Assembly: GCA_026398815.1 (NCBI GenBank)
Contig: JAPLSA010000030.1
Span: 1-64,000, forward strand
DNA length: 64,000 bases
DNA from: Gammaproteobacteria bacterium
Lineage (GTDB): Bacteria; Pseudomonadota; Gammaproteobacteria; Nevskiales; Nevskiaceae
Reading direction: 5' to 3'
The notes below the pieces were generated by a model that did not search any database, was not told where the DNA came from, and saw only the letters and a program-made list of their open reading frames with translations. Below, piece after piece: positions 1 through 64,000 of this stretch. The translations under genes and the position numbers were made by a program. Position 1 is the first letter of the stretch, and each line of letters opens with the position of its first letter.

Positions 1-331
1 TCGATGAAGGCAAAGACGTCCCCTTTCGAGCGGAAGTGAACGCGATGGCTTTTTTTAGGATGTCGTGCTCGACCTTGAGTTGCTCGAACTGCTTCTTCAC
101 TCGCCGCAGTTCCTTCAACTCCGCGACGATATCCTTCTCTACCTCTACACCCTTGGTCACGATCAGTCCCTCTCTCGCTCGCTTGCGCCACAGCGTAAGC
201 ATATTGGGATGAATGGCAAGAGAGATGGCGACATCGTTGACGAGCACTCCCGGCAGTTGGCTCAGCTTGACTGCTGTCGCTTTGAATTCATCACTGTATC
301 GATACGTGCTTCTGGGACCTGGCTTGGGCAT
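1..331 (-). CDS. IS3-family transposase OrfA (partial)
   Basis: Reading the minus strand from the ATG at 331 gives about 110 residues typical of IS3-family OrfA. An N-terminal helix-turn-helix begins RYSDEFKATAV, followed by a recognition-helix stretch NMLTLWRKR, then a charged leucine-zipper-like coiled coil (EVEKDIVAELKELRRVKKQF) ending in the usual DILKKA. The protein binds IS ends and takes part in the frameshifted OrfAB transposase. The zero frame is still open at base 1. The frame one base back gives SKGDVFAFIE, a normal OrfB beginning, so expression of OrfAB probably needs a -1 shift at the A7 run. No inactivating change is visible in the part present. Confidence 0.8.
   Translation of the reverse strand, partial: MPKPGPRSTYRYSDEFKATAVKLSQLPGVLVNDVAISLAIHPNMLTLWRKRAREGLIVTKGVEVEKDIVAELKELRRVKKQFEQLKVEHDILKKAIAFTSARKGTSLPSS
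50..56 (-). other. A7 slippery run for -1 frameshift in IS3 orfAB
   Basis: The minus strand reads CTAAAAAAAGCC across the codons for LKKA, the usual place and sequence (A-AAA-AAG) for programmed -1 frameshifting in IS3 elements. The downstream stem-loop or pseudoknot lies partly outside the window. Confidence 0.55.
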
Positions 332-366
332 TCGGAACACTCCTGATCGGTTGGATCAGGGTGTCT

Positions 367-412
367 ACTAAACCGGAGGAACCGCCCCGTCGACTGGAAG
401 CGATGGTTGGGC
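367..412 (-). repeat. truncated attC-like site (R'' half) cut by the IS
   Basis: On the minus strand a perfect R''-type box GCCCAAC (412-406; consensus RYYYAAC) is followed by CATCGCTTCCAGTCGACG and a G/C-rich stretch that would begin the variable stem, then stops at the IS terminus near 367-372. The matching R' box GTTRRRY is missing because the IS begins there. The box sits at the 3' end of the 368-805 gene, where an attC belongs. Confidence 0.5.
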
Positions 413-805
413 ATCATTCACGGCTCCAACAACGGCAAAGCCGCCCAGAGCACCCACGCCTTTAACTCTCGGCTGTGAGCCATCCTCGAACTCGACGCCG
501 AGACTGATGTTGCAGTGTGGTGGATTCGACTCGAAGTCGTATGACCCTTGATGCCGAAGTGAGAAGACGACGTACCAACCATTGCATGGATGCTCAGGTT
601 GCTCAACTACTCCAGCTGCACCGATAAGCTCACCTGCAACTTCAATAAACGACAACACCCGGGGGTTGAACTCACTAGGCCCCGACGCTTCTTTATAGGT
701 TAACCGCGGCTCACTACGATTCAACCGACACCACCCGTAACCATAGTGCGGTTTCACGGCCAGTAGCTTGCCTTCAAAATTACGGGAGCCTTCTGAAAGA
801 GCCAC
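368..805 (-). CDS. hypothetical cassette-type protein, 3' end altered by IS
   Basis: A protein of 145 residues that I do not recognise. The GTG at 805 is chosen because it has a good ribosome site (GAGGGGAC, about 5 bases upstream) and lies just after the attC-like R' box at 826-832. The frame stays open further upstream, but only by reading through the attC palindrome. The product is soluble, with no signal peptide; it has a hydrophobic stretch FIEVAGELIGAAGVVEQ and a cysteine-containing WYVVFSLRHQGSYDF region. The last 15 or so residues read through the half attC and into the IS end, so the native C-terminus is probably replaced. Base composition is clearly less GC-rich than the chromosome to the right, fitting a mobile gene cassette. 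Confidence 0.5.
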   Translation of the reverse strand: MALSEGSRNFEGKLLAVKPHYGYGWCRLNRSEPRLTYKEASGPSEFNPRVLSFIEVAGELIGAAGVVEQPEHPCNGWYVVFSLRHQGSYDFESNPPHCNISLGVEFEDGSQPRVKGVGALGGFAVVGAVNDAQPSLPVDGAVPPV

Positions 806-825
806 AGTCCCCTCGCTTTTGTGAT

Positions 826-909
826 GCCCAACACCTGGGTTCAGCCGCGGCCTCGCCGGAGGGCCGAAGGCCCGGAGGCGAGGACGTCGGCTACAACACC
901 TTGCTGGGC
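826..909 (-). repeat. attC-like recombination site
   Basis: The 84-bp minus-strand site runs from GCCCAGC (909-903, R''-like, one mismatch to RYYYAAC) to GTTGGGC (832-826, a perfect R' GTTRRRY box). The two ends pair imperfectly (14 of 22 outer positions), leaving an unpaired middle as in attC sites. The centre is a strong hairpin, CCTCGCC...GGCGAGG, with a GGGCC-TTC-GGCCC tip. It starts 15 bases after the stop of the 925-1368 gene and ends 21 bases before the GTG of the next gene in the same direction, the standard cassette layout. A plain REP palindrome is the alternative. Confidence 0.6.
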
Positions 910-924
910 GGAACTCGCACAGAC

Positions 925-1368
925 TTATCTGACCACCCTGGTAGTGGGCCACTTAGACAGAAGATCATTCGTGAGCGCCTCAAAGTCTGACTTCGCCCGC
1001 ACCGCTCGACCTTGATCCTTGTAGGAAAGCCGGATCAGTGCTTGGTCAGATTGGTCGAGACTGACGCCAACGATGATGTCCTCCTCAAGATCAAAATTCA
1101 TTGAGGTTTCGGTGCCGTTGATTGCATCGTATCCATTCTTCCCCATTCTCTTATATCCAAGTGGAAATAGGACGGCCTCAGCGGCACTAGCAACCTGCCG
1201 CGCCGTAGTTCCCGGGCCCAGCGGAACCTCAAGCGCATAGCTGGGCCAGACTGGACCTTTACACGACGCGACGAAAAGGCATCCGAGACTGAAAAGAACA
1301 ACAGCCCAAATAGTTCTCCTAAACCTCTGTTCGAGATCGATCGTTGCACTCAGATGATCGACGCTCAC
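925..1368 (-). CDS. hypothetical lipoprotein (probable integron cassette gene)
   Basis: A protein of 147 residues with no family I recognise. From the GTG at 1368 it has a short charged N-terminus, a hydrophobic segment WAVVLFSLGCLFVASC and a lipobox VASC with acylation cysteine near residue 36, so it is probably a membrane-anchored lipoprotein. The remainder is a small globular domain with alternating polar and hydrophobic residues (DIIVGVSLDQSDQALIRLSY). The longer open frame starting at 1428 would read through an attC-like R' box and is less likely. An attC-like site follows directly. GC content is lower than in the flanking chromosome. Confidence 0.6.
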   Translation of the reverse strand: MSVDHLSATIDLEQRFRRTIWAVVLFSLGCLFVASCKGPVWPSYALEVPLGPGTTARQVASAAEAVLFPLGYKRMGKNGYDAINGTETSMNFDLEEDIIVGVSLDQSDQALIRLSYKDQGRAVRAKSDFEALTNDLLSKWPTTRVVR

Positions 1369-1404
1369 AAGTGCTCTCGCAGTGAAACCGCCATTCGTGG
1401 TTCC

Positions 1405-1477
1405 GCCCAACGCCAAGTAAGGGACCAATCCCGGATTAGGGTACTGCTCTCCAGGTCCCCTAATCCGACTCTCGGGC
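1405..1477 (-). repeat. possible degenerate attC-like site
   Basis: A perfect R'-type GTTGGGC (minus strand, 1411-1405) lies about 37 bases upstream of the GTG of the lipoprotein gene. The opposite end, GCCCGAG (1477-1471), matches R'' poorly. Between them is an 8-bp inverted repeat, GGATTAGG/CCTAATCC (1433-1440 and 1459-1466). It is in the right place to close the upstream cassette but much weaker than the site at 826-909. Confidence 0.3.
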
Positions 1478-1757
1478 GATGCCGTGTTCGTATCGTCACC
1501 AGGAACCCCTTCATTGATCTTGTGATTTCAGAAATCGATGGTCTTGGCAGCACGGAAAGCGGTACTGCCATGCCGTCCCCTGTCCGCGCTACGCACCTGC
1601 GTCCTGCATGCTGGGATCATGGCATCCGGCCGTCTTGTGACGGTAGTGACCCGGGTGGCGGTCTTGGGACCGGGTTCACGGTGTTGTAGTCGACGAGCCA
1701 CCCGGATCGATCCAGCCGTACTGACGTTTCGGTGACTGGGTCGGCAGCTCAGCAAGC
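1478..1757. other. intergenic, no gene seen
   Basis: About 280 bases with only short open frames lacking ribosome sites and protein-like composition. I see no tRNA, terminator or convincing promoter. It may hold degenerate cassette sequence. Confidence 0.4.
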
Positions 1758-1846
1758 GTAGCCCGGATAGAGCGCAGCGAAATCCGGGAAGCACCATCTC
1801 CGGCGTGAGCGGCGTCCCGGATTTCGCGTTGCTCTATCCGGGCTAC
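1758..1846. repeat. 89-bp palindromic repeat with 31-bp arms
   Basis: Arms 1758-1788 and 1816-1846 are inverted copies (GTAGCCCGGATAGAGC...AAATCCGGG) differing at about three positions, with a 27-base loop. Its sequence style is that of dispersed REP/BIME or MITE-like repeats of GC-rich gammaproteobacteria. It has no coding potential and lies just past the 3' end of the SDR gene, between the accessory edge and the core chromosome. Confidence 0.75.
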
Positions 1847-1864
1847 GTCGACTCGGACGCTCGA

Positions 1865-2623
1865 TCATCCCCTCAGCCGCAACGCTCCATCCACCGGCAG
1901 GATCACGCCATTCAGATAGCCGCTTGAAGGCGACAGAAGGAACGCCACCGCACGGGCGATTTCGTCCGGCTCGCCGAGGCGGGCCATCGGGATGCGGGCG
2001 AGCTCGGCGGCCTGCTGTTCGGCGTTCAGCGCAGTGGATTCGGCCCACAGGATGTGACCCGGGGCGACTCCATTCACGCGGACGCGCGGTGCCAGTTCCA
2101 CGGCCAGCGTTTCGGTCAGTGACCACAGCGCACTCTTGGCGGCGTTGTACGGCGCGAAGCCGGGCCGGGCGTGGCGGGCCAGCGTGTCGAGGATGTTGAC
2201 CACCGCCGCCTGGGCGCCGAACAGCGGCAGGCAGGCCTGGGTCAGCAGCAGCGGCGCCTTGAAGTTGGAGGCGATCAGCGCATCGAACACGGCCGGCGTG
2301 ATCGACCCCATCGGCGTGCGCTGGTAGCCGGAGGCGTTGTTGACCAGCGCGTCGAGCCTACCCCAGCGGGCGTGAGCGGCGACGGCCAGCCGGGCGACGG
2401 CGGCATCGTCGGCCAGATCGGCCTGCAGCACGGCGGCGGAATCGGCGCGCTGCGCGTTCAGGCGGGCGGCCAACACCTCGCCATCGGCAACCGAGCTGCG
2501 GCAGTGGATGGCGACGTTCATGCCGCTGCCGTGCAGGCATTCGACGATGGCCGCGCCGACCCGGCGTGCGCCGCCAGTGACCAATGCCACGCCCGACAGC
2601 CCGTCCTGCGTCTCGTTGCCCAT
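1865..2623 (-). CDS. SDR oxidoreductase, pteridine reductase-like
   Basis: A protein of 252 residues: a classical short-chain dehydrogenase/reductase. It has the nucleotide-binding turn TGGARRVG near residue 17, NNASG (the NNAG equivalent) near 93, and the catalytic Tyr-Lys in YNAAKSAL. The arginine-rich TGGARRVG turn and an Asp instead of Ser in the NILD strand are usual for pteridine reductase/FolM-type enzymes, which reduce dihydrobiopterin or dihydrofolate with NADPH. Substrate cannot be settled from sequence. The ATG at 2623 is preferred over the GTG one codon earlier. It is divergent from uppP, 81 bases away. Confidence 0.8.
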   Translation of the reverse strand: MGNETQDGLSGVALVTGGARRVGAAIVECLHGSGMNVAIHCRSSVADGEVLAARLNAQRADSAAVLQADLADDAAVARLAVAAHARWGRLDALVNNASGYQRTPMGSITPAVFDALIASNFKAPLLLTQACLPLFGAQAAVVNILDTLARHARPGFAPYNAAKSALWSLTETLAVELAPRVRVNGVAPGHILWAESTALNAEQQAAELARIPMARLGEPDEIARAVAFLLSPSSGYLNGVILPVDGALRLRG

Positions 2624-2704
2624 CACCGGTCCTTTATCCTGTTGCCGGCCGCATTATCGGCCATCGCTGTTCCTCCTCCGCCCCGCCACCAGCCCGCGAA
2701 TCCC

Positions 2705-3496
2705 GTGAACGATCTGCTGCACGTCATCCTGCTCGGCATCATCGAGGGCATCACCGAGTTCCTGCCGATTTCCTCGACCGGCCATCTGCTGCTGGCCGAA
2801 CAGTTCGGGCTCGGCCAGCGTTCGGAACTGTTCAACATCGTCATCCAGGCCGGCGCGATCCTGGCGGTCACGGTGATCTACCGCGAACGGCTTTGGCGGC
2901 TCGCCACTGGCCTGGATGATGCCGGCCAGCGGCGCTACATCGCCAAGCTGGCGGTGGCCTTCCTGATCACGGCGTTGCTGGGGCTGATCGTGAAGAAGCT
3001 CGGCTTCGAGCTGCCGGACCAGATCACGCCGATCGCGCTGGCGCTGGTGATCGGCGGCGTCTGGATGCTGGCGGCCGAATGGCTGGCCGGACGGCGGCCG
3101 GCGCATGGCGAGATCCTGTGGACGGTGGCGATCGCCGTCGGCATCGGCCAGGTGGTGGCCGGCGTGTTTCCCGGCACCTCGCGCTCGGCCACCACGATCT
3201 TCGCGGCGATGCTGATCGGCGGCGCCAACCGGGCGGCGGCCACCGAGTTCGCGTTCCTGGTCGGCATCCCGACCATGTACGCCGCCAGCGCCTATTCGCT
3301 GTACGGCGAACTGAAGCACGGCGGCGGCAGCGAAGACTGGGGCCAGCTGGCGGTCGGCTTCACGGTGTCGGCGGTGGTCGCCTTCGTTGCGGTCAAATGG
3401 CTGCTGCGCTACATCCAGACCCACCGCTTCACCGCGTTCGCCTGGTATCGGATCGCGCTCGGCGCCGGCCTGCTCGGCTGGGCGGCGCTCGGCTAG
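2705..3496 (+). CDS. uppP: undecaprenyl-diphosphate phosphatase
   Basis: An integral membrane protein of 263 residues (E. coli UppP has 273) that dephosphorylates undecaprenyl pyrophosphate to recycle the lipid carrier for peptidoglycan and O-antigen and gives bacitracin resistance. The two signature motifs are present: EGITEFLPISSTGH at residues 14-27 and PGTSRSATT from about residue 156. Multiple hydrophobic helices fill the rest. The GTG at 2705 gives the family's usual N-terminus (VNDLLHVILLGIIEG); the open frame upstream runs antisense to the SDR gene and is not coding. No strong ribosome site precedes it. Confidence 0.93.
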   Translation: MNDLLHVILLGIIEGITEFLPISSTGHLLLAEQFGLGQRSELFNIVIQAGAILAVTVIYRERLWRLATGLDDAGQRRYIAKLAVAFLITALLGLIVKKLGFELPDQITPIALALVIGGVWMLAAEWLAGRRPAHGEILWTVAIAVGIGQVVAGVFPGTSRSATTIFAAMLIGGANRAAATEFAFLVGIPTMYAASAYSLYGELKHGGGSEDWGQLAVGFTVSAVVAFVAVKWLLRYIQTHRFTAFAWYRIALGAGLLGWAALG

Positions 3497-3507
3497 ACGC
3501 GCAGCCC

Positions 3508-4425
3508 CTAGGGCGCCAGCGGCACCCGCAGCAGCGGCGCGCCAACGCCTTCGCTGCTGATGAACATCGACTGGCCGTCGGCGGCGACCGCCAGGGCTTC
3601 GGCCTGGCGCAGGAACGGCAGCGGAATCACCTCCGGTGCGGCGGCCAGCGCGGCGATCCACGGCTGGCCGGCGCTGCGCCGCCAGCGCAGCGCGTTCTTG
3701 TAGGTCAGCACCAGCAGGCTGCGACCGTCCGGGCTCAGGTCCATCGCGGTTGGCTGGCCGAAGTAGACGGCCTGCACCGGATTGGAAAGGTGATCGAGCG
3801 CGGTCGGCTGCGGCACGCTGGCGACGTCGCCGAGCCATTCCGCCGTCGCCACGCCAACCGGCGGCCGGTTGCGCGGCAGCGGCAGCCGGTACAACCGCTT
3901 CGGCTGCTCGCGCTTGGTCAGCAGCAACACGCTGTGATCGGCTTCGTCGACCGCCACCGCCTCGCAGTCGCGCGGGCCGCCGTCGTAGCGAAAATCAAGC
4001 TGCCAGAGCAGCGTCGCCTTCTTGCCGCTGCGGCCCGGGTCGCGCACCGCGTACAGCGTGACGCTGGGCCGATCGCCGCGGTTGTCGCCGACGTCGGCGA
4101 TCAGCAGCGCCGGCTGCCCGCGCCAGGTGAAGGCGCTGATGTCTTCCCAGTCGTACGCCCGGGCACCGGCCACGGCGAGCCGGCCGAGGTCTTCGCCAGC
4201 CACGCCGATGCGGAACAGTTCGGCCTTGCCGCCGCTGTCGTTGTGGCCCCAGAGCACGGTGGGATCAGCCCTGGAAACGGCCAGGCCGCTGAGTTCGTCG
4301 AGCCCGGGCGCGGCCAGCCGGGGGGCATCGGGCTGCGACAGCAGCACACAGGAGTTCAGCAGCAGGACAACGCCGAGCAGCAGGCGGCTGAGGGCGCGGC
4401 CGGGGCGAACGTCGGCAGGAATCAT
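3508..4425 (-). CDS. secreted lipoprotein with beta-propeller-like repeats
   Basis: A protein of 305 residues without a family I can name. The N-terminus has a hydrophobic segment LLLGVVLLLNSC with a lipobox-like LNSC (Cys26), predicting a lipoprotein. The rest has repeated blades (SGLAVSRADPTVLWGHNDSGG, AYDWEDISAFTW, RDCEAVAVDEADHSVLLLTKR, TAMDLSPDGRSLLVLTYKNA, QAEALAVAADGQSMFISSE), a propeller pattern common in SdiA-regulated/esterase-like phytase folds. An ATG at 4437 is an equally possible start. It converges on uppP with an 11-base gap. Function unknown; extracytoplasmic binding or hydrolysis is possible. Confidence 0.7.
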   Translation of the reverse strand: MIPADVRPGRALSRLLLGVVLLLNSCVLLSQPDAPRLAAPGLDELSGLAVSRADPTVLWGHNDSGGKAELFRIGVAGEDLGRLAVAGARAYDWEDISAFTWRGQPALLIADVGDNRGDRPSVTLYAVRDPGRSGKKATLLWQLDFRYDGGPRDCEAVAVDEADHSVLLLTKREQPKRLYRLPLPRNRPPVGVATAEWLGDVASVPQPTALDHLSNPVQAVYFGQPTAMDLSPDGRSLLVLTYKNALRWRRSAGQPWIAALAAAPEVIPLPFLRQAEALAVAADGQSMFISSEGVGAPLLRVPLAP

Positions 4426-4476
4426 GGCGGGGATCATAGCGGGGCGGTCAGGCCGTCCGGCCCGGATGACGCCCAC

Positions 4477-4498
4477 AAAAAACCCGGCAGGAGCCGGG
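4477..4498 (-). terminator. rho-independent terminator, minus strand, orphan
   Basis: On the minus strand GCCC-GGC-TCCT-GCCGGG folds into a 6-bp G/C stem and is followed by TTTTTT. It lies between divergent genes, upstream of the lipoprotein start and behind the amidotransferase start, so it does not end any annotated gene. It may terminate a short minus-strand RNA that starts between about 4500 and 4600. Confidence 0.6.
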
Positions 4499-4597
4499 CA
4501 AAGTCGAGAAGAGACGAAGCAGATAAAGCAAGAGCCTTGCCAAGTTTTGTCGAGCGTCGCAATCTGCCGATCGCCGTCCTTGCCGAGCCCCTGAAAG

Positions 4598-5290
4598 ATG
4601 CCCATCCACTGGCTGCAACACGCTGATTTTGAAGATCTTGGCTGCATCGGCCCCTGGCTTGCCGAACGCGGCCACGCAGTGTCCGGCACGCGCCTGTATG
4701 CCGGCGAGGCGCTGCCTGACATTGCGGATTTTGATGCATTGATCGTGATGGGCGGGCCGATGAACATCTACGAATATGCAGCGCACCCGTGGCTGCGCAC
4801 CGAAAAAGCGCTGATCCGCGCCGCCATCGACGCCGGCCGGCGGGTGCTGGGCATCTGCCTCGGCGCCCAGCTGATCGCCGACGTGCTGGGCGGCCCGGTC
4901 CGCCGCAACGGCGAACCGGAAATCGGCTGGTTCCCGGTCGAACTGAACGCCGCCGGCCGAGCCGAGCCGGCGTTCGCCGGCCTGGCGCCGCGCTTCACGG
5001 CCTTCCACTGGCATGGCGACACCTACGCGCTGCCGCCCGGCGCGCGCGGCCTGGCCCACAGCGAAGCCTGCGCCCAGCAGGCCTTCAGCTGGGATGGCGG
5101 CCGGGTGCTCGGCCTGCAGTTCCATCTGGAAGTGACGCGCGACAACGCGGAGGAATGGCTGCGCCACGAAACGCTGCAGCCCTCGCGTCATGTGCAGACG
5201 CCGGCGGCGATCCTGGCCGATACCGACGCCTTCGCCGCCAACAACGCGGCGATGCTGGCGATCCTCGAACGCTTCCTGCCGGCCGGTTGA
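4598..5290 (+). CDS. class I glutamine amidotransferase
   Basis: A protein of 230 residues with one glutaminase domain. The nucleophile elbow GICLGAQ carries Cys87, and the His-x-Glu pair is His176/Glu178 in QFHLEV. MGGPMNIYE and WHGDTY motifs match stand-alone GMP-synthase-like amidotransferases of the YfeJ/GuaA-N group. Such proteins release ammonia from glutamine or hydrolyse gamma-glutamyl compounds; no synthase partner is nearby, so the acceptor is unknown. The ATG at 4598 fits the family N-terminus (HWLQHADFEDLG). It reads away from the lipoprotein gene. Confidence 0.85.
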   Translation: MPIHWLQHADFEDLGCIGPWLAERGHAVSGTRLYAGEALPDIADFDALIVMGGPMNIYEYAAHPWLRTEKALIRAAIDAGRRVLGICLGAQLIADVLGGPVRRNGEPEIGWFPVELNAAGRAEPAFAGLAPRFTAFHWHGDTYALPPGARGLAHSEACAQQAFSWDGGRVLGLQFHLEVTRDNAEEWLRHETLQPSRHVQTPAAILADTDAFAANNAAMLAILERFLPAG

Positions 5291-5308
5291 GGCCGGCGGC
5301 CGCGCGCC

Positions 5309-5752
5309 TCAGCCGGCCGGCTTGGCGCGGTCGGCCGGAATCACTGCAACGGTGAGCCGGGAAATGCAGACCAGGCGATCGTCGGCGTCGGTCAGGCGGA
5401 TTTCCCAGACCTGCGAGGTGCGGCCGACGTGCACCGGCCGCGCGGTGCCGGTGACCAGGCCGCTGCCCAGTGGCCGGATGTGGTTGGCGTTGAGATCGAG
5501 GCCGACCGGCACGCCGATCGCCGGGTCGGTCGCCAGGAAGGCGGCGATGCTGCCGAGTTCCTCGGCCAGCACGCAGGACGCGCCACCGTGCAGGCGGCCG
5601 TAGGGCTGCACGGTGCGCGGATCGACCGGCATGGTGCCGCGCAGGAAATCCGGCCCGACTTCGGTGACCCGGATGTCGAGGTGATGACCCATCGTGTTCG
5701 GCGGGGTCGGCAGACCTTCGCCGATCGTGACGGGGCGCTTCCAGAGGCTCAT
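5309..5752 (-). CDS. hotdog-fold thioesterase (PaaI/YdiI-like)
   Basis: A protein of 147 residues with the single hotdog domain of acyl-CoA thioesterases. GRLHGGASCVLAEELGS is the usual HGG-x(n)-E active-site helix, with the glutamate of AEE as likely catalytic acid. NANHIRPL and a VWEIRLTDADDRLVCISRLT strand pair complete the fold. YdiI/MenI relatives hydrolyse aromatic acyl-CoAs such as 1,4-dihydroxy-2-naphthoyl-CoA, but the substrate here is unknown. The ATG at 5752 gives a family-length protein; the open frame upstream is low-complexity and unsupported. Confidence 0.85.
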   Translation of the reverse strand: MSLWKRPVTIGEGLPTPPNTMGHHLDIRVTEVGPDFLRGTMPVDPRTVQPYGRLHGGASCVLAEELGSIAAFLATDPAIGVPVGLDLNANHIRPLGSGLVTGTARPVHVGRTSQVWEIRLTDADDRLVCISRLTVAVIPADRAKPAG

Positions 5753-5849
5753 GTCGGTGTCGCGTGAAGTGGGAGGGCCGTCACTGTAACGCCTGCCGGC
5801 AGGGGCCTCCGATAGACTCGCCGCTCTCTCACGACCGGCCGGAACCTTC

Positions 5850-6494
5850 ATGCCTCGAACTGCGCTACTCGTCGGAGCCACCGGGCTGGTCGGCGCCGCC
5901 CTGCTCGATCGCCTGCTGGCCGCGCCGGACTACGTGCAGGTCATCGTGCTGGGCCGGCGGGCGCCGTCCCGTGCCCATCCGAAGCTGCGCGCCATGACCT
6001 CGACGCTCGAAGATCTCGATGCGCTGCCCGATCCGCTCGCTGCCGACGATCTGTTCTGCTGCCTCGGCACCACCACCCGCGCCGCCGGCGGCAAGGCCGG
6101 GCTGGAACGGGTCGACTACCACATGGTGCTGGCCGTGGCCCGCGCGGCCCAGGCCGGTGGCGTGACCCGCTTCTTCGGCGTTTCCGCAGCCGGCGCCAGC
6201 GCCACCTCGCCGGCGTTCTATTCGCGGGTCAAGGCCAGGATGGAGCGGGCGGTCGGCGAGGTCGGCTTCGCCGCCGTGCACCTGTTCCGGCCATCGCTGC
6301 TGCTGGGCGCCCGCAGCGAATCGCGACCCGGCGAAGCCCTGGCCCAGAAGCTGGCGCCGCTGCTGGCACCGCTGTGCATCGGGCCGCTGCGCAAGTACCG
6401 GCCGATCACCGCCGCCGAGGTGGCCGACGCGATGCTGCAGGTGGCCCGCCGCGATACCCGCGGCGGCACGGTGATCCACGACCTGCCGCTGTAG
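5850..6494 (+). CDS. NAD(P)-binding protein, TIP30/HTATIP2-like atypical SDR
   Basis: A protein of 214 residues with a Rossmann start LLVGATGLVGAALLDRLL, and the LGTTTRAAGG and YSRVKARMERAV segments that define the HTATIP2/TIP30-like atypical SDR group. YSRVK supplies the Tyr-x3-Lys pair. FRPSLLLGARSESRPGE and the C-terminal RPITAAEVADAM are also usual for the group. It is often called oxidoreductase or nucleoside-diphosphate-sugar epimerase in bacteria, but the substrate is unknown. It converges tail to tail with ppk2, 3 bases apart. Confidence 0.8.
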   Translation: MPRTALLVGATGLVGAALLDRLLAAPDYVQVIVLGRRAPSRAHPKLRAMTSTLEDLDALPDPLAADDLFCCLGTTTRAAGGKAGLERVDYHMVLAVARAAQAGGVTRFFGVSAAGASATSPAFYSRVKARMERAVGEVGFAAVHLFRPSLLLGARSESRPGEALAQKLAPLLAPLCIGPLRKYRPITAAEVADAMLQVARRDTRGGTVIHDLPL

Positions 6495-6497
6495 GCG

Positions 6498-7385
6498 TTA
6501 TTCGGCTTCCAGCTGCCGGCGCAACGCGGCGAACTGCGCTTTCTCGGTATCGCTGGAAACCGGGTAGCGCAGGTCCAGCTGCTGCAGGCGACGGACGATG
6601 ATGTCGGCCACCGCCGCCCGCATGAACGGCTTGGAATCGGCCGGGATCGCATACCAGGGCGCGTGCTCGCGCGAGGTTTCGTTCAGCGCATCCTCGTAGG
6701 CGGCCATGTAGGCGTCCCAGTGGGCGCGCTCGGCGACGTCGCCGGCCTCGAATTTCCAGTTCTTCTCCGGCTCGTTCAGGCGATCGAGGAAGCGGCGGCG
6801 CTGCTCCTCGCGCGAAACGTTGAGCCAGAACTTGAGGATCACCGTGCCGTTCGCCGCCAGGTGCCGCTCGTGGTCGCGGATCGACTGGTAGCGCTGCTTC
6901 CAGAATTTTTTCGGGTGCCGTCCGGGATGCGGTCGCTGGGCGCCGAGCCATTCCGGGTGCACCTTCACGACCAGCACTTCCTCGTAGTAGCTGCGGTTGA
7001 AGACGCCGATGCGGCCGCGTTCCGGCAACACGCGGGCGCTGCGCCAGAGGAAGTCATGGTCCAGCTCCTGCGGCGTCGGCCGCTTGAACGAATGCACCTC
7101 GCAGCCGGCTGGATTGACGCCGGTCAGCACGGCCCGGATCGTCGAATCCTTGCCGGCGGCATCCATCGCCTGAAAGATCAGCAGCAGCGCATGGCGATCG
7201 TGGGCGTAGAGGATCTTCTGCAGGTCATCGAGGGCGGCGACGCTGTCGCGCAGCTGCTCTTTCAGGACATCGTCGTCGGCCGCGCCCTTGGGCGGCGCGG
7301 TACGCGCTTTCCTGACCCGGAAGCGGCCGTCGTCCGGCACCAGGAACGGGCTATCGACCGGCTGCGAGCCGTCGTCCTTGCTCAT
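6498..7385 (-). CDS. ppk2: polyphosphate kinase 2 family protein
   Basis: A protein of 295 residues, the size of one-domain PPK2. The P-loop-like FQAMDAAGKDSTIRAV has Asp75 to Asp80; the lid region carries RSYYEEVLVVKVHPEW, and FWLNVSREEQRRRFLDR and NWKF follow. PPK2 enzymes phosphorylate nucleoside mono- or diphosphates with polyphosphate (or the reverse). The class (ADP or AMP acceptor) cannot be assigned confidently by eye. The ATG at 7385 overlaps the stop of the hemolysin III gene (ATGA), implying translational coupling; it is the last gene of the unit that begins at 9579. Confidence 0.9.
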   Translation of the reverse strand: MSKDDGSQPVDSPFLVPDDGRFRVRKARTAPPKGAADDDVLKEQLRDSVAALDDLQKILYAHDRHALLLIFQAMDAAGKDSTIRAVLTGVNPAGCEVHSFKRPTPQELDHDFLWRSARVLPERGRIGVFNRSYYEEVLVVKVHPEWLGAQRPHPGRHPKKFWKQRYQSIRDHERHLAANGTVILKFWLNVSREEQRRRFLDRLNEPEKNWKFEAGDVAERAHWDAYMAAYEDALNETSREHAPWYAIPADSKPFMRAAVADIIVRRLQQLDLRYPVSSDTEKAQFAALRRQLEAE

Positions 7386-8140
7386 GGCGTCACCACGGCT
7401 GGCGGCCCGGGCAGCACATAGAACAGCACGCAGAAGAAATGGAAAGCGCTGCCGGCCAGCACGAAGACGTGCCAGATCGCATGGTGGTAGCGCAGCCGTG
7501 TGGAGGCGTAGAACAGCGTGCCGAACGTGTACGACAGCCCGCCGGCCAGCAGCAGCCACAGACCTGCCGGCGGCACGGCGGCGATGATCTCGCTGCCGGC
7601 CACGACACCGCACCAGCCCATCGCCAGGTAGACGCCGAGCGACAGCCACTCGAAGCGGCCGGTGGTGAAGATCTTGAACAGGATGCCGACTGCCGCCAGC
7701 CCCCAGGTGAACACGAACAGGCGCATGCCCCAGGGGCTGTCGGCCAGCGCAATCAGGGTGAACGGCGTGTAGGTGCCGGCGATCAGCACATAGATCAGGC
7801 AGTGGTCGATGACCCGGAAGATGTGCTTCGGGCGCGGCAGCGGGATCGAATGGAACAGCGTCGAGGCCGCGTACATCAGGATCAGCGACGCGCCGAAGAT
7901 CGACCCGGCCAGCAGCTCGCGGGAACCGCCGTAGAGCACCGCCCGCGCCACCAGCACGCACAGGCCGATGATCGCCAGCACTGCGCCAAGGCCATGGGTG
8001 AGGCTGTGCGCCAGCTCCTCGCCGAAGCTGTACAGGTTGTGGGTGGCTTCGCGGACCACGGCGCGCACCCGCGCCTCGCCGGGCGGCGCGCTTTCGGCGG
8101 CGTCGTGGATCGAGTTGTCGGCGGATTCGTTAATGCCCAT
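7382..8140 (-). CDS. hemolysin III / YqfA family membrane protein
   Basis: A protein of 252 residues with about seven transmembrane segments after a charged 50-residue N-terminus. HLY-III/PAQR family marks are EELAHSLTHGLGA at the first helix, ASTLFHSIPLP, FRVIDHCLIYVLIAGTYTPF and the last-helix IWHVFVLAGSAFHFF. Those conserved His/Asp residues form a metal site in PAQR receptors and alkaline-ceramidase-like enzymes; the bacterial role is unsettled (membrane homeostasis, possibly hydrolase). The start overlaps the end of nfeD by 11 bases, and its stop overlaps the ppk2 ATG. Confidence 0.88.
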   Translation of the reverse strand: MGINESADNSIHDAAESAPPGEARVRAVVREATHNLYSFGEELAHSLTHGLGAVLAIIGLCVLVARAVLYGGSRELLAGSIFGASLILMYAASTLFHSIPLPRPKHIFRVIDHCLIYVLIAGTYTPFTLIALADSPWGMRLFVFTWGLAAVGILFKIFTTGRFEWLSLGVYLAMGWCGVVAGSEIIAAVPPAGLWLLLAGGLSYTFGTLFYASTRLRYHHAIWHVFVLAGSAFHFFCVLFYVLPGPPAVVTP

Positions 8141-8609
8141 GCCCCGTGTCGTGATGGCCGGCGACCGGCTTGATCTTCAGCGTCGCGCCATCGGTGGCCA
8201 CCACGCGGACCCGGCTTCCGCTTGCAAGATCAGGACCGCTGACCCGCCACACCGAGTCGTCGAGCCGGGCCTGGCCGATGCCGTTGACGATGTCCGACAC
8301 CAGGGTCAGTTCCCGGCCGACGAGCTGCCGGCCGCGCTGGTTCAGGCCGTTGTCGGCGTCATCGCTGCGGCGCATCGGCCGGAACCGGAACCAGGCGGCA
8401 ACCGCCGCCAGCGACAGCAGCGCGAACAGCACGATCTCGCCCGGCCAGCTCAGGCCCGGCAGCACCCAGGCCGCGAAGCCGGTGACGAACGCCGCCGCGC
8501 CGATCCACATGAAGAAAGTGCCCGGCGTCAGCACCTCGGCCACCAGCAGCAGCAGGCCGAGCACCCACCAGTGCCAGAAGATGAAGCCGTCGTTGAGCAG
8601 GCTGTCCAT
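8130..8609 (-). CDS. NfeD family membrane protein
   Basis: A protein of 159 residues from the ATG at 8609 (a GTG three codons earlier is also possible). Two or three transmembrane helices (WHWWVLGLLLLVAEVLTPGTFFMWIGAAAF, then a second hydrophobic block) precede a C-terminal beta-barrel of the NfeD/OB type (GQARLDDSVWRVSGPDLASGSRVRVV). NfeD proteins pair with SPFH/stomatin proteins; here the SPFH gene is the immediate upstream neighbour, 16 bases away. The short form lacks the ClpP-like protease domain. A histidine-rich end (GHHDTGHGH) is unusual. Confidence 0.88.
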   Translation of the reverse strand: MDSLLNDGFIFWHWWVLGLLLLVAEVLTPGTFFMWIGAAAFVTGFAAWVLPGLSWPGEIVLFALLSLAAVAAWFRFRPMRRSDDADNGLNQRGRQLVGRELTLVSDIVNGIGQARLDDSVWRVSGPDLASGSRVRVVATDGATLKIKPVAGHHDTGHGH

Positions 8610-8625
8610 GACGGTCACCCGGCCC

Positions 8626-9579
8626 CTAGCGCGAAGACGTCTGCTGGCCGGTGGCCTTGCCGGCCAGTTCGGCGATGCCGCCGATCGCCCCGATCACGCT
8701 GGCCGCTTCCAGCGGCATGAACACCAGCTTCTGGTTGCTGCTGGTGGCGATGTCCTTCAGCGCCTCGATGTAGCGGGTGGCGACGAAGTAGTTGATCGCC
8801 TGCACGTTGCCCTGGGCAATGGCCGCCGACACGCTGGCGGTGGCATTGGCTTCCGCCTCGGCCTGCCGCTCGCGGGCCTCGGCATCGCGGAACGCGGCTT
8901 CCTTGCGGCCCTCGGCATCGAGAATCGCCTGCTGCTTCTCGCCTTCGGCCTGCAGGATCTTCGACTGCCGCTCGCCCTCGGCCTTGAGGATCGCCGCCGC
9001 CCGGGCCCCTTCGGCCTCCAGGATCTGGGCGCGCTTCTCGCGCTCGGCCTTCATCTGCCGGGCCATCGAATCGACCAGATCGCGCGGCGGCTGGATGTCC
9101 TTGATCTCGATGCGGGTGACCTTGATGCCCCAGGGGCTGGTCGCCTGGTCGACGACCGCCAGCAGCCGGGTGTTGATGTGGTCGCGCTGGCTCAGCAGTT
9201 CGTCGAGATCCATCGAGCCCATCACCGTGCGCAGGTTGGTCTGCGTCAGGTTCAGGATCGCGTACTGCAGGTTCTGCACTTCGTAGGCGGCGCGGGCGGC
9301 GTCGAGCACCTGGAAGAACACCACGCCGTCGACGCCGACCATCGCGTTGTCCTTGGTGATGACTTCCTGGCTCGGCACGTCGAGCACCTGTTCCATCATC
9401 GACAGCCGCCGGCCGACGCGATCAACGTACGGCACCAGCCAGTGCAGGCCGGGCGTGAACGTGGCGCGGTACTTCCCGAATCGCTCGATCGTGTACTCGG
9501 TGCCCTGTGGCACGGTGACCACGCCCTTGTAGACAGTGACCAGGGCGAACGCGAGCAAGGCAAGCGCGAAATAGGACAT
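8626..9579 (-). CDS. SPFH/Band 7 (stomatin/QmcA-like) protein
   Basis: A protein of 317 residues. One N-terminal membrane helix (YFALALLAFALVTVYKGV) is followed by the SPFH domain (QGTEYTIERFGKYRATFTPG, NAMVGVDGVVFFQV, TSPWGIKVTRIEIKDIQPP) and a long charged coiled coil with AEGERQSKILQAEGEKQQ repeats. These proteins form oligomeric cages in lipid microdomains, often with the AAA protease FtsH or with NfeD. It is the first gene of the unit SPFH-NfeD-hemolysin III-PPK2. Confidence 0.93.
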   Translation of the reverse strand: MSYFALALLAFALVTVYKGVVTVPQGTEYTIERFGKYRATFTPGLHWLVPYVDRVGRRLSMMEQVLDVPSQEVITKDNAMVGVDGVVFFQVLDAARAAYEVQNLQYAILNLTQTNLRTVMGSMDLDELLSQRDHINTRLLAVVDQATSPWGIKVTRIEIKDIQPPRDLVDSMARQMKAEREKRAQILEAEGARAAAILKAEGERQSKILQAEGEKQQAILDAEGRKEAAFRDAEARERQAEAEANATASVSAAIAQGNVQAINYFVATRYIEALKDIATSSNQKLVFMPLEAASVIGAIGGIAELAGKATGQQTSSR

Positions 9580-9684
9580 GGCGATGCTCTCCGGAAGGCA
9601 GACCCTTTCGAGTCTACGCGAGCCGGATTGCAGATCGGCTTGCCCGGCCGGGCCGGCCAGCGGGCGTCGGCGGCCGGCCGTGCG

Positions 9685-11505
9685 TCAGCTGCGCGCGGCC
9701 TTGCTGGCCAGCCAGCGATCGACCACCGCTTCCAGCACCGGCAGCGGCATCGAGCCCGGCGTCAGCACCACGCGGTGGAATTCCTTGAGATCGAACCGGT
9801 CGCCAAGCTGGGTCCTGGCCCGCTCGCGCAGTTCCAGGATCTTCAGCATGCCGAGCTTGTAGCCCAGCGCCTGACCCGGCCAGACCAGATAGCGCTCGAT
9901 CTCGGCAGTGGCCTCGACCTCGGCCATGCCGGTCTTGTCGATCAGGTAGGCCAGCGCCTGCTCGCGGCTCCAGCGTTTCTGGTGCATGCCGGTGTCGACC
10001 ACCAGCCGCACGGCGCGGAACATCTCGGCCTGCAGGCGGCCGAGGTTGTCGAACGGGTCCTTCTCGTAGCCCAGCTCCCAGGCCAGCCGCTCGGCGTACA
10101 GCGCCCAGCCTTCGGCATAGGCATTGAACGGCAGCACGGTGCGGAACACCGGCACGTCCTTCAACTCCTGCGCGATCGCGATCTGGAAGTGATGGCCGGG
10201 AATCGCTTCGTGATAGGCCAGGGTGCGCATGCCGTAGCGGCTGATCTCGTCGACCTTGCGCAGGTTCGCGAAGAACACGCCGGGCCGCGAGCCATCGAGC
10301 GCGCCGGGCTCGTAGTAGGCACCGGGCGCGGAGGCTTCCTTGAACGCCGGGATCGCCTTGACCTGCACGCCGAGCTTCGGCCGCACGTCGAAGTACGGCC
10401 CCAGGCCGGCGTCGATCTCGTCGATGATCTTCTGGTAGTCGGCCAGCACCTGTTCGCGGACGCCGGGGGCGCTGGCGTCGTACTTGAAGCGGGCATCCTT
10501 GGCCAATGCCGCCACCCGCGCGCCGACGCTGCCTTCGCGGTAACCCTGCGCGACCAGCAGCGCGTTCATCTCGCCTTCGATGCGCGCCACTTCGGCCAGG
10601 CCGATGTCGTGGATCGCGTCCGGCGAAAGGGTGGAGGTGGTCTGCTGGCGCACGCACCAGGCGTAGTAGGCGGCGCCATCGGGCAGCGCCCAGACGCCAT
10701 TGTTGTCGGTGACCTTCGCTGCCAGCGCCTCGAAGTTCTCGATCAGCCGGCCATAGGCCGGATAGACGATGTTGTTGATGCTGGCAGCGGCGCGCGCCAG
10801 CAGCTGCTTACGCGTGGCCTCGTCGACATCGCCGAGCTTGGCGAGCTTCTCGGCGAGGCCGGTGTACAGCACGTTCTCCTCCGGCTTTCTGGCGATGAAC
10901 TCGCGCATCTGCTTCAGCGTCTTGTCGACCACGAACTTCGGCGGCAGGATGCCGCGCGCCTCGCGCAGCTGCTGGCCTTCGAGAATCTGGTCGAAGCGGA
11001 CACCGAACTGGTCGAGGCGGCTCAGGAAGCTTTCGACGTCGGCTTCCGAGTCGATCGGATGCTGGCCGAGCAGGAAGCTCGGCAGCTCGCTCTGCTCGCC
11101 GGCCGTCGGGTTCAGCGGATAGCTGTGGAACATCCACGGCTCGCCGGCCACCGACGTAGCGAGGAAATTCTCGAGGATGTCGTAGGACAGCTGCCGGCCT
11201 TCGTCGAGCTTGGCCCGGTCATAGGTGTGCAGGACATCAAGCTCGCTCTTCACGAACGCCGCCTGCTTCTCTTGCGCAGCTACGGAGGCATCGCTCAGGC
11301 GGCGATCGAAATAGCGGATGCCGAGCGGGTGGGGCGCCAGGCTGGTGACCAGCTCCGGGCTTTCCAGCAGGAAGCGCACGAACACCCGGTCGTAGAAGCG
11401 GTCGATCGAATACGGCTTGAACCAGCCGACGTTGGCGATCCACAGGCCGGCACCGAGCACGATGACCAGCACCAGGCTGGCGATGACCTTCAGCAGCGTT
11501 TTCAT
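9685..11505 (-). CDS. DUF885 family protein, putative zinc peptidase
   Basis: A protein of 606 residues, the usual size for DUF885. The N-terminal hydrophobic segment VIASLVLVIVLGAGLWI is a signal or anchor helix, so the protein is probably periplasmic. The motif YHEAIPGHHFQ is the family's signature and resembles an extended zinc-binding His-Glu...His. NAYAEGWALYAERL supplies the downstream glutamate. DUF885 proteins are thought to be metallopeptidases, but experimental proof is scant. It lies between an SPFH unit and an M2 peptidase plus peptide transporter, which supports a role in peptide use. Confidence 0.85.
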   Translation of the reverse strand: MKTLLKVIASLVLVIVLGAGLWIANVGWFKPYSIDRFYDRVFVRFLLESPELVTSLAPHPLGIRYFDRRLSDASVAAQEKQAAFVKSELDVLHTYDRAKLDEGRQLSYDILENFLATSVAGEPWMFHSYPLNPTAGEQSELPSFLLGQHPIDSEADVESFLSRLDQFGVRFDQILEGQQLREARGILPPKFVVDKTLKQMREFIARKPEENVLYTGLAEKLAKLGDVDEATRKQLLARAAASINNIVYPAYGRLIENFEALAAKVTDNNGVWALPDGAAYYAWCVRQQTTSTLSPDAIHDIGLAEVARIEGEMNALLVAQGYREGSVGARVAALAKDARFKYDASAPGVREQVLADYQKIIDEIDAGLGPYFDVRPKLGVQVKAIPAFKEASAPGAYYEPGALDGSRPGVFFANLRKVDEISRYGMRTLAYHEAIPGHHFQIAIAQELKDVPVFRTVLPFNAYAEGWALYAERLAWELGYEKDPFDNLGRLQAEMFRAVRLVVDTGMHQKRWSREQALAYLIDKTGMAEVEATAEIERYLVWPGQALGYKLGMLKILELRERARTQLGDRFDLKEFHRVVLTPGSMPLPVLEAVVDRWLASKAARS

Positions 11506-11546
11506 CGGTCTGTCCCTTGTTGAAACGCGAAGACCTCCCCGTCCAC

Positions 11547-11645
11547 GTCATTCCGGCGCAAGCCGGAATCCAGAGCCGCTCACACAGAACCCGAGCGCGC
11601 GCAGCGGTGTGCCGCACACTGGATTCCGGCTTGCGCCGGAATGAC
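11547..11645. repeat. 99-bp inverted repeat with perfect 27-bp arms
   Basis: Arms 11547-11573 and 11619-11645 are perfect inverted copies beginning GTCATTCCGGCGCAAGCCGG, with a 45-base centre. Each arm is itself palindromic (CCGGCGCAAGCCGG). The sequence type is a dispersed REP-like element seen in many proteobacterial intergenic regions. It sits between the M2 peptidase and DUF885 genes, both on the minus strand, and could act as a transcript-stabilising or attenuating structure. Confidence 0.85.
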
Positions 11646-11659
11646 GATGGAGGTGTTTG

Positions 11660-13645
11660 TCACGAGCCGGACGCCGCCGCCATCGGATCGGCCGGCAGGG
11701 TCCAGCCGCAGCTCTGCCCCTGGTTCTGCTGTTCCAGGTAGGCCTTCAGCGGCGCGAAGTATTCGAGGATCGCCGAGGCGTCCATCTGCCGCGTGCCGGT
11801 CAGCTTTTCCAGCGTTTCCGGCCACGGCCGGCTCTGGCCGGCGGCCAGCATCGCCATGAACTTCTCGCCGGCGGCCTTGTTGCCGTAGATGTCGCACTCG
11901 TGCAGCGGACCGGTGAAGCCGGCCGCTTCGCACAGCGCCTTGTGGAACTGGAACTGCACGACGAAGCTCAGGAAGTAGCGCGTGTACGGCGTGTTGCCGG
12001 GGATGTGGTACTTCGCGCCCGGGTCGAAATCGTCCTCGGTCCGCGCCAGCGGCGGCGCCACGCCCTGGTATTCCTCGCGCAGCTTCCACCAGGCCTTGTT
12101 GTAGTCGCCCGGGGCCACTTCGCCGGAGAACACCTTCCAGCGCCACTGGTCGACCAGCTTGCCCCACGGCAGGAAGGTGATCTTATCGAGCGCCAGCTTC
12201 ATCTGCGAATTGATCACCGCTTTCTGGTCGGCCTTGGCGTCCTTGACCAGGCCGAGCTTCTGCAGGTGGCTCGGCGTCAGCGACAGGGTCACGGTATCGC
12301 CGATCGCTTCGTGGAAGCCGTCATGGGCGCCGCCCTGGAACACGGTCGGCTGATCCTTGTAGAGCAGGTAGTAGTAGATGTGGCCGAGTTCGTGGTGAAT
12401 CGTGGTCAGCGATTCCTCGTCCGGCTGGATGCACTGCTTGATGCGGACATCGCTGTCGCCGTCCATCGGCCAGGCCGAGGCGTGGCAGACCACCTCGCGG
12501 TCGCGCGGCTTGACCAGCATCGACCGGGTCCAGAACGAGTCCGGCAGCTTCGGCATGCCCAGCGAGGTGTAGAAGTCCTCGGCAGTGCGGGTCATCTTCT
12601 CGGCGAACACGGCATCGGCCTTGTGCGACAGGTCGGCCAGTTCCACGGCCGACGGCTTGCCCTTGTAGCCAGCCAGCAGCGTCTTGTACTCGGCATCGCG
12701 CTGGGTCTTCAGCACCGCGCTGACATCGAGATCCGACACGCCCTTGTACGGCTCGACCAGCGGATACAGGTTGGCCCACTGCTGCGCCCACATGTTGCCG
12801 AGCAGGTGCGCCGGGATCGGTCCGGATTTCGGCACCACGGCGTCGCCGTACTTGGCGTTGAGCTTGGCCCGCACATGGCAGTGCAGCGCGTCGTACAGCG
12901 GCTTCACCTGGCCCCAGAGGCGCTCGGTCTCGGCAGAGAAATCGGCCGGGCTCATGTCGTAGCCGCCGCGCCACCATTCGCCGGCATCGGCATAGCCGGA
13001 TTCCTTCGCCGCGCCGTTGTAGAGCGTGACGAAGTTCTGGTACTCGTCGCGAATGGGTTTGGCGGTGGCGTGCCAACCGGCCCAGGCTTCGGCGATCTCC
13101 GCCGGCGTGCGCTTGCCGTCGATGTTGTTGACGATCTCCTCGATCGCCGGCAGCGACAGGCACTGCTCGTTGCCGGCGGCGTTCTTGCGGCACCACTGGC
13201 CCTTGCCGTAGTTCGCTTCCATGTCCGACAGCACGGTGGCCAGCTTGCCGCGGTTGGCCGGGTCGCTCGGCGCCACAGTGTTGAGCCGGATCAGGGCCAG
13301 CGCGCGGGCGGTGTCGGGCTTCAGATCCTTCAGCGTGTAATACGGCTTGGCGGCCTGGCCCTGGTTGTAGTTGAACTCCAGGAACTGCTCGCCGTACTTC
13401 GAGGCGATCAGCTGCGAATCGTCGGTGATGTAGGTCGCCTGCAGCCACTGCGCCGAGGCGGCGTACTTGCCGAGTTCCTTGGCCTGCTTGCTGAAATTGG
13501 CGACGAAGGCATCGGCGTCGGCTGCGGAGACGGCGGCAGCGGCGGCCGGCGTTGCGGCGGCGTCGGTCGCCGGCGGCTTGCCGCAGGCCGAGGCGCCGAG
13601 CGCGAGGCCGGCGACGATCCCGGCGCGGATCAGATGGGGGTGCAT
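11660..13645 (-). CDS. M2 family peptidyl-dipeptidase A (ACE-like) lipoprotein
   Basis: A protein of 661 residues. The signal peptide ends in lipobox GASAC (Cys21), so it is probably a periplasmic lipoprotein. The zinc motif is [10 protein letters not shown] with HExxH at 418-422, and HEAIGDT supplies the third ligand downstream. The whole resembles bacterial homologues of angiotensin-converting enzyme, which remove C-terminal dipeptides from oligopeptides. An Ala-rich linker follows the lipid anchor. It lies next to a POT di/tripeptide symporter read in the same direction, a natural pair: released dipeptides could be imported at once. Confidence 0.92.
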
Positions 13646-13730
13646 GTCAGGGACTCCTTGGAAGGGGGGCGAGGCCTTGCCCGATGCGGTCGGACGCCGC
13701 CCGCTGCGAAAAGGTTTGATCGCACGGCAT

Positions 13731-15230
13731 TCAGCGCACGTTGCCCATCAGCCGCTTGATCGGCTTGGCCATGATCGCCATCAGCAGGCCCAGAGTCAGC
13801 GCCAGCGCGAAGATCATCAGGTAGCGGTGCGGCGCGCTGGCGATGTCGTCGGCACCAAGATGGCCGGCGATCAGCCCGGACAGCAGGTTGCCGAGCGCGG
13901 TGCCGGCGAACCAGGTGCCCATCATCTGGCTGACGAAGCGCGGCGGCGCCAGCTTGGTCACCGCGCTGAGGCCGATCGGCGACAGGCACAGCTCGCCGAA
14001 GGTGTGCAGCAGGTAGGTCAGCAGCAGCCAGACTGGTAGCACCTTGGTGCCGTCGCCGCCGGTGACCACGATGTGCGCGGCATAGGCGATGACCACGAAG
14101 CCGAGGCCCATCTGGATCAGCCCCAGGGCGAACTTGGCCGGGATCGACGGCTCGAGGTTGCGCCGGCCGAGCTGCACCCACAGCGCTGCGAACACCGGCG
14201 AGAAGGCGACCACGAACAGCGGGTTCAGCGACTGGTACCAGCTGGCCGGATGCTGGCCGTCGCTGAAGAAGCTGCCGAAGGCGCTGCGATCGGTGAAATC
14301 GCGGGCGAACAGGTTGAAGGTCGAGCCGGCCAGCTCGAAGCCCATGAAGAAGGTCGCGGCGCCGAAGAACAGCACCAGGATCACCGACACCCGCTTGGCT
14401 TCGTCGGAACTCAGCTTGCCGAACAGGAACACGTAGCCGAAGAAGAAGGCCGCGATGATGACGATCGCCACACCGACCTTCTCGGCCAGCGCCACCGGCT
14501 CCAGATCGAACAGGCCAAGCGCAGCGGAGGCGACCAGCGCCGCGAACAGACCCAGGCCGATGCCCAGCGCGGTCCAGGCATTGCGGCGCTCGGCCGGCGT
14601 CTTGGCGCTGGCATCGTCGGCGCTCGGCGGCAAGGTGGCGCGCATGACGTGGAACTGCACCAGACCCAGCAGCATCAGCACGCCGGCGCCGGCAAAGCCG
14701 ACCTGCCAGCTGATCTTCTCGCCGATGGTGCCGACCAGCAGCGGCGCCATCACCGCGCCGACATTGATGCCCATGTAGAAGATCGAGAAGCCAGCGTCAC
14801 GCTGGCCCGACGGCAGGCCGTCGTAGAGCTTGCCGACCATCGCGCTGATGTTCGGCTTCAAGAGGCCGACGCCGAGCACGATCACCACCAGGCCGAGGAA
14901 GAACAGCGTGCGGTTGCCGGTCGCCAGCAGGAAATTGCCGAGCGCGATGATGGTGCCGCCGGCGATCACCGCGTTGCGCTGGCCGGTCAGGCGATCGGCC
15001 ACCCAGCCGCCGGGCAGCGAGAACAGGTAGACGCAGGACAGGTACAGGCCGTAGATCGCATTGGCCTGGCCTTCGGTGAGACCGAGACCCGGATTGCCGC
15101 CGACCACCGCTGCGGTCATGAACAGCACCAGCAGGCTGCGCATGCCGTAGAACGTGAAGCGCTCCCACATTTCGGTGAAGAACAGGGTGGCGAGGCCGCG
15201 CGGATGACCGAAAAACGTCGGGTTGGACAT
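13731..15230 (-). CDS. POT/PTR family proton-coupled oligopeptide transporter
   Basis: An MFS protein of 499 residues with 12-14 transmembrane helices. The POT fingerprint TEMWERFTFYGMRSLL (ExxERFxxY) is in helix 1, the loop GGWVADRLTGQRNAV is present, and so is the second PTR signature FSIFYMGINVGA. These transporters import di- and tripeptides with protons at the inner membrane. The M2 peptidase gene follows 85 bases downstream, and the two are likely co-transcribed with it. The gene is divergent from plsB across 303 bases. Confidence 0.93.
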   Translation of the reverse strand: MSNPTFFGHPRGLATLFFTEMWERFTFYGMRSLLVLFMTAAVVGGNPGLGLTEGQANAIYGLYLSCVYLFSLPGGWVADRLTGQRNAVIAGGTIIALGNFLLATGNRTLFFLGLVVIVLGVGLLKPNISAMVGKLYDGLPSGQRDAGFSIFYMGINVGAVMAPLLVGTIGEKISWQVGFAGAGVLMLLGLVQFHVMRATLPPSADDASAKTPAERRNAWTALGIGLGLFAALVASAALGLFDLEPVALAEKVGVAIVIIAAFFFGYVFLFGKLSSDEAKRVSVILVLFFGAATFFMGFELAGSTFNLFARDFTDRSAFGSFFSDGQHPASWYQSLNPLFVVAFSPVFAALWVQLGRRNLEPSIPAKFALGLIQMGLGFVVIAYAAHIVVTGGDGTKVLPVWLLLTYLLHTFGELCLSPIGLSAVTKLAPPRFVSQMMGTWFAGTALGNLLSGLIAGHLGADDIASAPHRYLMIFALALTLGLLMAIMAKPIKRLMGNVR

Positions 15231-15416
15231 GAAGAGGGGCGGGAATCGGGTCAGCGCCGACTATGGCGGCGGCTCGGCGGGGGGGTCAATGACGCACCGC
15301 AAAAACCGGGCCTTGCCGCCGTCCGGCCTGGACGAGCCGCGTGCGGGCCCGATCCGCAGCGCGCTGCGGCGGGCCGGCGCCCGGGCGATGTGAAACGGGA
15401 GTCACCGGCGCGCTCC

Positions 15417-15422
15417 TATAAT
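15417..15422 (+). promoter_or_regulatory. -10 element upstream of plsB
   Basis: A perfect TATAAT lies 111 bases before the plsB ATG, with no good -35 hexamer at normal spacing (TGAAAC at 15391-15396 is too far). The rest of the 303-base divergent gap shows no other feature I can support. Confidence 0.4.
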
Positions 15423-15533
15423 CCGCTGACAAAACCTGCGGTCGAATTCACGACCGCGCCAGTGTCCAGCCCAGGTCCCCGCCAACGTGAAGCCCACCCG
15501 CCTGCTGTTCTCCGACACCCGTGGTGCGCGTGC

Positions 15534-18170
15534 ATGAAGGCGCTGATCGAGTTCGCGTTCCTGCTGGCGCGCTGGCTGACCCAGCCGCTGATCCACTGGA
15601 TGAAGTACCGCGTGGCGCCGGATGCCGCGCTCGGCACGCTGGCGCTCGACCCGCTGAAGCCGGTGGTCTACGTGCTGCCGCAGCGCTCGTGGATCGACCG
15701 CTTCGCGCTGGAGCGGATCTGCCGCGATCTCGGCCTGCCCAATCCCGGCCGCTCGGCAGCGGCGCTGCCGACCGTCGACCGGCCCGGCCTGGTCTACCTG
15801 CCGGCGCTGCTGGAGACCTTCGCGCCGAAGCATCGCGGCGACACCGATCTGGCGCGGCTGATGGCGACGGCGGCGGCCATGCCGGAATTCGACGTGCAGA
15901 TCGTGCCGGTATCGATCTTCTGGGGCCGCGATCCGGGCAAGGAAACCTCGCTGTTCAAGCTGATCTTTGCCGACAGCGTGCAGGCCGGCCGGGTCCGCAA
16001 GTACCTGATCGGTGTGGCCAACGGCCGCCACGTGCTGGCCAACTTCGGCAAGCCGCTCGGCTACCGCGACTATCTGGTCAGCGTCACCGAGGACATCGGC
16101 GGCAGCACCGAGCAGGCCTCGCAGAAGCTGGCGCGGGCGCTGCCGCGCGCGCTGCACTTCCACTTCCTGCGCGCCCGCACCGCCGCCCTAGGCCCGACCT
16201 TGTTGCGTCGCAGCGTGGTGATGAAGGGCGTGCTCGAATCGGCCGGCGTGCGCGCCGCGATCGAATCGGAAGCCAAGCGCCAGAACCTGCCGATCGAGAA
16301 AGCCGAGGCACGCGCCCGCAAGTGCATCGACGAAATCGCCGCCGACTATTCGTCGACCACGGTCCGGGTGCTGGAACGGGTGCTGGAAGCGATCTGGAAC
16401 CGGGTCTTCAAGGGCGTCGAGGTCAAGGGCCTGGAACGGGTCCGGGCGCTGGCGCAGTCGCATGAAATCGTCTTCATGCCGTCGCACCGCAGCCATGCCG
16501 ACTACCTGCTGCTCAGCTACGTGCTGTACACCAACGGCCTGGTGCCGCCGCATATCGCCGCCGGCATCAACCTGAATTTCTGGCCGGTCGGCAGCCTGCT
16601 GCGCAAGGGCGGTGCGTTCTACATGCGCCGCAAGTTCAGCGGCGATCCGATCTACACCGCCGTGTTCCGCGGCTATGTCGACAGCCTGATCCGGCGCGGC
16701 TACTCGATCGAGTTCTTTCCGGAAGGCACCCGTTCGCGCACCGGCCGGCTGCTGCCGCCGAAGACCGGCCTGCTGGCGATGGTGGCCGAATCCGGCCTGC
16801 GCTCGCGGGCCCGCAAGGTGGCGCTGGTGCCGGTGTTCCTCGGCTACGACAAGGTCTTCGAGGTCGGCAGCTACTTCAAGGAACTGAAAGGCGCGAAGAA
16901 GCAGAGCGAATCGGCCGAAGGCCTGCTGAAGGCCACCAAGATTCTCGGCAAGAGCTATGGCCGCGCCTATGTGAACTTCGGCGAGCCGGTGATCCTGCAG
17001 GACCACGCCGACACGCACCTGCCGGGCTGGCGCGCGGCACTGGCTGCCAATCCGGACGCCCGCCCGGAAGGCTTCACCAAGTGGGTGCGCACCCTGGCCT
17101 ACGAGCACATGCGGCGCATCAACGCAGCGGCGATCGCGAGCCCGGTCGGCCTCGCCGCCTGTGCGCTGCTGGCCGCACCGCGCCGGGCCGCCACCGAAGA
17201 CGAACTGGTCGAGCAGATCAGCCACTTCATCGACCTGCTGGAACCCTGGCCCGGCGGCGGCGAGCTGATGCTGCCGACAGCGGACGCCAAGGCGGTGCTG
17301 GACTGGGCGGCGCCGGTCGCGCGCATCCAGCGCATCACCCATCCCTGGGGTGACCTGCTGGCCGCCAACGGCCGCGACGGCGTGCTGATGACCTACAACC
17401 GCAACAACATCCAGCACCTGTTCGCGGTGCCGGCGCTGATCGCGGCGTTCTTCCGCACCCGTGGCGTGCTGTCCGACGAGCTGGTGCTGACCGGCTGCCG
17501 GGCGCTGTACCCGTTCCTGCGCAACGAGTTCTTCCTGCCCTGGCCGGTGGCCGACTGCGAGCGGATCGCGCGCGGCTATCTCGACAAGATGCTCGCGACC
17601 GGCCTGCTGACGCGCGACGGCGACTCCCGCCTGCGTCGCCCGGAAGTCGGCAGCGACGCCTACTCCGGCTTTGCCGCACTCGGCCGCGTGCTCGGCGAAA
17701 CACTGGAGCGGCAGGCGATGGCGGTGCTGCTGCTGACCGAGGAAAAGAAGCGCAGCGGCACGGTGAAGCGCGAACAGTTCGAAACCGACTGCCGCCTGCT
17801 GGCCGAGCGGATGGCGGTGCTGACCGGCCGCGAAGCGCCGGAATTCTTCGACAAGGCGCTGTTCTCGGCTTACCTCGACACCCTGATCGAGGTCGGCGTG
17901 GTCAGCGCCGGCGCCGGCGGCGTGCTGACCGTCGACGCCCGCTGCGAGCGCATCGCCGAACGCTCGGTCGAACTGCTCAGCGACGAGACCCGGCAGACCC
18001 TGCAGCAGCTGCTGGCCCGTCGCCGCACGCCGAAGCCGGCCGAGGCTGCGGCCGGCCCGGCGCCCGAAACCACGCCGGAAGCTGCGCCGGCGGCACCGGG
18101 AAACCCGGCCGGACCCGGCGGATTGAACGCTCCGGACGCGCCAATGTCCGACAGGAACGCTGGGCTATAA
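15534..18170 (+). CDS. plsB: glycerol-3-phosphate 1-O-acyltransferase
   Basis: A protein of 878 residues (E. coli PlsB has 807) that transfers an acyl group from acyl-ACP or acyl-CoA to sn-glycerol-3-phosphate, the first step of phospholipid synthesis, at the inner membrane. The acyltransferase motifs are in order: HRSHADY (HX4D catalytic pair), GGAFYMRRKF, and FFPEGTRSRTG. The C-terminal helical part is full length and ends in a Pro/Ala-rich tail of about 40 residues that E. coli lacks. The ATG at 15534 gives the normal N-terminus; the upstream open frame is antisense to the peptide transporter. Confidence 0.95.
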   Translation: MKALIEFAFLLARWLTQPLIHWMKYRVAPDAALGTLALDPLKPVVYVLPQRSWIDRFALERICRDLGLPNPGRSAAALPTVDRPGLVYLPALLETFAPKHRGDTDLARLMATAAAMPEFDVQIVPVSIFWGRDPGKETSLFKLIFADSVQAGRVRKYLIGVANGRHVLANFGKPLGYRDYLVSVTEDIGGSTEQASQKLARALPRALHFHFLRARTAALGPTLLRRSVVMKGVLESAGVRAAIESEAKRQNLPIEKAEARARKCIDEIAADYSSTTVRVLERVLEAIWNRVFKGVEVKGLERVRALAQSHEIVFMPSHRSHADYLLLSYVLYTNGLVPPHIAAGINLNFWPVGSLLRKGGAFYMRRKFSGDPIYTAVFRGYVDSLIRRGYSIEFFPEGTRSRTGRLLPPKTGLLAMVAESGLRSRARKVALVPVFLGYDKVFEVGSYFKELKGAKKQSESAEGLLKATKILGKSYGRAYVNFGEPVILQDHADTHLPGWRAALAANPDARPEGFTKWVRTLAYEHMRRINAAAIASPVGLAACALLAAPRRAATEDELVEQISHFIDLLEPWPGGGELMLPTADAKAVLDWAAPVARIQRITHPWGDLLAANGRDGVLMTYNRNNIQHLFAVPALIAAFFRTRGVLSDELVLTGCRALYPFLRNEFFLPWPVADCERIARGYLDKMLATGLLTRDGDSRLRRPEVGSDAYSGFAALGRVLGETLERQAMAVLLLTEEKKRSGTVKREQFETDCRLLAERMAVLTGREAPEFFDKALFSAYLDTLIEVGVVSAGAGGVLTVDARCERIAERSVELLSDETRQTLQQLLARRRTPKPAEAAAGPAPETTPEAAPAAPGNPAGPGGLNAPDAPMSDRNAGL

Positions 18171-18171
18171 T
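18166..18171 (+). promoter_or_regulatory. -10 element upstream of the FKBP gene
   Basis: A perfect TATAAT overlaps the last codons and stop of plsB and lies 69 bases before the FKBP ATG, suggesting a separate promoter for the FKBP gene. A -35 hexamer at 16-18 bases is not clear. Confidence 0.45.
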
Positions 18172-18240
18172 CCGGCCGCATTGCGGCGGGCCTACCCGCC
18201 GAAAACCGCTCACGAACCCTTGTCCACAGGTATTGAATCC

Positions 18241-18993
18241 ATGCTCAAGCATTCCCGCGCGCTGCTGCTGATGGCTGGCGCCGTGTTTCTCGTTGCCTGC
18301 TCGAAGCCGGCCACCGACTCGGCCGCCGCCCCGGCTGCCGGGAACGCCGATCTGGCCACCGACGCCCAGAAGTTCGGTTACGCGATCGGCGTCGATCTCG
18401 GCCGTTCGCTGGCCACGGTCAAGGACGAAGTCGACCTCGCCGCGCTGAAGAAGGGCCTTGATGAAGTGGCCGGCGGCAAGGAGCCGCGCCTTGACGACGC
18501 CGCGCGCGAAGAAATCAAGAACGCGGTCTCCAAGAAGATCCAGGAGAAGCAGCTCGCCGAACGCGCCAAGGCCGCCGACGAAGCCAAGGGCAAGGGCGAA
18601 ACCTTCCTCGCCGAGAACGGCAAGAAGCCGAACGTCAAGACCACCGCCTCGGGCCTGCAGTACGAGACCCTCACCGAAGGCACCGGCGCTGCGCCGACGG
18701 CGTCCGACAAGGTTGAAGTCAATTACAAGGGCACGCTGCTGAACGGCGAAGTGTTCGACAGCTCCTACGACCGCGGCCAGTCGGTGACCTTCCCGCTCGC
18801 CAACGTGATCCCGGGCTGGACCGAAGGCCTGCAGCTGATGAAGGTCGGCGGCAAGACCAAGTTCTACATCCCGGCCGCGCTGGCTTACGGCGACCGCGGT
18901 GCCGGCGGCAAGATCGGCCCGAACGAGACGCTGATCTTCGAAGTCGAGCTGCTGAAGGTCGAAAAGGGCGACGCCCCGGCCCAGAAGAAGTAA
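18241..18993 (+). CDS. FKBP-type peptidyl-prolyl isomerase lipoprotein (FkpA/Mip-like)
   Basis: A protein of 250 residues. The signal peptide ends in lipobox LVAC (Cys20). An N-terminal dimerisation domain (about residues 35-120, TDAQKFGYAIGVDLGRSL) is followed by a helical linker and the FKBP domain (about 140-245) with VEVNYKGTLLNGEVFDSSYDR, VIPGWTEGLQLMKVGGK and YIPAALAYGDRGAG. It should be a periplasmic or envelope-anchored proline isomerase/chaperone like FkpA and Mip. It has its own -10-like box and a strong terminator, so it is probably monocistronic. Confidence 0.92.
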   Translation: MLKHSRALLLMAGAVFLVACSKPATDSAAAPAAGNADLATDAQKFGYAIGVDLGRSLATVKDEVDLAALKKGLDEVAGGKEPRLDDAAREEIKNAVSKKIQEKQLAERAKAADEAKGKGETFLAENGKKPNVKTTASGLQYETLTEGTGAAPTASDKVEVNYKGTLLNGEVFDSSYDRGQSVTFPLANVIPGWTEGLQLMKVGGKTKFYIPAALAYGDRGAGGKIGPNETLIFEVELLKVEKGDAPAQKK

Positions 18994-19017
18994 GCCTCGC
19001 GGCTTGGCAGTACAAGA

Positions 19018-19040
19018 AGCCCGGCCCTGCCGGGCTTTTT
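19018..19040 (+). terminator. rho-independent terminator of the FKBP gene
   Basis: AGCCCGGC-CCT-GCCGGGCT forms an 8-bp stem with a three-base loop followed by a T run, 25 bases after the FKBP stop. Confidence 0.9.
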
Positions 19041-19113
19041 GCTGCCCGCTTGAAATCCCCGGACGGCGGCCGAATGATTCACGGACCGCTGCCCCCGCGA
19101 CCCGGAGAACCCC

Positions 19114-19350
19114 ATGGATACCTACCGCCGGCTGTGGCGATCGGATGACGAGAAGATGATCGCCGGCGTCTGCGGCGGCATCGCCGAATTCCTGGGCTGG
19201 ACGCCGCTATCGGTGCGCGTGCTGTACGTGCTGGTCTCGGTGTGCTCGGCGGCGTTCCCCGGCTTCATCGCCTACCTGGTGCTGTGGTTCGTGATGCCAC
19301 GGGCACTGCCGCCGACCGACGACGCCACGCGCCGCAATCCGGCGGTCTGA
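19114..19350 (+). CDS. PspC domain membrane protein
   Basis: A protein of 78 residues that is one PspC domain: RRLWRSDDEKMIAGVCGGIAEFLGW followed by one or two hydrophobic helices (VRVLYVLVSVCSAAFPGFIAYLVLWFVM). PspC proteins sense envelope stress and partner PspB/PspA in enterobacteria. No pspA or pspB is near, so this is a stand-alone form. It converges on the DUF4124 gene 22 bases away. Confidence 0.85.
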   Translation: MDTYRRLWRSDDEKMIAGVCGGIAEFLGWTPLSVRVLYVLVSVCSAAFPGFIAYLVLWFVMPRALPPTDDATRRNPAV

Positions 19351-19372
19351 GCTGGGCCGCGCGGCCCGGCGC

Positions 19373-19816
19373 TCAGATGCAGTTGGCGGCCTCGACGGCG
19401 CGGGCGGCGCCCAGTTCGGCGTTGAATTCCTCGTCGGTGTAGCGCGACGGCTCGCCGCCATCGAGCCCCGGCTTGAACAGCCGGCGCGCGGTCTTTTCCT
19501 CGAGGAAGGCAATGCGTTCGCGCGCCTTGGCGCAGCGCTCCAGGGTTTCGGCCTTCAGCTTCAGCCCGGCTTCGCGGGTTTTCGGCCCGCCGCCGGTGGC
19601 GCTGTCCCGACCGGGCCGGGCCACCGCTGATGCCGACGGCGCAGCGCCGGCAGGCGGCGCCGACGGCACCGCGATGCGCGTGAACGGCACGCCTTTCGGC
19701 GGTGCGTCCTGGGTGAACTGGCGAACGCCGTGGGCATCGGTCCAGCTGTAGATCGACGCGCCGGACACCGCCAGCGGCAGACACACGAGCAGGCTCAGCA
19801 GCGGGCGACGGATCAT
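19373..19816 (-). CDS. DUF4124 domain periplasmic protein
   Basis: A protein of 147 residues with a signal peptide (LLSLLVCLPLAVSGA). The mature start IYSWTDAHGVRQFTQDAPP is the DUF4124 motif (YxWxDxxGxxxyt). A Pro/Ala-rich linker and a C-terminal helix with ERCAKARERIAFLEEK and a final Cys follow; the two cysteines may bond. Function unknown. The ATG at 19816 places the signal peptide at the N-terminus. Confidence 0.75.
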   Translation of the reverse strand: MIRRPLLSLLVCLPLAVSGASIYSWTDAHGVRQFTQDAPPKGVPFTRIAVPSAPPAGAAPSASAVARPGRDSATGGGPKTREAGLKLKAETLERCAKARERIAFLEEKTARRLFKPGLDGGEPSRYTDEEFNAELGAARAVEAANCI

Positions 19817-19900
19817 GGCCGGCAGTCTAGGCAGCGTCCGCGAGCCGGACAACGAACGGCGCCGAACGGCCGGATCGGGGCGCCTGCCCGGCCGCGTCGC

Positions 19901-21229
19901 TCAGCGCTTGGCCGGCACGGCACCGACCGATTTCGCCCAGTCGACCGCCCGGCCCGGCTGGAATTCTTCGGCCGACGGGCTCAGCAGCGTGGTGGCGTCG
20001 GCCTTGGTTTCCAGACCGATGACCAGATAGCGTCGGGTCGGCAGGTCGTAGACCACTTCGACCGCCGGCAGCAGCACATCGCCCTGCTGGCGCACGTGCA
20101 CTTCCTGCACGCGCTGCAGGCGATCATCGCGGCCGTAGAACTCCACCAGCAGCACCTGCCAGCTCGCTTCGTCGATGTAGTAGCTGCGCCGGGGGAAGGC
20201 GCTGCTGCGATCCGATGCCAGCGTGGCATCGAGCTGCAGCACCCGGCGCGGCTCGTAGCGCAGCAGGCTCGGGTCCGGATGGCGGGGGCCGAGCACGGCG
20301 TCGAGCGGGCGATCGCGGGCGGTGAAGCGGTCGGCCGCCCAGGGCACCAGCAGGTCGTGGCGGGCGACCAGCTTCCAGCGCCAGCCATCGGGGCTGCCGC
20401 TGAAACCTTCGCGCTGGTCTTCGTCATACAGGCCGTCGCTGCCGATCACGGCGGTATCGGCACCGACTTCGGTGGTCGGCTTCAGGCTCGACAACGACGG
20501 GCCGGGGCTGCGCTGCCAGGCCTTCACGGTGCCATCGCGCGCTTCGTGGACCAGCTTCAGGTTGCCGGCCAGCCGAGGCGGGGCGGTGATGCCGAACAGC
20601 TGCTGGGCCAGCAGCGGCGCCCGCTCCGGACCTTCGGCGTCGACACCGCGCAGGAAACGGCTGCGTTCCTGCAGATCGACCGGCAGCGGCGGCATGTCGT
20701 CGGTCATCACCACCATCTGGGTGGCCCGCGTGCGACCGATGCCGCGCCAGCGCAGCAGATGGTTCCAGATCGCCTTCAGGCCGCCCTGCGGGTCGGTGTT
20801 GTCGATGTCCGGAAACGGCAGGCCGCGCCCGAGGCCGACCAGCGTGCCGGTGTCGTCGATCCGCGCCTTGCCCGCCGCCGCCGTGGTGTCGGCAGCGAAG
20901 GCCGGCGGCGGCAGGTAGGGCGCGCTGGCCGGGTGCACCGGCATCCGGAAGCTGTCCGGCAGCGCCGCCACCAGCGCCCGCTGGCCGGGGCTGAGCATCG
21001 CTGCATGGGCCGTGCTGTTGCCCTTGGAGATCGCGTAGCGCGGCGCATCGTCCGGCGTGCCGAGCACCGGCGCAGGCTCGACCGCAGCGCCGGCTTCGCC
21101 GTCGGCGGCTGCGGCCGGGCTGGCCGGCAACGGCAGCTCGACGCCTGTTTCGGCCTGCTGGGCATGGACCGGAAACAGGGCAAGCAGCGCGGCGGCCAGC
21201 AGGCCGGACAGCGGGTGAGCAGATCGCAT
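19901..21229 (-). CDS. DUF1329 family secreted protein (LolA-like fold)
   Basis: A protein of 442 residues, the usual DUF1329 length. A signal peptide (LLAAALLALFPVHAQ) precedes the domain. Typical segments are GVELPLPASP-like linkers, FRMPVHPASAPYLPPP, WNHLLRWRG, the RRSYYIDEASWQVLLVEFYGRDD strand pair and YDLPTRRYLVIGLE. DUF1329 proteins are outer-membrane-lipoprotein-sorting-like and often sit beside RND exporters and DUF1302 proteins in gammaproteobacteria; neither is nearby. It is divergent from the TetR gene, with a palindrome between them. Confidence 0.8.
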   Translation of the reverse strand: MRSAHPLSGLLAAALLALFPVHAQQAETGVELPLPASPAAAADGEAGAAVEPAPVLGTPDDAPRYAISKGNSTAHAAMLSPGQRALVAALPDSFRMPVHPASAPYLPPPAFAADTTAAAGKARIDDTGTLVGLGRGLPFPDIDNTDPQGGLKAIWNHLLRWRGIGRTRATQMVVMTDDMPPLPVDLQERSRFLRGVDAEGPERAPLLAQQLFGITAPPRLAGNLKLVHEARDGTVKAWQRSPGPSLSSLKPTTEVGADTAVIGSDGLYDEDQREGFSGSPDGWRWKLVARHDLLVPWAADRFTARDRPLDAVLGPRHPDPSLLRYEPRRVLQLDATLASDRSSAFPRRSYYIDEASWQVLLVEFYGRDDRLQRVQEVHVRQQGDVLLPAVEVVYDLPTRRYLVIGLETKADATTLLSPSAEEFQPGRAVDWAKSVGAVPAKR

Positions 21230-21352
21230 GGCGGGCAGATCACGACGAAAGGGCCGGTAACCATAACGCGCGGCAGCCACGGCCGGGATGAACCGTCGGC
21301 CCATCGGTCCGATTCGCTTGCCGCACGGGGACCCGCACCGTACATTCGTCGA

Positions 21353-21368
21353 CATACCCTGACGTATG
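21353..21368. promoter_or_regulatory. candidate TetR operator palindrome
   Basis: CATAC-N6-GTATG is a perfect 5-bp inverted repeat in the 152-base gap between the DUF1329 and TetR genes, 14 bases before the TetR ATG. Its size suits a TetR dimer. Binding is inferred from position only. Confidence 0.4.
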
Positions 21369-21381
21369 GAAGCCGCAAGCG

Positions 21382-22032
21382 ATGTCGATCGACGTACCGC
21401 CGCAGCCCCGCGCCCCTCGTGGCGGCGACGCCGCATCGGCGAAATCGAGCCTGAGCCGCGAGGCCTGGGGCGAAGCGGCGCTGGAGGCGCTGGCAGTGGG
21501 CGGCCTGGAAGCGGTGGCGGTCGAACCGCTGGCGCGCCGCCTCGGCGTCACCAAGGGCAGCTTCTACTGGCATTTCCCGAGCCGCGAAGCGCTGCTGCGC
21601 GAAGCGCTGGCGCTGTGGGAAAAGCACGAGACGGTCGATGCTCGCGCCGGCGTCGAGGAACTGACCGACCCGTACGAACGCATCGTTCGCCTGTTCAAGC
21701 AGGGCAACGCCAGCTACAAGGCCGGCCGGCTGTATCTGGCGCTGGCGGCGTCGAGCGATGACCCGGTGGTCGGCGCGGTCGTGCAGCGGGTGTCGTCGAA
21801 CCGGCTGGCCTACCTGCACCGCTGCTATCTCGATCTCGGCCTGTCGGAAGTCGATGCGCGGCTGTGGTCGACCTTCGCCTACGCCACCTTCATCGGCAAC
21901 CAGCAGGTTCATCGCGACACGCCGGAGCAGTTTCCGGCCGGCGAGGATTTCCGCGCCTACTTCAAGCTGATGCTGAAGACGCTGATCCCGCGACCGGCGG
22001 GCGACACGGACGGCGCCGACAACCCCGCCTGA
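21382..22032 (+). CDS. TetR/AcrR family transcriptional regulator
   Basis: A protein of 216 residues. The N-terminal helix-turn-helix is typical: WGEAALEALAVGGLEAVAVEPLARRLGVTKGSFYWHFPSREALL (about residues 29-72) with the recognition helix VTKGSFYWHF. The C-terminal ligand domain is not assignable. It is divergent from the DUF1329 gene and probably controls it and itself through the shared region; TetR/DUF1329 pairs commonly respond to membrane-active or fatty-acid-like compounds, but the ligand is unknown here. Confidence 0.9.
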   Translation: MSIDVPPQPRAPRGGDAASAKSSLSREAWGEAALEALAVGGLEAVAVEPLARRLGVTKGSFYWHFPSREALLREALALWEKHETVDARAGVEELTDPYERIVRLFKQGNASYKAGRLYLALAASSDDPVVGAVVQRVSSNRLAYLHRCYLDLGLSEVDARLWSTFAYATFIGNQQVHRDTPEQFPAGEDFRAYFKLMLKTLIPRPAGDTDGADNPA

Positions 22033-22141
22033 AAGCGCGGCAGTGTCCCGCGCCCCGGTTCGCGAGCAGAATCGCGCACCGGCGGCGGCCCTCGGCAGCC
22101 TGTCGCCGGCCCCTTCGATCGCCGGACGAGGAGCGCCGCCC

Positions 22142-23227
22142 ATGACATCCCGATTCAACACCTTTTCGATCGCGGCGCTGCTGGCCGTCTGCACCATCGT
22201 CCAGCCGCTGCCGGTCCGCGCGGCCGCCTACGGCGAGGTTTCGGTGCTCGCCCAGGTGCCGATCCCGAACGGCTTCCCGGAAGGCATCGCGGTGCGCGGC
22301 AACCGCTTCTACGTGGCCGGGCCGGCAACGCTCGGCACCGCCTTCAACGGCAAGCCGTCGCGGGTGTTCGAGTACGACGTCGCCAGCGGCGCGCTGCTGC
22401 GCACCCTCGAAACCCAGGGCGAGCAGGTGTTTGGCGCCGAGCACGCCAATTCCTGCCTGAGCTTCGACGGCGCCGGCCGGCTGTACGTGCTGAACAACCA
22501 GCTCGGCACCTTCCGGCTCGATCTGGCGACGAGCGTGCAGGCGCAGTACACGCCGGCCTATCCCGACCTCAAGTCCTGCTCGATCCTCAACCGCGCGCCC
22601 TGCTCGCCGACGGTGCCGAACCTGCCGGCGCTGCCGAACGACCTGGCCTTCGACGACGCCGGCAACCTCTACGTCACCGACAGCCTGCAGGCGACGATCT
22701 GGAAAGTGCCGCCCGGCGGCGGCCGGCCGCAGGTCTGGTTCCAGGATTCGCGGCTGGCCTCGCCGTACGTCGGCGTCAACGGCCTGCGGCTCTCGCCGGA
22801 TCGCAGCCGCCTGTTCTTCACGGTGACGTTCGATTTCCTCGGCATCGGCCACGTCTACAGCCTGCCGCTGGTCAGCAAGCCGAAGGCCAGCGACCTGCGC
22901 GAGTTCCGCCGCTACCTCGCCGGCGGTCCGGACGGCATCGCCTTCGGCGCCAGCGGCCGGCTCTACGTGGTGCTGGCGCTGCCCGGCCAGAGCGGCATCT
23001 CGGTGCTGAATCCCGACGGCAGCGAGTTCGCCCGGATCGGCAATCCCGGCCTGAACCTGATCAAGCCGTTCGATTCCCCGGCCAATCTGGCGTTCGACGG
23101 TCTGGGCAACGCGCTGGTCACCAACCACGCATTCGCCACCGGGCTGCTGCTGCCGAACCAGTTCCAGGTGCTGAAGGTGTTCGTCAACGACACCGCTTCG
23201 CCGCTGGCCGAGCCGCTGGTGCCGTGA
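22142..23227 (+). CDS. secreted SMP-30/gluconolactonase-like beta-propeller protein
   Basis: A protein of 361 residues. A signal peptide (TFSIAALLAVCTIVQPLPVRAA) is followed by propeller blades: NGFPEGIAVRGNRFYVAGPA, ANSCLSFDGAGRLYVLNNQ, PNDLAFDDAGNLYVTDSLQ, GVNGLRLSPDRSRLFFTV, GPDGIAFGASGRLYVVL and PANLAFDGLGNALVTNH. The N/D-D-x-A-F-D-x-x-G-N-L-Y-V-T-D blade matches the SMP-30 superfamily, whose members bind calcium and hydrolyse lactones or organophosphates. The ATG at 22142 has a purine-rich ribosome site (GACGAGGAGC). It lies between TetR and modE; linkage to either is uncertain. Confidence 0.8.
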   Translation: MTSRFNTFSIAALLAVCTIVQPLPVRAAAYGEVSVLAQVPIPNGFPEGIAVRGNRFYVAGPATLGTAFNGKPSRVFEYDVASGALLRTLETQGEQVFGAEHANSCLSFDGAGRLYVLNNQLGTFRLDLATSVQAQYTPAYPDLKSCSILNRAPCSPTVPNLPALPNDLAFDDAGNLYVTDSLQATIWKVPPGGGRPQVWFQDSRLASPYVGVNGLRLSPDRSRLFFTVTFDFLGIGHVYSLPLVSKPKASDLREFRRYLAGGPDGIAFGASGRLYVVLALPGQSGISVLNPDGSEFARIGNPGLNLIKPFDSPANLAFDGLGNALVTNHAFATGLLLPNQFQVLKVFVNDTASPLAEPLVP

Positions 23228-23246
23228 CGGCGCGGGAGCCGACGCG

Positions 23247-24038
23247 ATGACCGATGCCGACCTGCTGCGCGCGCTCGGCGAATCGCCCGCCACCCGGCGG
23301 CGCTTCGCCCTGCTGCAGGCGATTGCCGGCGCCGGCTCGATCTCGCAGGCCGCGAAGGCGGTCGGCATGTCCTACAAGGGCGCTTGGGATGCCATCGACG
23401 CGCTGAACAACGCCGCCGACGCGCCGCTGGTGCACCGGCAGACCGGCGGCCGGCGCGGCGGCGGCACCGTGCTGACCGCGCGCGGCACCGAGCTGCTGGC
23501 GCTTTACGAACGGCTGCGCGCCGAGCAGCAGGCGATGGCCACCCGGATCGCCGAATCGCATGCCCACGCCGCCCGCGACCTGCCGGTGCTCGGCCGCTTG
23601 ACGATGCTGAGCAGCGCCCGCAACCAGCTGGCCGGCCGAGTGCGGGCGATCGACGCCGGTGCGGTCAACGACCGCATCGTCATCGAGCTGGCCGGCGGCC
23701 AGCCGCTGGTGGCGACCATCACCCGGGAAAGCACCCGCGCGATGGCGCTGGCGCCGGGCACGCCGGTCACCGCCCTGATCAAGGCGCCGTGGCTGATGCT
23801 GGCCACGCTCGGCGACGCCGGCGCCGGCGGCTGCTCGGCGGAGAACCAGCTCGACGGCGTGGTGCGCCGGATCGACCGCGGTGCGGTCAACGGCGAGGTG
23901 GTGCTCGAGCTGGCCGGCGGCCAGACCCTGGTCGCCGTGGTCACGATCGAAGCGATCGAACGCCTCGGCCTCGCCCGTGGTGGTACGGCGCGGGCGCTGT
24001 TCGCCGCCGCCAGCGTCATCCTCGTCCGTCTCGGCTGA
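23247..24038 (+). CDS. modE: ModE-type molybdate-responsive regulator
   Basis: A protein of 263 residues (E. coli ModE has 262). The N-terminal LysR-like winged HTH has ISQAAKAVGMSYKGAWDAIDALNN (about residues 31-54) and the GGRRGGGTVLTARG wing. Two molybdate-binding TOBE domains follow, each with an LxGxVxxIDxGAVNxxVxIELAGGQ pattern: RNQLAGRVRAIDAGAVND and ENQLDGVVRRIDRGAVNG. Molybdate-loaded ModE dimers bind CGTTATAT-type palindromes; one such palindrome begins 45 bases after its stop, before a TonB-receptor gene. No modABC is in the window. Confidence 0.93.
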   Translation: MTDADLLRALGESPATRRRFALLQAIAGAGSISQAAKAVGMSYKGAWDAIDALNNAADAPLVHRQTGGRRGGGTVLTARGTELLALYERLRAEQQAMATRIAESHAHAARDLPVLGRLTMLSSARNQLAGRVRAIDAGAVNDRIVIELAGGQPLVATITRESTRAMALAPGTPVTALIKAPWLMLATLGDAGAGGCSAENQLDGVVRRIDRGAVNGEVVLELAGGQTLVAVVTIEAIERLGLARGGTARALFAAASVILVRLG

Positions 24039-24082
24039 TCCGGCCGTCGTTGCTGGCCTGCGTCTCCGGCTGGCGCTATTCC

Positions 24083-24114
24083 ATCGTTATATACTTTTAT
24101 CCTCATAAAACGAA
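24083..24114 (+). promoter_or_regulatory. ModE-box-like palindrome before the TonB receptor gene
   Basis: The left half ATCGTTATATA (24083-24093) matches the E. coli ModE half-site exactly. The right half CATAAAACGAA (24104-24114) is its inverted copy at 8 of 11 positions. The gap is 10 bases rather than the usual 6, so spacing is unusual. TATACT (24090-24095) inside it could be a -10 box, so bound ModE would block transcription. The site lies 16 bases before the receptor ATG and directly after modE. Confidence 0.55.
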
Positions 24115-24129
24115 TGACGGGGGATCGCG

Positions 24130-26208
24130 ATGGGAATCCAGACACGCCGCGCAGCGGCGGCGGGCGGACTTGGCCTGCTGGTGCTGGCCGGCCAGCCGGC
24201 CACGGCGGACGACAGCAGTTCCGAGGCTGACACGGCAGCCCCGGTGTTCTCGCTCGGCGTCGTCGAAGTGCGCGGCGCCCGTTCACCGATCGTCACGCCG
24301 GCCGAATCGGTCAGCGCCGAGGCGATCCAGACCTGGCATCGCGATGACTTGTCGGAGGCCATCAGCCTGCTGCCCGGCGTGCACCTGCAGAACGTCGGCC
24401 AGCGCCGCGAGCGGCTGATCGCGGTGCGCGGCTACAGCTCCCGGCAGGTGCCGCTGTTCATCGACGGCGTGCCGGTCTACGTGCCGTACGACGGCAATGT
24501 CGACTTCAGCCGCTTCGGCGTCGACTACGTGTCCGAGATCGTCGTCGGCAAGGGCCTGGCCTCGCTGCTGTACGGCCCGAACGTGCTCGGCGGGGCGATC
24601 AACGTGATCAGCCGCAAGCCGGTGGCGCCGCTGGAAATCAGCGCCGCCAGCCAGTTCGAGCAAGGCGAAGCCGGCGGCACGCTGGCCTCGCGCGCCACCG
24701 CCAGCGTCGGTGGCCGCCATGGAAGCTGGTACGCGCACGCCACCTACTCGTACTTCGAATCCGGCGGCTACGCGCTGCCCGACAGCTTCAAGCCGACCGC
24801 CAACGAGGACGGCGGCCGGCGCGAGAACAGCGGCAGCGGCGACCAGACGATCGCCGCCAAGGTCGGCTACACCTACCGCGATGACGACGAGATCGCACTG
24901 GCCTATTACCGGCAGGACGGCCAGAAGGATTCGCCGCCCTACGCCGGCCGCGCGCCGGGCGTGCAGGCGCGCTTCTGGCGCTGGCCGTACTGGGACAAGC
25001 AGAGCTTCTACCTGTCGACCCGCAACGGCCTGTTCGGCAACCAGGCGACGCTGCGCACGCGCGTCTACTACGACACTTTCCGCAACAGCCTGTCGAGCTA
25101 CGACAACGCCAGCTATTCCAGCTTCACCCGGCCGTTCGCGTTCCAGGGCAGCGCCTACAGCGACTACACCTATGGCGGCAATGCCGACCTCGAATGGCGC
25201 TGGAACCCGGACCACGCCACCCGCGTCGCCATCCACGGCAAGCAGGACGTGCACCGGGAGCGCGACGCCGTCGGCCTGCCGCAGGAACGCTACGAGGACT
25301 TGAGCGGCGCGATCGCCATCGAGCATGGCTGGCGGCTGACCGAGCGGGTGACGATCACGCCCAGCTACGGTTACTCGGTCCAGCGTGGCCTGCGCGCCGA
25401 CAACGTCTCCAACGGCAGCACCACCCGCTTTCCACCCGGCCGCGCCGATGCCCAGAACGCCCAGATGGTGCTGGACATCGCCGCCACCGCCACCGGCCGC
25501 CTGACCGCCGGCTTCAGCCGCAAGACCCGCTTCCCGACGATCAAGGACCGCTATTCGTTCCGCCTCGGCTCGGCGATTCCCAACGCCCAGCTGGCGCCGG
25601 AATCGGCGTGGAACTACGAGTTCGGCTGGCACGAGCGGCGCGGCCGCTGGGAACTGGACGCCATGCTGTTCCAGAGCGATCTCGACAATGCGATCGAGAA
25701 CGTCACCATTCCCGCCGGCCAGTGCAGCGCGCCGAATCCGACCTGCTTCCAGCTGCAGAACGTCGGCGAGCAGCGCAATCGCGGCGCCGAACTGGCGCTC
25801 GGCTGGCAGTGGTTCGACGCCTTGAAGATCGACGCCCAGGCCACCCTGCTCGACCGCGACAACCGCAGCCGGCCGGAACTGCGCCAGCTCGACACGCCGG
25901 AGCAGAAATACCGGCTGGGCCTGCGCTGGACGCCGCTGGCCGGCGTCACCGGCAAGTTCGAGGCGCAGTACGAGACGCGGCGCTGGTCGACCACCGACGG
26001 CGCCCGCTACGCCAACGGCTACACGCTGCTGAACAGCTTCGTGCGCTACGCGCCGGGCCTGGTGCCCGGCCTCGGCATCGAAGCCGGCGTGCGCAACCTG
26101 GCCGACCAGAAGTACGCCTATCAGGAAGGCTTCTTCGAGCCGGGCCGCACCTGGCTGCTGCAGCTCGACTGGCGCCTGGCCAGCCGCAGTGCCGGGAGCC
26201 GGCAATGA
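24130..26208 (+). CDS. TonB-dependent outer membrane receptor
   Basis: A protein of 692 residues. A signal peptide (GGLGLLVLAGQPATA) is followed by a plug domain (SLGVVEVRGARSP, DLSEAISLLPGVHLQNVGQRRERLIAVRGYSSRQVPLFIDGVPVYVPYDG, GVDYVSEIVVGKGLASLLYGPNVLGGAINVISRKP) and a 22-strand barrel ending LLQLDWRL. These receptors import scarce ligands such as metal chelates, vitamins or oxoanions with TonB energy. The ligand is not identifiable from sequence. The preceding modE and ModE-like site suggest a molybdenum- or tungsten-related ligand; this is inference. The stop overlaps the next ATG (ATGA). Confidence 0.92.
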   Translation: MGIQTRRAAAAGGLGLLVLAGQPATADDSSSEADTAAPVFSLGVVEVRGARSPIVTPAESVSAEAIQTWHRDDLSEAISLLPGVHLQNVGQRRERLIAVRGYSSRQVPLFIDGVPVYVPYDGNVDFSRFGVDYVSEIVVGKGLASLLYGPNVLGGAINVISRKPVAPLEISAASQFEQGEAGGTLASRATASVGGRHGSWYAHATYSYFESGGYALPDSFKPTANEDGGRRENSGSGDQTIAAKVGYTYRDDDEIALAYYRQDGQKDSPPYAGRAPGVQARFWRWPYWDKQSFYLSTRNGLFGNQATLRTRVYYDTFRNSLSSYDNASYSSFTRPFAFQGSAYSDYTYGGNADLEWRWNPDHATRVAIHGKQDVHRERDAVGLPQERYEDLSGAIAIEHGWRLTERVTITPSYGYSVQRGLRADNVSNGSTTRFPPGRADAQNAQMVLDIAATATGRLTAGFSRKTRFPTIKDRYSFRLGSAIPNAQLAPESAWNYEFGWHERRGRWELDAMLFQSDLDNAIENVTIPAGQCSAPNPTCFQLQNVGEQRNRGAELALGWQWFDALKIDAQATLLDRDNRSRPELRQLDTPEQKYRLGLRWTPLAGVTGKFEAQYETRRWSTTDGARYANGYTLLNSFVRYAPGLVPGLGIEAGVRNLADQKYAYQEGFFEPGRTWLLQLDWRLASRSAGSRQ

Positions 26209-26738
26209 ACGCGCGCCGGATCGCGGGCAGCGCGGTGCTGCTGACGGCGCTGCTGGCCGCGCGGCCGGTGCTGGCGCAGGGCGAGGACAGCGGCTGCACG
26301 GCGTTCCGCTGGAACGTCGCCGCCGAACGGGCGCTGTTCGCGAGCGCCGGGACGGCGCTGACGGCCGGCGGCGATGCGGCATCGGCCGCAACGCTGCCGC
26401 TGGCGCAGCTCGTCAGGGTCAGCCTGCCGGCGCAGGACACGGTCGACTACCGGCTGCCGCCAGCCAAGCTGAAGCTGGCCGATGGCGCGCACGGCGGCCT
26501 GCTGCGCTTCACGGTGCCGAAGGACGGCGAGTACCGCATCGCCCTGTCGTCGGCGCACTGGGTCGATGTCGTCGACGACGCGACGCTGCTGCCGTCGCTC
26601 GACTTCCACGGTGCCAGCGGCTGCACCGCGCCGCGCAAGCTGGTGCGCTACCGGCTGCCGGTCGGGCGGCCGCTGCTGCTGCAGCTGAGCGGCGCGGTCG
26701 ACGCCACCGTCGGCATCACGGTGACGCCGGAGCCGTGA
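26205..26738 (+). CDS. small secreted protein of a TonB-receptor operon
   Basis: A protein of 177 residues with a signal peptide (GSAVLLTALLAARPVLAQG). The mature part has one beta-sandwich-like domain: LARVSLPAQDTVDYRLPP-type strand (RVSLPAQDTVDYRLPPAK), GGLLRFTVPKDGEYRIALSSAHWVDVV, and a C-terminal PLLLQLSGAVDATVGITVTP. Two cysteines (GCTAF near the N-terminus, SGCTAP) could bond. I recall similar small periplasmic proteins beside TonB receptors in other proteobacteria, sometimes under misleading enzyme names; no enzyme motif is visible. Overlapping stop/start codons with both neighbours make co-translation likely. Confidence 0.75.
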   Translation: MNARRIAGSAVLLTALLAARPVLAQGEDSGCTAFRWNVAAERALFASAGTALTAGGDAASAATLPLAQLVRVSLPAQDTVDYRLPPAKLKLADGAHGGLLRFTVPKDGEYRIALSSAHWVDVVDDATLLPSLDFHGASGCTAPRKLVRYRLPVGRPLLLQLSGAVDATVGITVTPEP

Positions 26739-27955
26739 ACCGGCGCGCCGCCTGGCCGCTGCTGCTGGCGGCGCTGCCGGGCCTCGCCGTCGCCACGGTC
26801 ACGCCACGGGTCGCCTTCACCGGCAGTGGCGATCCGCAGGCGCTGCTGCAGCCGCTGGACGCCGACGGCCGTCGCCGCCAGCAGCGCGGGCTGGCGCTGT
26901 TCAATACCGACCACGTCGTGGCCGGCACCGCCGGCGCGGCGGCGATCGATGGCCTTGGCCCGGTCTACAACGCGGCCAGCTGCGACGCCTGCCACAACAG
27001 CGGCCACCGGGCGCGCGGCCCGATCGCCGACGGGCCGCTGCCGCTGGCGCTGGTGATCCAGCTCGGCGTGCCGGCCGGCAGCACGCCGCCGTTCGGCGCG
27101 GTGCTGAACGCCCAGGCGCTGCCGGGCGTGCCGCTGGAAGGTCGCGCGAGCCTGCGGTTCCAGCTGCGCAGCGGCCGCTATCCGGACGGCCAGCCGTGGC
27201 AGCTGCGACAGCCGCGCTACCGGCTCGCTGCCGAGACCGCGCGCCGGCTGCCGAAACGCACGGTGATCCGCCCGCGCATCGCCCCGCCGGTGTTCGGCAT
27301 GGCGCTGCTCGAAGCGGTGCCGCTGACCGCACCCGGCCGCTTCGGCTGGCAAGCGGCGGTGCCGACACTGGCCGAGCAGACCGCGATCGCCTACGCCCAC
27401 GAGATGGGCATCACCAGCCGACTGCGCCCGGCGGACGACTGCGGCGCCGCCGAGCGCCGCTGCCGGGACGCGCCGAACGGCGGCGAGCCGGAGCTGGCGG
27501 ATGCCGATTTCGACGCCGTGCTGGCTTTCCAGCGCGCCTTGCCGGTGCCGGCCGAAGCGCCGCTGGCCGGCGACGCCGAAGCGGCCGGCCGCGCGCTGTT
27601 CATCGCCACCGGCTGCAGCGGCTGCCATCGCGAGCAGCTGGCCGTCACCGGCATCGATGGGCTCGACACCATCACCGCCTGGACCGACCTGCGCAGCCAC
27701 GACCTCGGGCCGGCGCTGGCCGACCGCGATCTGGCCGGCCGCCGGCAGCCGACCCGCTTCCGCACCGCGCCGCTGTGGGGGCTGGCGGCCGCCAGGGCCA
27801 AGGCGCCGCTGTTGCTGCTGCACGACGGCCGTGCGGCCAGCGTCGAGGAAGCCATCCTCTGGCATGACGGCGAAGCCCGGCCGGCGCGGCAGGCCTTCGA
27901 GCGGCAAACCGCCGCCGCACGGACGCTGCTGATGGCCTGGGTCGAAGGCCGCTGA
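26735..27955 (+). CDS. di-heme oxidoreductase (DHOR-type c cytochrome)
   Basis: A protein of 406 residues. It starts with GTG at 26735, overlapping the previous stop as GTGA. A signal peptide (WPLLLAALPGLAVA) precedes DGLGPVYNAASCDACHNSGHRARGP, the usual DHOR N-terminal segment with heme motif CDACH, and a second heme site CSGCH in ATGCSGCHREQL. FGMALLEAVP and RFRTAPLWGL are also family marks. Such proteins were called thiol oxidoreductases but are periplasmic di-heme cytochromes, some linked to iron uptake. Here it ends an operon headed by a TonB receptor, so a redox step on the imported ligand is possible. Confidence 0.87.
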   Translation: MNRRAAWPLLLAALPGLAVATVTPRVAFTGSGDPQALLQPLDADGRRRQQRGLALFNTDHVVAGTAGAAAIDGLGPVYNAASCDACHNSGHRARGPIADGPLPLALVIQLGVPAGSTPPFGAVLNAQALPGVPLEGRASLRFQLRSGRYPDGQPWQLRQPRYRLAAETARRLPKRTVIRPRIAPPVFGMALLEAVPLTAPGRFGWQAAVPTLAEQTAIAYAHEMGITSRLRPADDCGAAERRCRDAPNGGEPELADADFDAVLAFQRALPVPAEAPLAGDAEAAGRALFIATGCSGCHREQLAVTGIDGLDTITAWTDLRSHDLGPALADRDLAGRRQPTRFRTAPLWGLAAARAKAPLLLLHDGRAASVEEAILWHDGEARPARQAFERQTAAARTLLMAWVEGR

Positions 27956-28318
27956 ACCGGCCGAACGGCGGTGATTCCGGAAAAGCAGGATGAGACCGGT
28001 CTTGCTTCTTGAATCCTGAATTCGCCTTCCATTTCTTATATTTTCTGGATTCCGCATCGGTTCGCATCCCGCTCTGACGATAGATGCAAACCAGGGATGG
28101 ATCAGCGAAGGAAATGGAATATAAAATCTTTTATCCATACTGTTCAATATCTTGAGTCGATTCGACACCGACCAGGCCGCCGCGGCTTCCGCTCACCGAT
28201 ACCGGCAGAAACCGGAGCGGACACCGGTCGAATCGACATCGACAATATTCATATTTCCACAAGGTAGAAGCGGCTTCGACGCTGGAAAGTATGGTCCGAA
28301 CCGGACTTTCCGGAGTAC
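27956..28318. other. AT-rich intergenic region with probable promoter
   Basis: About 360 bases with no gene. The stretch 28028-28150 is much more AT-rich than its surroundings, with TCTTATATTTTC near 28035 and GGAATATAAAATCTTTTATCC near 28118-28138, an imperfect palindrome that could be an operator with a -10-like TATAAA. A ribosome-site-like CGGAG lies just before the next gene. Confidence 0.35.
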
Positions 28319-29629
28319 TTGCCCGTGTTGTCATCCCTGTTGTCACGATGGTCGGCTGCAACCGTCGTCCTGCTGGCCCTGCTCGGGCTGTCGCCTGTTC
28401 CCGCCACCGCCACCGCCGCTGACGAGGCGCCTGCACAGCGTCTCGACGACAACTGCGGCTGGACCGAGCCGAACGGCAATACCGCCTACCCGGAAACCCA
28501 TGCCCGCTACTTCCGGCTGGCGCTGCCGCGCAACAACCGCACCCGTGGCCTGCGGCTGCGGATCGACGGCGCCTACCTGGCGTCGCGCTATTTTTCCTAC
28601 CAGCTGTACGGCGGCACCTTCGACGCCATCGACGCACTGGCCGACTACCAGATCCAGCCGAATCCCGGCAGCCAGTCGCCGCTGGCCGGCATCACCCGGA
28701 TCGATCCGGCCGTCAGTCCGGGTGGGCAGTACACGGTCTACGTGGTGTTCGCCGACAAGCCGGCGAAGCCGGCCCCGAACACGCTGTACGCCGGCGATCT
28801 CCGGCTGCCGTTCGGCCGCAACTACCTGTTCCTGCGCGCCTACCTGTCCACCGGCCTGGTGCCGCTGCCGCGCATCCGCTACCAGCAGGACGATGGCAGC
28901 CCGGCGCCAGACGGCCTGTTCGAGCGCAGTGCCTGCAACGACGGCGCGCCGCCGGCCTCGCTGAACGACGGCGGCCCGGACGGCAACAAGGGCACCGAAG
29001 CCCCGGCTGCCGGCGCGAAAGCCGCACCGGCCGGCGCCGGCCTGCTGGCCGGGTCGACCGGCCGCGACATCCGCTTCGAGGTCTACCAGCCGCGCCGGGC
29101 GCTGGGCGGCGGCGTGGTCTACAACCAGAACGCCGGCTTCATGTCGGCCAAGATCGAGCGCCGCGACGAGCTGGTACTGGTCCGCTTCCGTGCGCCGAGC
29201 GTGCCGGGCCGACACGGCGCCGTGGTGCCGGATGTCCGTTACTGGTCGCTGTGCCAGAACCGCCACCTGCTGCAGACGGTGATCGCCTGCGTCGCCGACC
29301 AGGATGCCGCCATCGATGCCAGCGGCTACTTCCATGCCGTGGTCGGCGACCTCGCCGGCCGGCCGCTCGGCGCCGATGCCCAGCACGGCTTTTCCTACCT
29401 GCCCAGCGCCGGGCTGCTCGACAACGGCCTGCTGATCGTCCGCCAGCTGCTGGCCGACCCGGACTTCCCGGGCGCGATCAACGCGGTGCCGCCCGATGCC
29501 GACCCGCAGACCGTGCTCGGCGACTACAACCCGCAGGCCACCAGCTGCCCGCGCGCGCTGTTCAGCGCCCGCATTCGCGCCGGCGACCGCGCCGCACAGA
29601 TCTTCGCCGCCTGCCGCGCGGCGCGCTGA
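28319..29629 (+). CDS. secreted protein of unknown function
   Basis: A protein of 436 residues from a TTG at 28319; a GTG two codons later has better spacing to CGGAG and is about equally likely. A signal peptide (ATVVLLALLGLSPVPATATA) is clear. The mature protein has cysteines in DDNCGWTEPNGNTAYPE, RSACNDG, YWSLCQNRH, VIACVAD, ATSCPRA and FAACRA, consistent with several disulfides, plus beta-rich segments (HARYFRLALPRNNRTRGLRLRIDG). I recognise no family. It lies 132 bases before a beta-helix/cytochrome fusion gene on the same strand and may share its export or redox function. Confidence 0.7.
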   Translation: MPVLSSLLSRWSAATVVLLALLGLSPVPATATAADEAPAQRLDDNCGWTEPNGNTAYPETHARYFRLALPRNNRTRGLRLRIDGAYLASRYFSYQLYGGTFDAIDALADYQIQPNPGSQSPLAGITRIDPAVSPGGQYTVYVVFADKPAKPAPNTLYAGDLRLPFGRNYLFLRAYLSTGLVPLPRIRYQQDDGSPAPDGLFERSACNDGAPPASLNDGGPDGNKGTEAPAAGAKAAPAGAGLLAGSTGRDIRFEVYQPRRALGGGVVYNQNAGFMSAKIERRDELVLVRFRAPSVPGRHGAVVPDVRYWSLCQNRHLLQTVIACVADQDAAIDASGYFHAVVGDLAGRPLGADAQHGFSYLPSAGLLDNGLLIVRQLLADPDFPGAINAVPPDADPQTVLGDYNPQATSCPRALFSARIRAGDRAAQIFAACRAAR

Positions 29630-29665
29630 CGCGCCGCAGGACCTCCCTGCGTCAACCCTGCGGGT

Positions 29666-29719
29666 CGTATTTACCATTGGGCGGTGGATCGCCGCGCGCG
29701 ACGATCCACGCCGAATACG
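29666..29719. repeat. imperfect inverted repeat before the fusion gene
   Basis: CGTATT...GGCGGTGGATCG on the left and its partner CGACGATCCACGCCGAATACG on the right pair around a GC-rich loop, giving an interrupted hairpin in the 132-base gap. It may be an mRNA structure or weak terminator; no T run follows. Confidence 0.35.
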
Positions 29720-29761
29720 ACAAGCGCCATCGCAACCAGATGGCCACCAGGGGAGAACCGC

Positions 29762-32635
29762 ATGATCCGCAGAACCAACGGCCGGCGCCGCGCCGGCCTT
29801 GTTGCCGTGCTCGCTGCTTCGGCAGCCTTCCTGACGGCCTGCGGGGAATCCGCCGGCGCGCTGCCGACGGCCGAGCCGGCCAGTCTCGCCGCACCGGCCG
29901 TGGCCGCCGCCGTGGCCAAGGCGGTACCGGCGGCAACGGCGGCAACGCCGGCATCGGTGGCCCGCACCTACACGATCTGCCCCGGCGCCAATGCCACGCG
30001 CGAAGCGCTGACCGCCTTCTTCGACGCCCGCGAAGGCGACACGATCGCCTTCTGCGCCGGCCGCTTCAGCCTGTCGACCGGGCTGATCATGAACAACAAG
30101 CGCGGCATCACCATCAAGGGCGCCGGCCGTGACCGGACCATCCTGAGCTTCAAGAATTCCGATGCCGCCGAAGGGCTCAACGTCAGCCATGCTGACGGCA
30201 TCGTCATGCAGGGCTTCACGGTGGAAGACACGCCGGGCAACTCGATCCGCGTGTTCCGCAGCCGCTACGTGACGTTCCGCGACGTGCGCGCCCAGTGGTC
30301 GGACTACAAGACCTGCTCGACCCGCCTCGACGCGCCGAACTCCTGCACCCGGCACGGCGCCTACGGGCTCTATCCGGTGCTCTGCCAGCACGTGCTGATC
30401 GAGGATTCCGAAGCCTTCGGCGCCAGCGATGCCGGCATCTACGTCGGCCAGACCTCGGATGTCATCGTTCGCCGCACACGCGCCGAGTACAACGTCGCCG
30501 GCTTCGAGTTCGAGAACACCTACCGCGCCGAATTCGTCGACAACGTCGCCACCAACAACACCGGCGGCTTCCTGATCTTCGACCTGCCGGGCCTGGCCCA
30601 GTACGGCGAGAAGAATCTCGTCCACCGCAACCGCGCCTACAACAACAATTTCCCCAACTTCGCCCCGGCCGGGAACATCGTCGGCAGCGTGCCGAAAGGC
30701 ACCGGCATGCTGGTGCTGGCGTCGGATCAGCTGGAGATCCGCGACAACGAGATCAGCGATCACGACACGATGGGCATCGGCATCGTCAACTACGGGCTGA
30801 TCGATCCCAACGAAGCCGACCTGCGCTACGACTTCTACCCGGAAGGCATCGAGATCCACGGCAACCGCTTCCGCGACAACGGCGGCACCCTGCAGCTGCC
30901 GAGCCCGCAGCGCGGCGAGGCCTCGCTGCTGCCGCTGCTGCTGAAGCTGAAGAACTACGGCCGCTCCGCGCACATCGTCTGGGACGGCAGCGTCGATGCG
31001 CCGAACGGCTGCAACGAGTATCCGAAGGATGCCGCCGGCGTGCCGCTGAACCAGCCGAACCCGAACGAGACCGGCCGCAGCGAAGCCCGCAGCGATGAGC
31101 GCGGCCGGCCGAACTACGGCCCGAACGATCCCGGCCCGAACTGTGGCGGCGCGCGCTACAACGCCTGGAAGTTCAGCAGCGCCGGCCAGCTGAAGCTGCC
31201 CGAGAACGGCCTGTGCATCGCCGAGGACAACCAGTTCACCAGCACCCGGCTGCTGACCGCGTTCGCCACGCCGTTCGTCAATGCCCGGCTGAGCACCAGC
31301 GAACCGGGCCAGCTGGCGCTGGACCTGCTGAAACCGGTGTCGACCGACCTCCGTCCGCACCGCTGCCAGCTGCCGGCACGGCCGGCGCCGAGGCTGCAGC
31401 TGCCATTTGTGCCGGACCCGGCCAATGGCGACCGCCGGCCGTCCGACGCCGAAGTGCAGGCCGCCTGCAGCGGCGGCCGTCCGGGGCAGGTCAACCGCGC
31501 GGCGCTGGCCTACAACTGCCCGCGGCTCGACCAGTACGGCCTGTTCACCAACCCGGCCGACCCGCGCACGCGGCCGGTGCAGGGCGTGGAGTACGACCTC
31601 AACACAGCGCTGTTCAGCGACTATTCGACCAAGTACCGCTTCCTGTTCCTGCCCGAGGGCCAGCCGGCGAGCTATCGCGATCGGGCCAGCCACGGCGTGG
31701 TGGCGACCTTCGATTTCCCGGTCGGCACGGTGATCGCGAAGAGCTTTTCGTTCAAGGCCGGCAATGCCGAGAACGTCGTGGAAACCCGGCTGCTGATCCG
31801 CCGCCAGACCGCCACCGGCCCGACCTGGGTCGGCCTGCCGTACATCTGGCGCACGCTCGGCGACGGCAGCCGGGTCGCCGAGCTGCATGTCGAGGGCGGC
31901 ACGGCCAGCGTCCGCTACGACTACGTCGATCCCGATCCGGAAGTGGTCGGCAGCAACGGCAAGCGCCTGCGCTACACCGGCGCGGTGCCGCGCTACACGA
32001 TCCCGGCAGCGCTGAGCTGCGTCACCTGCCACGGCAACGATGACCGCGAAGCCGGCGCGGCGCCGATCGGCCCGAAGGCGCGCAATCTCAACAAGGCGCA
32101 TCGCTACCCGGACGGCACGGTCCAGAACCAGCTGCAGTACCTGAGCCAGCGCGGCCTGCTGAGCGGCCTGCCGGCCGACCTGTCGGCGATCGAGAAACTG
32201 CCGCGCTTCAACGTGCCGGGCGATGCCGGCGACCTGCCCGGTTCCGATCAGGACCTGCATCACCGCGTCCGCGCCTACCTGGAAGTGAACTGCGTGCACT
32301 GCCACAGCGGCGGCGGCTCGGCCGCCAACTCCGGCCTGTTCCTCGATTCGTTCCGGCCGGTCGACGTGCGCTACGGCATCTGCAAGCGGCCGATCGCCGC
32401 CGGCCGGGGCTCCGGGGAAGGCCGCCGCTACGACATCGTGCCGCGCGATGCCGGGACCTCGATCCTGCCGTTCCGCGTGGGCTCCAGCGAAGCCGGCGTG
32501 CGGATGCCGCCGGTCGCGCGCAGCGTCACCCACGGCGAAGCGGCAGCGCTGATCACCCGCTGGATCGACGACGTGCTGCCGACCGCCGACACCGAGGACA
32601 ACAGCTGCTCGGGGCTCGGGCTGCTGCGCCGCTGA
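29762..32635 (+). CDS. fused beta-helix / di-heme c-type cytochrome lipoprotein
   Basis: A protein of 957 residues. The lipobox is LTAC (Cys27), followed by an Ala-rich linker. Residues about 70-480 are a right-handed parallel beta-helix: repeats such as GLIMNNKRGITIKGAGRDRT, DGIVMQGFTVEDTPGNSIRVF, HVLIEDSEAFGASDAGIYVG, DVIVRRTRAEYNVAGFEFE and QLEIRDNEISDHDTMGIGIV. Residues about 590-950 match the SO2930/HNE_0200 type of di-heme cytochrome (YDLNTALFSDYSTKYRFLFLP), with heme motifs CVTCH at 753 and CVHCH at 844. From memory, these are normally two adjacent genes. The ribosome site AGGGGAGA fits the ATG at 29762. Role unknown; a surface redox enzyme acting on a polymer is one idea. Confidence 0.85.
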   Translation: MIRRTNGRRRAGLVAVLAASAAFLTACGESAGALPTAEPASLAAPAVAAAVAKAVPAATAATPASVARTYTICPGANATREALTAFFDAREGDTIAFCAGRFSLSTGLIMNNKRGITIKGAGRDRTILSFKNSDAAEGLNVSHADGIVMQGFTVEDTPGNSIRVFRSRYVTFRDVRAQWSDYKTCSTRLDAPNSCTRHGAYGLYPVLCQHVLIEDSEAFGASDAGIYVGQTSDVIVRRTRAEYNVAGFEFENTYRAEFVDNVATNNTGGFLIFDLPGLAQYGEKNLVHRNRAYNNNFPNFAPAGNIVGSVPKGTGMLVLASDQLEIRDNEISDHDTMGIGIVNYGLIDPNEADLRYDFYPEGIEIHGNRFRDNGGTLQLPSPQRGEASLLPLLLKLKNYGRSAHIVWDGSVDAPNGCNEYPKDAAGVPLNQPNPNETGRSEARSDERGRPNYGPNDPGPNCGGARYNAWKFSSAGQLKLPENGLCIAEDNQFTSTRLLTAFATPFVNARLSTSEPGQLALDLLKPVSTDLRPHRCQLPARPAPRLQLPFVPDPANGDRRPSDAEVQAACSGGRPGQVNRAALAYNCPRLDQYGLFTNPADPRTRPVQGVEYDLNTALFSDYSTKYRFLFLPEGQPASYRDRASHGVVATFDFPVGTVIAKSFSFKAGNAENVVETRLLIRRQTATGPTWVGLPYIWRTLGDGSRVAELHVEGGTASVRYDYVDPDPEVVGSNGKRLRYTGAVPRYTIPAALSCVTCHGNDDREAGAAPIGPKARNLNKAHRYPDGTVQNQLQYLSQRGLLSGLPADLSAIEKLPRFNVPGDAGDLPGSDQDLHHRVRAYLEVNCVHCHSGGGSAANSGLFLDSFRPVDVRYGICKRPIAAGRGSGEGRRYDIVPRDAGTSILPFRVGSSEAGVRMPPVARSVTHGEAAALITRWIDDVLPTADTEDNSCSGLGLLRR

Positions 32636-32683
32636 GCGGCACTACAGGCGTATCGGCGAAGGCTGCGGCGGGAACCGCACGCC

Positions 32684-32718
32684 GCCCTCGAAGCCCGGGC
32701 ATTCCGGGCTTCGAGGGC
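32684..32718. terminator. strong 15-bp hairpin after the fusion gene
   Basis: GCCCTCGAAGCCCGG (32684-32698) pairs perfectly with 32704-32718 around a 5-base loop, 49 bases after the fusion stop and 86 before the HerA-like ATG. No T run follows, so it is a possible intrinsic terminator of the U-less kind or a transcript-end stabiliser. Confidence 0.45.
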
Positions 32719-32803
32719 ACAGCCGCCGGGTCGAGGCCGGCGGGGTTGTCAGCGCCGCGCGGGCCGCTGAAGCTAGCGGTCCCTTCCCGCCGAATCCCGC
32801 CTC

Positions 32804-34354
32804 ATGGAATCCAGTGTCCTCATCGGCCGCGGTGCCGACGCCGACAGCCCCCAGCAGTGGCTGCTGGCCCGCTACGGCAATCGCCACGGCCTGATCGCCG
32901 GTGCCACCGGCACCGGCAAGACGGTGACCCTTCAAAGCCTCTGCGAAGGCTTTTCCGACCTCGGCGTGCCGGTGTTCGCCGCCGACATCAAGGGTGATCT
33001 GTCGGGCCTGTCGATGGCCGGCAATGCGGCGCCGAAGCTGGTCGAGCGGGCGGCCCACGTCGGCCTGACGAACTACGCGCCGACCGTCTACCCGGTGGTG
33101 TTCTGGGATGTCTTCGGCGCCCAGGGCCATCCGCTGCGCGGCACGGTGTCGGATCTCGGCCCGCTGCTGCTGGCGCGGCTGCTGGGCCTGAGCGAGGTGC
33201 AGGAAGCGGTGCTGCAGCTGGTGTTCAAGTACTGCGACGACCAGGGCCTGCTGCTGCTTGATCTGAAGGATCTGAAGGCCGCACTCAATCACGTCGCCGA
33301 GAACGCCAAGACGCTCGGCCCGGACTACGGCCTGATCTCGAAGGCCTCGATCGGCGCGATCCAGCGCGGCCTGGTCGCGCTGGAGGCCGATGGCGCGGAA
33401 AGCTTCTTCGGCGAGCCGGCGCTCGACCTCGACGACCTGATGCGTCAGGACATGACCGGCCGGGGCGTGATCAACATCCTGGCCGCCGACCTGCTGTACC
33501 AGAAGCCGGCGCTGTACTCGACCTTCCTGCTGTGGCTCCTGTCGGAGCTGTTCGAGCGGCTGCCGGAGGCCGGCGATCTGGATCGCCCGAAGCTGGTGTT
33601 CTTCTTCGACGAAGCGCATCTGCTGTTCGCCGATGCCCCGAAGGCGCTGGTGCAGAAGGTCGAGCAGGTGGTGCGGCTGATCCGTTCGAAGGGCGTCGGC
33701 GTCTACTTCGTCACCCAGAACCCGCTGGACCTGCCGGACAACGTGCTTGGCCAGCTCGGCAACCGCGTGCAGCACGCGCTGCGTGCCTTCACGCCGCGCG
33801 ACCAGAAAGCGGTGAAGGCGGCGGCCGAAACCTTCCGGCCGAATCCGAAGCTCGACGTGACCGAGGTGATCCAGCAGCTCGGCGTCGGTGAAGCGCTGGT
33901 GTCCTGCCTCGGCGACGGCGGCGTGCCCGGCATCGTCGAACGCACGCTGATCCGGCCACCGCGCTCGCGGATCGGTGCCATCAGCGCCGACGAACGCAAG
34001 CTGGTGCGCGGCCGCAGTCCGGTCGGCGCCAAGTACGACACGGCGGTCGATCGCGAATCGGCTTACGAAAAGCTCAACGCCCGCGCCACGGCAGCGGCCG
34101 AAGCCAGCGCTGCACCGCCGGCGGACACCGCCTCCGCCGGCAGCGGCTGGTGGGACCAGGGCAGCGCCCAGCCGCCTGCAGCTCCGGCCGACAAGCGGCC
34201 CGCCGCAGCGCGGCCGTCCAACCGGGAATCGGTGCTGGAAGCCGCCGCCAAAAGCGTGGTGCGCAGCGTCGGTTCGCAGGTCGGCCGGGAAGTCGGCCGG
34301 CAGCTGCTGCGCGGCCTGCTCGGCTCACTGGCCGGCGGCAGCCGCCGTCGCTGA
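32804..34354 (+). CDS. HerA-like ATPase (YjgR / DUF853 family)
   Basis: A protein of 516 residues. Walker A is [14 protein letters not shown] near residue 32-45 and Walker [13 protein letters not shown] near 270; [12 protein letters not shown] and [15 protein letters not shown] are family marks of the HerA/FtsK-superfamily protein YjgR (DUF853). The C-terminal 100 residues are low-complexity, with an Ala/Pro/Ser-rich linker and a basic [16 protein letters not shown] tail. The biological role of YjgR is not established; DNA translocation is inferred from fold. It converges on gltA, with a bidirectional terminator between. Confidence 0.9.
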
Positions 34355-34398
34355 ATCACCTCCGCCAGCCGCCGCGCCGGCGCGACTGGCGCCGTCAC

Positions 34399-34429
34399 GA
34401 AAAAGCCCGCCAGTCGGCGGGCTTTTTCG
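34399..34429. terminator. bidirectional rho-independent terminator
   Basis: AAAAAGCCCGCC-AGTC-GGCGGGCTTTTT forms a 12-bp A/T-flanked stem between two convergent genes and can end transcripts from both. Confidence 0.92.
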
Positions 34430-34444
34430 TGGCGCGGGTGCGGA

Positions 34445-35740
<1,296 letters not shown>

Positions 35741-35967
35741 CGCATCATCTCCGTCGGACTGTGGGGACATCACGCTGTATGCCCCGCAAAAAATGTGCAG
35801 TGCCGCATTCAATCCGCGCAATTCCACGTCTGCACGCCCTGAGGCGGCGGAAAGGTCTTGGGGGATATCCCGGCGAGTCGGTGAAGCATAACGATTTTCC
35901 CGGCCTTTCGGCGAGCGCGGGCCACTGGCGGACCGTTCCGATCGACGATTTTCCAGCCCGAAAAACG

Positions 35968-35993
35968 AAAAAGCCGCCCGAAGGCGGCTTTTT
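35968..35993 (-). terminator. rho-independent terminator of rpmE
   Basis: AAAAAGCCGCC-CGAA-GGCGGCTTTTT, symmetrical, lies 39 bases past the rpmE stop on the minus strand, before gltA. Confidence 0.9.
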
Positions 35994-36031
35994 CAAGCGC
36001 GGCAGGCGTGCTGCCTGCCTGCGGCCCGAGT

Positions 36032-36241
36032 TCAGGCGGCGGCGCCGGCGTAGCGCTTGCGGAACTTGTCGATACGGCCGCCGACATCGGCCACCTTCTG
36101 CTTGCCCGTGTAGAACGGGTGGCACTTCGAGCAGACTTCGATCTGCAGATCACGGCCGACCGTCGAGCGCGTGGCGAACGTATTGCCACAGCTGCAGTTG
36201 ACGTTGATGGCGACGTAGTTCGGGTGGATGTCGGGCTTCAT
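36032..36241 (-). CDS. rpmE: 50S ribosomal protein L31 (zinc-binding form)
   Basis: A protein of 69 residues: [20 protein letters not shown] is the usual L31 N-terminus. Cysteines 16, 18, 37 and 40 (NCSCGN and [11 protein letters not shown]) form the zinc site, so this is the Zn-containing paralogue rather than the Cys-free YkgM-like form made under zinc starvation. The IDKFRKRY C-terminus is normal. Confidence 0.97.
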
Positions 36242-36344
36242 TGCGATCTCTCGGAATTTGCAGCCCGGACGGATCGGCTCGGGCGAAGGGACGCGGATTG
36301 TAAAGAAGCCGCTGGCGAACGGCAAGCCGCGAAACCGCCGTCCG

Positions 36345-36743
36345 TCAGTCGCTCTCGGCCTCGACGTCGACGGTGTGCTCGTCGCCCTCGTCCGACACCC
36401 AGACCCGCACCGTCATCGGCCGGCAGCACACCGAGCAGTCCTCAGAATAGGTCTGCGAGCCGGCCGACAGATCGACGATCAGCGGAATTTCCTCCCAGCA
36501 GGCCGGGCAGGTGACACGCGTTTCCTCCAGCCCGTCGGCGTCCTTGGCGTCCGGTTCCGCCTCGCTGACTTCCTCGACCTCCACCGTGTATTCGTCGTCT
36601 TCGTCGACGATCAGGCGCACGGTCATCGGCGTGTCGCAGACGCAGCACTCCTCTTCCCAGGTCTTCGAGCCCTTGGCCGGATTGACGGTCAGCGGGATCG
36701 CTTCGTGGCAGGCCGGGCAGATGACTTCAACGTCTTCGCGCAT
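36345..36743 (-). CDS. tandem CPXCG cysteine-rich protein
   Basis: A protein of 132 residues made of two copies of a small domain usually found alone in about 60-70 residue proteins. Copy 1: CPAC at 9-12 and CCVC at 33-36. Copy 2: CPAC at 79-82 and CSVCC at 103-107. Each has the IPLxVxxxxGSxTxxExCxVCxxPMTVRxxV pattern and looks like a zinc ribbon. An acidic linker ([18 protein letters not shown]) joins them. The canonical CPxCG glycine is His or Trp here. Function unknown. It follows hemW by 18 bases and is the last gene of the msrP-rph-rdgB-hemW run. Confidence 0.85.
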
Positions 36744-36761
36744 GGTCGGGCGGGCGGTGAG

Positions 36762-37910
36762 CTAGAGAAATTCGGCGACCAGTGTATTCAGATGCGCGCG
36801 CCCGAGGGAGGTCGGCCGATGGTGGCCGTCGACGTGCTCGACGAGCCCCTTCGCGGCCAGCGCCGACAGCGTGCCGGCGAGTGCGGCAAACGGCAGGCCG
36901 GTGCGGGATTCGAGAAGTCCGGCGGTGAAGCCCTCGTTCAGCCGCAGCGCGTTCATGACGAATTCGAACGGCAGTTCGGCAGCATCGAGACGGCGCTGTT
37001 CCTGGATCGCGTCGACGCTGCCGGCGCCGGCCTGGAAGCTGCGCGGCAGCTTGTGGCGGGCGCGCCGCTCGATGCCATCGGCGAAGGTCCGCTTGCCGTG
37101 GGCGCCGGCGCCGATGCCGAGGTAATCGCCGAACTGCCAGTAGTTGCGGTTGTGTCGGCACTGGCGGCCGGCCGTCGCGTAGGCCGACACCTCGTACTGC
37201 ACGTAGCCGGCGTCGGCCAGCAGGGCCTGACCGGCCAGCTGCATGGTCCAGGCGCTGTCATCGTCCGGCAGCGGTGGCGGCTGCGCCGCGAACGCGGTGT
37301 TCGGCTCCAGGGTCAGCTGGTAATAGCTCAGGTGCTCGGGCGCCAGCCGGATCGCCGCGCGCAGGTCGGCCGTCGCTTCGGCTTCGGTCTGCTGCGGCAG
37401 CGCGTACATCAGGTCCAGGTTCAGGTTGTCGAAGCCGGCGCGGCGGGCGATGTCGACGGTCTTCACCACGTCGCCATGGCCGTGGATGCGGCCCAGACGC
37501 TTCAGCATCGCGTCGTTAAGGCTCTGCACGCCGATCGACAGCCGGTTGACGCCAGCCGCGCGGTAATCGCGGAAATTGCCGGCATCGACAGTGCCCGGAT
37601 TGGCTTCCAGCGTGATCTCGATGTCCGGCGCGAAATGCAGCCGGGCGGCGAAGGCGTCCAGCACACGGCCGATGGCCCGGCCGGAGAACAGGCTCGGCGT
37701 GCCACCGCCCATGAAGATCGAGCTGATCGGCCGCGGCTCCGGCTGCGCAAGCTCGAAGTCCAGATCGCGGATCAGCGCCGCGACGTAGGCATCCTCCGGC
37801 ATCGTCCCGCGCAGGCTGTGGGAATTGAAATCGCAGTACGGGCATTTCTGCACGCACCACGGGAAATGCAGGTAGAGCGCCAGCGGGATCGCCGCCGGAT
37901 CGAAGCTCAC
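36762..37910 (-). CDS. hemW: heme chaperone / radical SAM protein HemW
   Basis: A protein of 382 residues (E. coli HemW 378). The radical-SAM cluster motif is [10 protein letters not shown] (Cys19, 23, 26), the HemW form CxxxCxxC followed by Phe. [17 protein letters not shown] and [13 protein letters not shown] are family segments. HemW-type proteins bind heme and insert it into respiratory enzymes, and were formerly called oxygen-independent coproporphyrinogen oxidase-like. The GTG at 37910 overlaps the rdgB stop (GTGA). Confidence 0.94.
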
Positions 37911-38500
37911 GGCTGCGGCAGTTGCGCCAGCAGCGCCGCGAACGCGCGCGCCCGGTGGCTGCGGGCGTTCTTTGCCTCGGCACTCATCTCGGCGGCGCTC
38001 AGGCCGGTTTCCGGATCGAGGAACAGCGGGTCGTAGCCGAAACCCTGTGCACCGCGCGGCACGCGCAGGATCTGCCCCGGCCAGGCGCCGAATGCGATCA
38101 GCGGCACCGGGTCATCGGCATGGCGCAGCAGTGCCAGCACCGAAATGAAACGGGCGCCACGCTGGCCGTCCGCGACATCGGCCAGCGCCGCCAGCAGCTT
38201 GGCGTTGTTGGCGGCATCGTCGCCGTGGCCGCCGGCATAACGCGCCGAATGCACGCCGGGCGCCCCACCCAGGGCCGCCACTTCCAGCCCGGAATCGTCG
38301 GCAATCGCCGGCAGACCGGAAACACGCGCCGCGTGGCGCGCCTTGATCAGCGCGTTCTCGACAAAGGTCGGCGCGCTTTCCTCCGGCTCGACGTCGCTGA
38401 ACTCCGACACCAGCCGCAACTGGTAGCCGAGCGGCGCCAGCAGCGCTTCGAGTTCGACGAGCTTCTTGCGGTTGCGGCTGGCGAGAACGAGATCAGCCAT
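37907..38500 (-). CDS. rdgB: XTP/dITP pyrophosphatase (RdgB/HAM1)
   Basis: A protein of 197 residues, equal to E. coli RdgB in length. It hydrolyses non-canonical purine triphosphates (XTP, dITP, ITP) to monophosphates. Motifs: [16 protein letters not shown] (SxNxxK), [41 protein letters not shown], and GFGYDPLF near the C-terminus. It starts 15 bases after the rph stop and its stop overlaps the hemW GTG, so it is central in a co-transcribed run. Confidence 0.95.
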
Positions 38501-38515
38501 GACGCGCCACCCGGA

Positions 38516-39229
38516 TCAGCGACCGAGCGCCGCCCGCTGCGCGACGCACAGTTCGGCAATGCCCTTCTGCGCCAGCGCCAGCATCGCGTCGAGTTCGTCG
38601 CGGCGGAAGGCGTGGCCTTCGGCGGTGCCCTGCACTTCGATGAAGCCGCCGGCCTCGTTCATGACCACGTTCATGTCGGTTTCGCAGCCGGAGTCTTCCG
38701 GGTAGTCGAGGTCGAGCACCGGCACACCGTTGACGATGCCGACCGATACTGCCGCTACCTGTCCGTGCAGCGGATCGCGCTTGAGCTTGCCGATCTTGCG
38801 CAGGTGGGCGACGGCATCGACCAGCGCGACATAGCCGCCGGTAATGCTGGCGGTGCGGGTGCCGCCGTCGGCCTGCAGCACGTCGCAGTCGATGGTGATG
38901 GTGATGCCGGCCATCGCGTCGAGATCGAGCACCGAACGCAAGCTGCGGCCGATCAAACGCTGGATTTCCTGGGTGCGACCGTTCTGCTTGCCCTGCGCGG
39001 CTTCGCGCTTGGAGCGGGTGTGGGTCGAGCGCGGCAGCATGCCGTACTCGGCGGTCAGCCAGCCGCCGTCCTTCTTCCAGGCCGGGCCGCGCTCCTCGAT
39101 GCTGGCCGTGCACAGCACCCGGGTGTCGCCGAACGCCACCAGCACCGAGCCTTCGGCATGGCGCGTGAACTGGCGCTCGATGGTGACGGCGCGCAGCTGG
39201 TCGGGGGCTCTACCGGAGGGTCTGGTCAC
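38516..39229 (-). CDS. rph: ribonuclease PH
   Basis: A protein of 237 residues (E. coli 238). It trims tRNA 3' ends with phosphate. [18 protein letters not shown] is the standard N-terminus, [19 protein letters not shown] the RNA-binding basic segment, and [17 protein letters not shown] the phosphate site; [11 protein letters not shown] is also conserved. The GTG at 39229 is chosen because it gives the family N-terminus and overlaps the msrQ stop as GTGA; upstream residues would lie inside msrQ. Confidence 0.96.
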
Positions 39230-39872
39230 GAGGGGGAGGCTGGGGAAACGGAACGGGCGCGGAGTATAGCGCTGCGCACTTTCGGCCAAGGCCAGCGCCA
39301 GAGCAGCAAAACGCTAAGGATCGCCGCGTACAGCAGCGGGTCGCTCAAGTCTTTCTTGACCAACCAGACGTAGTGCAGCACGCCCAGTACGGCGGCCGGA
39401 TAGACAAGCCGGTGCAGGGCTTTCCAGCGTCGTCCGAGCCGCCGCTGCCAGCCGTCGGTCGAGGTGATCGCCAGCGGCAGCAGGAACAGCCAGGCGGCGA
39501 AGCCGGCGGTGATGTACAGCCGCTTGACCAGATCCTCGGCCAGCTGCGCCAGCGCCTGCGCCGGTTCGAGGATGTTGAGGTCGAAGACGATGTAGACCGC
39601 GAAATGCAGGCAGATGTACGCATAGGCCCACAAGCCCACGGTGCGGCGCAGCTTCAGCGGCCAGATCCAGCCGCTGAAGCTGCGCAGCGGCGTCATCGCC
39701 AGGCTCAGCAGCAGCAGGCGCAGCGACCAGTCGCCAAGCGCGCGTTCCAGAAACTCGATCGGATTGGCGCCGAGCTGGTCATGCAGGGTACGCAGGCCGA
39801 GCAGCACCAGCGGCGCCAGGCAGCCGGCCCAGACCAGCAATCGCGCCAGCCGCAGTCGCGCTGCAGCCGACA

Positions 39873-39873
<1 letters not shown>
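39226..39873 (-). CDS. msrQ: MsrQ, heme b membrane subunit of methionine sulfoxide reductase
   Basis: A protein of 215 residues with about six membrane helices. It is the ferric-reductase-like heme protein that passes quinol electrons to MsrP in the periplasm. [44 protein letters not shown] and [20 protein letters not shown] hold the family histidines. Its ATG overlaps the msrP stop (TGATG) and its own stop overlaps the rph GTG. Confidence 0.94.
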
Positions 39874-40850
<977 letters not shown>

Positions 40851-40930
40851 GGGTCACTCCTGCGAGCCTGCCCGACAGACAGCCGCCCGGGCCGGCAGTT
40901 GCCCGTAACATAGACAGGGAACGAAAGAAC

Positions 40931-41380
40931 ATGAATTCCGGACGCGTGAGCACAGCAGACAACCCCGCCCTGCAGGACCTGATCGACACCTTCGACATGC
41001 TGGGCGATTGGGAGGAGCGTTACCGCTACCTGATCGAACTGGGCCGCAAGCTGCCGGACATGCCGGAAGCCGAGCACGACGAGGCGCACAAGGTGCGCGG
41101 CTGCATGAGCCAGGTCTGGCTGGCCGGCGATGTCGATGCCGAGCAGCGCCTGCACCTGCGGGGCGACTCTGACGCCCACATCGTCAAGGGCCTGATCGCG
41201 CTGATCCTGGCGCTGACCGACGGCCGCACCGCGCGCGAAGTGCTGGACACCGACATCAAGGCCGCGTTCGCGCAGCTGGGGCTGGAAAGCCACCTGTCGA
41301 TGAACCGCCGCAACGGCTTCTACGCGATGGTCGAGCGGATCCGCCAGATGGCTGCAACGGCTGCGACGGCCGCCGGCTGA
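40931..41380 (+). CDS. sufE: SufE family sulfur acceptor protein
   Basis: A protein of 149 residues. SufE accepts persulfide sulfur from the SufS cysteine desulfurase and hands it to the Fe-S scaffold. The acceptor is Cys58 in KVRGCMSQVWL. DTFDMLGDWEERYRYLIELG and LGLESHLSMNRRNGFYAMVERI are standard. No sufS or sufBCD is nearby. The ATG at 40931 has a weak AGAAC-type ribosome site. Confidence 0.93.
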   Translation: MNSGRVSTADNPALQDLIDTFDMLGDWEERYRYLIELGRKLPDMPEAEHDEAHKVRGCMSQVWLAGDVDAEQRLHLRGDSDAHIVKGLIALILALTDGRTAREVLDTDIKAAFAQLGLESHLSMNRRNGFYAMVERIRQMAATAATAAG

Positions 41381-41405
41381 AGCGCACCGCCGGCCGCCGG
41401 CCGGC

Positions 41406-41888
41406 TCAGAGCGGGTAGATCATCGAGTTCGGAATCATCTCGCTGTCGTAGATGAATTCGCGGCGCGCGAACTTGAGGCCTTCTGCGGTGCGCACCACGA
41501 CATCGAGGCTGCGGCCGACGTTGTAGACCGTGCTCAGCTGGCTCAGCTTGGTGCGGAACACCGCGTAGTTCGCTTCCACGTCGAAGCGTCCGTCCGCCTC
41601 GCCGAGCAGACGCGGCAGGCCGACCACATGGCGCTGGTAGTAGGGATCGTGGAACAGCGTCTCGCGGATGCCGTAGGCGCGGTCCTTCAGCATGCCTTTG
41701 CTTTCGAAACTCAGGGTCGCCAGTGGAAAGCCGCGCTCGTGGTTCTCGCGCGGCTGCACGCGGTAGACGCAGTCCTCGATGAAGAACTCCGGCCACTGCT
41801 CCCAGAGGCCGGCATCGACGACATGCGCGTAGTCGGCGTAGAGCTGGACCAGCGCCTGCCAGTCCTCGAAACCGATCGCAGCACTCAT
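41406..41888 (-). CDS. aromatic-ring-hydroxylating dioxygenase, small (beta) subunit
   Basis: A protein of 160 residues with the cystatin/NTF2-like fold of Rieske oxygenase beta subunits: YADYAHVVDAGLWEQWPEFFIEDCVYRVQPRENHERG, TLFHDPYYQRHVVG and VGRSLDVVVRTAEGLKFARREFIYDSEMIPNSMIYPL. Its ATG overlaps the alpha subunit stop (ATGA). It resembles small subunits of salicylate 5-hydroxylase (NagH) and related enzymes, judged from context rather than alignment. Confidence 0.88.
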   Translation of the reverse strand: MSAAIGFEDWQALVQLYADYAHVVDAGLWEQWPEFFIEDCVYRVQPRENHERGFPLATLSFESKGMLKDRAYGIRETLFHDPYYQRHVVGLPRLLGEADGRFDVEANYAVFRTKLSQLSTVYNVGRSLDVVVRTAEGLKFARREFIYDSEMIPNSMIYPL

Positions 41889-43150
41889 CGGGCCATGACC
41901 TCGCGCCAGTAGCGGTACATGCCGCGGATCAGCGTTTCGGTGACCATGTGGTCGGTGTCCGCGACCTCGTCACCGCCGAGTTCCACGAGCGTGCGATGCC
42001 CGGGCTTGGCTTCGAAGCTTTCCTGCGAGAACTCGATGACCTCGCCGTCGTCCGCCGACACGAAGCCAGCCGGCCCGAACAGGTTGGCCTGACGCAGCCG
42101 CCGTTGGGTCATCTCCGGCGTGTCGTCCTCGAAGCCGAAATGGGTCCAGACGAAATCGAAGTGGCCGTGGCCATCGGGGACGATCTGCCGGGTCGACACG
42201 CTGTTGACCTGCTGCTGCAGGATCACGCTCGGGAACAGCGTGGTCATCACCGCCGTCGGGCCGTTCCACCAGGGCTCGGGGACGATGTCGAGAAAGCGCG
42301 GGTCGTGCAGCGCCATCGTCTGCTTGAAGCTCGACACCCGCGACACTTCGGTCACCGCGCCGGCATTGCCGCGCGTCGAGATCATCGCCGCGTGGCGATG
42401 GCGCGCATCCATGACCATCTGCGCGCGGTTGTCGGCTCGCCACAGGCCGAAGGTCACGAACCAGGTGTGCAGCAGGCCCGGGTGATACGGGTCCTTGATG
42501 TTCTCCTGCATCAGCTTCCAGTTACCCGGAATGCGCTGGCGGTTGTAGCCGAGAATGTTGAGCTTGCGGCCATCGAACAGGCGATCGAAGTAGCGCAGCA
42601 CTTCGGGGCCGACGAAGTCCTCGAACGGTTCCACATCGTGATCGAAGCTGGCGAACACCACGCCACCGCGCACCGCGACCTTGAGCCGGGTCAGGCCATG
42701 CTCGGCGAAGTTGAAATCGGCCGGCATGCCGCCCTGGACCACGCCGTCACGCTTGACGCCATGGCGCATCGGCACGCCGCGCAGGCGGCCGTCGAGCGCG
42801 TAATTCCACTGGTGATACGGACAGACGAAGGCCTGCGCGTTGCCGTGGCGCGCGCGGCAGAAGGCCACGCCGCGATGCGCGCAGGCGTTCTCGACGACAT
42901 GGATCGCACCGTCGAGCGCACGCACCAGGATCACCGAACGCTCGCCGATCTCGGTGCGCTTGTAGTCGCCCGGCTTGGGGATTTCCGCTTCCAGCCCGAC
43001 GTAGCACCAGTGCTTTTCGTAGAAGAAGCGCTGCAGTTCCAGCGTGTGCAGCGCCGGATCGTTGTAGACCGCGAACGGAATGCGGCTGGTGCCGCGCTCC
43101 CAGTTCATCGGCGCCGCAGTCAGTTCGGCAAGGGCAATCGGCGCGTTCAT
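41885..43150 (-). CDS. aromatic-ring-hydroxylating dioxygenase, large (alpha) subunit
   Basis: A protein of 421 residues. The Rieske [2Fe-2S] ligands are Cys90/His92 (ACAHRG) and Cys110/His113 (CPYHQW). The mononuclear iron site is NIKDPYHPGLLH with Asp220, His223 and His228 as bridging and ligand residues. With gentisate dioxygenase two genes upstream, the best guess is a salicylate 5-hydroxylase-like enzyme (NagG type) that makes gentisate; anthranilate or another ortho-substituted benzoate remains possible. No ferredoxin or reductase gene is beside it. It follows the alpha/beta hydrolase gene by 10 bases. Confidence 0.9.
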   Translation of the reverse strand: MNAPIALAELTAAPMNWERGTSRIPFAVYNDPALHTLELQRFFYEKHWCYVGLEAEIPKPGDYKRTEIGERSVILVRALDGAIHVVENACAHRGVAFCRARHGNAQAFVCPYHQWNYALDGRLRGVPMRHGVKRDGVVQGGMPADFNFAEHGLTRLKVAVRGGVVFASFDHDVEPFEDFVGPEVLRYFDRLFDGRKLNILGYNRQRIPGNWKLMQENIKDPYHPGLLHTWFVTFGLWRADNRAQMVMDARHRHAAMISTRGNAGAVTEVSRVSSFKQTMALHDPRFLDIVPEPWWNGPTAVMTTLFPSVILQQQVNSVSTRQIVPDGHGHFDFVWTHFGFEDDTPEMTQRRLRQANLFGPAGFVSADDGEVIEFSQESFEAKPGHRTLVELGGDEVADTDHMVTETLIRGMYRYWREVMAR

Positions 43151-43160
43151 CGCGATGCGC

Positions 43161-43880
43161 TCAGGCCAGCCGCGCCAGCACGGCGGACAGCTCGGCCGGG
43201 CTGTCCATCATCAGGCAGTGGCCGCCGGCCAGACGGTCGAGCGTCCAGCCCGGCGCATTGGCGTAGCGGGCGGCTTCGGCCTGGAACGGGCTCGGCTGCC
43301 AGTGGTCGGCAACGATGTAGCTGCGCGGAATCGCATCGGCCGCGCCATTCAGCAGCACCGGCCACTGGAAAGTGGCCAGCGACTGCGCATTGCACTGCCG
43401 CTCCATCCATTCGGTGATCGCAGGCGTCTGGCCGAACAGCGCGCCGGGAATCGGCGGAATCAGGCCGTCATGGTCACGCGCCTGATGGAAGTGGCCGATG
43501 AAGATATCCGCGGCCTCCTTCGGCAGGTTGCGGCGAATGCAGTCGGCCAGGTTCTCGCCGTGGGTCGGCACGAAGGCATCGAGATAGACCAGCCGTTTGA
43601 TCTTCGTGGCCATGCGATCGGCCGCCGAGGTGATCACCATGCCGCCATACGAGTGGCCGACCAGGATCACCTCGTTCAGTTCCTCGGCGGCGATCAGGCC
43701 GAGCACGTCGCGGGTATGGGTTTCCAGGGTGATGCGCTCGCCACCGAGATGGCGCGATTCGCCGTTGCCGGTCAGGGTCGGCGTGAACACCGTGTGGCCG
43801 GCGGCGCGCAGGGTTTTCGCGACCTCGCGCCAGCACCAGCCGCCGTGCCAGGCGCCGTGAATCAGGACGTAATTGGCCAT
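43161..43880 (-). CDS. alpha/beta hydrolase, esterase of the SABP2-like type
   Basis: A protein of 239 residues. LIHGAWHGGWCWREVAKTLRAAGH is the HGAxHG oxyanion segment; GHSYGGMV holds nucleophile Ser77; RLAGGHCLMMDSP near the end holds the catalytic His. This is the fold group of plant methyl salicylate esterase SABP2 and of bacterial salicylate ester hydrolases. Its position just before a Rieske oxygenase and after gentisate-pathway genes suggests it frees salicylate from an ester. The C-C hydrolase alternative is less likely from the N-terminal motif. Confidence 0.82.
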   Translation of the reverse strand: MANYVLIHGAWHGGWCWREVAKTLRAAGHTVFTPTLTGNGESRHLGGERITLETHTRDVLGLIAAEELNEVILVGHSYGGMVITSAADRMATKIKRLVYLDAFVPTHGENLADCIRRNLPKEAADIFIGHFHQARDHDGLIPPIPGALFGQTPAITEWMERQCNAQSLATFQWPVLLNGAADAIPRSYIVADHWQPSPFQAEAARYANAPGWTLDRLAGGHCLMMDSPAELSAVLARLA

Positions 43881-43923
43881 GCCGCACTCCTCTCGCTATT
43901 GATTTTGTAAAGCCTCAAAACAT

Positions 43924-44049
43924 CCGGAGCACAGAGGCACGGAGGTGAAAAGCAAGGACACCAAGAAAAGCGGAATCTGCTTTCAGCGCCATTCGAAAAA
44001 GCCCGCTTTGTGTCCTTGCTTGGCTTCTCTTTGTGCCTTTGTGCTCCGG
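43924..44049. repeat. 126-bp inverted repeat inside the catabolic cluster
   Basis: Left arm 43924-43961 and right arm 44010-44049 are inverted copies (outer CCGGAGCACA-AGGCAC and inner AAGCAAGGACAC are almost perfect, with a short gapped middle). The loop is about 48 bases and contains a nested AAAGCGG/CCGCTTT pairing. It fills the gap between the hydrolase and FAH genes. It looks like a dispersed non-coding repeat (MITE-like) or a large mRNA hairpin. Confidence 0.75.
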
Positions 44050-44065
44050 GCTTTTGCGGCAGTCG

Positions 44066-44761
44066 TCAGCGCGCGATCCGCACTTCGACGCCACTCAAGC
44101 CGGCGATCGAGCCGACCATCCGATCGCCCGGCAGCACCGCTGCCACACCTTCCGGGGTGCCGGTCATGATCAGGTCGCCCGGCTCCAGCGCATCGAACAT
44201 CGACAGCTGGGCGATCGACTCGGCGACCGACCAGATCAGCTTGTCGATGTCCGACGACTGCCGGGCCTGATCGTTGACGCTCAGCGCGATCGCCGCGTGC
44301 TGCGGATGGCCGATGTCGGCCGCGCGGTGGATCGCGCCGATCGGTGCTGATTGCGCGAAGGACTTGCCGAACTCCCAGGGCCGGCCCTTGTCTCGGGCGT
44401 CGAGCTGCAGGTCGCGGCGAGTCATGTCGAGACCGACCGCATAGCCGTAGACATGATCGAGCGCGGTCTCGACCGGGATGTCGGCGCCGCCGGTGCCGAT
44501 CGCCACCACCAGTTCGATCTCGTGATGGAAGTTCGATGTGCGCGGCGGATACGGAATGGTCGCCGGCGTGCTGGCATCGACCGCCGCCTGCGCCGGCTTC
44601 ATGAAGAAGAACGGCGCTTCGCGATCCGGATCGCGGCCCATCTCGCGGGCATGCGCGGCGTAGTTGCGGCCGACGCAGAAGATGCGGTTCACCGGGAAGC
44701 GCTCGGCGCGGCCGGCGATGCTCAGGCTGCGCGGCTGGGGGGCGGGAATGGCGTAGGTCAT
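44066..44761 (-). CDS. fumarylacetoacetate hydrolase family protein (fumarylpyruvate hydrolase-like)
   Basis: A protein of 231 residues, the usual size of single-domain FAH enzymes. IFCVGRNYAAHAREMGRD, FFFMKPAQAAV, FHHEIELVVAIG (metal-binding glutamates), GYAVGLDMTRRDLQ and DLIMTGTPEGVAAVLPGD are family marks. In gentisate pathways the paralogue NagK hydrolyses fumarylpyruvate to fumarate and pyruvate, or maleylpyruvate directly. The ATG at 44761 is preferred; a TTG at 44788 would overlap the dioxygenase stop. Confidence 0.9.
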   Translation of the reverse strand: MTYAIPAPQPRSLSIAGRAERFPVNRIFCVGRNYAAHAREMGRDPDREAPFFFMKPAQAAVDASTPATIPYPPRTSNFHHEIELVVAIGTGGADIPVETALDHVYGYAVGLDMTRRDLQLDARDKGRPWEFGKSFAQSAPIGAIHRAADIGHPQHAAIALSVNDQARQSSDIDKLIWSVAESIAQLSMFDALEPGDLIMTGTPEGVAAVLPGDRMVGSIAGLSGVEVRIAR

Positions 44762-44784
44762 GGCAGTGGATGGCGGCAGTGGAG

Positions 44785-45807
44785 TCAAAGCCGTTCCTCA
44801 CGCCACAGCCCCAGCGCCTGCTGGATCGGGCGGTCGGAAAAGCTGAACAGCATCGTGTCGCGGTCGGCGCGCAGCTGAAGCGGATGCCAGGACGGCACGA
44901 CGAAGACATCGTTCTCGGCGAAGCGGAAGGTCTGGCCGGCGATCTCGGCCTCGCCGCCGCCTTCGAGGCAGACATGGATGCTGCCGTCGGTGGCGCGCAG
45001 GCTGCGGGTCTCGAAGCCGGCCGGGATGGCTTGCGTGAACGCGGCGATGGTCGGCATCGGCGAGGCGCCGGTCGCCGGATTGACGTAGCGCAGCTTGTGC
45101 GCGAGGTGCGGATCGGGACTGCCTCCGGCCGCGATCGCCTGCAGCGAGGCGCGCGTCTTCGCATGCGGATAGACGAACACCCGGGTCGGATCGGTCGGCG
45201 CCGGCTGGTAGTCCATCGGCAGCAGGTTGGTGCCGTAGCGGGCCAGCGCATCGCCTTCCGGGCGCGTCACCGCCTGCTGGTGGGCCGCGGCCTTCTCGGC
45301 GAAGCCGGCGTCGAGGAAGCGCACCGTGGGGATGTCCAGGCCATCGAGCCAGACCACCGGCTGGTCGCCGTCATTGCCGTGATCGTGGAAGGTCCAGGCT
45401 GGCGTGATGATGAAATCGCCGCGGCGCATCGTCGTGCGCTCGCCGTCCACCGCCGTGTAGGCGCCTTCGCCATCGAGCACCAGCCGCAGTGCCGACTGCG
45501 TGTGCCGGTGGGCCGGCGCCACTTCACCCGGCAGGATCAGCTGCAGGCCGGCGTACAGCGACTGGGTGATCGCCGACTGGCCGCGCAGGCCCGGATTTTC
45601 GAGGATCAGCACCCGCCGCTCGGCTTCTTCGGCGGTGATCAGCCGGCCGGCTTCCATGACCTGCTCGCGCAGCTCGGCATAGCGCCAGATCGCCGGCTGC
45701 ACCGGCGAACGCGGCGCTGGCGGCACCAGTGCGCCAAGCACTTCCCACAGCGGCGTCAGGCCGTGGGCGGCAATGCGGTCGTAGTAGGCGCGACGGGCGT
45801 CGGTCAT
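44785..45807 (-). CDS. gentisate 1,2-dioxygenase
   Basis: A bicupin protein of 340 residues that opens the gentisate ring to maleylpyruvate with Fe(II) and oxygen. N-terminal AHGLTPLWEVLGALVPP and PAIWRYAELREQVMEAG are hallmarks of bacterial gentisate dioxygenases. The first cupin has His100 and His102 (PAHRHTQSALRLVLDGEGAYT), and the second has GGGEAEIAGQTFRFAENDVFVVPSWHP. It is first in the minus-strand run and divergent from a LysR regulator. Confidence 0.93.
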   Translation of the reverse strand: MTDARRAYYDRIAAHGLTPLWEVLGALVPPAPRSPVQPAIWRYAELREQVMEAGRLITAEEAERRVLILENPGLRGQSAITQSLYAGLQLILPGEVAPAHRHTQSALRLVLDGEGAYTAVDGERTTMRRGDFIITPAWTFHDHGNDGDQPVVWLDGLDIPTVRFLDAGFAEKAAAHQQAVTRPEGDALARYGTNLLPMDYQPAPTDPTRVFVYPHAKTRASLQAIAAGGSPDPHLAHKLRYVNPATGASPMPTIAAFTQAIPAGFETRSLRATDGSIHVCLEGGGEAEIAGQTFRFAENDVFVVPSWHPLQLRADRDTMLFSFSDRPIQQALGLWREERL

Positions 45808-45932
45808 CGGCGGGGCGGGGGCCTGGTCATGGGGCGAAAGCGAACAGCGGCGCCATCATCACGGTGCTTGCGTTATCAACCAATAGAATGTTCTGAATAC
45901 GTAACATCACGTTTGTGATTGATGGGAGCGCC
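45808..45932. promoter_or_regulatory. divergent promoter region of the gentisate cluster
   Basis: A 125-base, AT-enriched gap between the gentisate dioxygenase and LysR genes. AGAATGTTCT (about 45886-45895) is a near-perfect 10-bp palindrome flanked by CAATAG and GAATACG, a plausible LysR-type site of the T-N11-A kind. No strict NahR-box match was found. Confidence 0.35.
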
Positions 45933-46853
45933 GTGGACCTGCACCAGATCGACTTGAACCTGCTGGTCGTGTTTCGTCAGCTGATGGCCGAACGCCGCGT
46001 GTCGCGGGCCGCCGAATCGCTGGGGCTGACGCAGCCGGCAGTCAGCAATGCGCTCGGACGGCTGCGCCGGCTGCTCGGCGACGAGCTGTTCCGGCGCACC
46101 TCGCGCGGCATGGAGCCGACCCCGTTCGCGGAAGCGCTGGCCGAGCCGGTGGCCAACGCCCTGAGCCTGCTGCACCGGGCCGTGAACCAGCGCGCCGCGT
46201 TCGATCCGGCGACCGCCGATCGCGCGTTCACGATCGGCATGACCGACATCGGCGAGATCTATTTCCTGCCGGCGCTGATGGAGATGCTGAGCCGCGAGGC
46301 GCCGCAGCTGACCATCAGCACGGTGCGCAACACGGCGATCAACCTGCGCGATGCGATGGAGGCGGGCCAGGTCGATCTGGCGATCGGCCTGCTGCCGCAG
46401 CTGAAGGCAGCGTTCTTCCAGCGGCCGCTGTTCTCACAGCGCTATGTCTGCCTGATGCGCCGCGACCATCCGCTGAGCCGGGCGCCGCTGACGCTCGACG
46501 CCTTCGCCGCCGCCGAGCATGTGGTGGTGATGTCAGCCGGCACCGGCCACGGCCGCGTCGATGCGCTGCTGGACCGCCAGAAGATCGCGCGCCGCGTGCG
46601 GCTGCGGGTGCCGCACTTCGTCGCCGTCGGCCACATCCTGGCAGCCAGCGACATGATCGCGACGGTGCCGGCGCGCTTCGCCGAAACCGTCACCGCGCCG
46701 TTCGGGCTGGTGGCGCTGCCGCATCCCGCCACCCTGCCGGACATCGCCATCAACCTGTTCTGGCACACCCGCCAGCATCAGGACCCGGGCAATCGCTGGC
46801 TGCGTGAACGGCTGCTGCAGCTGCACGCCGATCCGGCTGCCCTCAGGGCCTGA
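45933..46853 (+). CDS. LysR-family regulator, probable activator of the gentisate cluster
   Basis: A protein of 306 residues from the GTG at 45933, which gives VDLHQIDLNLLVVF and follows a GGGAG ribosome site; a GTG at 45915 is less likely. The winged HTH is MAERRVSRAAESLGLTQPAVSNALGRLRRLL with FRRTSRGMEPTPFAE. The effector domain follows (TIGMTDIGEIYFLPALME, DLAIGLLPQLKAAFFQRPLFSQRYVCLMRRDHPL), close to NahR/LinR-type regulators that respond to salicylate or other aromatics. It is divergent from the dioxygenase gene it likely controls. It converges with a methyltransferase gene, overlapping by 11 bases. Confidence 0.92.
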   Translation: MDLHQIDLNLLVVFRQLMAERRVSRAAESLGLTQPAVSNALGRLRRLLGDELFRRTSRGMEPTPFAEALAEPVANALSLLHRAVNQRAAFDPATADRAFTIGMTDIGEIYFLPALMEMLSREAPQLTISTVRNTAINLRDAMEAGQVDLAIGLLPQLKAAFFQRPLFSQRYVCLMRRDHPLSRAPLTLDAFAAAEHVVVMSAGTGHGRVDALLDRQKIARRVRLRVPHFVAVGHILAASDMIATVPARFAETVTAPFGLVALPHPATLPDIAINLFWHTRQHQDPGNRWLRERLLQLHADPAALRA

Positions 46854-47619
46854 GCCGGGCGATCCAGGCGCGGGTGTCATAGCCGAACGCCACCTGACCG
46901 TCCTGCTGGTGCTGGTCGAACAGGCTGCGCAGCGCCTCCAGCAGCGGCTCGCGCGCCGGGTCGCCCGCAGGCGGCGTGTAGGACGACGACAGCAGCCGGC
47001 CTTTCAGGCCATCGAAATCGAAGCGTTGCTGATAGTCGAAGCTGATCGGACGGGTGGCCGACGGGCCGAAATAGCGGGCGATTTCCTCGGCCGAGGCCTG
47101 GTGCGGCTGGCCGGCCGCGTAATCCGGGCAACGCGCCATCAGCAGCGTTTCGTAGGCTTCGGCAAAGCGGCTGTCGATGCGCCGCACGTTCCAGATCAGC
47201 GCCGCATGGCCGCCCGGCCGGAGAATCCGCAGGCTTTCGGCCCGCGCCGCTTCGGGCTCGAACCAGTGGTAGGCCTGCGCCGCCGTCACCAGGCTGACGG
47301 ACGCGGCCGGCAAGGTGGTGGCCTCGGCGGTGCCAGCGACGCTGGCAAAGCCCGGCTGGCGGCCGAGGTCGGCCTCGGCCGCCGCGCGCATCGCCGCGTT
47401 CGGCTCCACCGCGTGCACGGCGAGGCCGGCGGCCAGCAGGTCGCGGCTCAGCAGGCCGGTGCCGGCGCCGATGTCGGCCACGGCATCGCCGGGCTGCAGG
47501 CCGGCTTCGGCCATCAGCCAACGGCTCAGCGCCGCCGGATAGCCGGGGCGGTAGCGGCGGTAGTCGTCGACCCGGTCACCGAAGCGTTCGGTCGGGCGGT
47601 AGCGGTCGGGGGCGTGCAT
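46843..47619 (-). CDS. class I SAM-dependent methyltransferase
   Basis: A protein of 258 residues. Motif I is VADIGAGTGLLSRDLLAAG (about residues 49-67), AVEPNAAMR follows, then SLVTAAQAYHWFEPEAARAESLRILRPGG. The AQAYHWF motif is common in a widespread group related to methyltransferase type 11 with unknown substrates. The ATG at 47619 fits the usual RYRPTERFGDRVDDYRRYRPGYP start. No partner genes are evident. Confidence 0.85.
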   Translation of the reverse strand: MHAPDRYRPTERFGDRVDDYRRYRPGYPAALSRWLMAEAGLQPGDAVADIGAGTGLLSRDLLAAGLAVHAVEPNAAMRAAAEADLGRQPGFASVAGTAEATTLPAASVSLVTAAQAYHWFEPEAARAESLRILRPGGHAALIWNVRRIDSRFAEAYETLLMARCPDYAAGQPHQASAEEIARYFGPSATRPISFDYQQRFDFDGLKGRLLSSSYTPPAGDPAREPLLEALRSLFDQHQQDGQVAFGYDTRAWIARLRP

Positions 47620-47794
47620 GGCGCGTGCGGGTGGCCGGAAAAAATGCATTGTGCCGCGCCATCCCGCCGCGCTTTTCACAACAGCCGACGAAGCCACCGG
47701 ATCATGCGACGACCCCACCGCCGTGCAGGCCGTGCCCCGGGCGGCAGCGGCAGACGGTAGGCTTGCAGACGCTCACTTTTCGTTGCCGATCACC

Positions 47795-49582
47795 ATGGAC
47801 GTCGTCGAGATCCTGTCGCAGTGCGGGCTGTTCGCCGGTCTCGAAGCCGCCGCCATCCGCCGGCTGGGCAGCGTCTGCCGCATCGTCCCGGTGGCCGGCG
47901 GCCAGCAGCTGTTCACGGCCGGCGGCCCTGCCGACTGCCTGTACATCGTCGCCAGCGGCCGCCTGCGCGCCCATCGCAGCGACGGCACGGTGGCCGGCGA
48001 CATCTCGCGGCTGGAACCGATCGGCGAAATCAGCGTGATGACCGACGAGCCGCGCAGTGGCGAGGTCTATGCGCTGCGCGACAGCCTGTTGCTGCGCATC
48101 GAGCGCGACGCGCTGCTGGCCTTCATCCAGCAGCATCCGTCGGCGCTGATGGCGATCACCCGCGTGCTGATCCAGCGCCTGCGCCACAACCTGAGCGCCG
48201 TCGCCGGGCCGCGGCCGCCTTCACGGCCGGCGCTGGCGATCATGCCGGCCGGGCCGTCGGTGCCGCTGGCCGGCTTTCTGGAACGGCTGGAGTCGGCCTT
48301 CCGCCGCCAGGGCGAAGTCCCGGAATGGCTGGACGCGCGCCGCGTCGATGCAGCGCTCGGCGCCGGCGCGGCGCAGACGCCACTCAGCGGCGGGCCAGGC
48401 CACGAGCGGCTGATCCAGTGGCTGGCCGAGCGCGAGCAGGGCGGCCATCGCCTGCTGTACGTCGGCACGCCGGGCGGCGATGCCTGGAGCGAGCGCTGCA
48501 TGCGCCAGGCCGACCGGGTGCTGATCGTCGCCGACCCGAGCTTGCGCCCGGTCGACAGCCCGCTGCCCGGCGTGCTGCGCCGGATGCAGCTGCGCACGCC
48601 GGTAGAGCTGGTGATGCTGCGCGAAGGTCCGACGCCGGTCCCGACGCTGCGCGACTGGATGGCGAACTGCGATCTCGACAGCCACCACCACCTGCACCCG
48701 CTGCGCGCTGGCGATCACGACCGGCTGGCCCGCCTGCTCAGCGGCCGGGCGCTGGGCCTGGTGCTGGGCGGCGGCGGCGCACGCGGCTTCGCCCATATCG
48801 GGCTGGTGCGCGCGCTCGAGGAAATGGGCCGGCCGATCGATCTGATCGGCGGCACCAGCATGGGCGCCTTCTTCGGCGGCCTGCTGGCCTGCGGTGCCGA
48901 CAGCCGCGAGCTGCGGCGGATCGCCGAGGACACCTTCGTGCGCCAGAACTATCTCAACGATTTCGTGCTGCCGCGCGTGTCGCTGATCCGCGGCCGGCGC
49001 TTCGGTGCGCGGCTGCGGGCGATCTTCGGCGAGCAGATGATCGAGGAGCTGCCGCTCGGCTACTTCTGCGTCAGCAGCAATCTGACGCGTGGCGTGACGA
49101 TGACCCACCGCCAAGGGCCGCTGTCGCTGTGGATCGGCGCCAGCATGGCGGTGCCCGGCGTCGCTCCACCGGTGGTCTGGAACGGCGACCTGCTGGCCGA
49201 TGGCGCGATCATCAACAGCCTGCCGACCGACATCATGCGCAGCGAGGGCCGCGGTCCGGTGATCGCGTCCGACGTGTCCACCGAAGGCGCGCTGAGTCTG
49301 CCCGGCGTCGACGGCCCGGACCCGGAAGCGCTGCTCCGCCAGGCCCGCAACGGCCCCGGCCTGCGGCTGGCCGACATCCTGTTCCGCAGCGCCACGCTGA
49401 CCAGCGAAAGCGGCACCAAGGCCCGCGCCGGCCTGGCTGACCTGTACCTGCGGATGCCGGTGTCCGGCATCGGCCTGTTCGACTGGAAGCGCATCGACGA
49501 ACTGGTCGAACGCGGCTACCGCCATGCCCAGGGGCTGCTGGCCGGCTTCGCCGAGCGCATCGACAGCGATCATCACGGCTGA
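47795..49582 (+). CDS. NTE-type patatin-like phospholipase with cNMP-binding domain
   Basis: A protein of 595 residues. Residues about 1-125 form a cyclic-nucleotide-binding-like domain (LFAGLEAAAIRRLGSVCRIVPVAGGQQLFTAG...ISVMTDEPRSGEVYALRDS). A middle linker follows, then a patatin domain with oxyanion loop LGGGGARGFAHIGL, nucleophile GTSMG (Ser355) and catalytic Asp469 in LLADGAIINSLP. The order matches the bacterial neuropathy-target-esterase-like family (RssA/NTE group), which hydrolyse lysophospholipids. The middle part contains an ERLIQWLAEREQGGHRLLYVGTPGGDAW stretch as in NTE. The ATG at 47795 is used. Confidence 0.9.
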   Translation: MDVVEILSQCGLFAGLEAAAIRRLGSVCRIVPVAGGQQLFTAGGPADCLYIVASGRLRAHRSDGTVAGDISRLEPIGEISVMTDEPRSGEVYALRDSLLLRIERDALLAFIQQHPSALMAITRVLIQRLRHNLSAVAGPRPPSRPALAIMPAGPSVPLAGFLERLESAFRRQGEVPEWLDARRVDAALGAGAAQTPLSGGPGHERLIQWLAEREQGGHRLLYVGTPGGDAWSERCMRQADRVLIVADPSLRPVDSPLPGVLRRMQLRTPVELVMLREGPTPVPTLRDWMANCDLDSHHHLHPLRAGDHDRLARLLSGRALGLVLGGGGARGFAHIGLVRALEEMGRPIDLIGGTSMGAFFGGLLACGADSRELRRIAEDTFVRQNYLNDFVLPRVSLIRGRRFGARLRAIFGEQMIEELPLGYFCVSSNLTRGVTMTHRQGPLSLWIGASMAVPGVAPPVVWNGDLLADGAIINSLPTDIMRSEGRGPVIASDVSTEGALSLPGVDGPDPEALLRQARNGPGLRLADILFRSATLTSESGTKARAGLADLYLRMPVSGIGLFDWKRIDELVERGYRHAQGLLAGFAERIDSDHHG

Positions 49583-49645
49583 CCGCTAGGCGCCGCCCCG
49601 CTCACGGCAGCGCTGGCAACGGCGAGCACCGCCGGCAGCAGGCAC

Positions 49646-49681
49646 AAAAAAAGCCGCCGGACTTGCGTCCGGCGGCTTTTT
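49646..49681. terminator. bidirectional rho-independent terminator
   Basis: AAAAAAAGCCGCCGGAC-TTGC-GTCCGGCGGCTTTTT pairs along 15 or more bases, with T runs in both directions, between the convergent patatin and OmpA genes. Confidence 0.92.
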
Positions 49682-49700
49682 CAGCAGCAGCGGGTCGGTC

Positions 49701-50879
49701 TTACTTCTTGATGACCTTGACCGTCAGCGGCTTGTTCAGCACCTGGAACTCGACGCGGCGGTTCTCGCTGCGACCGGCTTCGGTCTTGTTGTCGGCAACC
49801 GGCTTGGACTCGCCGTAACCGACGGCGGCCAGACGCTCCGGCGCCACGCCCTTGGCGGCGAGGTAGGCCTTCACCGAGTTGGCGCGACGCTGCGACAGCG
49901 CCTTGTTGTAGGCGTCGGTGCCGCGCGAGTCGGTGTGGCCACCGATTTCGAGCGTCAGCTTCGGCTGAGCCGCCAGGCCCGGCACGATCGCGTCGAGGAT
50001 CGCCTTCGCTTCGGCCGTCAGCTGGTCCTTGTCGTACTCGAAGTTGATGCCGCGCAGCACGATGGTCTGCTCGATGATGCAGCCTTCGGCATCGACCTTG
50101 AAGCCCTTCGGCGTGCCCGGGCACTTGTCGAGGTAGTCGGCAACACCGTCACCATCGCTGTCCAGCGGGCAGCCGACGGCGTCGACCCGGACGCCGGCCG
50201 GCGTGTTCGGGCACTTGTCGTTGGCGTCGATCACGCCGTCCTTGTCGCTGTCAGCCGGGGGCGGCGGGGGCGGCGGCGGCGGAGCGACAACCACCGGCGG
50301 GGCCGGCGGCGGCGGTGCGACGTACGGCTTGCCGAACGCGTACTGCAGGCCGATGCCGAAGCGGCCATCGCTCAGCTGGTCCTTGTTCGGGTACGAGCTG
50401 TTGTTGAAGTCCAGCAGCCAGCGCGCTTCGGCGCGCACCGCGAAGCGGTCGTTCAGCGCGATCAGCAGACCGCCGCCGGCGTTGACGTACGGATTGATGC
50501 TGTCGGTGTCGTTGGTGGTGTCGAGCTGGTCGCGGACGCCACCGGCGCCGACCAGCAGGAACGGCCGCACCGGGCCCTTGACCAGCGGCACGACGAAGTC
50601 GATGCCGAGGCCGAACTGGGTGTCGTCACCGTTATCGGAGGTCCGGCGCAGCGTGTTGCCGAAACCGCTGAGCTCGATGTTCAGGTGTTCTGCCAGCGGC
50701 TTGCCGTAGAACACGACGGTACCGCCCACGCCGTAGTCGGCGTCACGGGCGGAATCCGGCACCACGTAGTTGCCGAGCACGGCACCGTACGGGTTCCTCG
50801 ACAGATCGCCGGCGGCCAGCGTCGGCAGCGCCGTCGTCACGCCGAGGCCGAGCATGAGCGCAAGAGCGGTTTTCGTCAT
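49701..50879 (-). CDS. OmpA-family porin with thrombospondin type 3 repeats
   Basis: A protein of 392 residues. Signal peptide (LALMLGLGVTTALPTLAA), an N-terminal 8-strand barrel (about 23-180, starting GDLSRNPYGAVLGNYV, with DFVVPLVKGPVRPFLLVGAGG), a Pro/Val-rich linker with a run of nine prolines (about 185-208), two calcium-binding TSP3 repeats (DSDKDGVIDANDKCPNTPAG, DSDGDGVADYLDKCPGTPKG), and the peptidoglycan-binding OmpA_C domain (about 265-375, GGHTDSRGTDAYNKALSQRRANSVK). It should anchor the outer membrane to the wall. A TATCAT -10-like box precedes it. It probably has its own promoter. Confidence 0.93.
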   Translation of the reverse strand: MTKTALALMLGLGVTTALPTLAAGDLSRNPYGAVLGNYVVPDSARDADYGVGGTVVFYGKPLAEHLNIELSGFGNTLRRTSDNGDDTQFGLGIDFVVPLVKGPVRPFLLVGAGGVRDQLDTTNDTDSINPYVNAGGGLLIALNDRFAVRAEARWLLDFNNSSYPNKDQLSDGRFGIGLQYAFGKPYVAPPPPAPPVVVAPPPPPPPPPADSDKDGVIDANDKCPNTPAGVRVDAVGCPLDSDGDGVADYLDKCPGTPKGFKVDAEGCIIEQTIVLRGINFEYDKDQLTAEAKAILDAIVPGLAAQPKLTLEIGGHTDSRGTDAYNKALSQRRANSVKAYLAAKGVAPERLAAVGYGESKPVADNKTEAGRSENRRVEFQVLNKPLTVKVIKK

Positions 50880-51061
50880 TGCGGAAACTCCTTGTTGGGG
50901 TTGTTCGAAAAGGGGCAACGTCCGGCCATGATAGCGTCCTGACACCGATGGCTGGCGATTCCGATGCGCAGTCAGTGCCGAACGGTGGCGATCTTGCACG
51001 ATCGTGGTGCGTTGCGAGCAGATGACGGCGACATCAGGCAGCAACGCCGAAGACCACCGAT

Positions 51062-52756
51062 TCAGCCCCGGAGTTCCTTGCGCAGGATCTTGCCGACGTT
51101 GGATTTCGGCAGCGCATCGCGGAATTCGATCGCCTTCGGCACCTTGTAAGCGGTCAGGTGCGTCTGGCAGTGGGCGCGCAGCGCCGCTTCGGTCAGGGCC
51201 GGATCGCGACGTACGACGAACACCTTCACCGCTTCGCCGCTGCGCGCGTCGGGCACGCCGATGCAGGCGCACTCGAGCACCCCCGGGTGCAGCGCGACGA
51301 TGTTCTCGATCTCGTTCGGATACACGTTGAAGCCGGACACCAGGATCATGTCCTTCTTGCGATCGACGATCCGGAACCAGCCGTCGGCGTCGACGGTGGC
51401 GATGTCGCCGGTGCGCAGCCAGCCGTCAGCCGTGAAGGCGGCGCGGTTTTCCTCCGGCTTGTTCCAGTAGCCGCGCATCACCTGCGGCCCTTTCACGCAC
51501 AGCTCGCCCGGCGTGCCGACCGGTACTTCGCGGCCTTCGTCGTCGCGCAGTGATACCCAGGTCGACGGCAGCGGCACGCCGATGGTGCCGTTCCAGTCCG
51601 GGCGATCGAGCGGCGAGAAGCAGACACCCGGTGAGGTTTCCGACAGCCCGTAGCCTTCGGTCAGCGCCACGCCGGTCAGCGCCTGCCAGCGCTCCGCGAC
51701 CGCCTGCTGCACGGCCGCGCCGCCGCCGACGGTGAACTTCAGCGCCGAGAAATCGACCGAGGCGATGCGCGGGTGATTCAGCAACGCGTTGAACAGCGTG
51801 TTGACGCCGGTGAACGCAGTGAACGGCTGGCGGGCCAGTTCGGCGACGAAGCCATCCATGTCGCGCGGATCGGTGATCAGCACGTTGCGGGCGCCGATAT
51901 GGGCGAACAGCAGCGCGTTCACCGTCAGCGCGAAGATGTGGTACAGCGGCAGCGCGGTGATCACCACGTCGCGGCCCTCGTCGAGCTTCGGGCCGATCCA
52001 GGCCTGCATCTGCAGCAGGTTCGCCACCAGATTGCCGTGGCTCAGCGTGGCGCCCTTCGACAGCCCGGTGGTGCCGCCGGTGTATTGCAGGAAGGCGATG
52101 TCGTCATGACCGAGCGGCACCCGGTGGTAGGGCTCGGCGCGGCCGCGCGCCAGCACCGTGCGGAACGGCAGGCTGCCCGGCAGCCGCCACGGCGGCACCT
52201 GCCGCCTGAGCCGCTTGACGACGAAGTTGACCAGCGCCCCGCGCGGGAACGGCAGCAAATCGCCGATCTGGGTGGTGACCACCGCTTCCACGGCGGTATC
52301 GGCCAGCACCTGGGCCAGCGTCGCGGCGCAGTTCTCGACCACCACGATCACCCGCGCGCCGGAATCCTTCAGCTGGTGCTTGAGTTCGCGTGCGGTGTAT
52401 AGCGGGTTGACGTTGACCACCACCAGGCCGGCGCGAAGGATGCCGAACACCGCGACCGGGTACTGCAGCAGGTTCGGCATCATCACCGCGACCCGGTCGC
52501 CCGGCTGCAGGCCGGCGACGTTCTGCAGCCAGGACGCGAAATCCTGCGACAGGCGATCGAGATCGTCGTAGCTCAGCCGGGTGCCGAAGTTCTCGAATGC
52601 CGGCAGATCGCGATAGCGCTCGCAGGCGCGGTCGATGACCGCGGCCAGCGAGGCAAAGGCCTGCGGATCGATGTCGGCCGGCACGCCGCTGCCGTACTGG
52701 CGCAGCCAGACCCGTTCCGGCCCCGTCGATTGCTGCGCCGCTCCGCCGTTCGCCAT
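51062..52756 (-). CDS. fadD: long-chain fatty acyl-CoA synthetase
   Basis: A protein of 564 residues (E. coli FadD 561). AMP-binding motif YTGGTTGLSKGATLSH near residue 225, GYGLSETSP, and GWLRTGDIATVDADGWFRIVDRKKDMILVSGFNVYPNEIE are all standard FadD features. It activates fatty acids with ATP and CoA. The start MANGG... at 52756 gives family length. It follows the YihY gene by 70 bases, and a -10-like TATAAT lies over the YihY stop. Confidence 0.94.
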   Translation of the reverse strand: MANGGAAQQSTGPERVWLRQYGSGVPADIDPQAFASLAAVIDRACERYRDLPAFENFGTRLSYDDLDRLSQDFASWLQNVAGLQPGDRVAVMMPNLLQYPVAVFGILRAGLVVVNVNPLYTARELKHQLKDSGARVIVVVENCAATLAQVLADTAVEAVVTTQIGDLLPFPRGALVNFVVKRLRRQVPPWRLPGSLPFRTVLARGRAEPYHRVPLGHDDIAFLQYTGGTTGLSKGATLSHGNLVANLLQMQAWIGPKLDEGRDVVITALPLYHIFALTVNALLFAHIGARNVLITDPRDMDGFVAELARQPFTAFTGVNTLFNALLNHPRIASVDFSALKFTVGGGAAVQQAVAERWQALTGVALTEGYGLSETSPGVCFSPLDRPDWNGTIGVPLPSTWVSLRDDEGREVPVGTPGELCVKGPQVMRGYWNKPEENRAAFTADGWLRTGDIATVDADGWFRIVDRKKDMILVSGFNVYPNEIENIVALHPGVLECACIGVPDARSGEAVKVFVVRRDPALTEAALRAHCQTHLTAYKVPKAIEFRDALPKSNVGKILRKELRG

Positions 52757-52825
52757 GCACTTGCCTTCTTATCGAGGGCCGCGTCGATCGGCGGCCTGGT
52801 TCACTGCACTACTCCGGTGGGCCGG

Positions 52826-52831
52826 ATTATA
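52826..52831 (-). promoter_or_regulatory. -10-like element for fadD
   Basis: The minus strand reads TATAAT at the end of the YihY gene (overlapping its stop), 70 bases before the fadD ATG. No clear -35 is present at 17 bases. Confidence 0.35.
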
Positions 52832-54137
52832 GGGATGGGGTCCCGCCGCGCAGCCAGTCGGCGAAGCTCGGCTCGCCGGTGGCCGCCGCCGCCTGCTCGG
52901 CCGCCGCCAGCCAGGCCGCCAGCCGCTGGTCGTCGTCATCGTCGCGGGCGATGTCGGGTGCCGCGCCACGACACCACAGCCAGAGATCGGCCAGCCGGTA
53001 CGACGCCGGATCGCGGGCCGGCAGCAGGCGCCGTTCCGCACCGCTTTCGCCCAGCGCGCCGCAGGCGATCAGCGCCCGCACCGCGCGCGCCATGCGTTCG
53101 CCATCAACGGCCAGCCGCCGCTCGATGTCGGCCACCGGCAACGGCGGCTGGCCGGCGGCGAAGCGCCGGACCACCAGCATCATCACGCGGATCGGCAGGT
53201 ATTCGATTTCCCGGCTGGTCGGCAGCGGGATCTCGATGGCGCCGACCAGCTGCCGGGGATGCTGCAGGTAGAACGCCAGCCGGCAGCCGAACAGCACGAT
53301 CAGCCAGCTCACGTACAGCCAGATCAGCAGGATGATCAGGATCGCGAAGCTGGAATAGATGGCGCTGTAGCTGGAAGCGCCGGCGACGAACTTGGCGAAA
53401 CCGATGCTGGCGGTTTCCCAGGCGATGCCGGCGAACAGGCCACCGCCGACGGCCGCCGACATCCGAACCTGGGTGTTCGGGATGAAGCTGTAGACGAAGG
53501 TCAGCGCGGCAACGATCAGCACGTACGGCATCAGCTTGGTGACCAGCAGGATCGTGGTGCCGAACGGCTCGTACAGCGCCAAGGTCGTCACCACGGTGCT
53601 GGAGCGCACCGAGGCGGTCAGCGCGATCGCCGAGAACACCAGCACCGGGCCGATCAGCAGCACCGACAGGTATTCGCCGAAGCGCTGGGTCAGGCCGCGT
53701 TCCTGGCGGATCTTCCAGATGAAATTGAAGCTGGCCTCGATCTTGGAAATCATCGACACCGAGGTGTACAGCAGCAGCGCGATGCCGATCGAGCCGAGCA
53801 CGCCGACCTTGATGTTGTCGACGAAGGTGATGATGTTGCCGCTGATCACCGCCGCCTGGTCACCGAGTGGTTCGAGCGCGCGGTTGAGGATCGGCTCCAG
53901 CTGGTTGTGCACGCCGAACGCCTTGAGCACCGAGAACGCCAGCGCCAGCAGCGGCACCAGCGACAGCAGTGTGGTGTAGACCAGGCTCATCGCCCGCAGC
54001 GAGATCTCGCCTTCCAGCAGATCGCGCAGCAGGGCCAGCGCGTAGCGGCCCGGCTTCAGCAGCCGGCGCCCGAGCATGGAAGTGGGTTCGCGCAGCCACA
54101 GCAGGTCGTGGACGCGTTGATAGGGCGGCGGGAGCAT
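52827..54137 (-). CDS. YihY/BrkB family inner membrane protein
   Basis: A protein of 436 residues. Six hydrophobic segments in the first 300 residues, with the BrkB marks RAMSLVYTTLLSLVPLLALAFSVLKAFG and SYSAIYSSFAILIILLIWLYVSWLIVLFGCRLAF. The C-terminal 130 residues are a winged-helix-like soluble domain (RVMMLVVRRFAAGQPPLPVADIERRLAVDGERMARAVRALIACGALGE), typical of the long YihY form, formerly misnamed ribonuclease BN. Role in envelope or transport is unclear. Divergent from recQ, 227 bases apart. Confidence 0.9.
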   Translation of the reverse strand: MLPPPYQRVHDLLWLREPTSMLGRRLLKPGRYALALLRDLLEGEISLRAMSLVYTTLLSLVPLLALAFSVLKAFGVHNQLEPILNRALEPLGDQAAVISGNIITFVDNIKVGVLGSIGIALLLYTSVSMISKIEASFNFIWKIRQERGLTQRFGEYLSVLLIGPVLVFSAIALTASVRSSTVVTTLALYEPFGTTILLVTKLMPYVLIVAALTFVYSFIPNTQVRMSAAVGGGLFAGIAWETASIGFAKFVAGASSYSAIYSSFAILIILLIWLYVSWLIVLFGCRLAFYLQHPRQLVGAIEIPLPTSREIEYLPIRVMMLVVRRFAAGQPPLPVADIERRLAVDGERMARAVRALIACGALGESGAERRLLPARDPASYRLADLWLWCRGAAPDIARDDDDDQRLAAWLAAAEQAAAATGEPSFADWLRGGTPSL

Positions 54138-54364
54138 GGCCCGGATTGTCGCGACCACGGGCGGCGCTGTCCATGCAGCGGGCGGCTGCCGCAGCACGGG
54201 CGTTGCATCCGGCGGTGAACGCCGGCATGCAGGAAAAGCCTTCGCGCAGGCGCGTTCGCGCCGTTGCCGTTGCGCGCGTCCTCGCATTCACTGCGCGAGG
54301 CCCGCTTGTCGCCGTTCGCCAGCAGCGATAATGCCGGCCCGACTTGAGCTGCCCCGAACCCGAG

Positions 54365-56605
54365 ATGGACCGTCCCCGCACACTGGAAGCGCTGAAGCGC
54401 TGGTTCGGTTTCGACCACTTCCGGCCCGGACAGCAGGCGGTGGTCGAGGACGCGCTGGCCGGCCGCGACCTGCTGGCGATCATGCCGACCGGTGGCGGCA
54501 AGTCGCTGTGCTTCCAGCTGCCGGCGCTGCTGCGGCCCGGCGTGATGGTGGTGGTGTCGCCGCTGATCGCGCTGATGCAGGACCAGGTGCGGCTGCTGCG
54601 CGACAACGGCATTGCCGCCGCCTTCCTGAACTCGAGCTTGAGCGCGCGGGAATCGTCCGACACGCTGTCGGCCCTGCTGAAGGGTGAGCTCCGGCTGCTG
54701 TATCTGGCGCCGGAACGCTTGCTGACGGCCGACTTCCTCGACGGCTTCCTGCCCCGGCTGCAGGAAGCGCAGGGGCTGTCCGGCTTCACCATCGACGAGG
54801 CGCACTGCGTCTCCGAATGGGGCCACGACTTCCGGCCCGAGTACCGGCAGATGCACTGCCTGCGTGAGCATTTCCCGTCGGTGCCGGTGTTCGCCTTCAC
54901 CGCGACCGCCACCGGCCGCGTGCGCGATGACATCGTCCACCAGCTCGGCCTGCACGCGCCGGCGATCCACGTGTCCAGCTTCAACCGGCCGAACCTGCAT
55001 TACGCAGTGCGCGCCAAGGGCGGCCGCAGCTACAACGAGCTGCTCGAGCGCGCCCGCAGCCGGCCGCAGGACGCCGGCATCGTCTACTGCCTGTCGCGCA
55101 AGCGGGTCGACGAACTGGCCGACAGCCTGCGCGACGCCGGCATCCGCGCGCTGCCGTACCACGCCGGCCTGAGCGCCGACACCCGTCGCGCGAACCAGGA
55201 CGCCTTCATCCGCGACGACGCGCAGGTGATCGTCGCGACGATCGCCTTCGGCATGGGCATCAACAAGCCGGACGTGCGCTGGGTCGTGCATTACGACCTG
55301 CCGAAAACCATGGAGGGCTACTACCAGGAAGCCGGCCGCGCCGGACGCGACGGCGAGCGCGCCGACTGCTGGCTGTATTTCGGCATCGGCGACCTGAAGA
55401 CCGCTGAATTCCTGATCGCCCAGAAGGTCGATCCCGCCACGGGCGCACCTCTGGAGGCCGAGCAGCGGCTGGCCAAGCAGCAGCTGCGCAAGGTGCTCGA
55501 CTACGCCGAATCCACCGAATGCCGGCGGGCGATCCAGCTGCGCTACTTCGGCGAGAACTTCGATCCGCCGTGCGGCGCCTGCGACAACTGCAACGAACCG
55601 AAGCCGGTCGAAGACTGGACGCTCGAAGCGCGGCAGTTCCTGTCGGCGATCGCCCGGCTCGCGCAGCGCAACGAACGCTACGGCGCGGCCTATGTGATCG
55701 ACGTGCTGCGCGGTGCCGAAACCCAGAAGCTGATCGATCGCGGCCATCAATCGCTGTCGGTCTACGGCATCGGCAAGCAGCGTTCGCAGGACGACTGGCG
55801 CCTGCTGGTGCGGGCGCTGATCCACCAGGGGCTGGTCGAGGAGTTCGGCCACGAGTTCCCGGTGCTGCGTCTCAACGAGGCCAGCCGCGCCGTGCTCAAG
55901 GGCGAGCGCAAGGTGGTGTTCGCGGTGGCGCCCAAAGCCGAGAAGAAAAAGCGCACGCGCACTGCGGCCGCCGGCGAGACCGCCACGCCGGAAGGCGATG
56001 CGCTGTTCGAAGTGCTGCGCAGCCTGCGCAAGCAGCTCGCCGACCAGCAGGGCGTGCCGCCGTACGTGGTGTTCAGCGACGCCTCGATCCGCCAGATGGC
56101 CGAACGCCAGCCGCTGACCAGCACGGCGTTCCTCGACATCTCCGGCGTCGGCAGCCGCAAGCTGGCGCAGTACGGCGCGGCGTTCACGGCAGCGATCCGC
56201 AGCTTCCTGGTCGACAAGGGCCTGGCGGCGCCGGAAGCCCCGGCCGAAGACGCCAGCGCCTTCGTCGTCGACGACAGCCGCATCGTCGACGACGACCTGC
56301 CGGACACCGTGGTCGCCACTCAGGCCTTGTTCGACCGCGGGCTCGACGTCGACACGATCGCGGCCCGGCGCGGGCTCGATGCGGCGACGATCACCGGCCA
56401 CCTCGAAGCACTGCTGGCCCACGGCGCGGCCATCGACCTGTCCCGGCTGATCGCCCATGACCGGCTGCAGGAGATCGTCGCGGCGCTTGAACAGCACGGC
56501 GAACTGCGGCTCAAGCCCGCCTACGAGGCGCTGCAGGGCCGCTTCCGCTACGAGGAACTGCGGCTGGTCCGCGCCTGGCGACACGGACGCCAAGCGCCGG
56601 GCTGA
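54365..56605 (+). CDS. recQ: ATP-dependent DNA helicase RecQ, long form
   Basis: A protein of 746 residues (E. coli 609). Walker A MPTGGGKS (residues 40-47), DEAH box IDEAHCVSEWGHDFRP (DEAH at 144-147), FTATATGRVR, YYQEAGRAGRDG, the zinc site (RYFGENFDPPCGACDNC), RQC domain with RYGAAYVIDVLRG, an HRDC domain (about 540-615) and an extra C-terminal winged/HTH segment (about 649-697, LDVDTIAARRGLDAATITGHLEALLA), as in other long bacterial RecQs. The ATG at 54365 gives the normal start; a TTG seven codons upstream is possible. Confidence 0.95.
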   Translation: MDRPRTLEALKRWFGFDHFRPGQQAVVEDALAGRDLLAIMPTGGGKSLCFQLPALLRPGVMVVVSPLIALMQDQVRLLRDNGIAAAFLNSSLSARESSDTLSALLKGELRLLYLAPERLLTADFLDGFLPRLQEAQGLSGFTIDEAHCVSEWGHDFRPEYRQMHCLREHFPSVPVFAFTATATGRVRDDIVHQLGLHAPAIHVSSFNRPNLHYAVRAKGGRSYNELLERARSRPQDAGIVYCLSRKRVDELADSLRDAGIRALPYHAGLSADTRRANQDAFIRDDAQVIVATIAFGMGINKPDVRWVVHYDLPKTMEGYYQEAGRAGRDGERADCWLYFGIGDLKTAEFLIAQKVDPATGAPLEAEQRLAKQQLRKVLDYAESTECRRAIQLRYFGENFDPPCGACDNCNEPKPVEDWTLEARQFLSAIARLAQRNERYGAAYVIDVLRGAETQKLIDRGHQSLSVYGIGKQRSQDDWRLLVRALIHQGLVEEFGHEFPVLRLNEASRAVLKGERKVVFAVAPKAEKKKRTRTAAAGETATPEGDALFEVLRSLRKQLADQQGVPPYVVFSDASIRQMAERQPLTSTAFLDISGVGSRKLAQYGAAFTAAIRSFLVDKGLAAPEAPAEDASAFVVDDSRIVDDDLPDTVVATQALFDRGLDVDTIAARRGLDAATITGHLEALLAHGAAIDLSRLIAHDRLQEIVAALEQHGELRLKPAYEALQGRFRYEELRLVRAWRHGRQAPG

Positions 56606-56665
56606 CGTTGCCGCTGTCCCGCTGACGGCACATGAGGGCTCGTCATGCTTGACATCGTCCCGCGC

Positions 56666-56693
56666 TTGACACTCGAAAAACCACTGTTATGAT
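56666..56693 (+). promoter_or_regulatory. sigma-70 promoter for the phasin gene
   Basis: TTGACA (56666-56671), 16 bases, TATGAT (56688-56693), about 62 bases before the phasin ATG. A second TTGACA lies at 56649. This is the best promoter in the window. Confidence 0.7.
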
Positions 56694-56754
56694 GCGGTGC
56701 ATCAATTGTTGCGTCGCAGCATTGAAACCGCCCGTCACACGAGGAGTAGCGCAA

Positions 56755-57234
56755 ATGAACTTCCAGAGCGTTGTTGAAGATGTCAAAGGCCGCGTCGAGA
56801 CCCTCTCCGGTCACAGCCAGAAGGTTGCCGAGATCTCGATCGAAAGCCTGAAGCAGGCTGGTGATGTGGTGGTTGGCGGCTACAAGTCGCTGCTCAACGA
56901 GAACACCACCGCCGCCAAGGAAATCTATTCGGCTGCCGTGTCGAGCTTCGAGAAGGCGAAGACCGACGGCCTGAAGGCCATCGCCGCCGACCCGATCAGC
57001 TACCTGCCGGCCACCGACACCCTGGTGGCCCCGTTCAGCCAGACGGTCACCGTCGTCTCGCGCACCGGCGAGGAGCTGTACAAGGTGGTCAAGACCGGCG
57101 TGGAAACCATCCAGGCCCAGCTGACCGGCAAGTCGCCGGCCGCGAAGGTGGCCAAGGCCGCCAAGGCGACCACCAAGAAGGCCGCCGCCACCGTGAAGAA
57201 GGCGGTCAAGGCTGCTGAAAAGGCCGCCGAGTAA
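56755..57234 (+). CDS. phasin (PhaP/PhaF-type PHA granule protein)
   Basis: A protein of 159 residues. The phasin helical domain (MNFQSVVEDVKGRVETLSGHSQKVAEISIESLKQAGDVVV, then NTTAAKEIYSAAVSSFEKAKTDGLKAIAADPISYLPA) is followed by a basic Lys/Ala-rich tail (AAKVAKAAKATTKKAAATVKKAVKAAEKAAE), like the DNA-binding histone-H1-like tails of PhaF. It should coat polyhydroxyalkanoate granules and perhaps link them to the nucleoid. A GAGGAG ribosome site is 10 bases upstream, and a strong promoter precedes it. A 16-bp GC hairpin follows the stop. No phaC is nearby. Confidence 0.88.
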   Translation: MNFQSVVEDVKGRVETLSGHSQKVAEISIESLKQAGDVVVGGYKSLLNENTTAAKEIYSAAVSSFEKAKTDGLKAIAADPISYLPATDTLVAPFSQTVTVVSRTGEELYKVVKTGVETIQAQLTGKSPAAKVAKAAKATTKKAAATVKKAVKAAEKAAE

Positions 57235-57264
57235 GCAGCGCCTGCGTCCGCCATGCGGACCACC

Positions 57265-57300
57265 CTGAGCCGCGCTGCCCGAAGGGGCGGCGCGGCTCAG
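57265..57300 (+). terminator. GC hairpin after the phasin gene
   Basis: CTGAGCCGCGC-TGCCC-GAA-GGGGC-GGCGCGGCTCAG pairs almost fully over 16 bp, 30 bases past the stop. Only TCGTTT follows, so it may be a weak or U-poor terminator or a 3' stabiliser. Confidence 0.55.
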
Positions 57301-57326
57301 TCGTTTACGGCCTCCGGCCCACGATC

Positions 57327-57584
57327 ATGAACAAGCAGACCTTGCTCGACGGTCTCGAAACCATTGCCCAGCACGAAGCACAGGCGCTGGCGGCCCATCG
57401 GGCCGCGCTGCAGCAACGCTGGCAGGTGGCGCGCCGCACGCGGACCTTCGCCGAACTGCTGCGCCACCAGATCGACCTGCTGCCGCTGACCACCCGGCGG
57501 CTGCGCGACGATCATCGCCGGCGCGTCATCCTGCTGCGGGCGCTGCTGCGCGGTCCGGCCGGGCAGGCACAGCCGGCGTCCTAG
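57327..57584 (+). CDS. small hypothetical protein next to the phasin gene
   Basis: A protein of 85 residues, very basic, helical (NKQTLLDGLETIAQHEAQALAAHRAALQQRWQVARRTRTFAELLRHQIDLLP), with amphipathic repeats, no signal peptide and few hydrophobic stretches. I do not recognise it. No strong ribosome site is seen, so it could be spurious, but it shares phasin-like Ala/Gln/Leu helices and location with a PHA granule locus. Its stop overlaps the convergent DUF6489-like gene by four bases. Confidence 0.45.
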   Translation: MNKQTLLDGLETIAQHEAQALAAHRAALQQRWQVARRTRTFAELLRHQIDLLPLTTRRLRDDHRRRVILLRALLRGPAGQAQPAS

Positions 57585-57955
57585 CTGCCGGCGCTGTCCG
57601 GCTTCGGCGCGGTCTTGCGGGCGGCCGCGCGCTTGCGCGGCACCTTCGGCCTGGCGGCACCCGCCCCGGTCGCGCCCCTGGCGGACTTGCCGGCCCGGCG
57701 CACGCCGGCCGCCGAAGGCTCGGCCACCTTGACGCTGACCTTGGTCGCCGACACCAGCCGCTGCCACGGCGCGCTGGCCTTCAGGCTCTGCAGGTTGTCC
57801 TTGACGAAGCTCGACGGATCCAGCGTTTCCGCCGCCGCCCCGAGCTTGTCGCGGACGAAGCTCATCAGATCTTCCTGCAGGCCCGCGACATCCGGCAGGC
57901 CGAGGAATCGGCGCAATTCCTCGGGCTTGACGTCGATCTCGATCTTGATCTGCAT
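57581..57955 (-). CDS. DUF6489-like small protein with basic tail
   Basis: A protein of 124 residues. MQIKIEIDVKPEELRRFLGLPDVAGLQEDLMSFVRDKL is the DUF6489 start (beta strand then helix). The C-terminal 50 residues are a low-complexity Lys/Arg/Ala/Pro tail (GAARPKVPRKRAAARKTAPKPD) that may bind DNA or a phasin-type surface. No enzyme motif. The neighbouring phasin gene with its own Lys/Ala tail hints at a shared PHA context. The ATG at 57955 is used. Confidence 0.7.
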   Translation of the reverse strand: MQIKIEIDVKPEELRRFLGLPDVAGLQEDLMSFVRDKLGAAAETLDPSSFVKDNLQSLKASAPWQRLVSATKVSVKVAEPSAAGVRRAGKSARGATGAGAARPKVPRKRAAARKTAPKPDSAGS

Positions 57956-57987
57956 GGCGACGCTCCTCGAACCGTGGCGAATTCCTG

Positions 57988-58368
57988 TCAGGCGGCCGAT
58001 GCGAACAGCCCGATCACGCAGCCGACCGAGGCGATCCAGACGATCGAGCGCAGGGTGGCGAGATCGGCGATGTAGAGCACGCCGTAGACCACCCGCAGGC
58101 CGATGAAACTGAGCGCCAGCAGGTCGATCCGCGCCTGCGGCACGGCGGTCAGGTGAGCGATGATCACCGCCGCCGCGAACGGCGGAAACGCCTCGAAACC
58201 ATTGGCCTGGGCCCAGTTGGCGCGCGCCCGCCAGCCATCGAGGCGGGCCAGCATCGCGCGCGGCGCGCGGTTGTCGAAATCACGGCCGCCGGCGCCGAAC
58301 TTGGCCAGGCCGGTGAAGGCAAGCGGCAGGTAGGCGGCGATCAGCACGCACCAGTAGGCAGTCGTCAT
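57988..58368 (-). CDS. MAPEG family membrane protein
   Basis: A protein of 126 residues with four hydrophobic helices (AYWCVLIAAYLPLAFTGLAKFG, AAAVIIAHLTAVPQ, LLALSFIGLRVVYGVLYIADLATLRSIVWIASVGCVIG). ANWAQANGFEAFPPFAAAVI and VVYGVLYIADLATLRS are characteristic of the bacterial MAPEG/YecN-like group. No glutathione-dependent role is shown for the bacterial forms. It starts 8 bases after the purC stop, so it is probably co-transcribed. Confidence 0.85.
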   Translation of the reverse strand: MTTAYWCVLIAAYLPLAFTGLAKFGAGGRDFDNRAPRAMLARLDGWRARANWAQANGFEAFPPFAAAVIIAHLTAVPQARIDLLALSFIGLRVVYGVLYIADLATLRSIVWIASVGCVIGLFASAA

Positions 58369-58376
58369 CGGGGTTC

Positions 58377-59264
58377 TCAGTGTCCGGTCAGCAGGCGCTG
58401 CGCTTCGCGGTAGGTGGCCGCCGTGCGGGCGATGACCGGCTCCGGCAGCGCCGGGCCAGGCGCGGTCTTGTTCCAGTCCAGGGTTTCCAGATAGTCGCGC
58501 ACGTACTGCTTGTCGAAGCTCGGCGGGCTGATGCCGGGCTGGTACTGGTCGGCCGGCCAGAAGCGCGAGGAATCCGGCGTCAGCACCTCGTCGATCAGGT
58601 GCAGGGTGCCGGCGGCGTCGACGCCGAACTCGAACTTGGTGTCGGCGATGATGATGCCGCGCGTGCGCGCGAACTCCGAAGCCTCGCGGTAGAGCCGCAA
58701 GGTGATCTCGCGCACCTGATGGGCGAGCTTCTCGCCGACCAGCTTCACGGTCTCCTCGAACGAGATGTTGGCGTCGTGCTCGCCTTTCGGCGCCTTGAAC
58801 GCTGGAGTGAAGATCGGCTCGGCCAGCTGGCCGGCCAGTTCCATGCCCTTCGGAATCGGGATGCCGCAGACCGCGCCGGTGGCCTGGTAATCCTTCCAGC
58901 CGGAGCCGATCAGATAACCGCGCGCCACCGCCTCGACCGGCAGCGCCTTGAGCTTCTTCGCCACCACGGCGCGGCCGGCGCACTGCGCCAGTTCGGCCGG
59001 CGTCAGCCACCGGGCGAGATCGACCGAGGTGTCGAAGTGGTTCGGGATCAATGACGAGAAGCGCGCCATCCAGAACGCGGTCAGCGCGTTCAGCACCGCA
59101 CCCTTGCCGGGAATCGGGTCGGGCAGAATCACGTCGAAGGCGGACAAGCGATCGCTGGTAACGATCAGCAGATGGTCAGCGCCCAGTGCGTACAGGTCGC
59201 GCACCTTGCCGCTGTGCAGCTTCGGCAGGCTGGTAATCGTGGCTTCGTGGAGCGGCGTGGTCAT
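58377..59264 (-). CDS. purC: phosphoribosylaminoimidazole-succinocarboxamide synthase
   Basis: A protein of 295 residues of the longer SAICAR synthase form found in fungi and many bacteria (E. coli's PurC has 237). It adds aspartate to CAIR in purine synthesis. [68 protein letters not shown] and [21 protein letters not shown] are all standard. It lies between a CopD-like gene (5-base gap) and MAPEG. Confidence 0.96.
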
Positions 59265-59269
59265 GACGA

Positions 59270-59743
59270 TCAGGCTCCGACGAAACCAGACGAGAAGAAG
59301 TAGCGGCCGCCGCTGGCGATCGCGATCACCGCCAGACCGAGCAACAGATTGATGCCGACGAACAGGCGGATCTGGCCGACCCGGCGCCCGGCTTCCGGCA
59401 CGTCGCCGGCCAGCACCGCCAGCTTCAGCCGCTTCAGCGGCGCGAAATAGACGTGCAGCGCCAGCAGCATCATCACCAGGCCCAGGGTCAGCATGATGTG
59501 GACATGCGGGCCGACCGCCGCCATGCCGCCGAGCTTGCGGATCAGGTGCAGGCCGGTGCCCAGCAGCAGCGCCGCCGACAGGAACACGTAGCCGAAGAAG
59601 CGGTGCAGCACCTGCGCCCACAAGGTGGTGCGGGTTTTCGCGTCGATGCCGGCGAGCGTCGGCCGCAGGCAGACGTAGGCGAAGAACATGCCGCCGACCC
59701 AGATGGCGGCGAACAGCGTGTGGACAGCGATGGCGAGACCCAT
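59270..59743 (-). CDS. CopD-like / DUF4149-type membrane protein
   Basis: A protein of 157 residues with four helices ([82 protein letters not shown]). [14 protein letters not shown] with a conserved His and the HxYF motif resembles the CopD copper-export/heme-membrane-protein superfamily. Substrate unknown. The ATG at 59743 is used; the upstream frame has no support. Upstream region and the katG terminator follow at 59808. Confidence 0.8.
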
Positions 59744-59807
59744 GGTGCGGACGGTGCAGGTGGCGAACAGGGCGTCACTGTATTGAAGTGACTCCGGACA
59801 CGCCACG

Positions 59808-59835
59808 AAAAAAGCCGCCGGACGAATCCGGCGGC
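59808..59835 (-). terminator. rho-independent terminator of katG
   Basis: Minus strand: GCCGCCGGA-TTCG-TCCGGCGGC then TTTTTT, 22 bases past the katG stop and before the CopD-like gene. Confidence 0.9.
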
Positions 59836-59857
59836 CTTGTCGGTGCAGCGACCCGCG

Positions 59858-62375
<2,518 letters not shown>

Positions 62376-63068
62376 ATGACCAAGCCGACCCTGCCGCCCG
62401 TGATTGCCCCGAGCATCCTGTCCGCCGATTTCGCGCGCCTCGGCGACGACACGGCCCAGGTGCTGGCCGCCGGCGCCGACTGGGTTCATTTCGACGTGAT
62501 GGATAACCACTACGTGCCGAACCTGACGATCGGCCCGATGGTCTGCGAGGCGCTGCGCAAGTACGGCATCCGCGCACCGATCGACGTCCACCTGATGGTC
62601 GAGCCGGTCGATCCGCTGGCCCAGCTGTTCGCCAAGGCCGGCGCCACCTCGATCACCTTCCACCCGGAAGCGACCCGGCATGTCGACCGCAGCCTGCAGG
62701 CGATCCGCGACGCCGGCTGCCAGCCGGGGCTGGTGTTCAATCCGGCGACGCCGCTGGACCACCTGCGCTACGTGATGGACAAGGTCGACATCGTGCTGCT
62801 GATGTCGGTCAACCCCGGTTTCGGCGGCCAGAGCTTCCTGCCCAGCGCGCTCGACAAGCTGCGCGAGGCGCGCCGCCTGATCGACCAGCACCACGCCGAA
62901 ACCGGCCACGCGATCCGCCTGGAAATCGATGGCGGCGTGAAGATCGACAACATCCGCTCGATCGCCGCCGCCGGGGCCGACACCTTCGTCGCCGGCTCGG
63001 CGATCTTCAACACGGCGGACTACGCCGCCACCGTCGCGGCGCTGCGCGCGGAAATCGCCAAGGCTTGA
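62376..63068 (+). CDS. rpe: ribulose-phosphate 3-epimerase
   Basis: A protein of 230 residues (E. coli 225), a TIM-barrel pentose-phosphate enzyme. [64 protein letters not shown] and [29 protein letters not shown] hold the catalytic aspartates and metal ligands. It leads towards trpE on the same strand, as in many proteobacteria (rpe-(gph)-trpE); no phosphatase gph gene lies between. Confidence 0.97.
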
Positions 63069-63122
63069 AGTCTTGCGCGCCTTCCGTAGTGCCTCGGATG
63101 GCACTCCGGAGCATGACTTCAA
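63065..63122 (+). terminator. possible structured hairpin after rpe
   Basis: TTGAAGTC (63065-63072) pairs with GACTTCAA (63115-63122) and encloses AGTGCC-TCGGAT-GGCACT. No T run follows, so it is a weak terminator candidate or an mRNA structure between rpe and trpE. Confidence 0.35.
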
Positions 63123-63156
63123 GAGGCGGCAGCCCTGGGCGAGGCGTAAGGCGATA

Positions 63157-63207
63157 ATGCGACGGCGGATGGCAAACGAAGGCAACTGCGGGTGGCGATG
63201 GCGCTGA
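63157..63207 (+). CDS. candidate trp leader peptide
   Basis: A 16-codon frame reads MRRRMANEGNCGWRWR with two Trp codons at positions 13 and 15, ending 62 bases before the trpE ATG. Position and Trp content suit an attenuation leader, but no ribosome site is clear, TGG is common in this GC-rich DNA, and I see no attenuator hairpin with a T run after it. The frame also overlaps a possible -10 (GATAAT), which would contradict transcription of its start. Confidence 0.3.
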   Translation: MRRRMANEGNCGWRWR

Positions 63208-63269
63208 TGGCAAGCGCTGCACCTTCCGCTGCGTGCTGTCCCGCCTCCTTCCAGACGCTTCACGACTCC

Positions 63270-64000
63270 ATGACCTACACGCATGTCGCGCTGACGCGCG
63301 AACTTCCCGGCGACCTCGACACGCCGGTCGGCACCTTCCTCAAGCTCGCCAACCGGCCGTACACCTACCTGCTCGAGTCGATGCACGGCGGCGCGCAGTG
63401 GGGCCGCTACTCGTTCATCGGGCTCGGCGCCCGCGAGGTGATCCGCATCAAGGGCCGGACGGTCACGGTGACCGTCGACGGCGCGGTGACGCAGACGCTC
63501 GACGCTGCCGATCCGATCGCCTGGCTGCGCGACCACGCCGCCCGCATCCGCGTCGAGCCGAACGCGCGCCTGCCGCGCTTCTCCGGCGGCTTCGTCGGCT
63601 ATTTCGGCTACGAATGCGTGCGCCTGTTCGAGCCGCGGCTGAAAGCCGCCAAGCCCGATCCGCTCGGCACGCCGGACGTGCTGCTGATGCGCTCCGACGA
63701 ACTGGTGGCCTTCGATTCGCTGCGCGCCAGCCTGACCCTGATCGTCCACGCCGACCTGTCGCAGCCGGATGCCCGGGCGCGCGCCGAAGCACGGCTCGAC
63801 GAGATCGAGGCACAGCTGGCGCGCCCGGTGCCGACGCCGGCCGCGCCACCGGCGCCCGCTGCGCCGCCGGCCTTCGTGTCCGGCTTCGGCGAAGCGGCCT
63901 TCAAGGCCGGCGTCGAGCGGATCAAGGACTACATCGCTGCCGGCGATGTCATGCAGGTGGTGCCGTCGCAGCGGATGAGCGCCCCGTTCGGCGAGCCGCC
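63270..64000 (+). CDS. trpE: anthranilate synthase component I (partial)
   Basis: Reading from the ATG at 63270 gives 243 residues that run off the window. The N-terminus MTYTHVALTRELPGDLDTPV, LANRPYTYLLESMHGG, WGRYSFIGLGAREVIRIKGR (feedback tryptophan site region with LLES), FSGGFVGYFGYECVR and AAGDVMQVVPSQRMSAPF are TrpE; the chorismate-binding catalytic domain begins at the window end. With component II it makes anthranilate from chorismate and glutamine. Ala/Pro-rich linker around residues 190-203. Confidence 0.92.
   Translation, partial: MTYTHVALTRELPGDLDTPVGTFLKLANRPYTYLLESMHGGAQWGRYSFIGLGAREVIRIKGRTVTVTVDGAVTQTLDAADPIAWLRDHAARIRVEPNARLPRFSGGFVGYFGYECVRLFEPRLKAAKPDPLGTPDVLLMRSDELVAFDSLRASLTLIVHADLSQPDARARAEARLDEIEAQLARPVPTPAAPPAPAAPPAFVSGFGEAAFKAGVERIKDYIAAGDVMQVVPSQRMSAPFGEP

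Follow-up and report, generated by a model that had tools for sequence, protein, structure and literature searches.

ModE-linked TonB-dependent receptors in Nevskiaceae and other bacteria as candidate importers of molybdenum or tungsten

Introduction

Passage of molybdate across the outer membrane is usually ascribed to unspecified porins. ModE classically represses modA, and in E. coli it can also activate. Among TonB-dependent systems, the methanobactin receptor MbnT with MbnH/MbnP serves copper, and MbnH belongs to another di-haem family than the oxidoreductase considered here. The box of the E. coli-type ModE-modABC regulon is ATCGNTATATA-N6-TATATANCGAT (PMC545781). In A. vinelandii, ModE represses mod, and three TonB siderophore-receptor genes need the V-nitrogenase regulator VnfA1 (PMC9542535). 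Molybdate uptake by ModA-IcmP of Pseudomonas aeruginosa goes with the H2-T6SS, and comprises a secreted ModA and the outer-membrane protein IcmP (PMC8602904). Here we analyse a stretch of 64,000 nucleotides from a member of the Nevskiaceae (the window), in which a modE gene lies directly ahead of a TonB-dependent receptor gene, together with relatives of that receptor in other genomes.

Results

The modE-TonB1 locus

The features of the locus are collected in Table 1. TonB1 is the first gene of an operon that continues with H180 and DHOR. The elements on which a first-pass annotation had built its reading, namely a two-TOBE modE gene, an exact half-site, a partner matching at 8 of 11 positions and a receptor, were all confirmed in place, and the molybdenum enzyme that it had reported in the window was found as an MsrP-type gene. 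Within the genus the SMP-30/NHL gene also precedes modE, in the same order, in the relatives G002, G009, G013 and G015, while the gene upstream of modE in G433 is a different one, and it is doubtful that this gene is part of a ModE-receptor system.

Table 1. Coordinates of genes and candidate sites in the window
Feature	Position	Strand	Remarks
SMP-30/NHL beta-propeller gene	22139..23227	+	SGL 39.5 bits; just upstream of modE
modE: ModE-type regulator, 263 aa	23247..24038	+	N-terminal winged HTH, two TOBE (molybdate-binding) domains
Exact ModE half-site ATCGTTATATA	24083..24093	+	candidate operator, left arm
Inverted partner CATAAAACGAA	24104..24114	-	weak, 8/11 vs TATATAACGAT, gap 10 instead of 6
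TonB1: TonB-dependent receptor, 692 aa	24130..26208	+	Plug 61.7 bits, TonB_dep_Rec_b-barrel 92.5 bits
H180: 177-aa protein	26205..26738	+	overlaps receptor stop; N-terminus signal-peptide-like (by eye)
DHOR: di-haem oxidoreductase / putative peroxidase, 406 aa	26735..27955	+	PF06537 109.6 bits
MsrP-type gene	~39873-40850		PF00174; name MsrP assigned by eye

ModE matches the Pfam profiles HTH_1 (41.5 bits) and TOBE (112.5 bits, two domains), and its residues 15-261 align almost end to end with E. coli ModE (1o7l, E 5.8e-42). Against NCBIfam it scored 122.7 bits with Mop and 97.1 bits with ModE_repress, slightly below the cut-off of 98.5, and its score against PRK10676 was 184.2 bits, below the cut-off of 369. 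The motifs SARN (123-126) and KAPW (179-182), whose residues we take to be molybdate contacts, are retained in the alignment, and the protein has the winged helix, paired TOBE domains and ligand motifs of a ModE regulator. By profile, TonB1 carries both the plug and the beta-barrel of a TonB-dependent receptor; it matches 21 NCBIfam families, none above its own cut-off, and its receptor profile is closest to CirA, BtuB, PirA and PqqU, none of which is a molybdenum receptor. Pfam and NCBIfam profile searches gave no match for H180, and comparison of H180 and DHOR with solved structures returned nothing useful. Homologues of H180 directly follow TonB1 in G002 and G433, lie convergently downstream in G426, and are found on another contig in G027.

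Linkage of receptor relatives to ModE and to ModE boxes

Genome contigs were searched for receptor relatives with two short peptide patterns, so the search was not exhaustive; 113 stretches matched and 36 were confirmed, at 35 loci. A ModE homologue, either complete or represented by its HTH, shares the locus with the receptor relative in 20 of the 35 (ten Methylocystis-type, four from Zoogloea and two from the window's own genus; the HTH part alone at L066 and L080), and a DHOR homologue is present in 21. Gene calls in the relatives were made with an ORF script, and many names, including most modA, modB and modC and several porins, were assigned by eye; only names for which a profile result is given were checked in that way. 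Boxes were scored at 32 loci, leaving aside two that start at a contig end (L064 and L093) and one with 119 matched residues (L097). Before the receptor operon the best box reached at least 14/20 at 20 of the 32; among 385 other genes from these loci 8 did so, and at least four of those eight control matches fall in mod or receptor-operon promoters in their own right (modA at L078, modE at L074, and a single L094 site that was counted once per strand). The 20 box-positive loci are not all independent, because nine are Methylocystis-type and four are from Zoogloea, and L065, from the 96% relative G010, reaches 14 nearly through its left half alone; at the other 12 loci the best box scored below 14. 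Boxes scoring at least 15 numbered 14, against a mean of 0.26 (maximum 5) over 200 permuted motifs, and canonical boxes with N6 or N7 spacing precede the receptor operon in other lineages.

The order modE-box-receptor, which the first-pass annotation had proposed to seek in relatives, recurs in G433 (L138), where modE and two canonical boxes at 17/19 accompany counterparts of TonB1 (63%), H180 (54%) and DHOR (49%). Canonical boxes also precede the receptor in G426 (17), G027 (16), G432 (16) and G440 (15), and the boxes of these relatives lie 102 to 182 bases ahead of the matched part of the receptor. In G027, TonB1 and H180-DHOR are on separate contigs and each has its own box, and family-wide 13 of 14 TonB1 genes adjoin modE, modA or a canonical box. 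The sites before the receptor in G002 and G009 score 11/19, G431 has no box of at least 13 directly upstream of the receptor, and G015 has kept modE and lacks the cassette.

A box scan of 58 family genomes that was blind to gene content returned 37 sites, against 3 for the reversed-pattern control. Thirteen lie before modA or modE, 12 before TonB receptors (six of these in the TonB1 family, from four genomes), four before porins, one before a detached H180-DHOR pair and seven in other positions; six of the 37 are without a sensible target, and the two receptor loci of G426, a genome listed with 9% contamination, are copies of each other. A class-wide scan at no more than one mismatch was set aside as too strict, with only four sites in 369 genomes (control, one genome): one before modE-modA, one before a Porin_O_P gene and two without a clear target. 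On a tree of 38 hand-chosen ModE proteins, 15 of them labelled as receptor-linked, the TonB-linked label needs five changes, at least three of which are forced by strong branches, and this supports a ModE-receptor pairing that arose several separate times. The proposal that ModE controls an outer-membrane receptor is supported by recurrent linkage, by N6 or N7 boxes elsewhere, by the gene-blind scan and by the pairings on the ModE tree, all of them independent of the window's own site, and the receptor family is very probably under ModE control.

Genomic context of the cargo

In separate lineages the receptor has as neighbours modABC, the MOT1-family transporter MFS_MOT1, a TupA-like SBP and a YqeB-like protein (158.7 bits, below its cut-off of 220). 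A molybdenum or tungsten cargo fits these neighbours, and from this context the receptor probably carries a compound of one of the two metals. In an alternative that we consider unlikely, ModE controls the receptor with molybdenum merely as the signal, and the cargo is an iron chelate, such as a catecholate-like siderophore, or a ligand that molybdenum enzymes need. The closest PDB entries to the partner SBP in L069 (Methylobacter) are ferric-iron binding proteins, L076 has Peripla_BP_2 and FecCD genes downstream of the receptor, and the profile kinship with CirA, BtuB, PirA and PqqU and the VnfA1-dependent siderophore-receptor genes of A. vinelandii (PMC9542535) point in the same direction. 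Against an iron chelate stand the molybdenum and tungsten genes that adjoin the receptor in separate lineages, and the window's genome (95.59% complete), in which no nifH match lies above the cut-off (six below it, the best at 217.4 against 394.35 bits), so that a nitrogenase-iron link fails as an explanation in this genome. Molybdenum uptake linked to nitrogenase presupposes a host that carries the enzyme, and was rejected here on the same result.

The candidate operator before TonB1

The two halves of the window's own site differ in quality. When the 91-base intergenic region was shuffled by mononucleotides, a full match to the half-site, on either strand, arose in 2 of 20,000 cases (P = 0.0001), and this left half is unchanged in G010, the 96%-identical relative. 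Its right counterpart is of borderline significance (an equally good match at gaps of 4-12 has P = 0.014) and has CA in place of CG in G010; at the usual gaps of 6-7 no right arm matches at more than 3/11, the whole site scores 12/19 at a gap of 6 or 7, and the window's site does not have the inverted half-sites 6 bp apart of a canonical ModE operator. Of the palindrome described in the first-pass annotation the left half is significant, and the right is weak and mis-spaced. The gap of 10, rightly called unusual there, was confirmed; as relatives have 6 or 7, the palindrome at gap 10 is where the interpretation is least secure, and we rejected that palindrome as proof of ModE control because its right arm is weak and not kept in G010. 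In the promoters of G002, G009 and G013 an AAAACG persists, with a CGTTAT lying 3 bp closer to it. A different register, in which CG pairs stand 31 apart in both clades, was also considered and abandoned because its right arms are poor fits to the consensus. Fifteen bases lie between the right arm and the TonB1 ATG (24130). The suggestion that the site overlaps a possible -10 found no support, as a sigma-70 scan of 23950-24200 returned no promoter.

Within the window the 11-mer occurs twice at up to two mismatches, and as 0.77 occurrences are expected this is unremarkable. The exact 10-mer TCGTTATATA has only two copies in the 4.30-Mb genome, each just upstream of a TonB-receptor gene; at up to one mismatch it has six, against nine for the reversed-pattern control, and shows no excess. 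Among the 26 TonB-plug genes of this genome only TonB1 and a second TonB receptor, TonB2, have a half-site score of at least 9. TonB2 (in G000) has a canonical box at 17/19, boxes also precede its orthologues in G002, G007, G009 and G013, and in a genus scan at up to three mismatches the TonB2 site was the only match in the window's genome. Before the modA genes of this genome no box was seen by eye in the upstream stretches inspected, and none was found in the genus scan.

It might be that ModE merely adjoins the receptor in Nevskia and controls other genes, with ATCGTTATATA a chance AT-rich promoter stretch. The poor right half of the site accords with this, as do the receptor promoters of G002 and G009, which lack a canonical box, the presence of one elsewhere in the window's genome, and the 14/19 at gap 6, above the TonB1 site, that another, unrelated TonB gene in this genome reaches (L153, C8:126491). 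Such a coincidence is nonetheless decidedly improbable given the shuffling result for the left half and its retention in G010, the repetition of the gene order in G433, there with two canonical boxes, and the recurrence of ModE-receptor linkage in distant taxa. ModE probably acts at the candidate site before TonB1, where we infer that it binds.

Discussion

The gene order, the domains, the ligand motifs of ModE, the boxes of the relatives and the recurrent linkage to molybdenum genes are read directly from the sequences. A ModE-repressed, TonB-dependent operon for uptake of molybdenum or tungsten is the best explanation and, in our judgement, a likely one. For the sign of regulation and for what H180 and DHOR do, we propose the following. 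Plentiful molybdate (or tungstate) would be bound by ModE in its first TOBE pair, and the loaded regulator would occupy the operator in the receptor promoter and repress TonB1-H180-DHOR. When molybdenum is scarce the operon would be derepressed, the receptor, driven by TonB/ExbBD, would bring molybdenum or tungsten across the outer membrane as an oxyanion or, more likely, as a chelate, and H180 and DHOR may process the imported compound in the periplasm, for example releasing the metal by a redox step, before it passes to an inner-membrane importer. That ModE instead activates the operon for use at abundant molybdenum, for instance for a molybdoenzyme substrate, is compatible with single half-sites, with the unusual spacing and with activation by E. 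coli ModE, but is very unlikely given the distance of the relatives' canonical boxes from the receptor and the occurrence of the same boxes before modA, a classically repressed target.

The receptor family spans Nevskia, Methylocystis, Zoogloea and one Bacteroidetes MAG, and its association with molybdenum genes in unrelated bacteria suggests that cells actively take molybdenum, or a molybdenum compound, across the outer membrane. If control by ModE and a molybdenum or tungsten cargo both hold, TonB-dependent transport would gain one or both metals as cargo, receptors for possible molybdophores would come into view, and a di-haem oxidoreductase family of unclear function would be tied to metal handling. 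A broader proposal, which we hold with slightly more doubt than belief, is that TonB-dependent uptake of the two metals under ModE control, with the metal probably in a metallophore complex, is widespread. In such a system TonB1 would work with a small periplasmic or binding protein and with a di-haem oxidase that liberates the metal by redox chemistry, and in the window's family ModE may oversee not only modABC but every outer-membrane entry route for molybdate, namely two TonB families and OprO/P-type porins.

The locus resembles the ModA-IcmP system of Pseudomonas aeruginosa in offering an outer-membrane route for molybdate, and differs from it in that neither a TonB receptor nor a ModE box belongs to that system in the part of its description considered here (PMC8602904). 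The sole printed precedent encountered is a molybdenum cluster containing a TonB receptor with a molybdate annotation, a single line that, as it stands, describes no box, regulon or family. In grouping a TonB receptor with a di-haem enzyme and a small periplasmic protein, the locus recalls MbnT-MbnH/MbnP, in which the cargo is copper and the di-haem family of MbnH is not that of DHOR. Regulator architecture, ligand motifs and box are those of the E. coli-type ModE-modABC regulon, and such boxes precede modA in the window's family. Unlike in that regulon, ModE would here act on genes for outer-membrane receptors and porins, and the box in the window consists of one exact half and a displaced partner.

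Results

The association of modE with a TonB receptor in the window is real, and its relatives support it more strongly than its own operator does. Between modE and the receptor (TonB1), the intergenic stretch carries an exact ATCGTTATATA followed, after a gap of 10, by CATAAAACGAA. The first-pass annotation had read this as a ModE-like palindrome, of which the left half stood: it exceeds chance in shuffled intergenic sequence (P 0.0001) and is kept in the 96%-identical relative G010, whereas support for the right arm is marginal (P 0.014), and its CG is lost in G010. In G002, G009 and G013 the arrangement is CGTTAT...AAAACG, shorter by 3 bp, and in G015 the stretch after modE has diverged and the receptor cassette is missing. 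In this last genome modE is kept, and the receptor, H180 (a 177-aa protein) and the di-haem oxidoreductase (DHOR) are absent before a downstream ATPase gene. TCGTTATATA occurs twice in the window's 4.30-Mb genome, both times directly upstream of TonB-receptor genes; at up to one mismatch, the 6 forward and reverse matches together are no more than the 9 of the reversed-pattern control, and looser matches are therefore uninformative.

E. coli ModE (1o7l) aligns with residues 15-261 of the window's ModE, which retains both the SARN and the KAPW motif, and the short overlaps among TonB1, H180 and DHOR suggest an arrangement as in an operon. Genes like the two that follow DHOR are present in G010 and are not at that place in G002. 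The first-pass claim of a molybdenum enzyme, MsrP, in the window was borne out by an MsrP-type gene, which an MsrQ-like gene adjoins (named by eye, that is, without a profile check).

Coordinates of the loci discussed (window positions unless a contig, C, or locus, L, is named)
Feature	Position	Remark
modE	23247-24038	HTH and two TOBE (molybdate-binding) domains by profile
modE/receptor intergenic stretch		91 bases, between modE and the receptor start at 24130
TonB1	24130-26208	
H180	26205-26738	few-base overlap with neighbours
DHOR	26735-27955	few-base overlap with neighbour
436-aa protein	28319-29629	no family; after DHOR
Large protein	29684-32635	c-type haem motifs (by eye); after DHOR
MsrP-type gene	39873-40850	PF00174, 99 bits
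TonB2 ModE box	C23:9223-9250 (L014, L102)	
modA	C23 (L013 8070-9299, with the TOBE-less helix)	
modA-like gene	C12 (L016 about 5330-6838, with modB)	just below cut-off
TonB-receptor gene	C8:126491 region (L153)	ModE-like site at gap 6 upstream
G015 modE locus	C15:15000-30000 (L061)	
Dokdonella small Oxidored_molyb protein	L066 10079-10654	PF00174; directly 3' of receptor
Similar proteins (by eye)	L071 10001-10498; L083 5837-6376	Fibrisoma; an Acidobacteria MAG
Porin-box loci	L099, L121, L127, L137; L113	family genomes; class; Pfam-tested
Porin-box loci	L116, L129, L130, L135	by eye

Among the 26 TonB-plug genes of this genome, a half-site score of at least 9 was found for only two, TonB1 (left half 10/10) and TonB2, a second, unrelated receptor gene. 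TonB2, whose reading frame ends after only 397 aa in this genome, has a canonical ModE box (GTCGATATATT-tataaa-TATATAACGAT, 17/19) 25 bases before its ATG, and its orthologues in G002, G007, G009 and G013 have boxes upstream. When both halves are scored together with a spacing of 6 or 7, the TonB1 site (12/19) falls below that of the L153 TonB gene (14/19). Some 3 kb from the latter gene there are two modB-like permease genes, which score below cut-off. The modA copy is adjoined by a TOBE-less ModE-type helix and has no modBC next to it; the modA-like gene adjoins modB and is without an adjacent modC (by eye). No ModE box was seen upstream of either copy, and nifH was not found above cut-off in this genome.

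Upstream regions of 32 receptor operons and 385 other genes of the same loci were scored with ATCGNTATATA-N6/7-TATATNACGAT (20 positions). Scores of at least 14/20 were obtained for 20 of the 32 operons, including nine Methylocystis-type (boxes with gap 7) and four Zoogloea, against 8 of the other genes, the remaining 12 operons falling below 14; at a score of at least 15 the counts were 14 and 6, and 200 permuted motifs gave a mean number of 0.26 and a maximum of 5. A blind scan of 58 genomes of the window's family (ATCGNTATATA-N6-TATATNNCGAT, at most three mismatches, most target genes named by eye) found 37 distinct sites, spread over 28 genomes; the reversed pattern gave 3. Six precede TonB1-family receptors (two in G426, mutual copies; two in tandem in G433; G432; G027), five the second TonB family (the window's genome, G002, G007, G009, G013), one another TonB gene (G026), one H180-DHOR (G027), four Porin_O_P or OprD porins, one a no-family protein that looks outer-membrane by eye (G008), and 13 modA or modE (a divergent porin lies at several of these); six have no sensible target. 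The modE-box-receptor order that the first-pass annotation proposed to seek in relatives recurs in G433 (L138), where modE, two boxes, TonB1, H180 and DHOR follow one another. In G027 the receptor (L136) is on contig C31 and H180-DHOR (L139) on contig C1, and both have a ModE box of their own upstream; because the separated pieces each retain a box, TonB1 and H180-DHOR would form one regulon, for which this is the best single argument. Boxes also lie upstream of porins of the OprO/P type (Porin_O_P), which are often transcribed divergently from modA; such a porin is likely to be a molybdate porin under ModE.

At E 1e-70 or better, 14 TonB1 genes were found in 13 of the 58 genomes, and for 13 of them modE, modA or a canonical box is adjacent: modE in the window's genome, G010, G002, G009, G013 (contig end), G433 and G437, modA in G437 and G435 (named by eye), and a box of at least 15/19 in G433, G027, G426 (two copies), G432 and G440. 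In G431 no box of at least 13 was found directly upstream of TonB1, whose only neighbours are a porin-like gene, itself preceded by a 13/19 site, a solute-binding protein (SBP) gene and the beginning of a DHOR-like gene (named by eye). On the ModE tree (INDEPENDENCE; 38 chosen proteins, 15 rows labelled receptor-linked) the label changes five times, at least three of them forced by strong branches, against a shuffled mean of 12.1. The pairing has therefore arisen or been rebuilt several times, not once, the exact number being unsure because L178, L111, L069, L070 and L038 are long branches.

Searching genome contigs with the receptor alignment and two peptide patterns gave 35 loci, 20 with a ModE homologue (14 of these Methylocystis-type or Zoogloea) and 21 with DHOR. 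The neighbours differ from one lineage to the next, but indicate Mo or W. They comprise modCBA-type genes (by eye), a ModE-type helix and a PF00174 protein in Dokdonella (L066); modA and a modB-like gene in Sterolibacterium (L078); SBP, DHOR, a TOBE-type protein and modE-modABC in Zoogloea (L074); SBP and DHOR with modE and a YqeB-like gene in Methylocystis (L085); a ModE-type helix directly upstream in Bacteroidetes (L080; ModE_repress 73.0 bits, below cut-off); an SBP whose nearest match is tungstate-binding protein 3lr1 in Acidobacteria (L079); an MFS_MOT1 molybdate transporter (143.6 bits) near L072; and Peripla_BP_2 and FecCD genes 3' of the L076 receptor. Counting against this pointer, the SBP of Methylobacter most resembles ferric-iron binding proteins.

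Discussion

On the best reading of these data, Mo-bound ModE would repress the receptor operon and Mo starvation would derepress it; the receptor would then use TonB energy to import a Mo or W compound, with H180 and DHOR acting in the periplasm. Here we infer the sign of regulation, the cargo and the periplasmic step. A ModE box upstream of a TonB receptor is not described in the parts consulted of the open-licence matches listed, PMC5343134, PMC11734730 and PMC10669500 among them. The ModE box consensus is given in PMC545781, PMC8602904 concerns ModA-IcmP, and PMC9542535 reports on two redundant ModE repressors as well as on TonB receptors that depend on VnfA1; in A. chroococcum, a TonB receptor annotated for molybdate adjoins modE/modG/modABC. 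The window operon is likely to be a variant of TonB-dependent metal uptake with Mo or W as its cargo.
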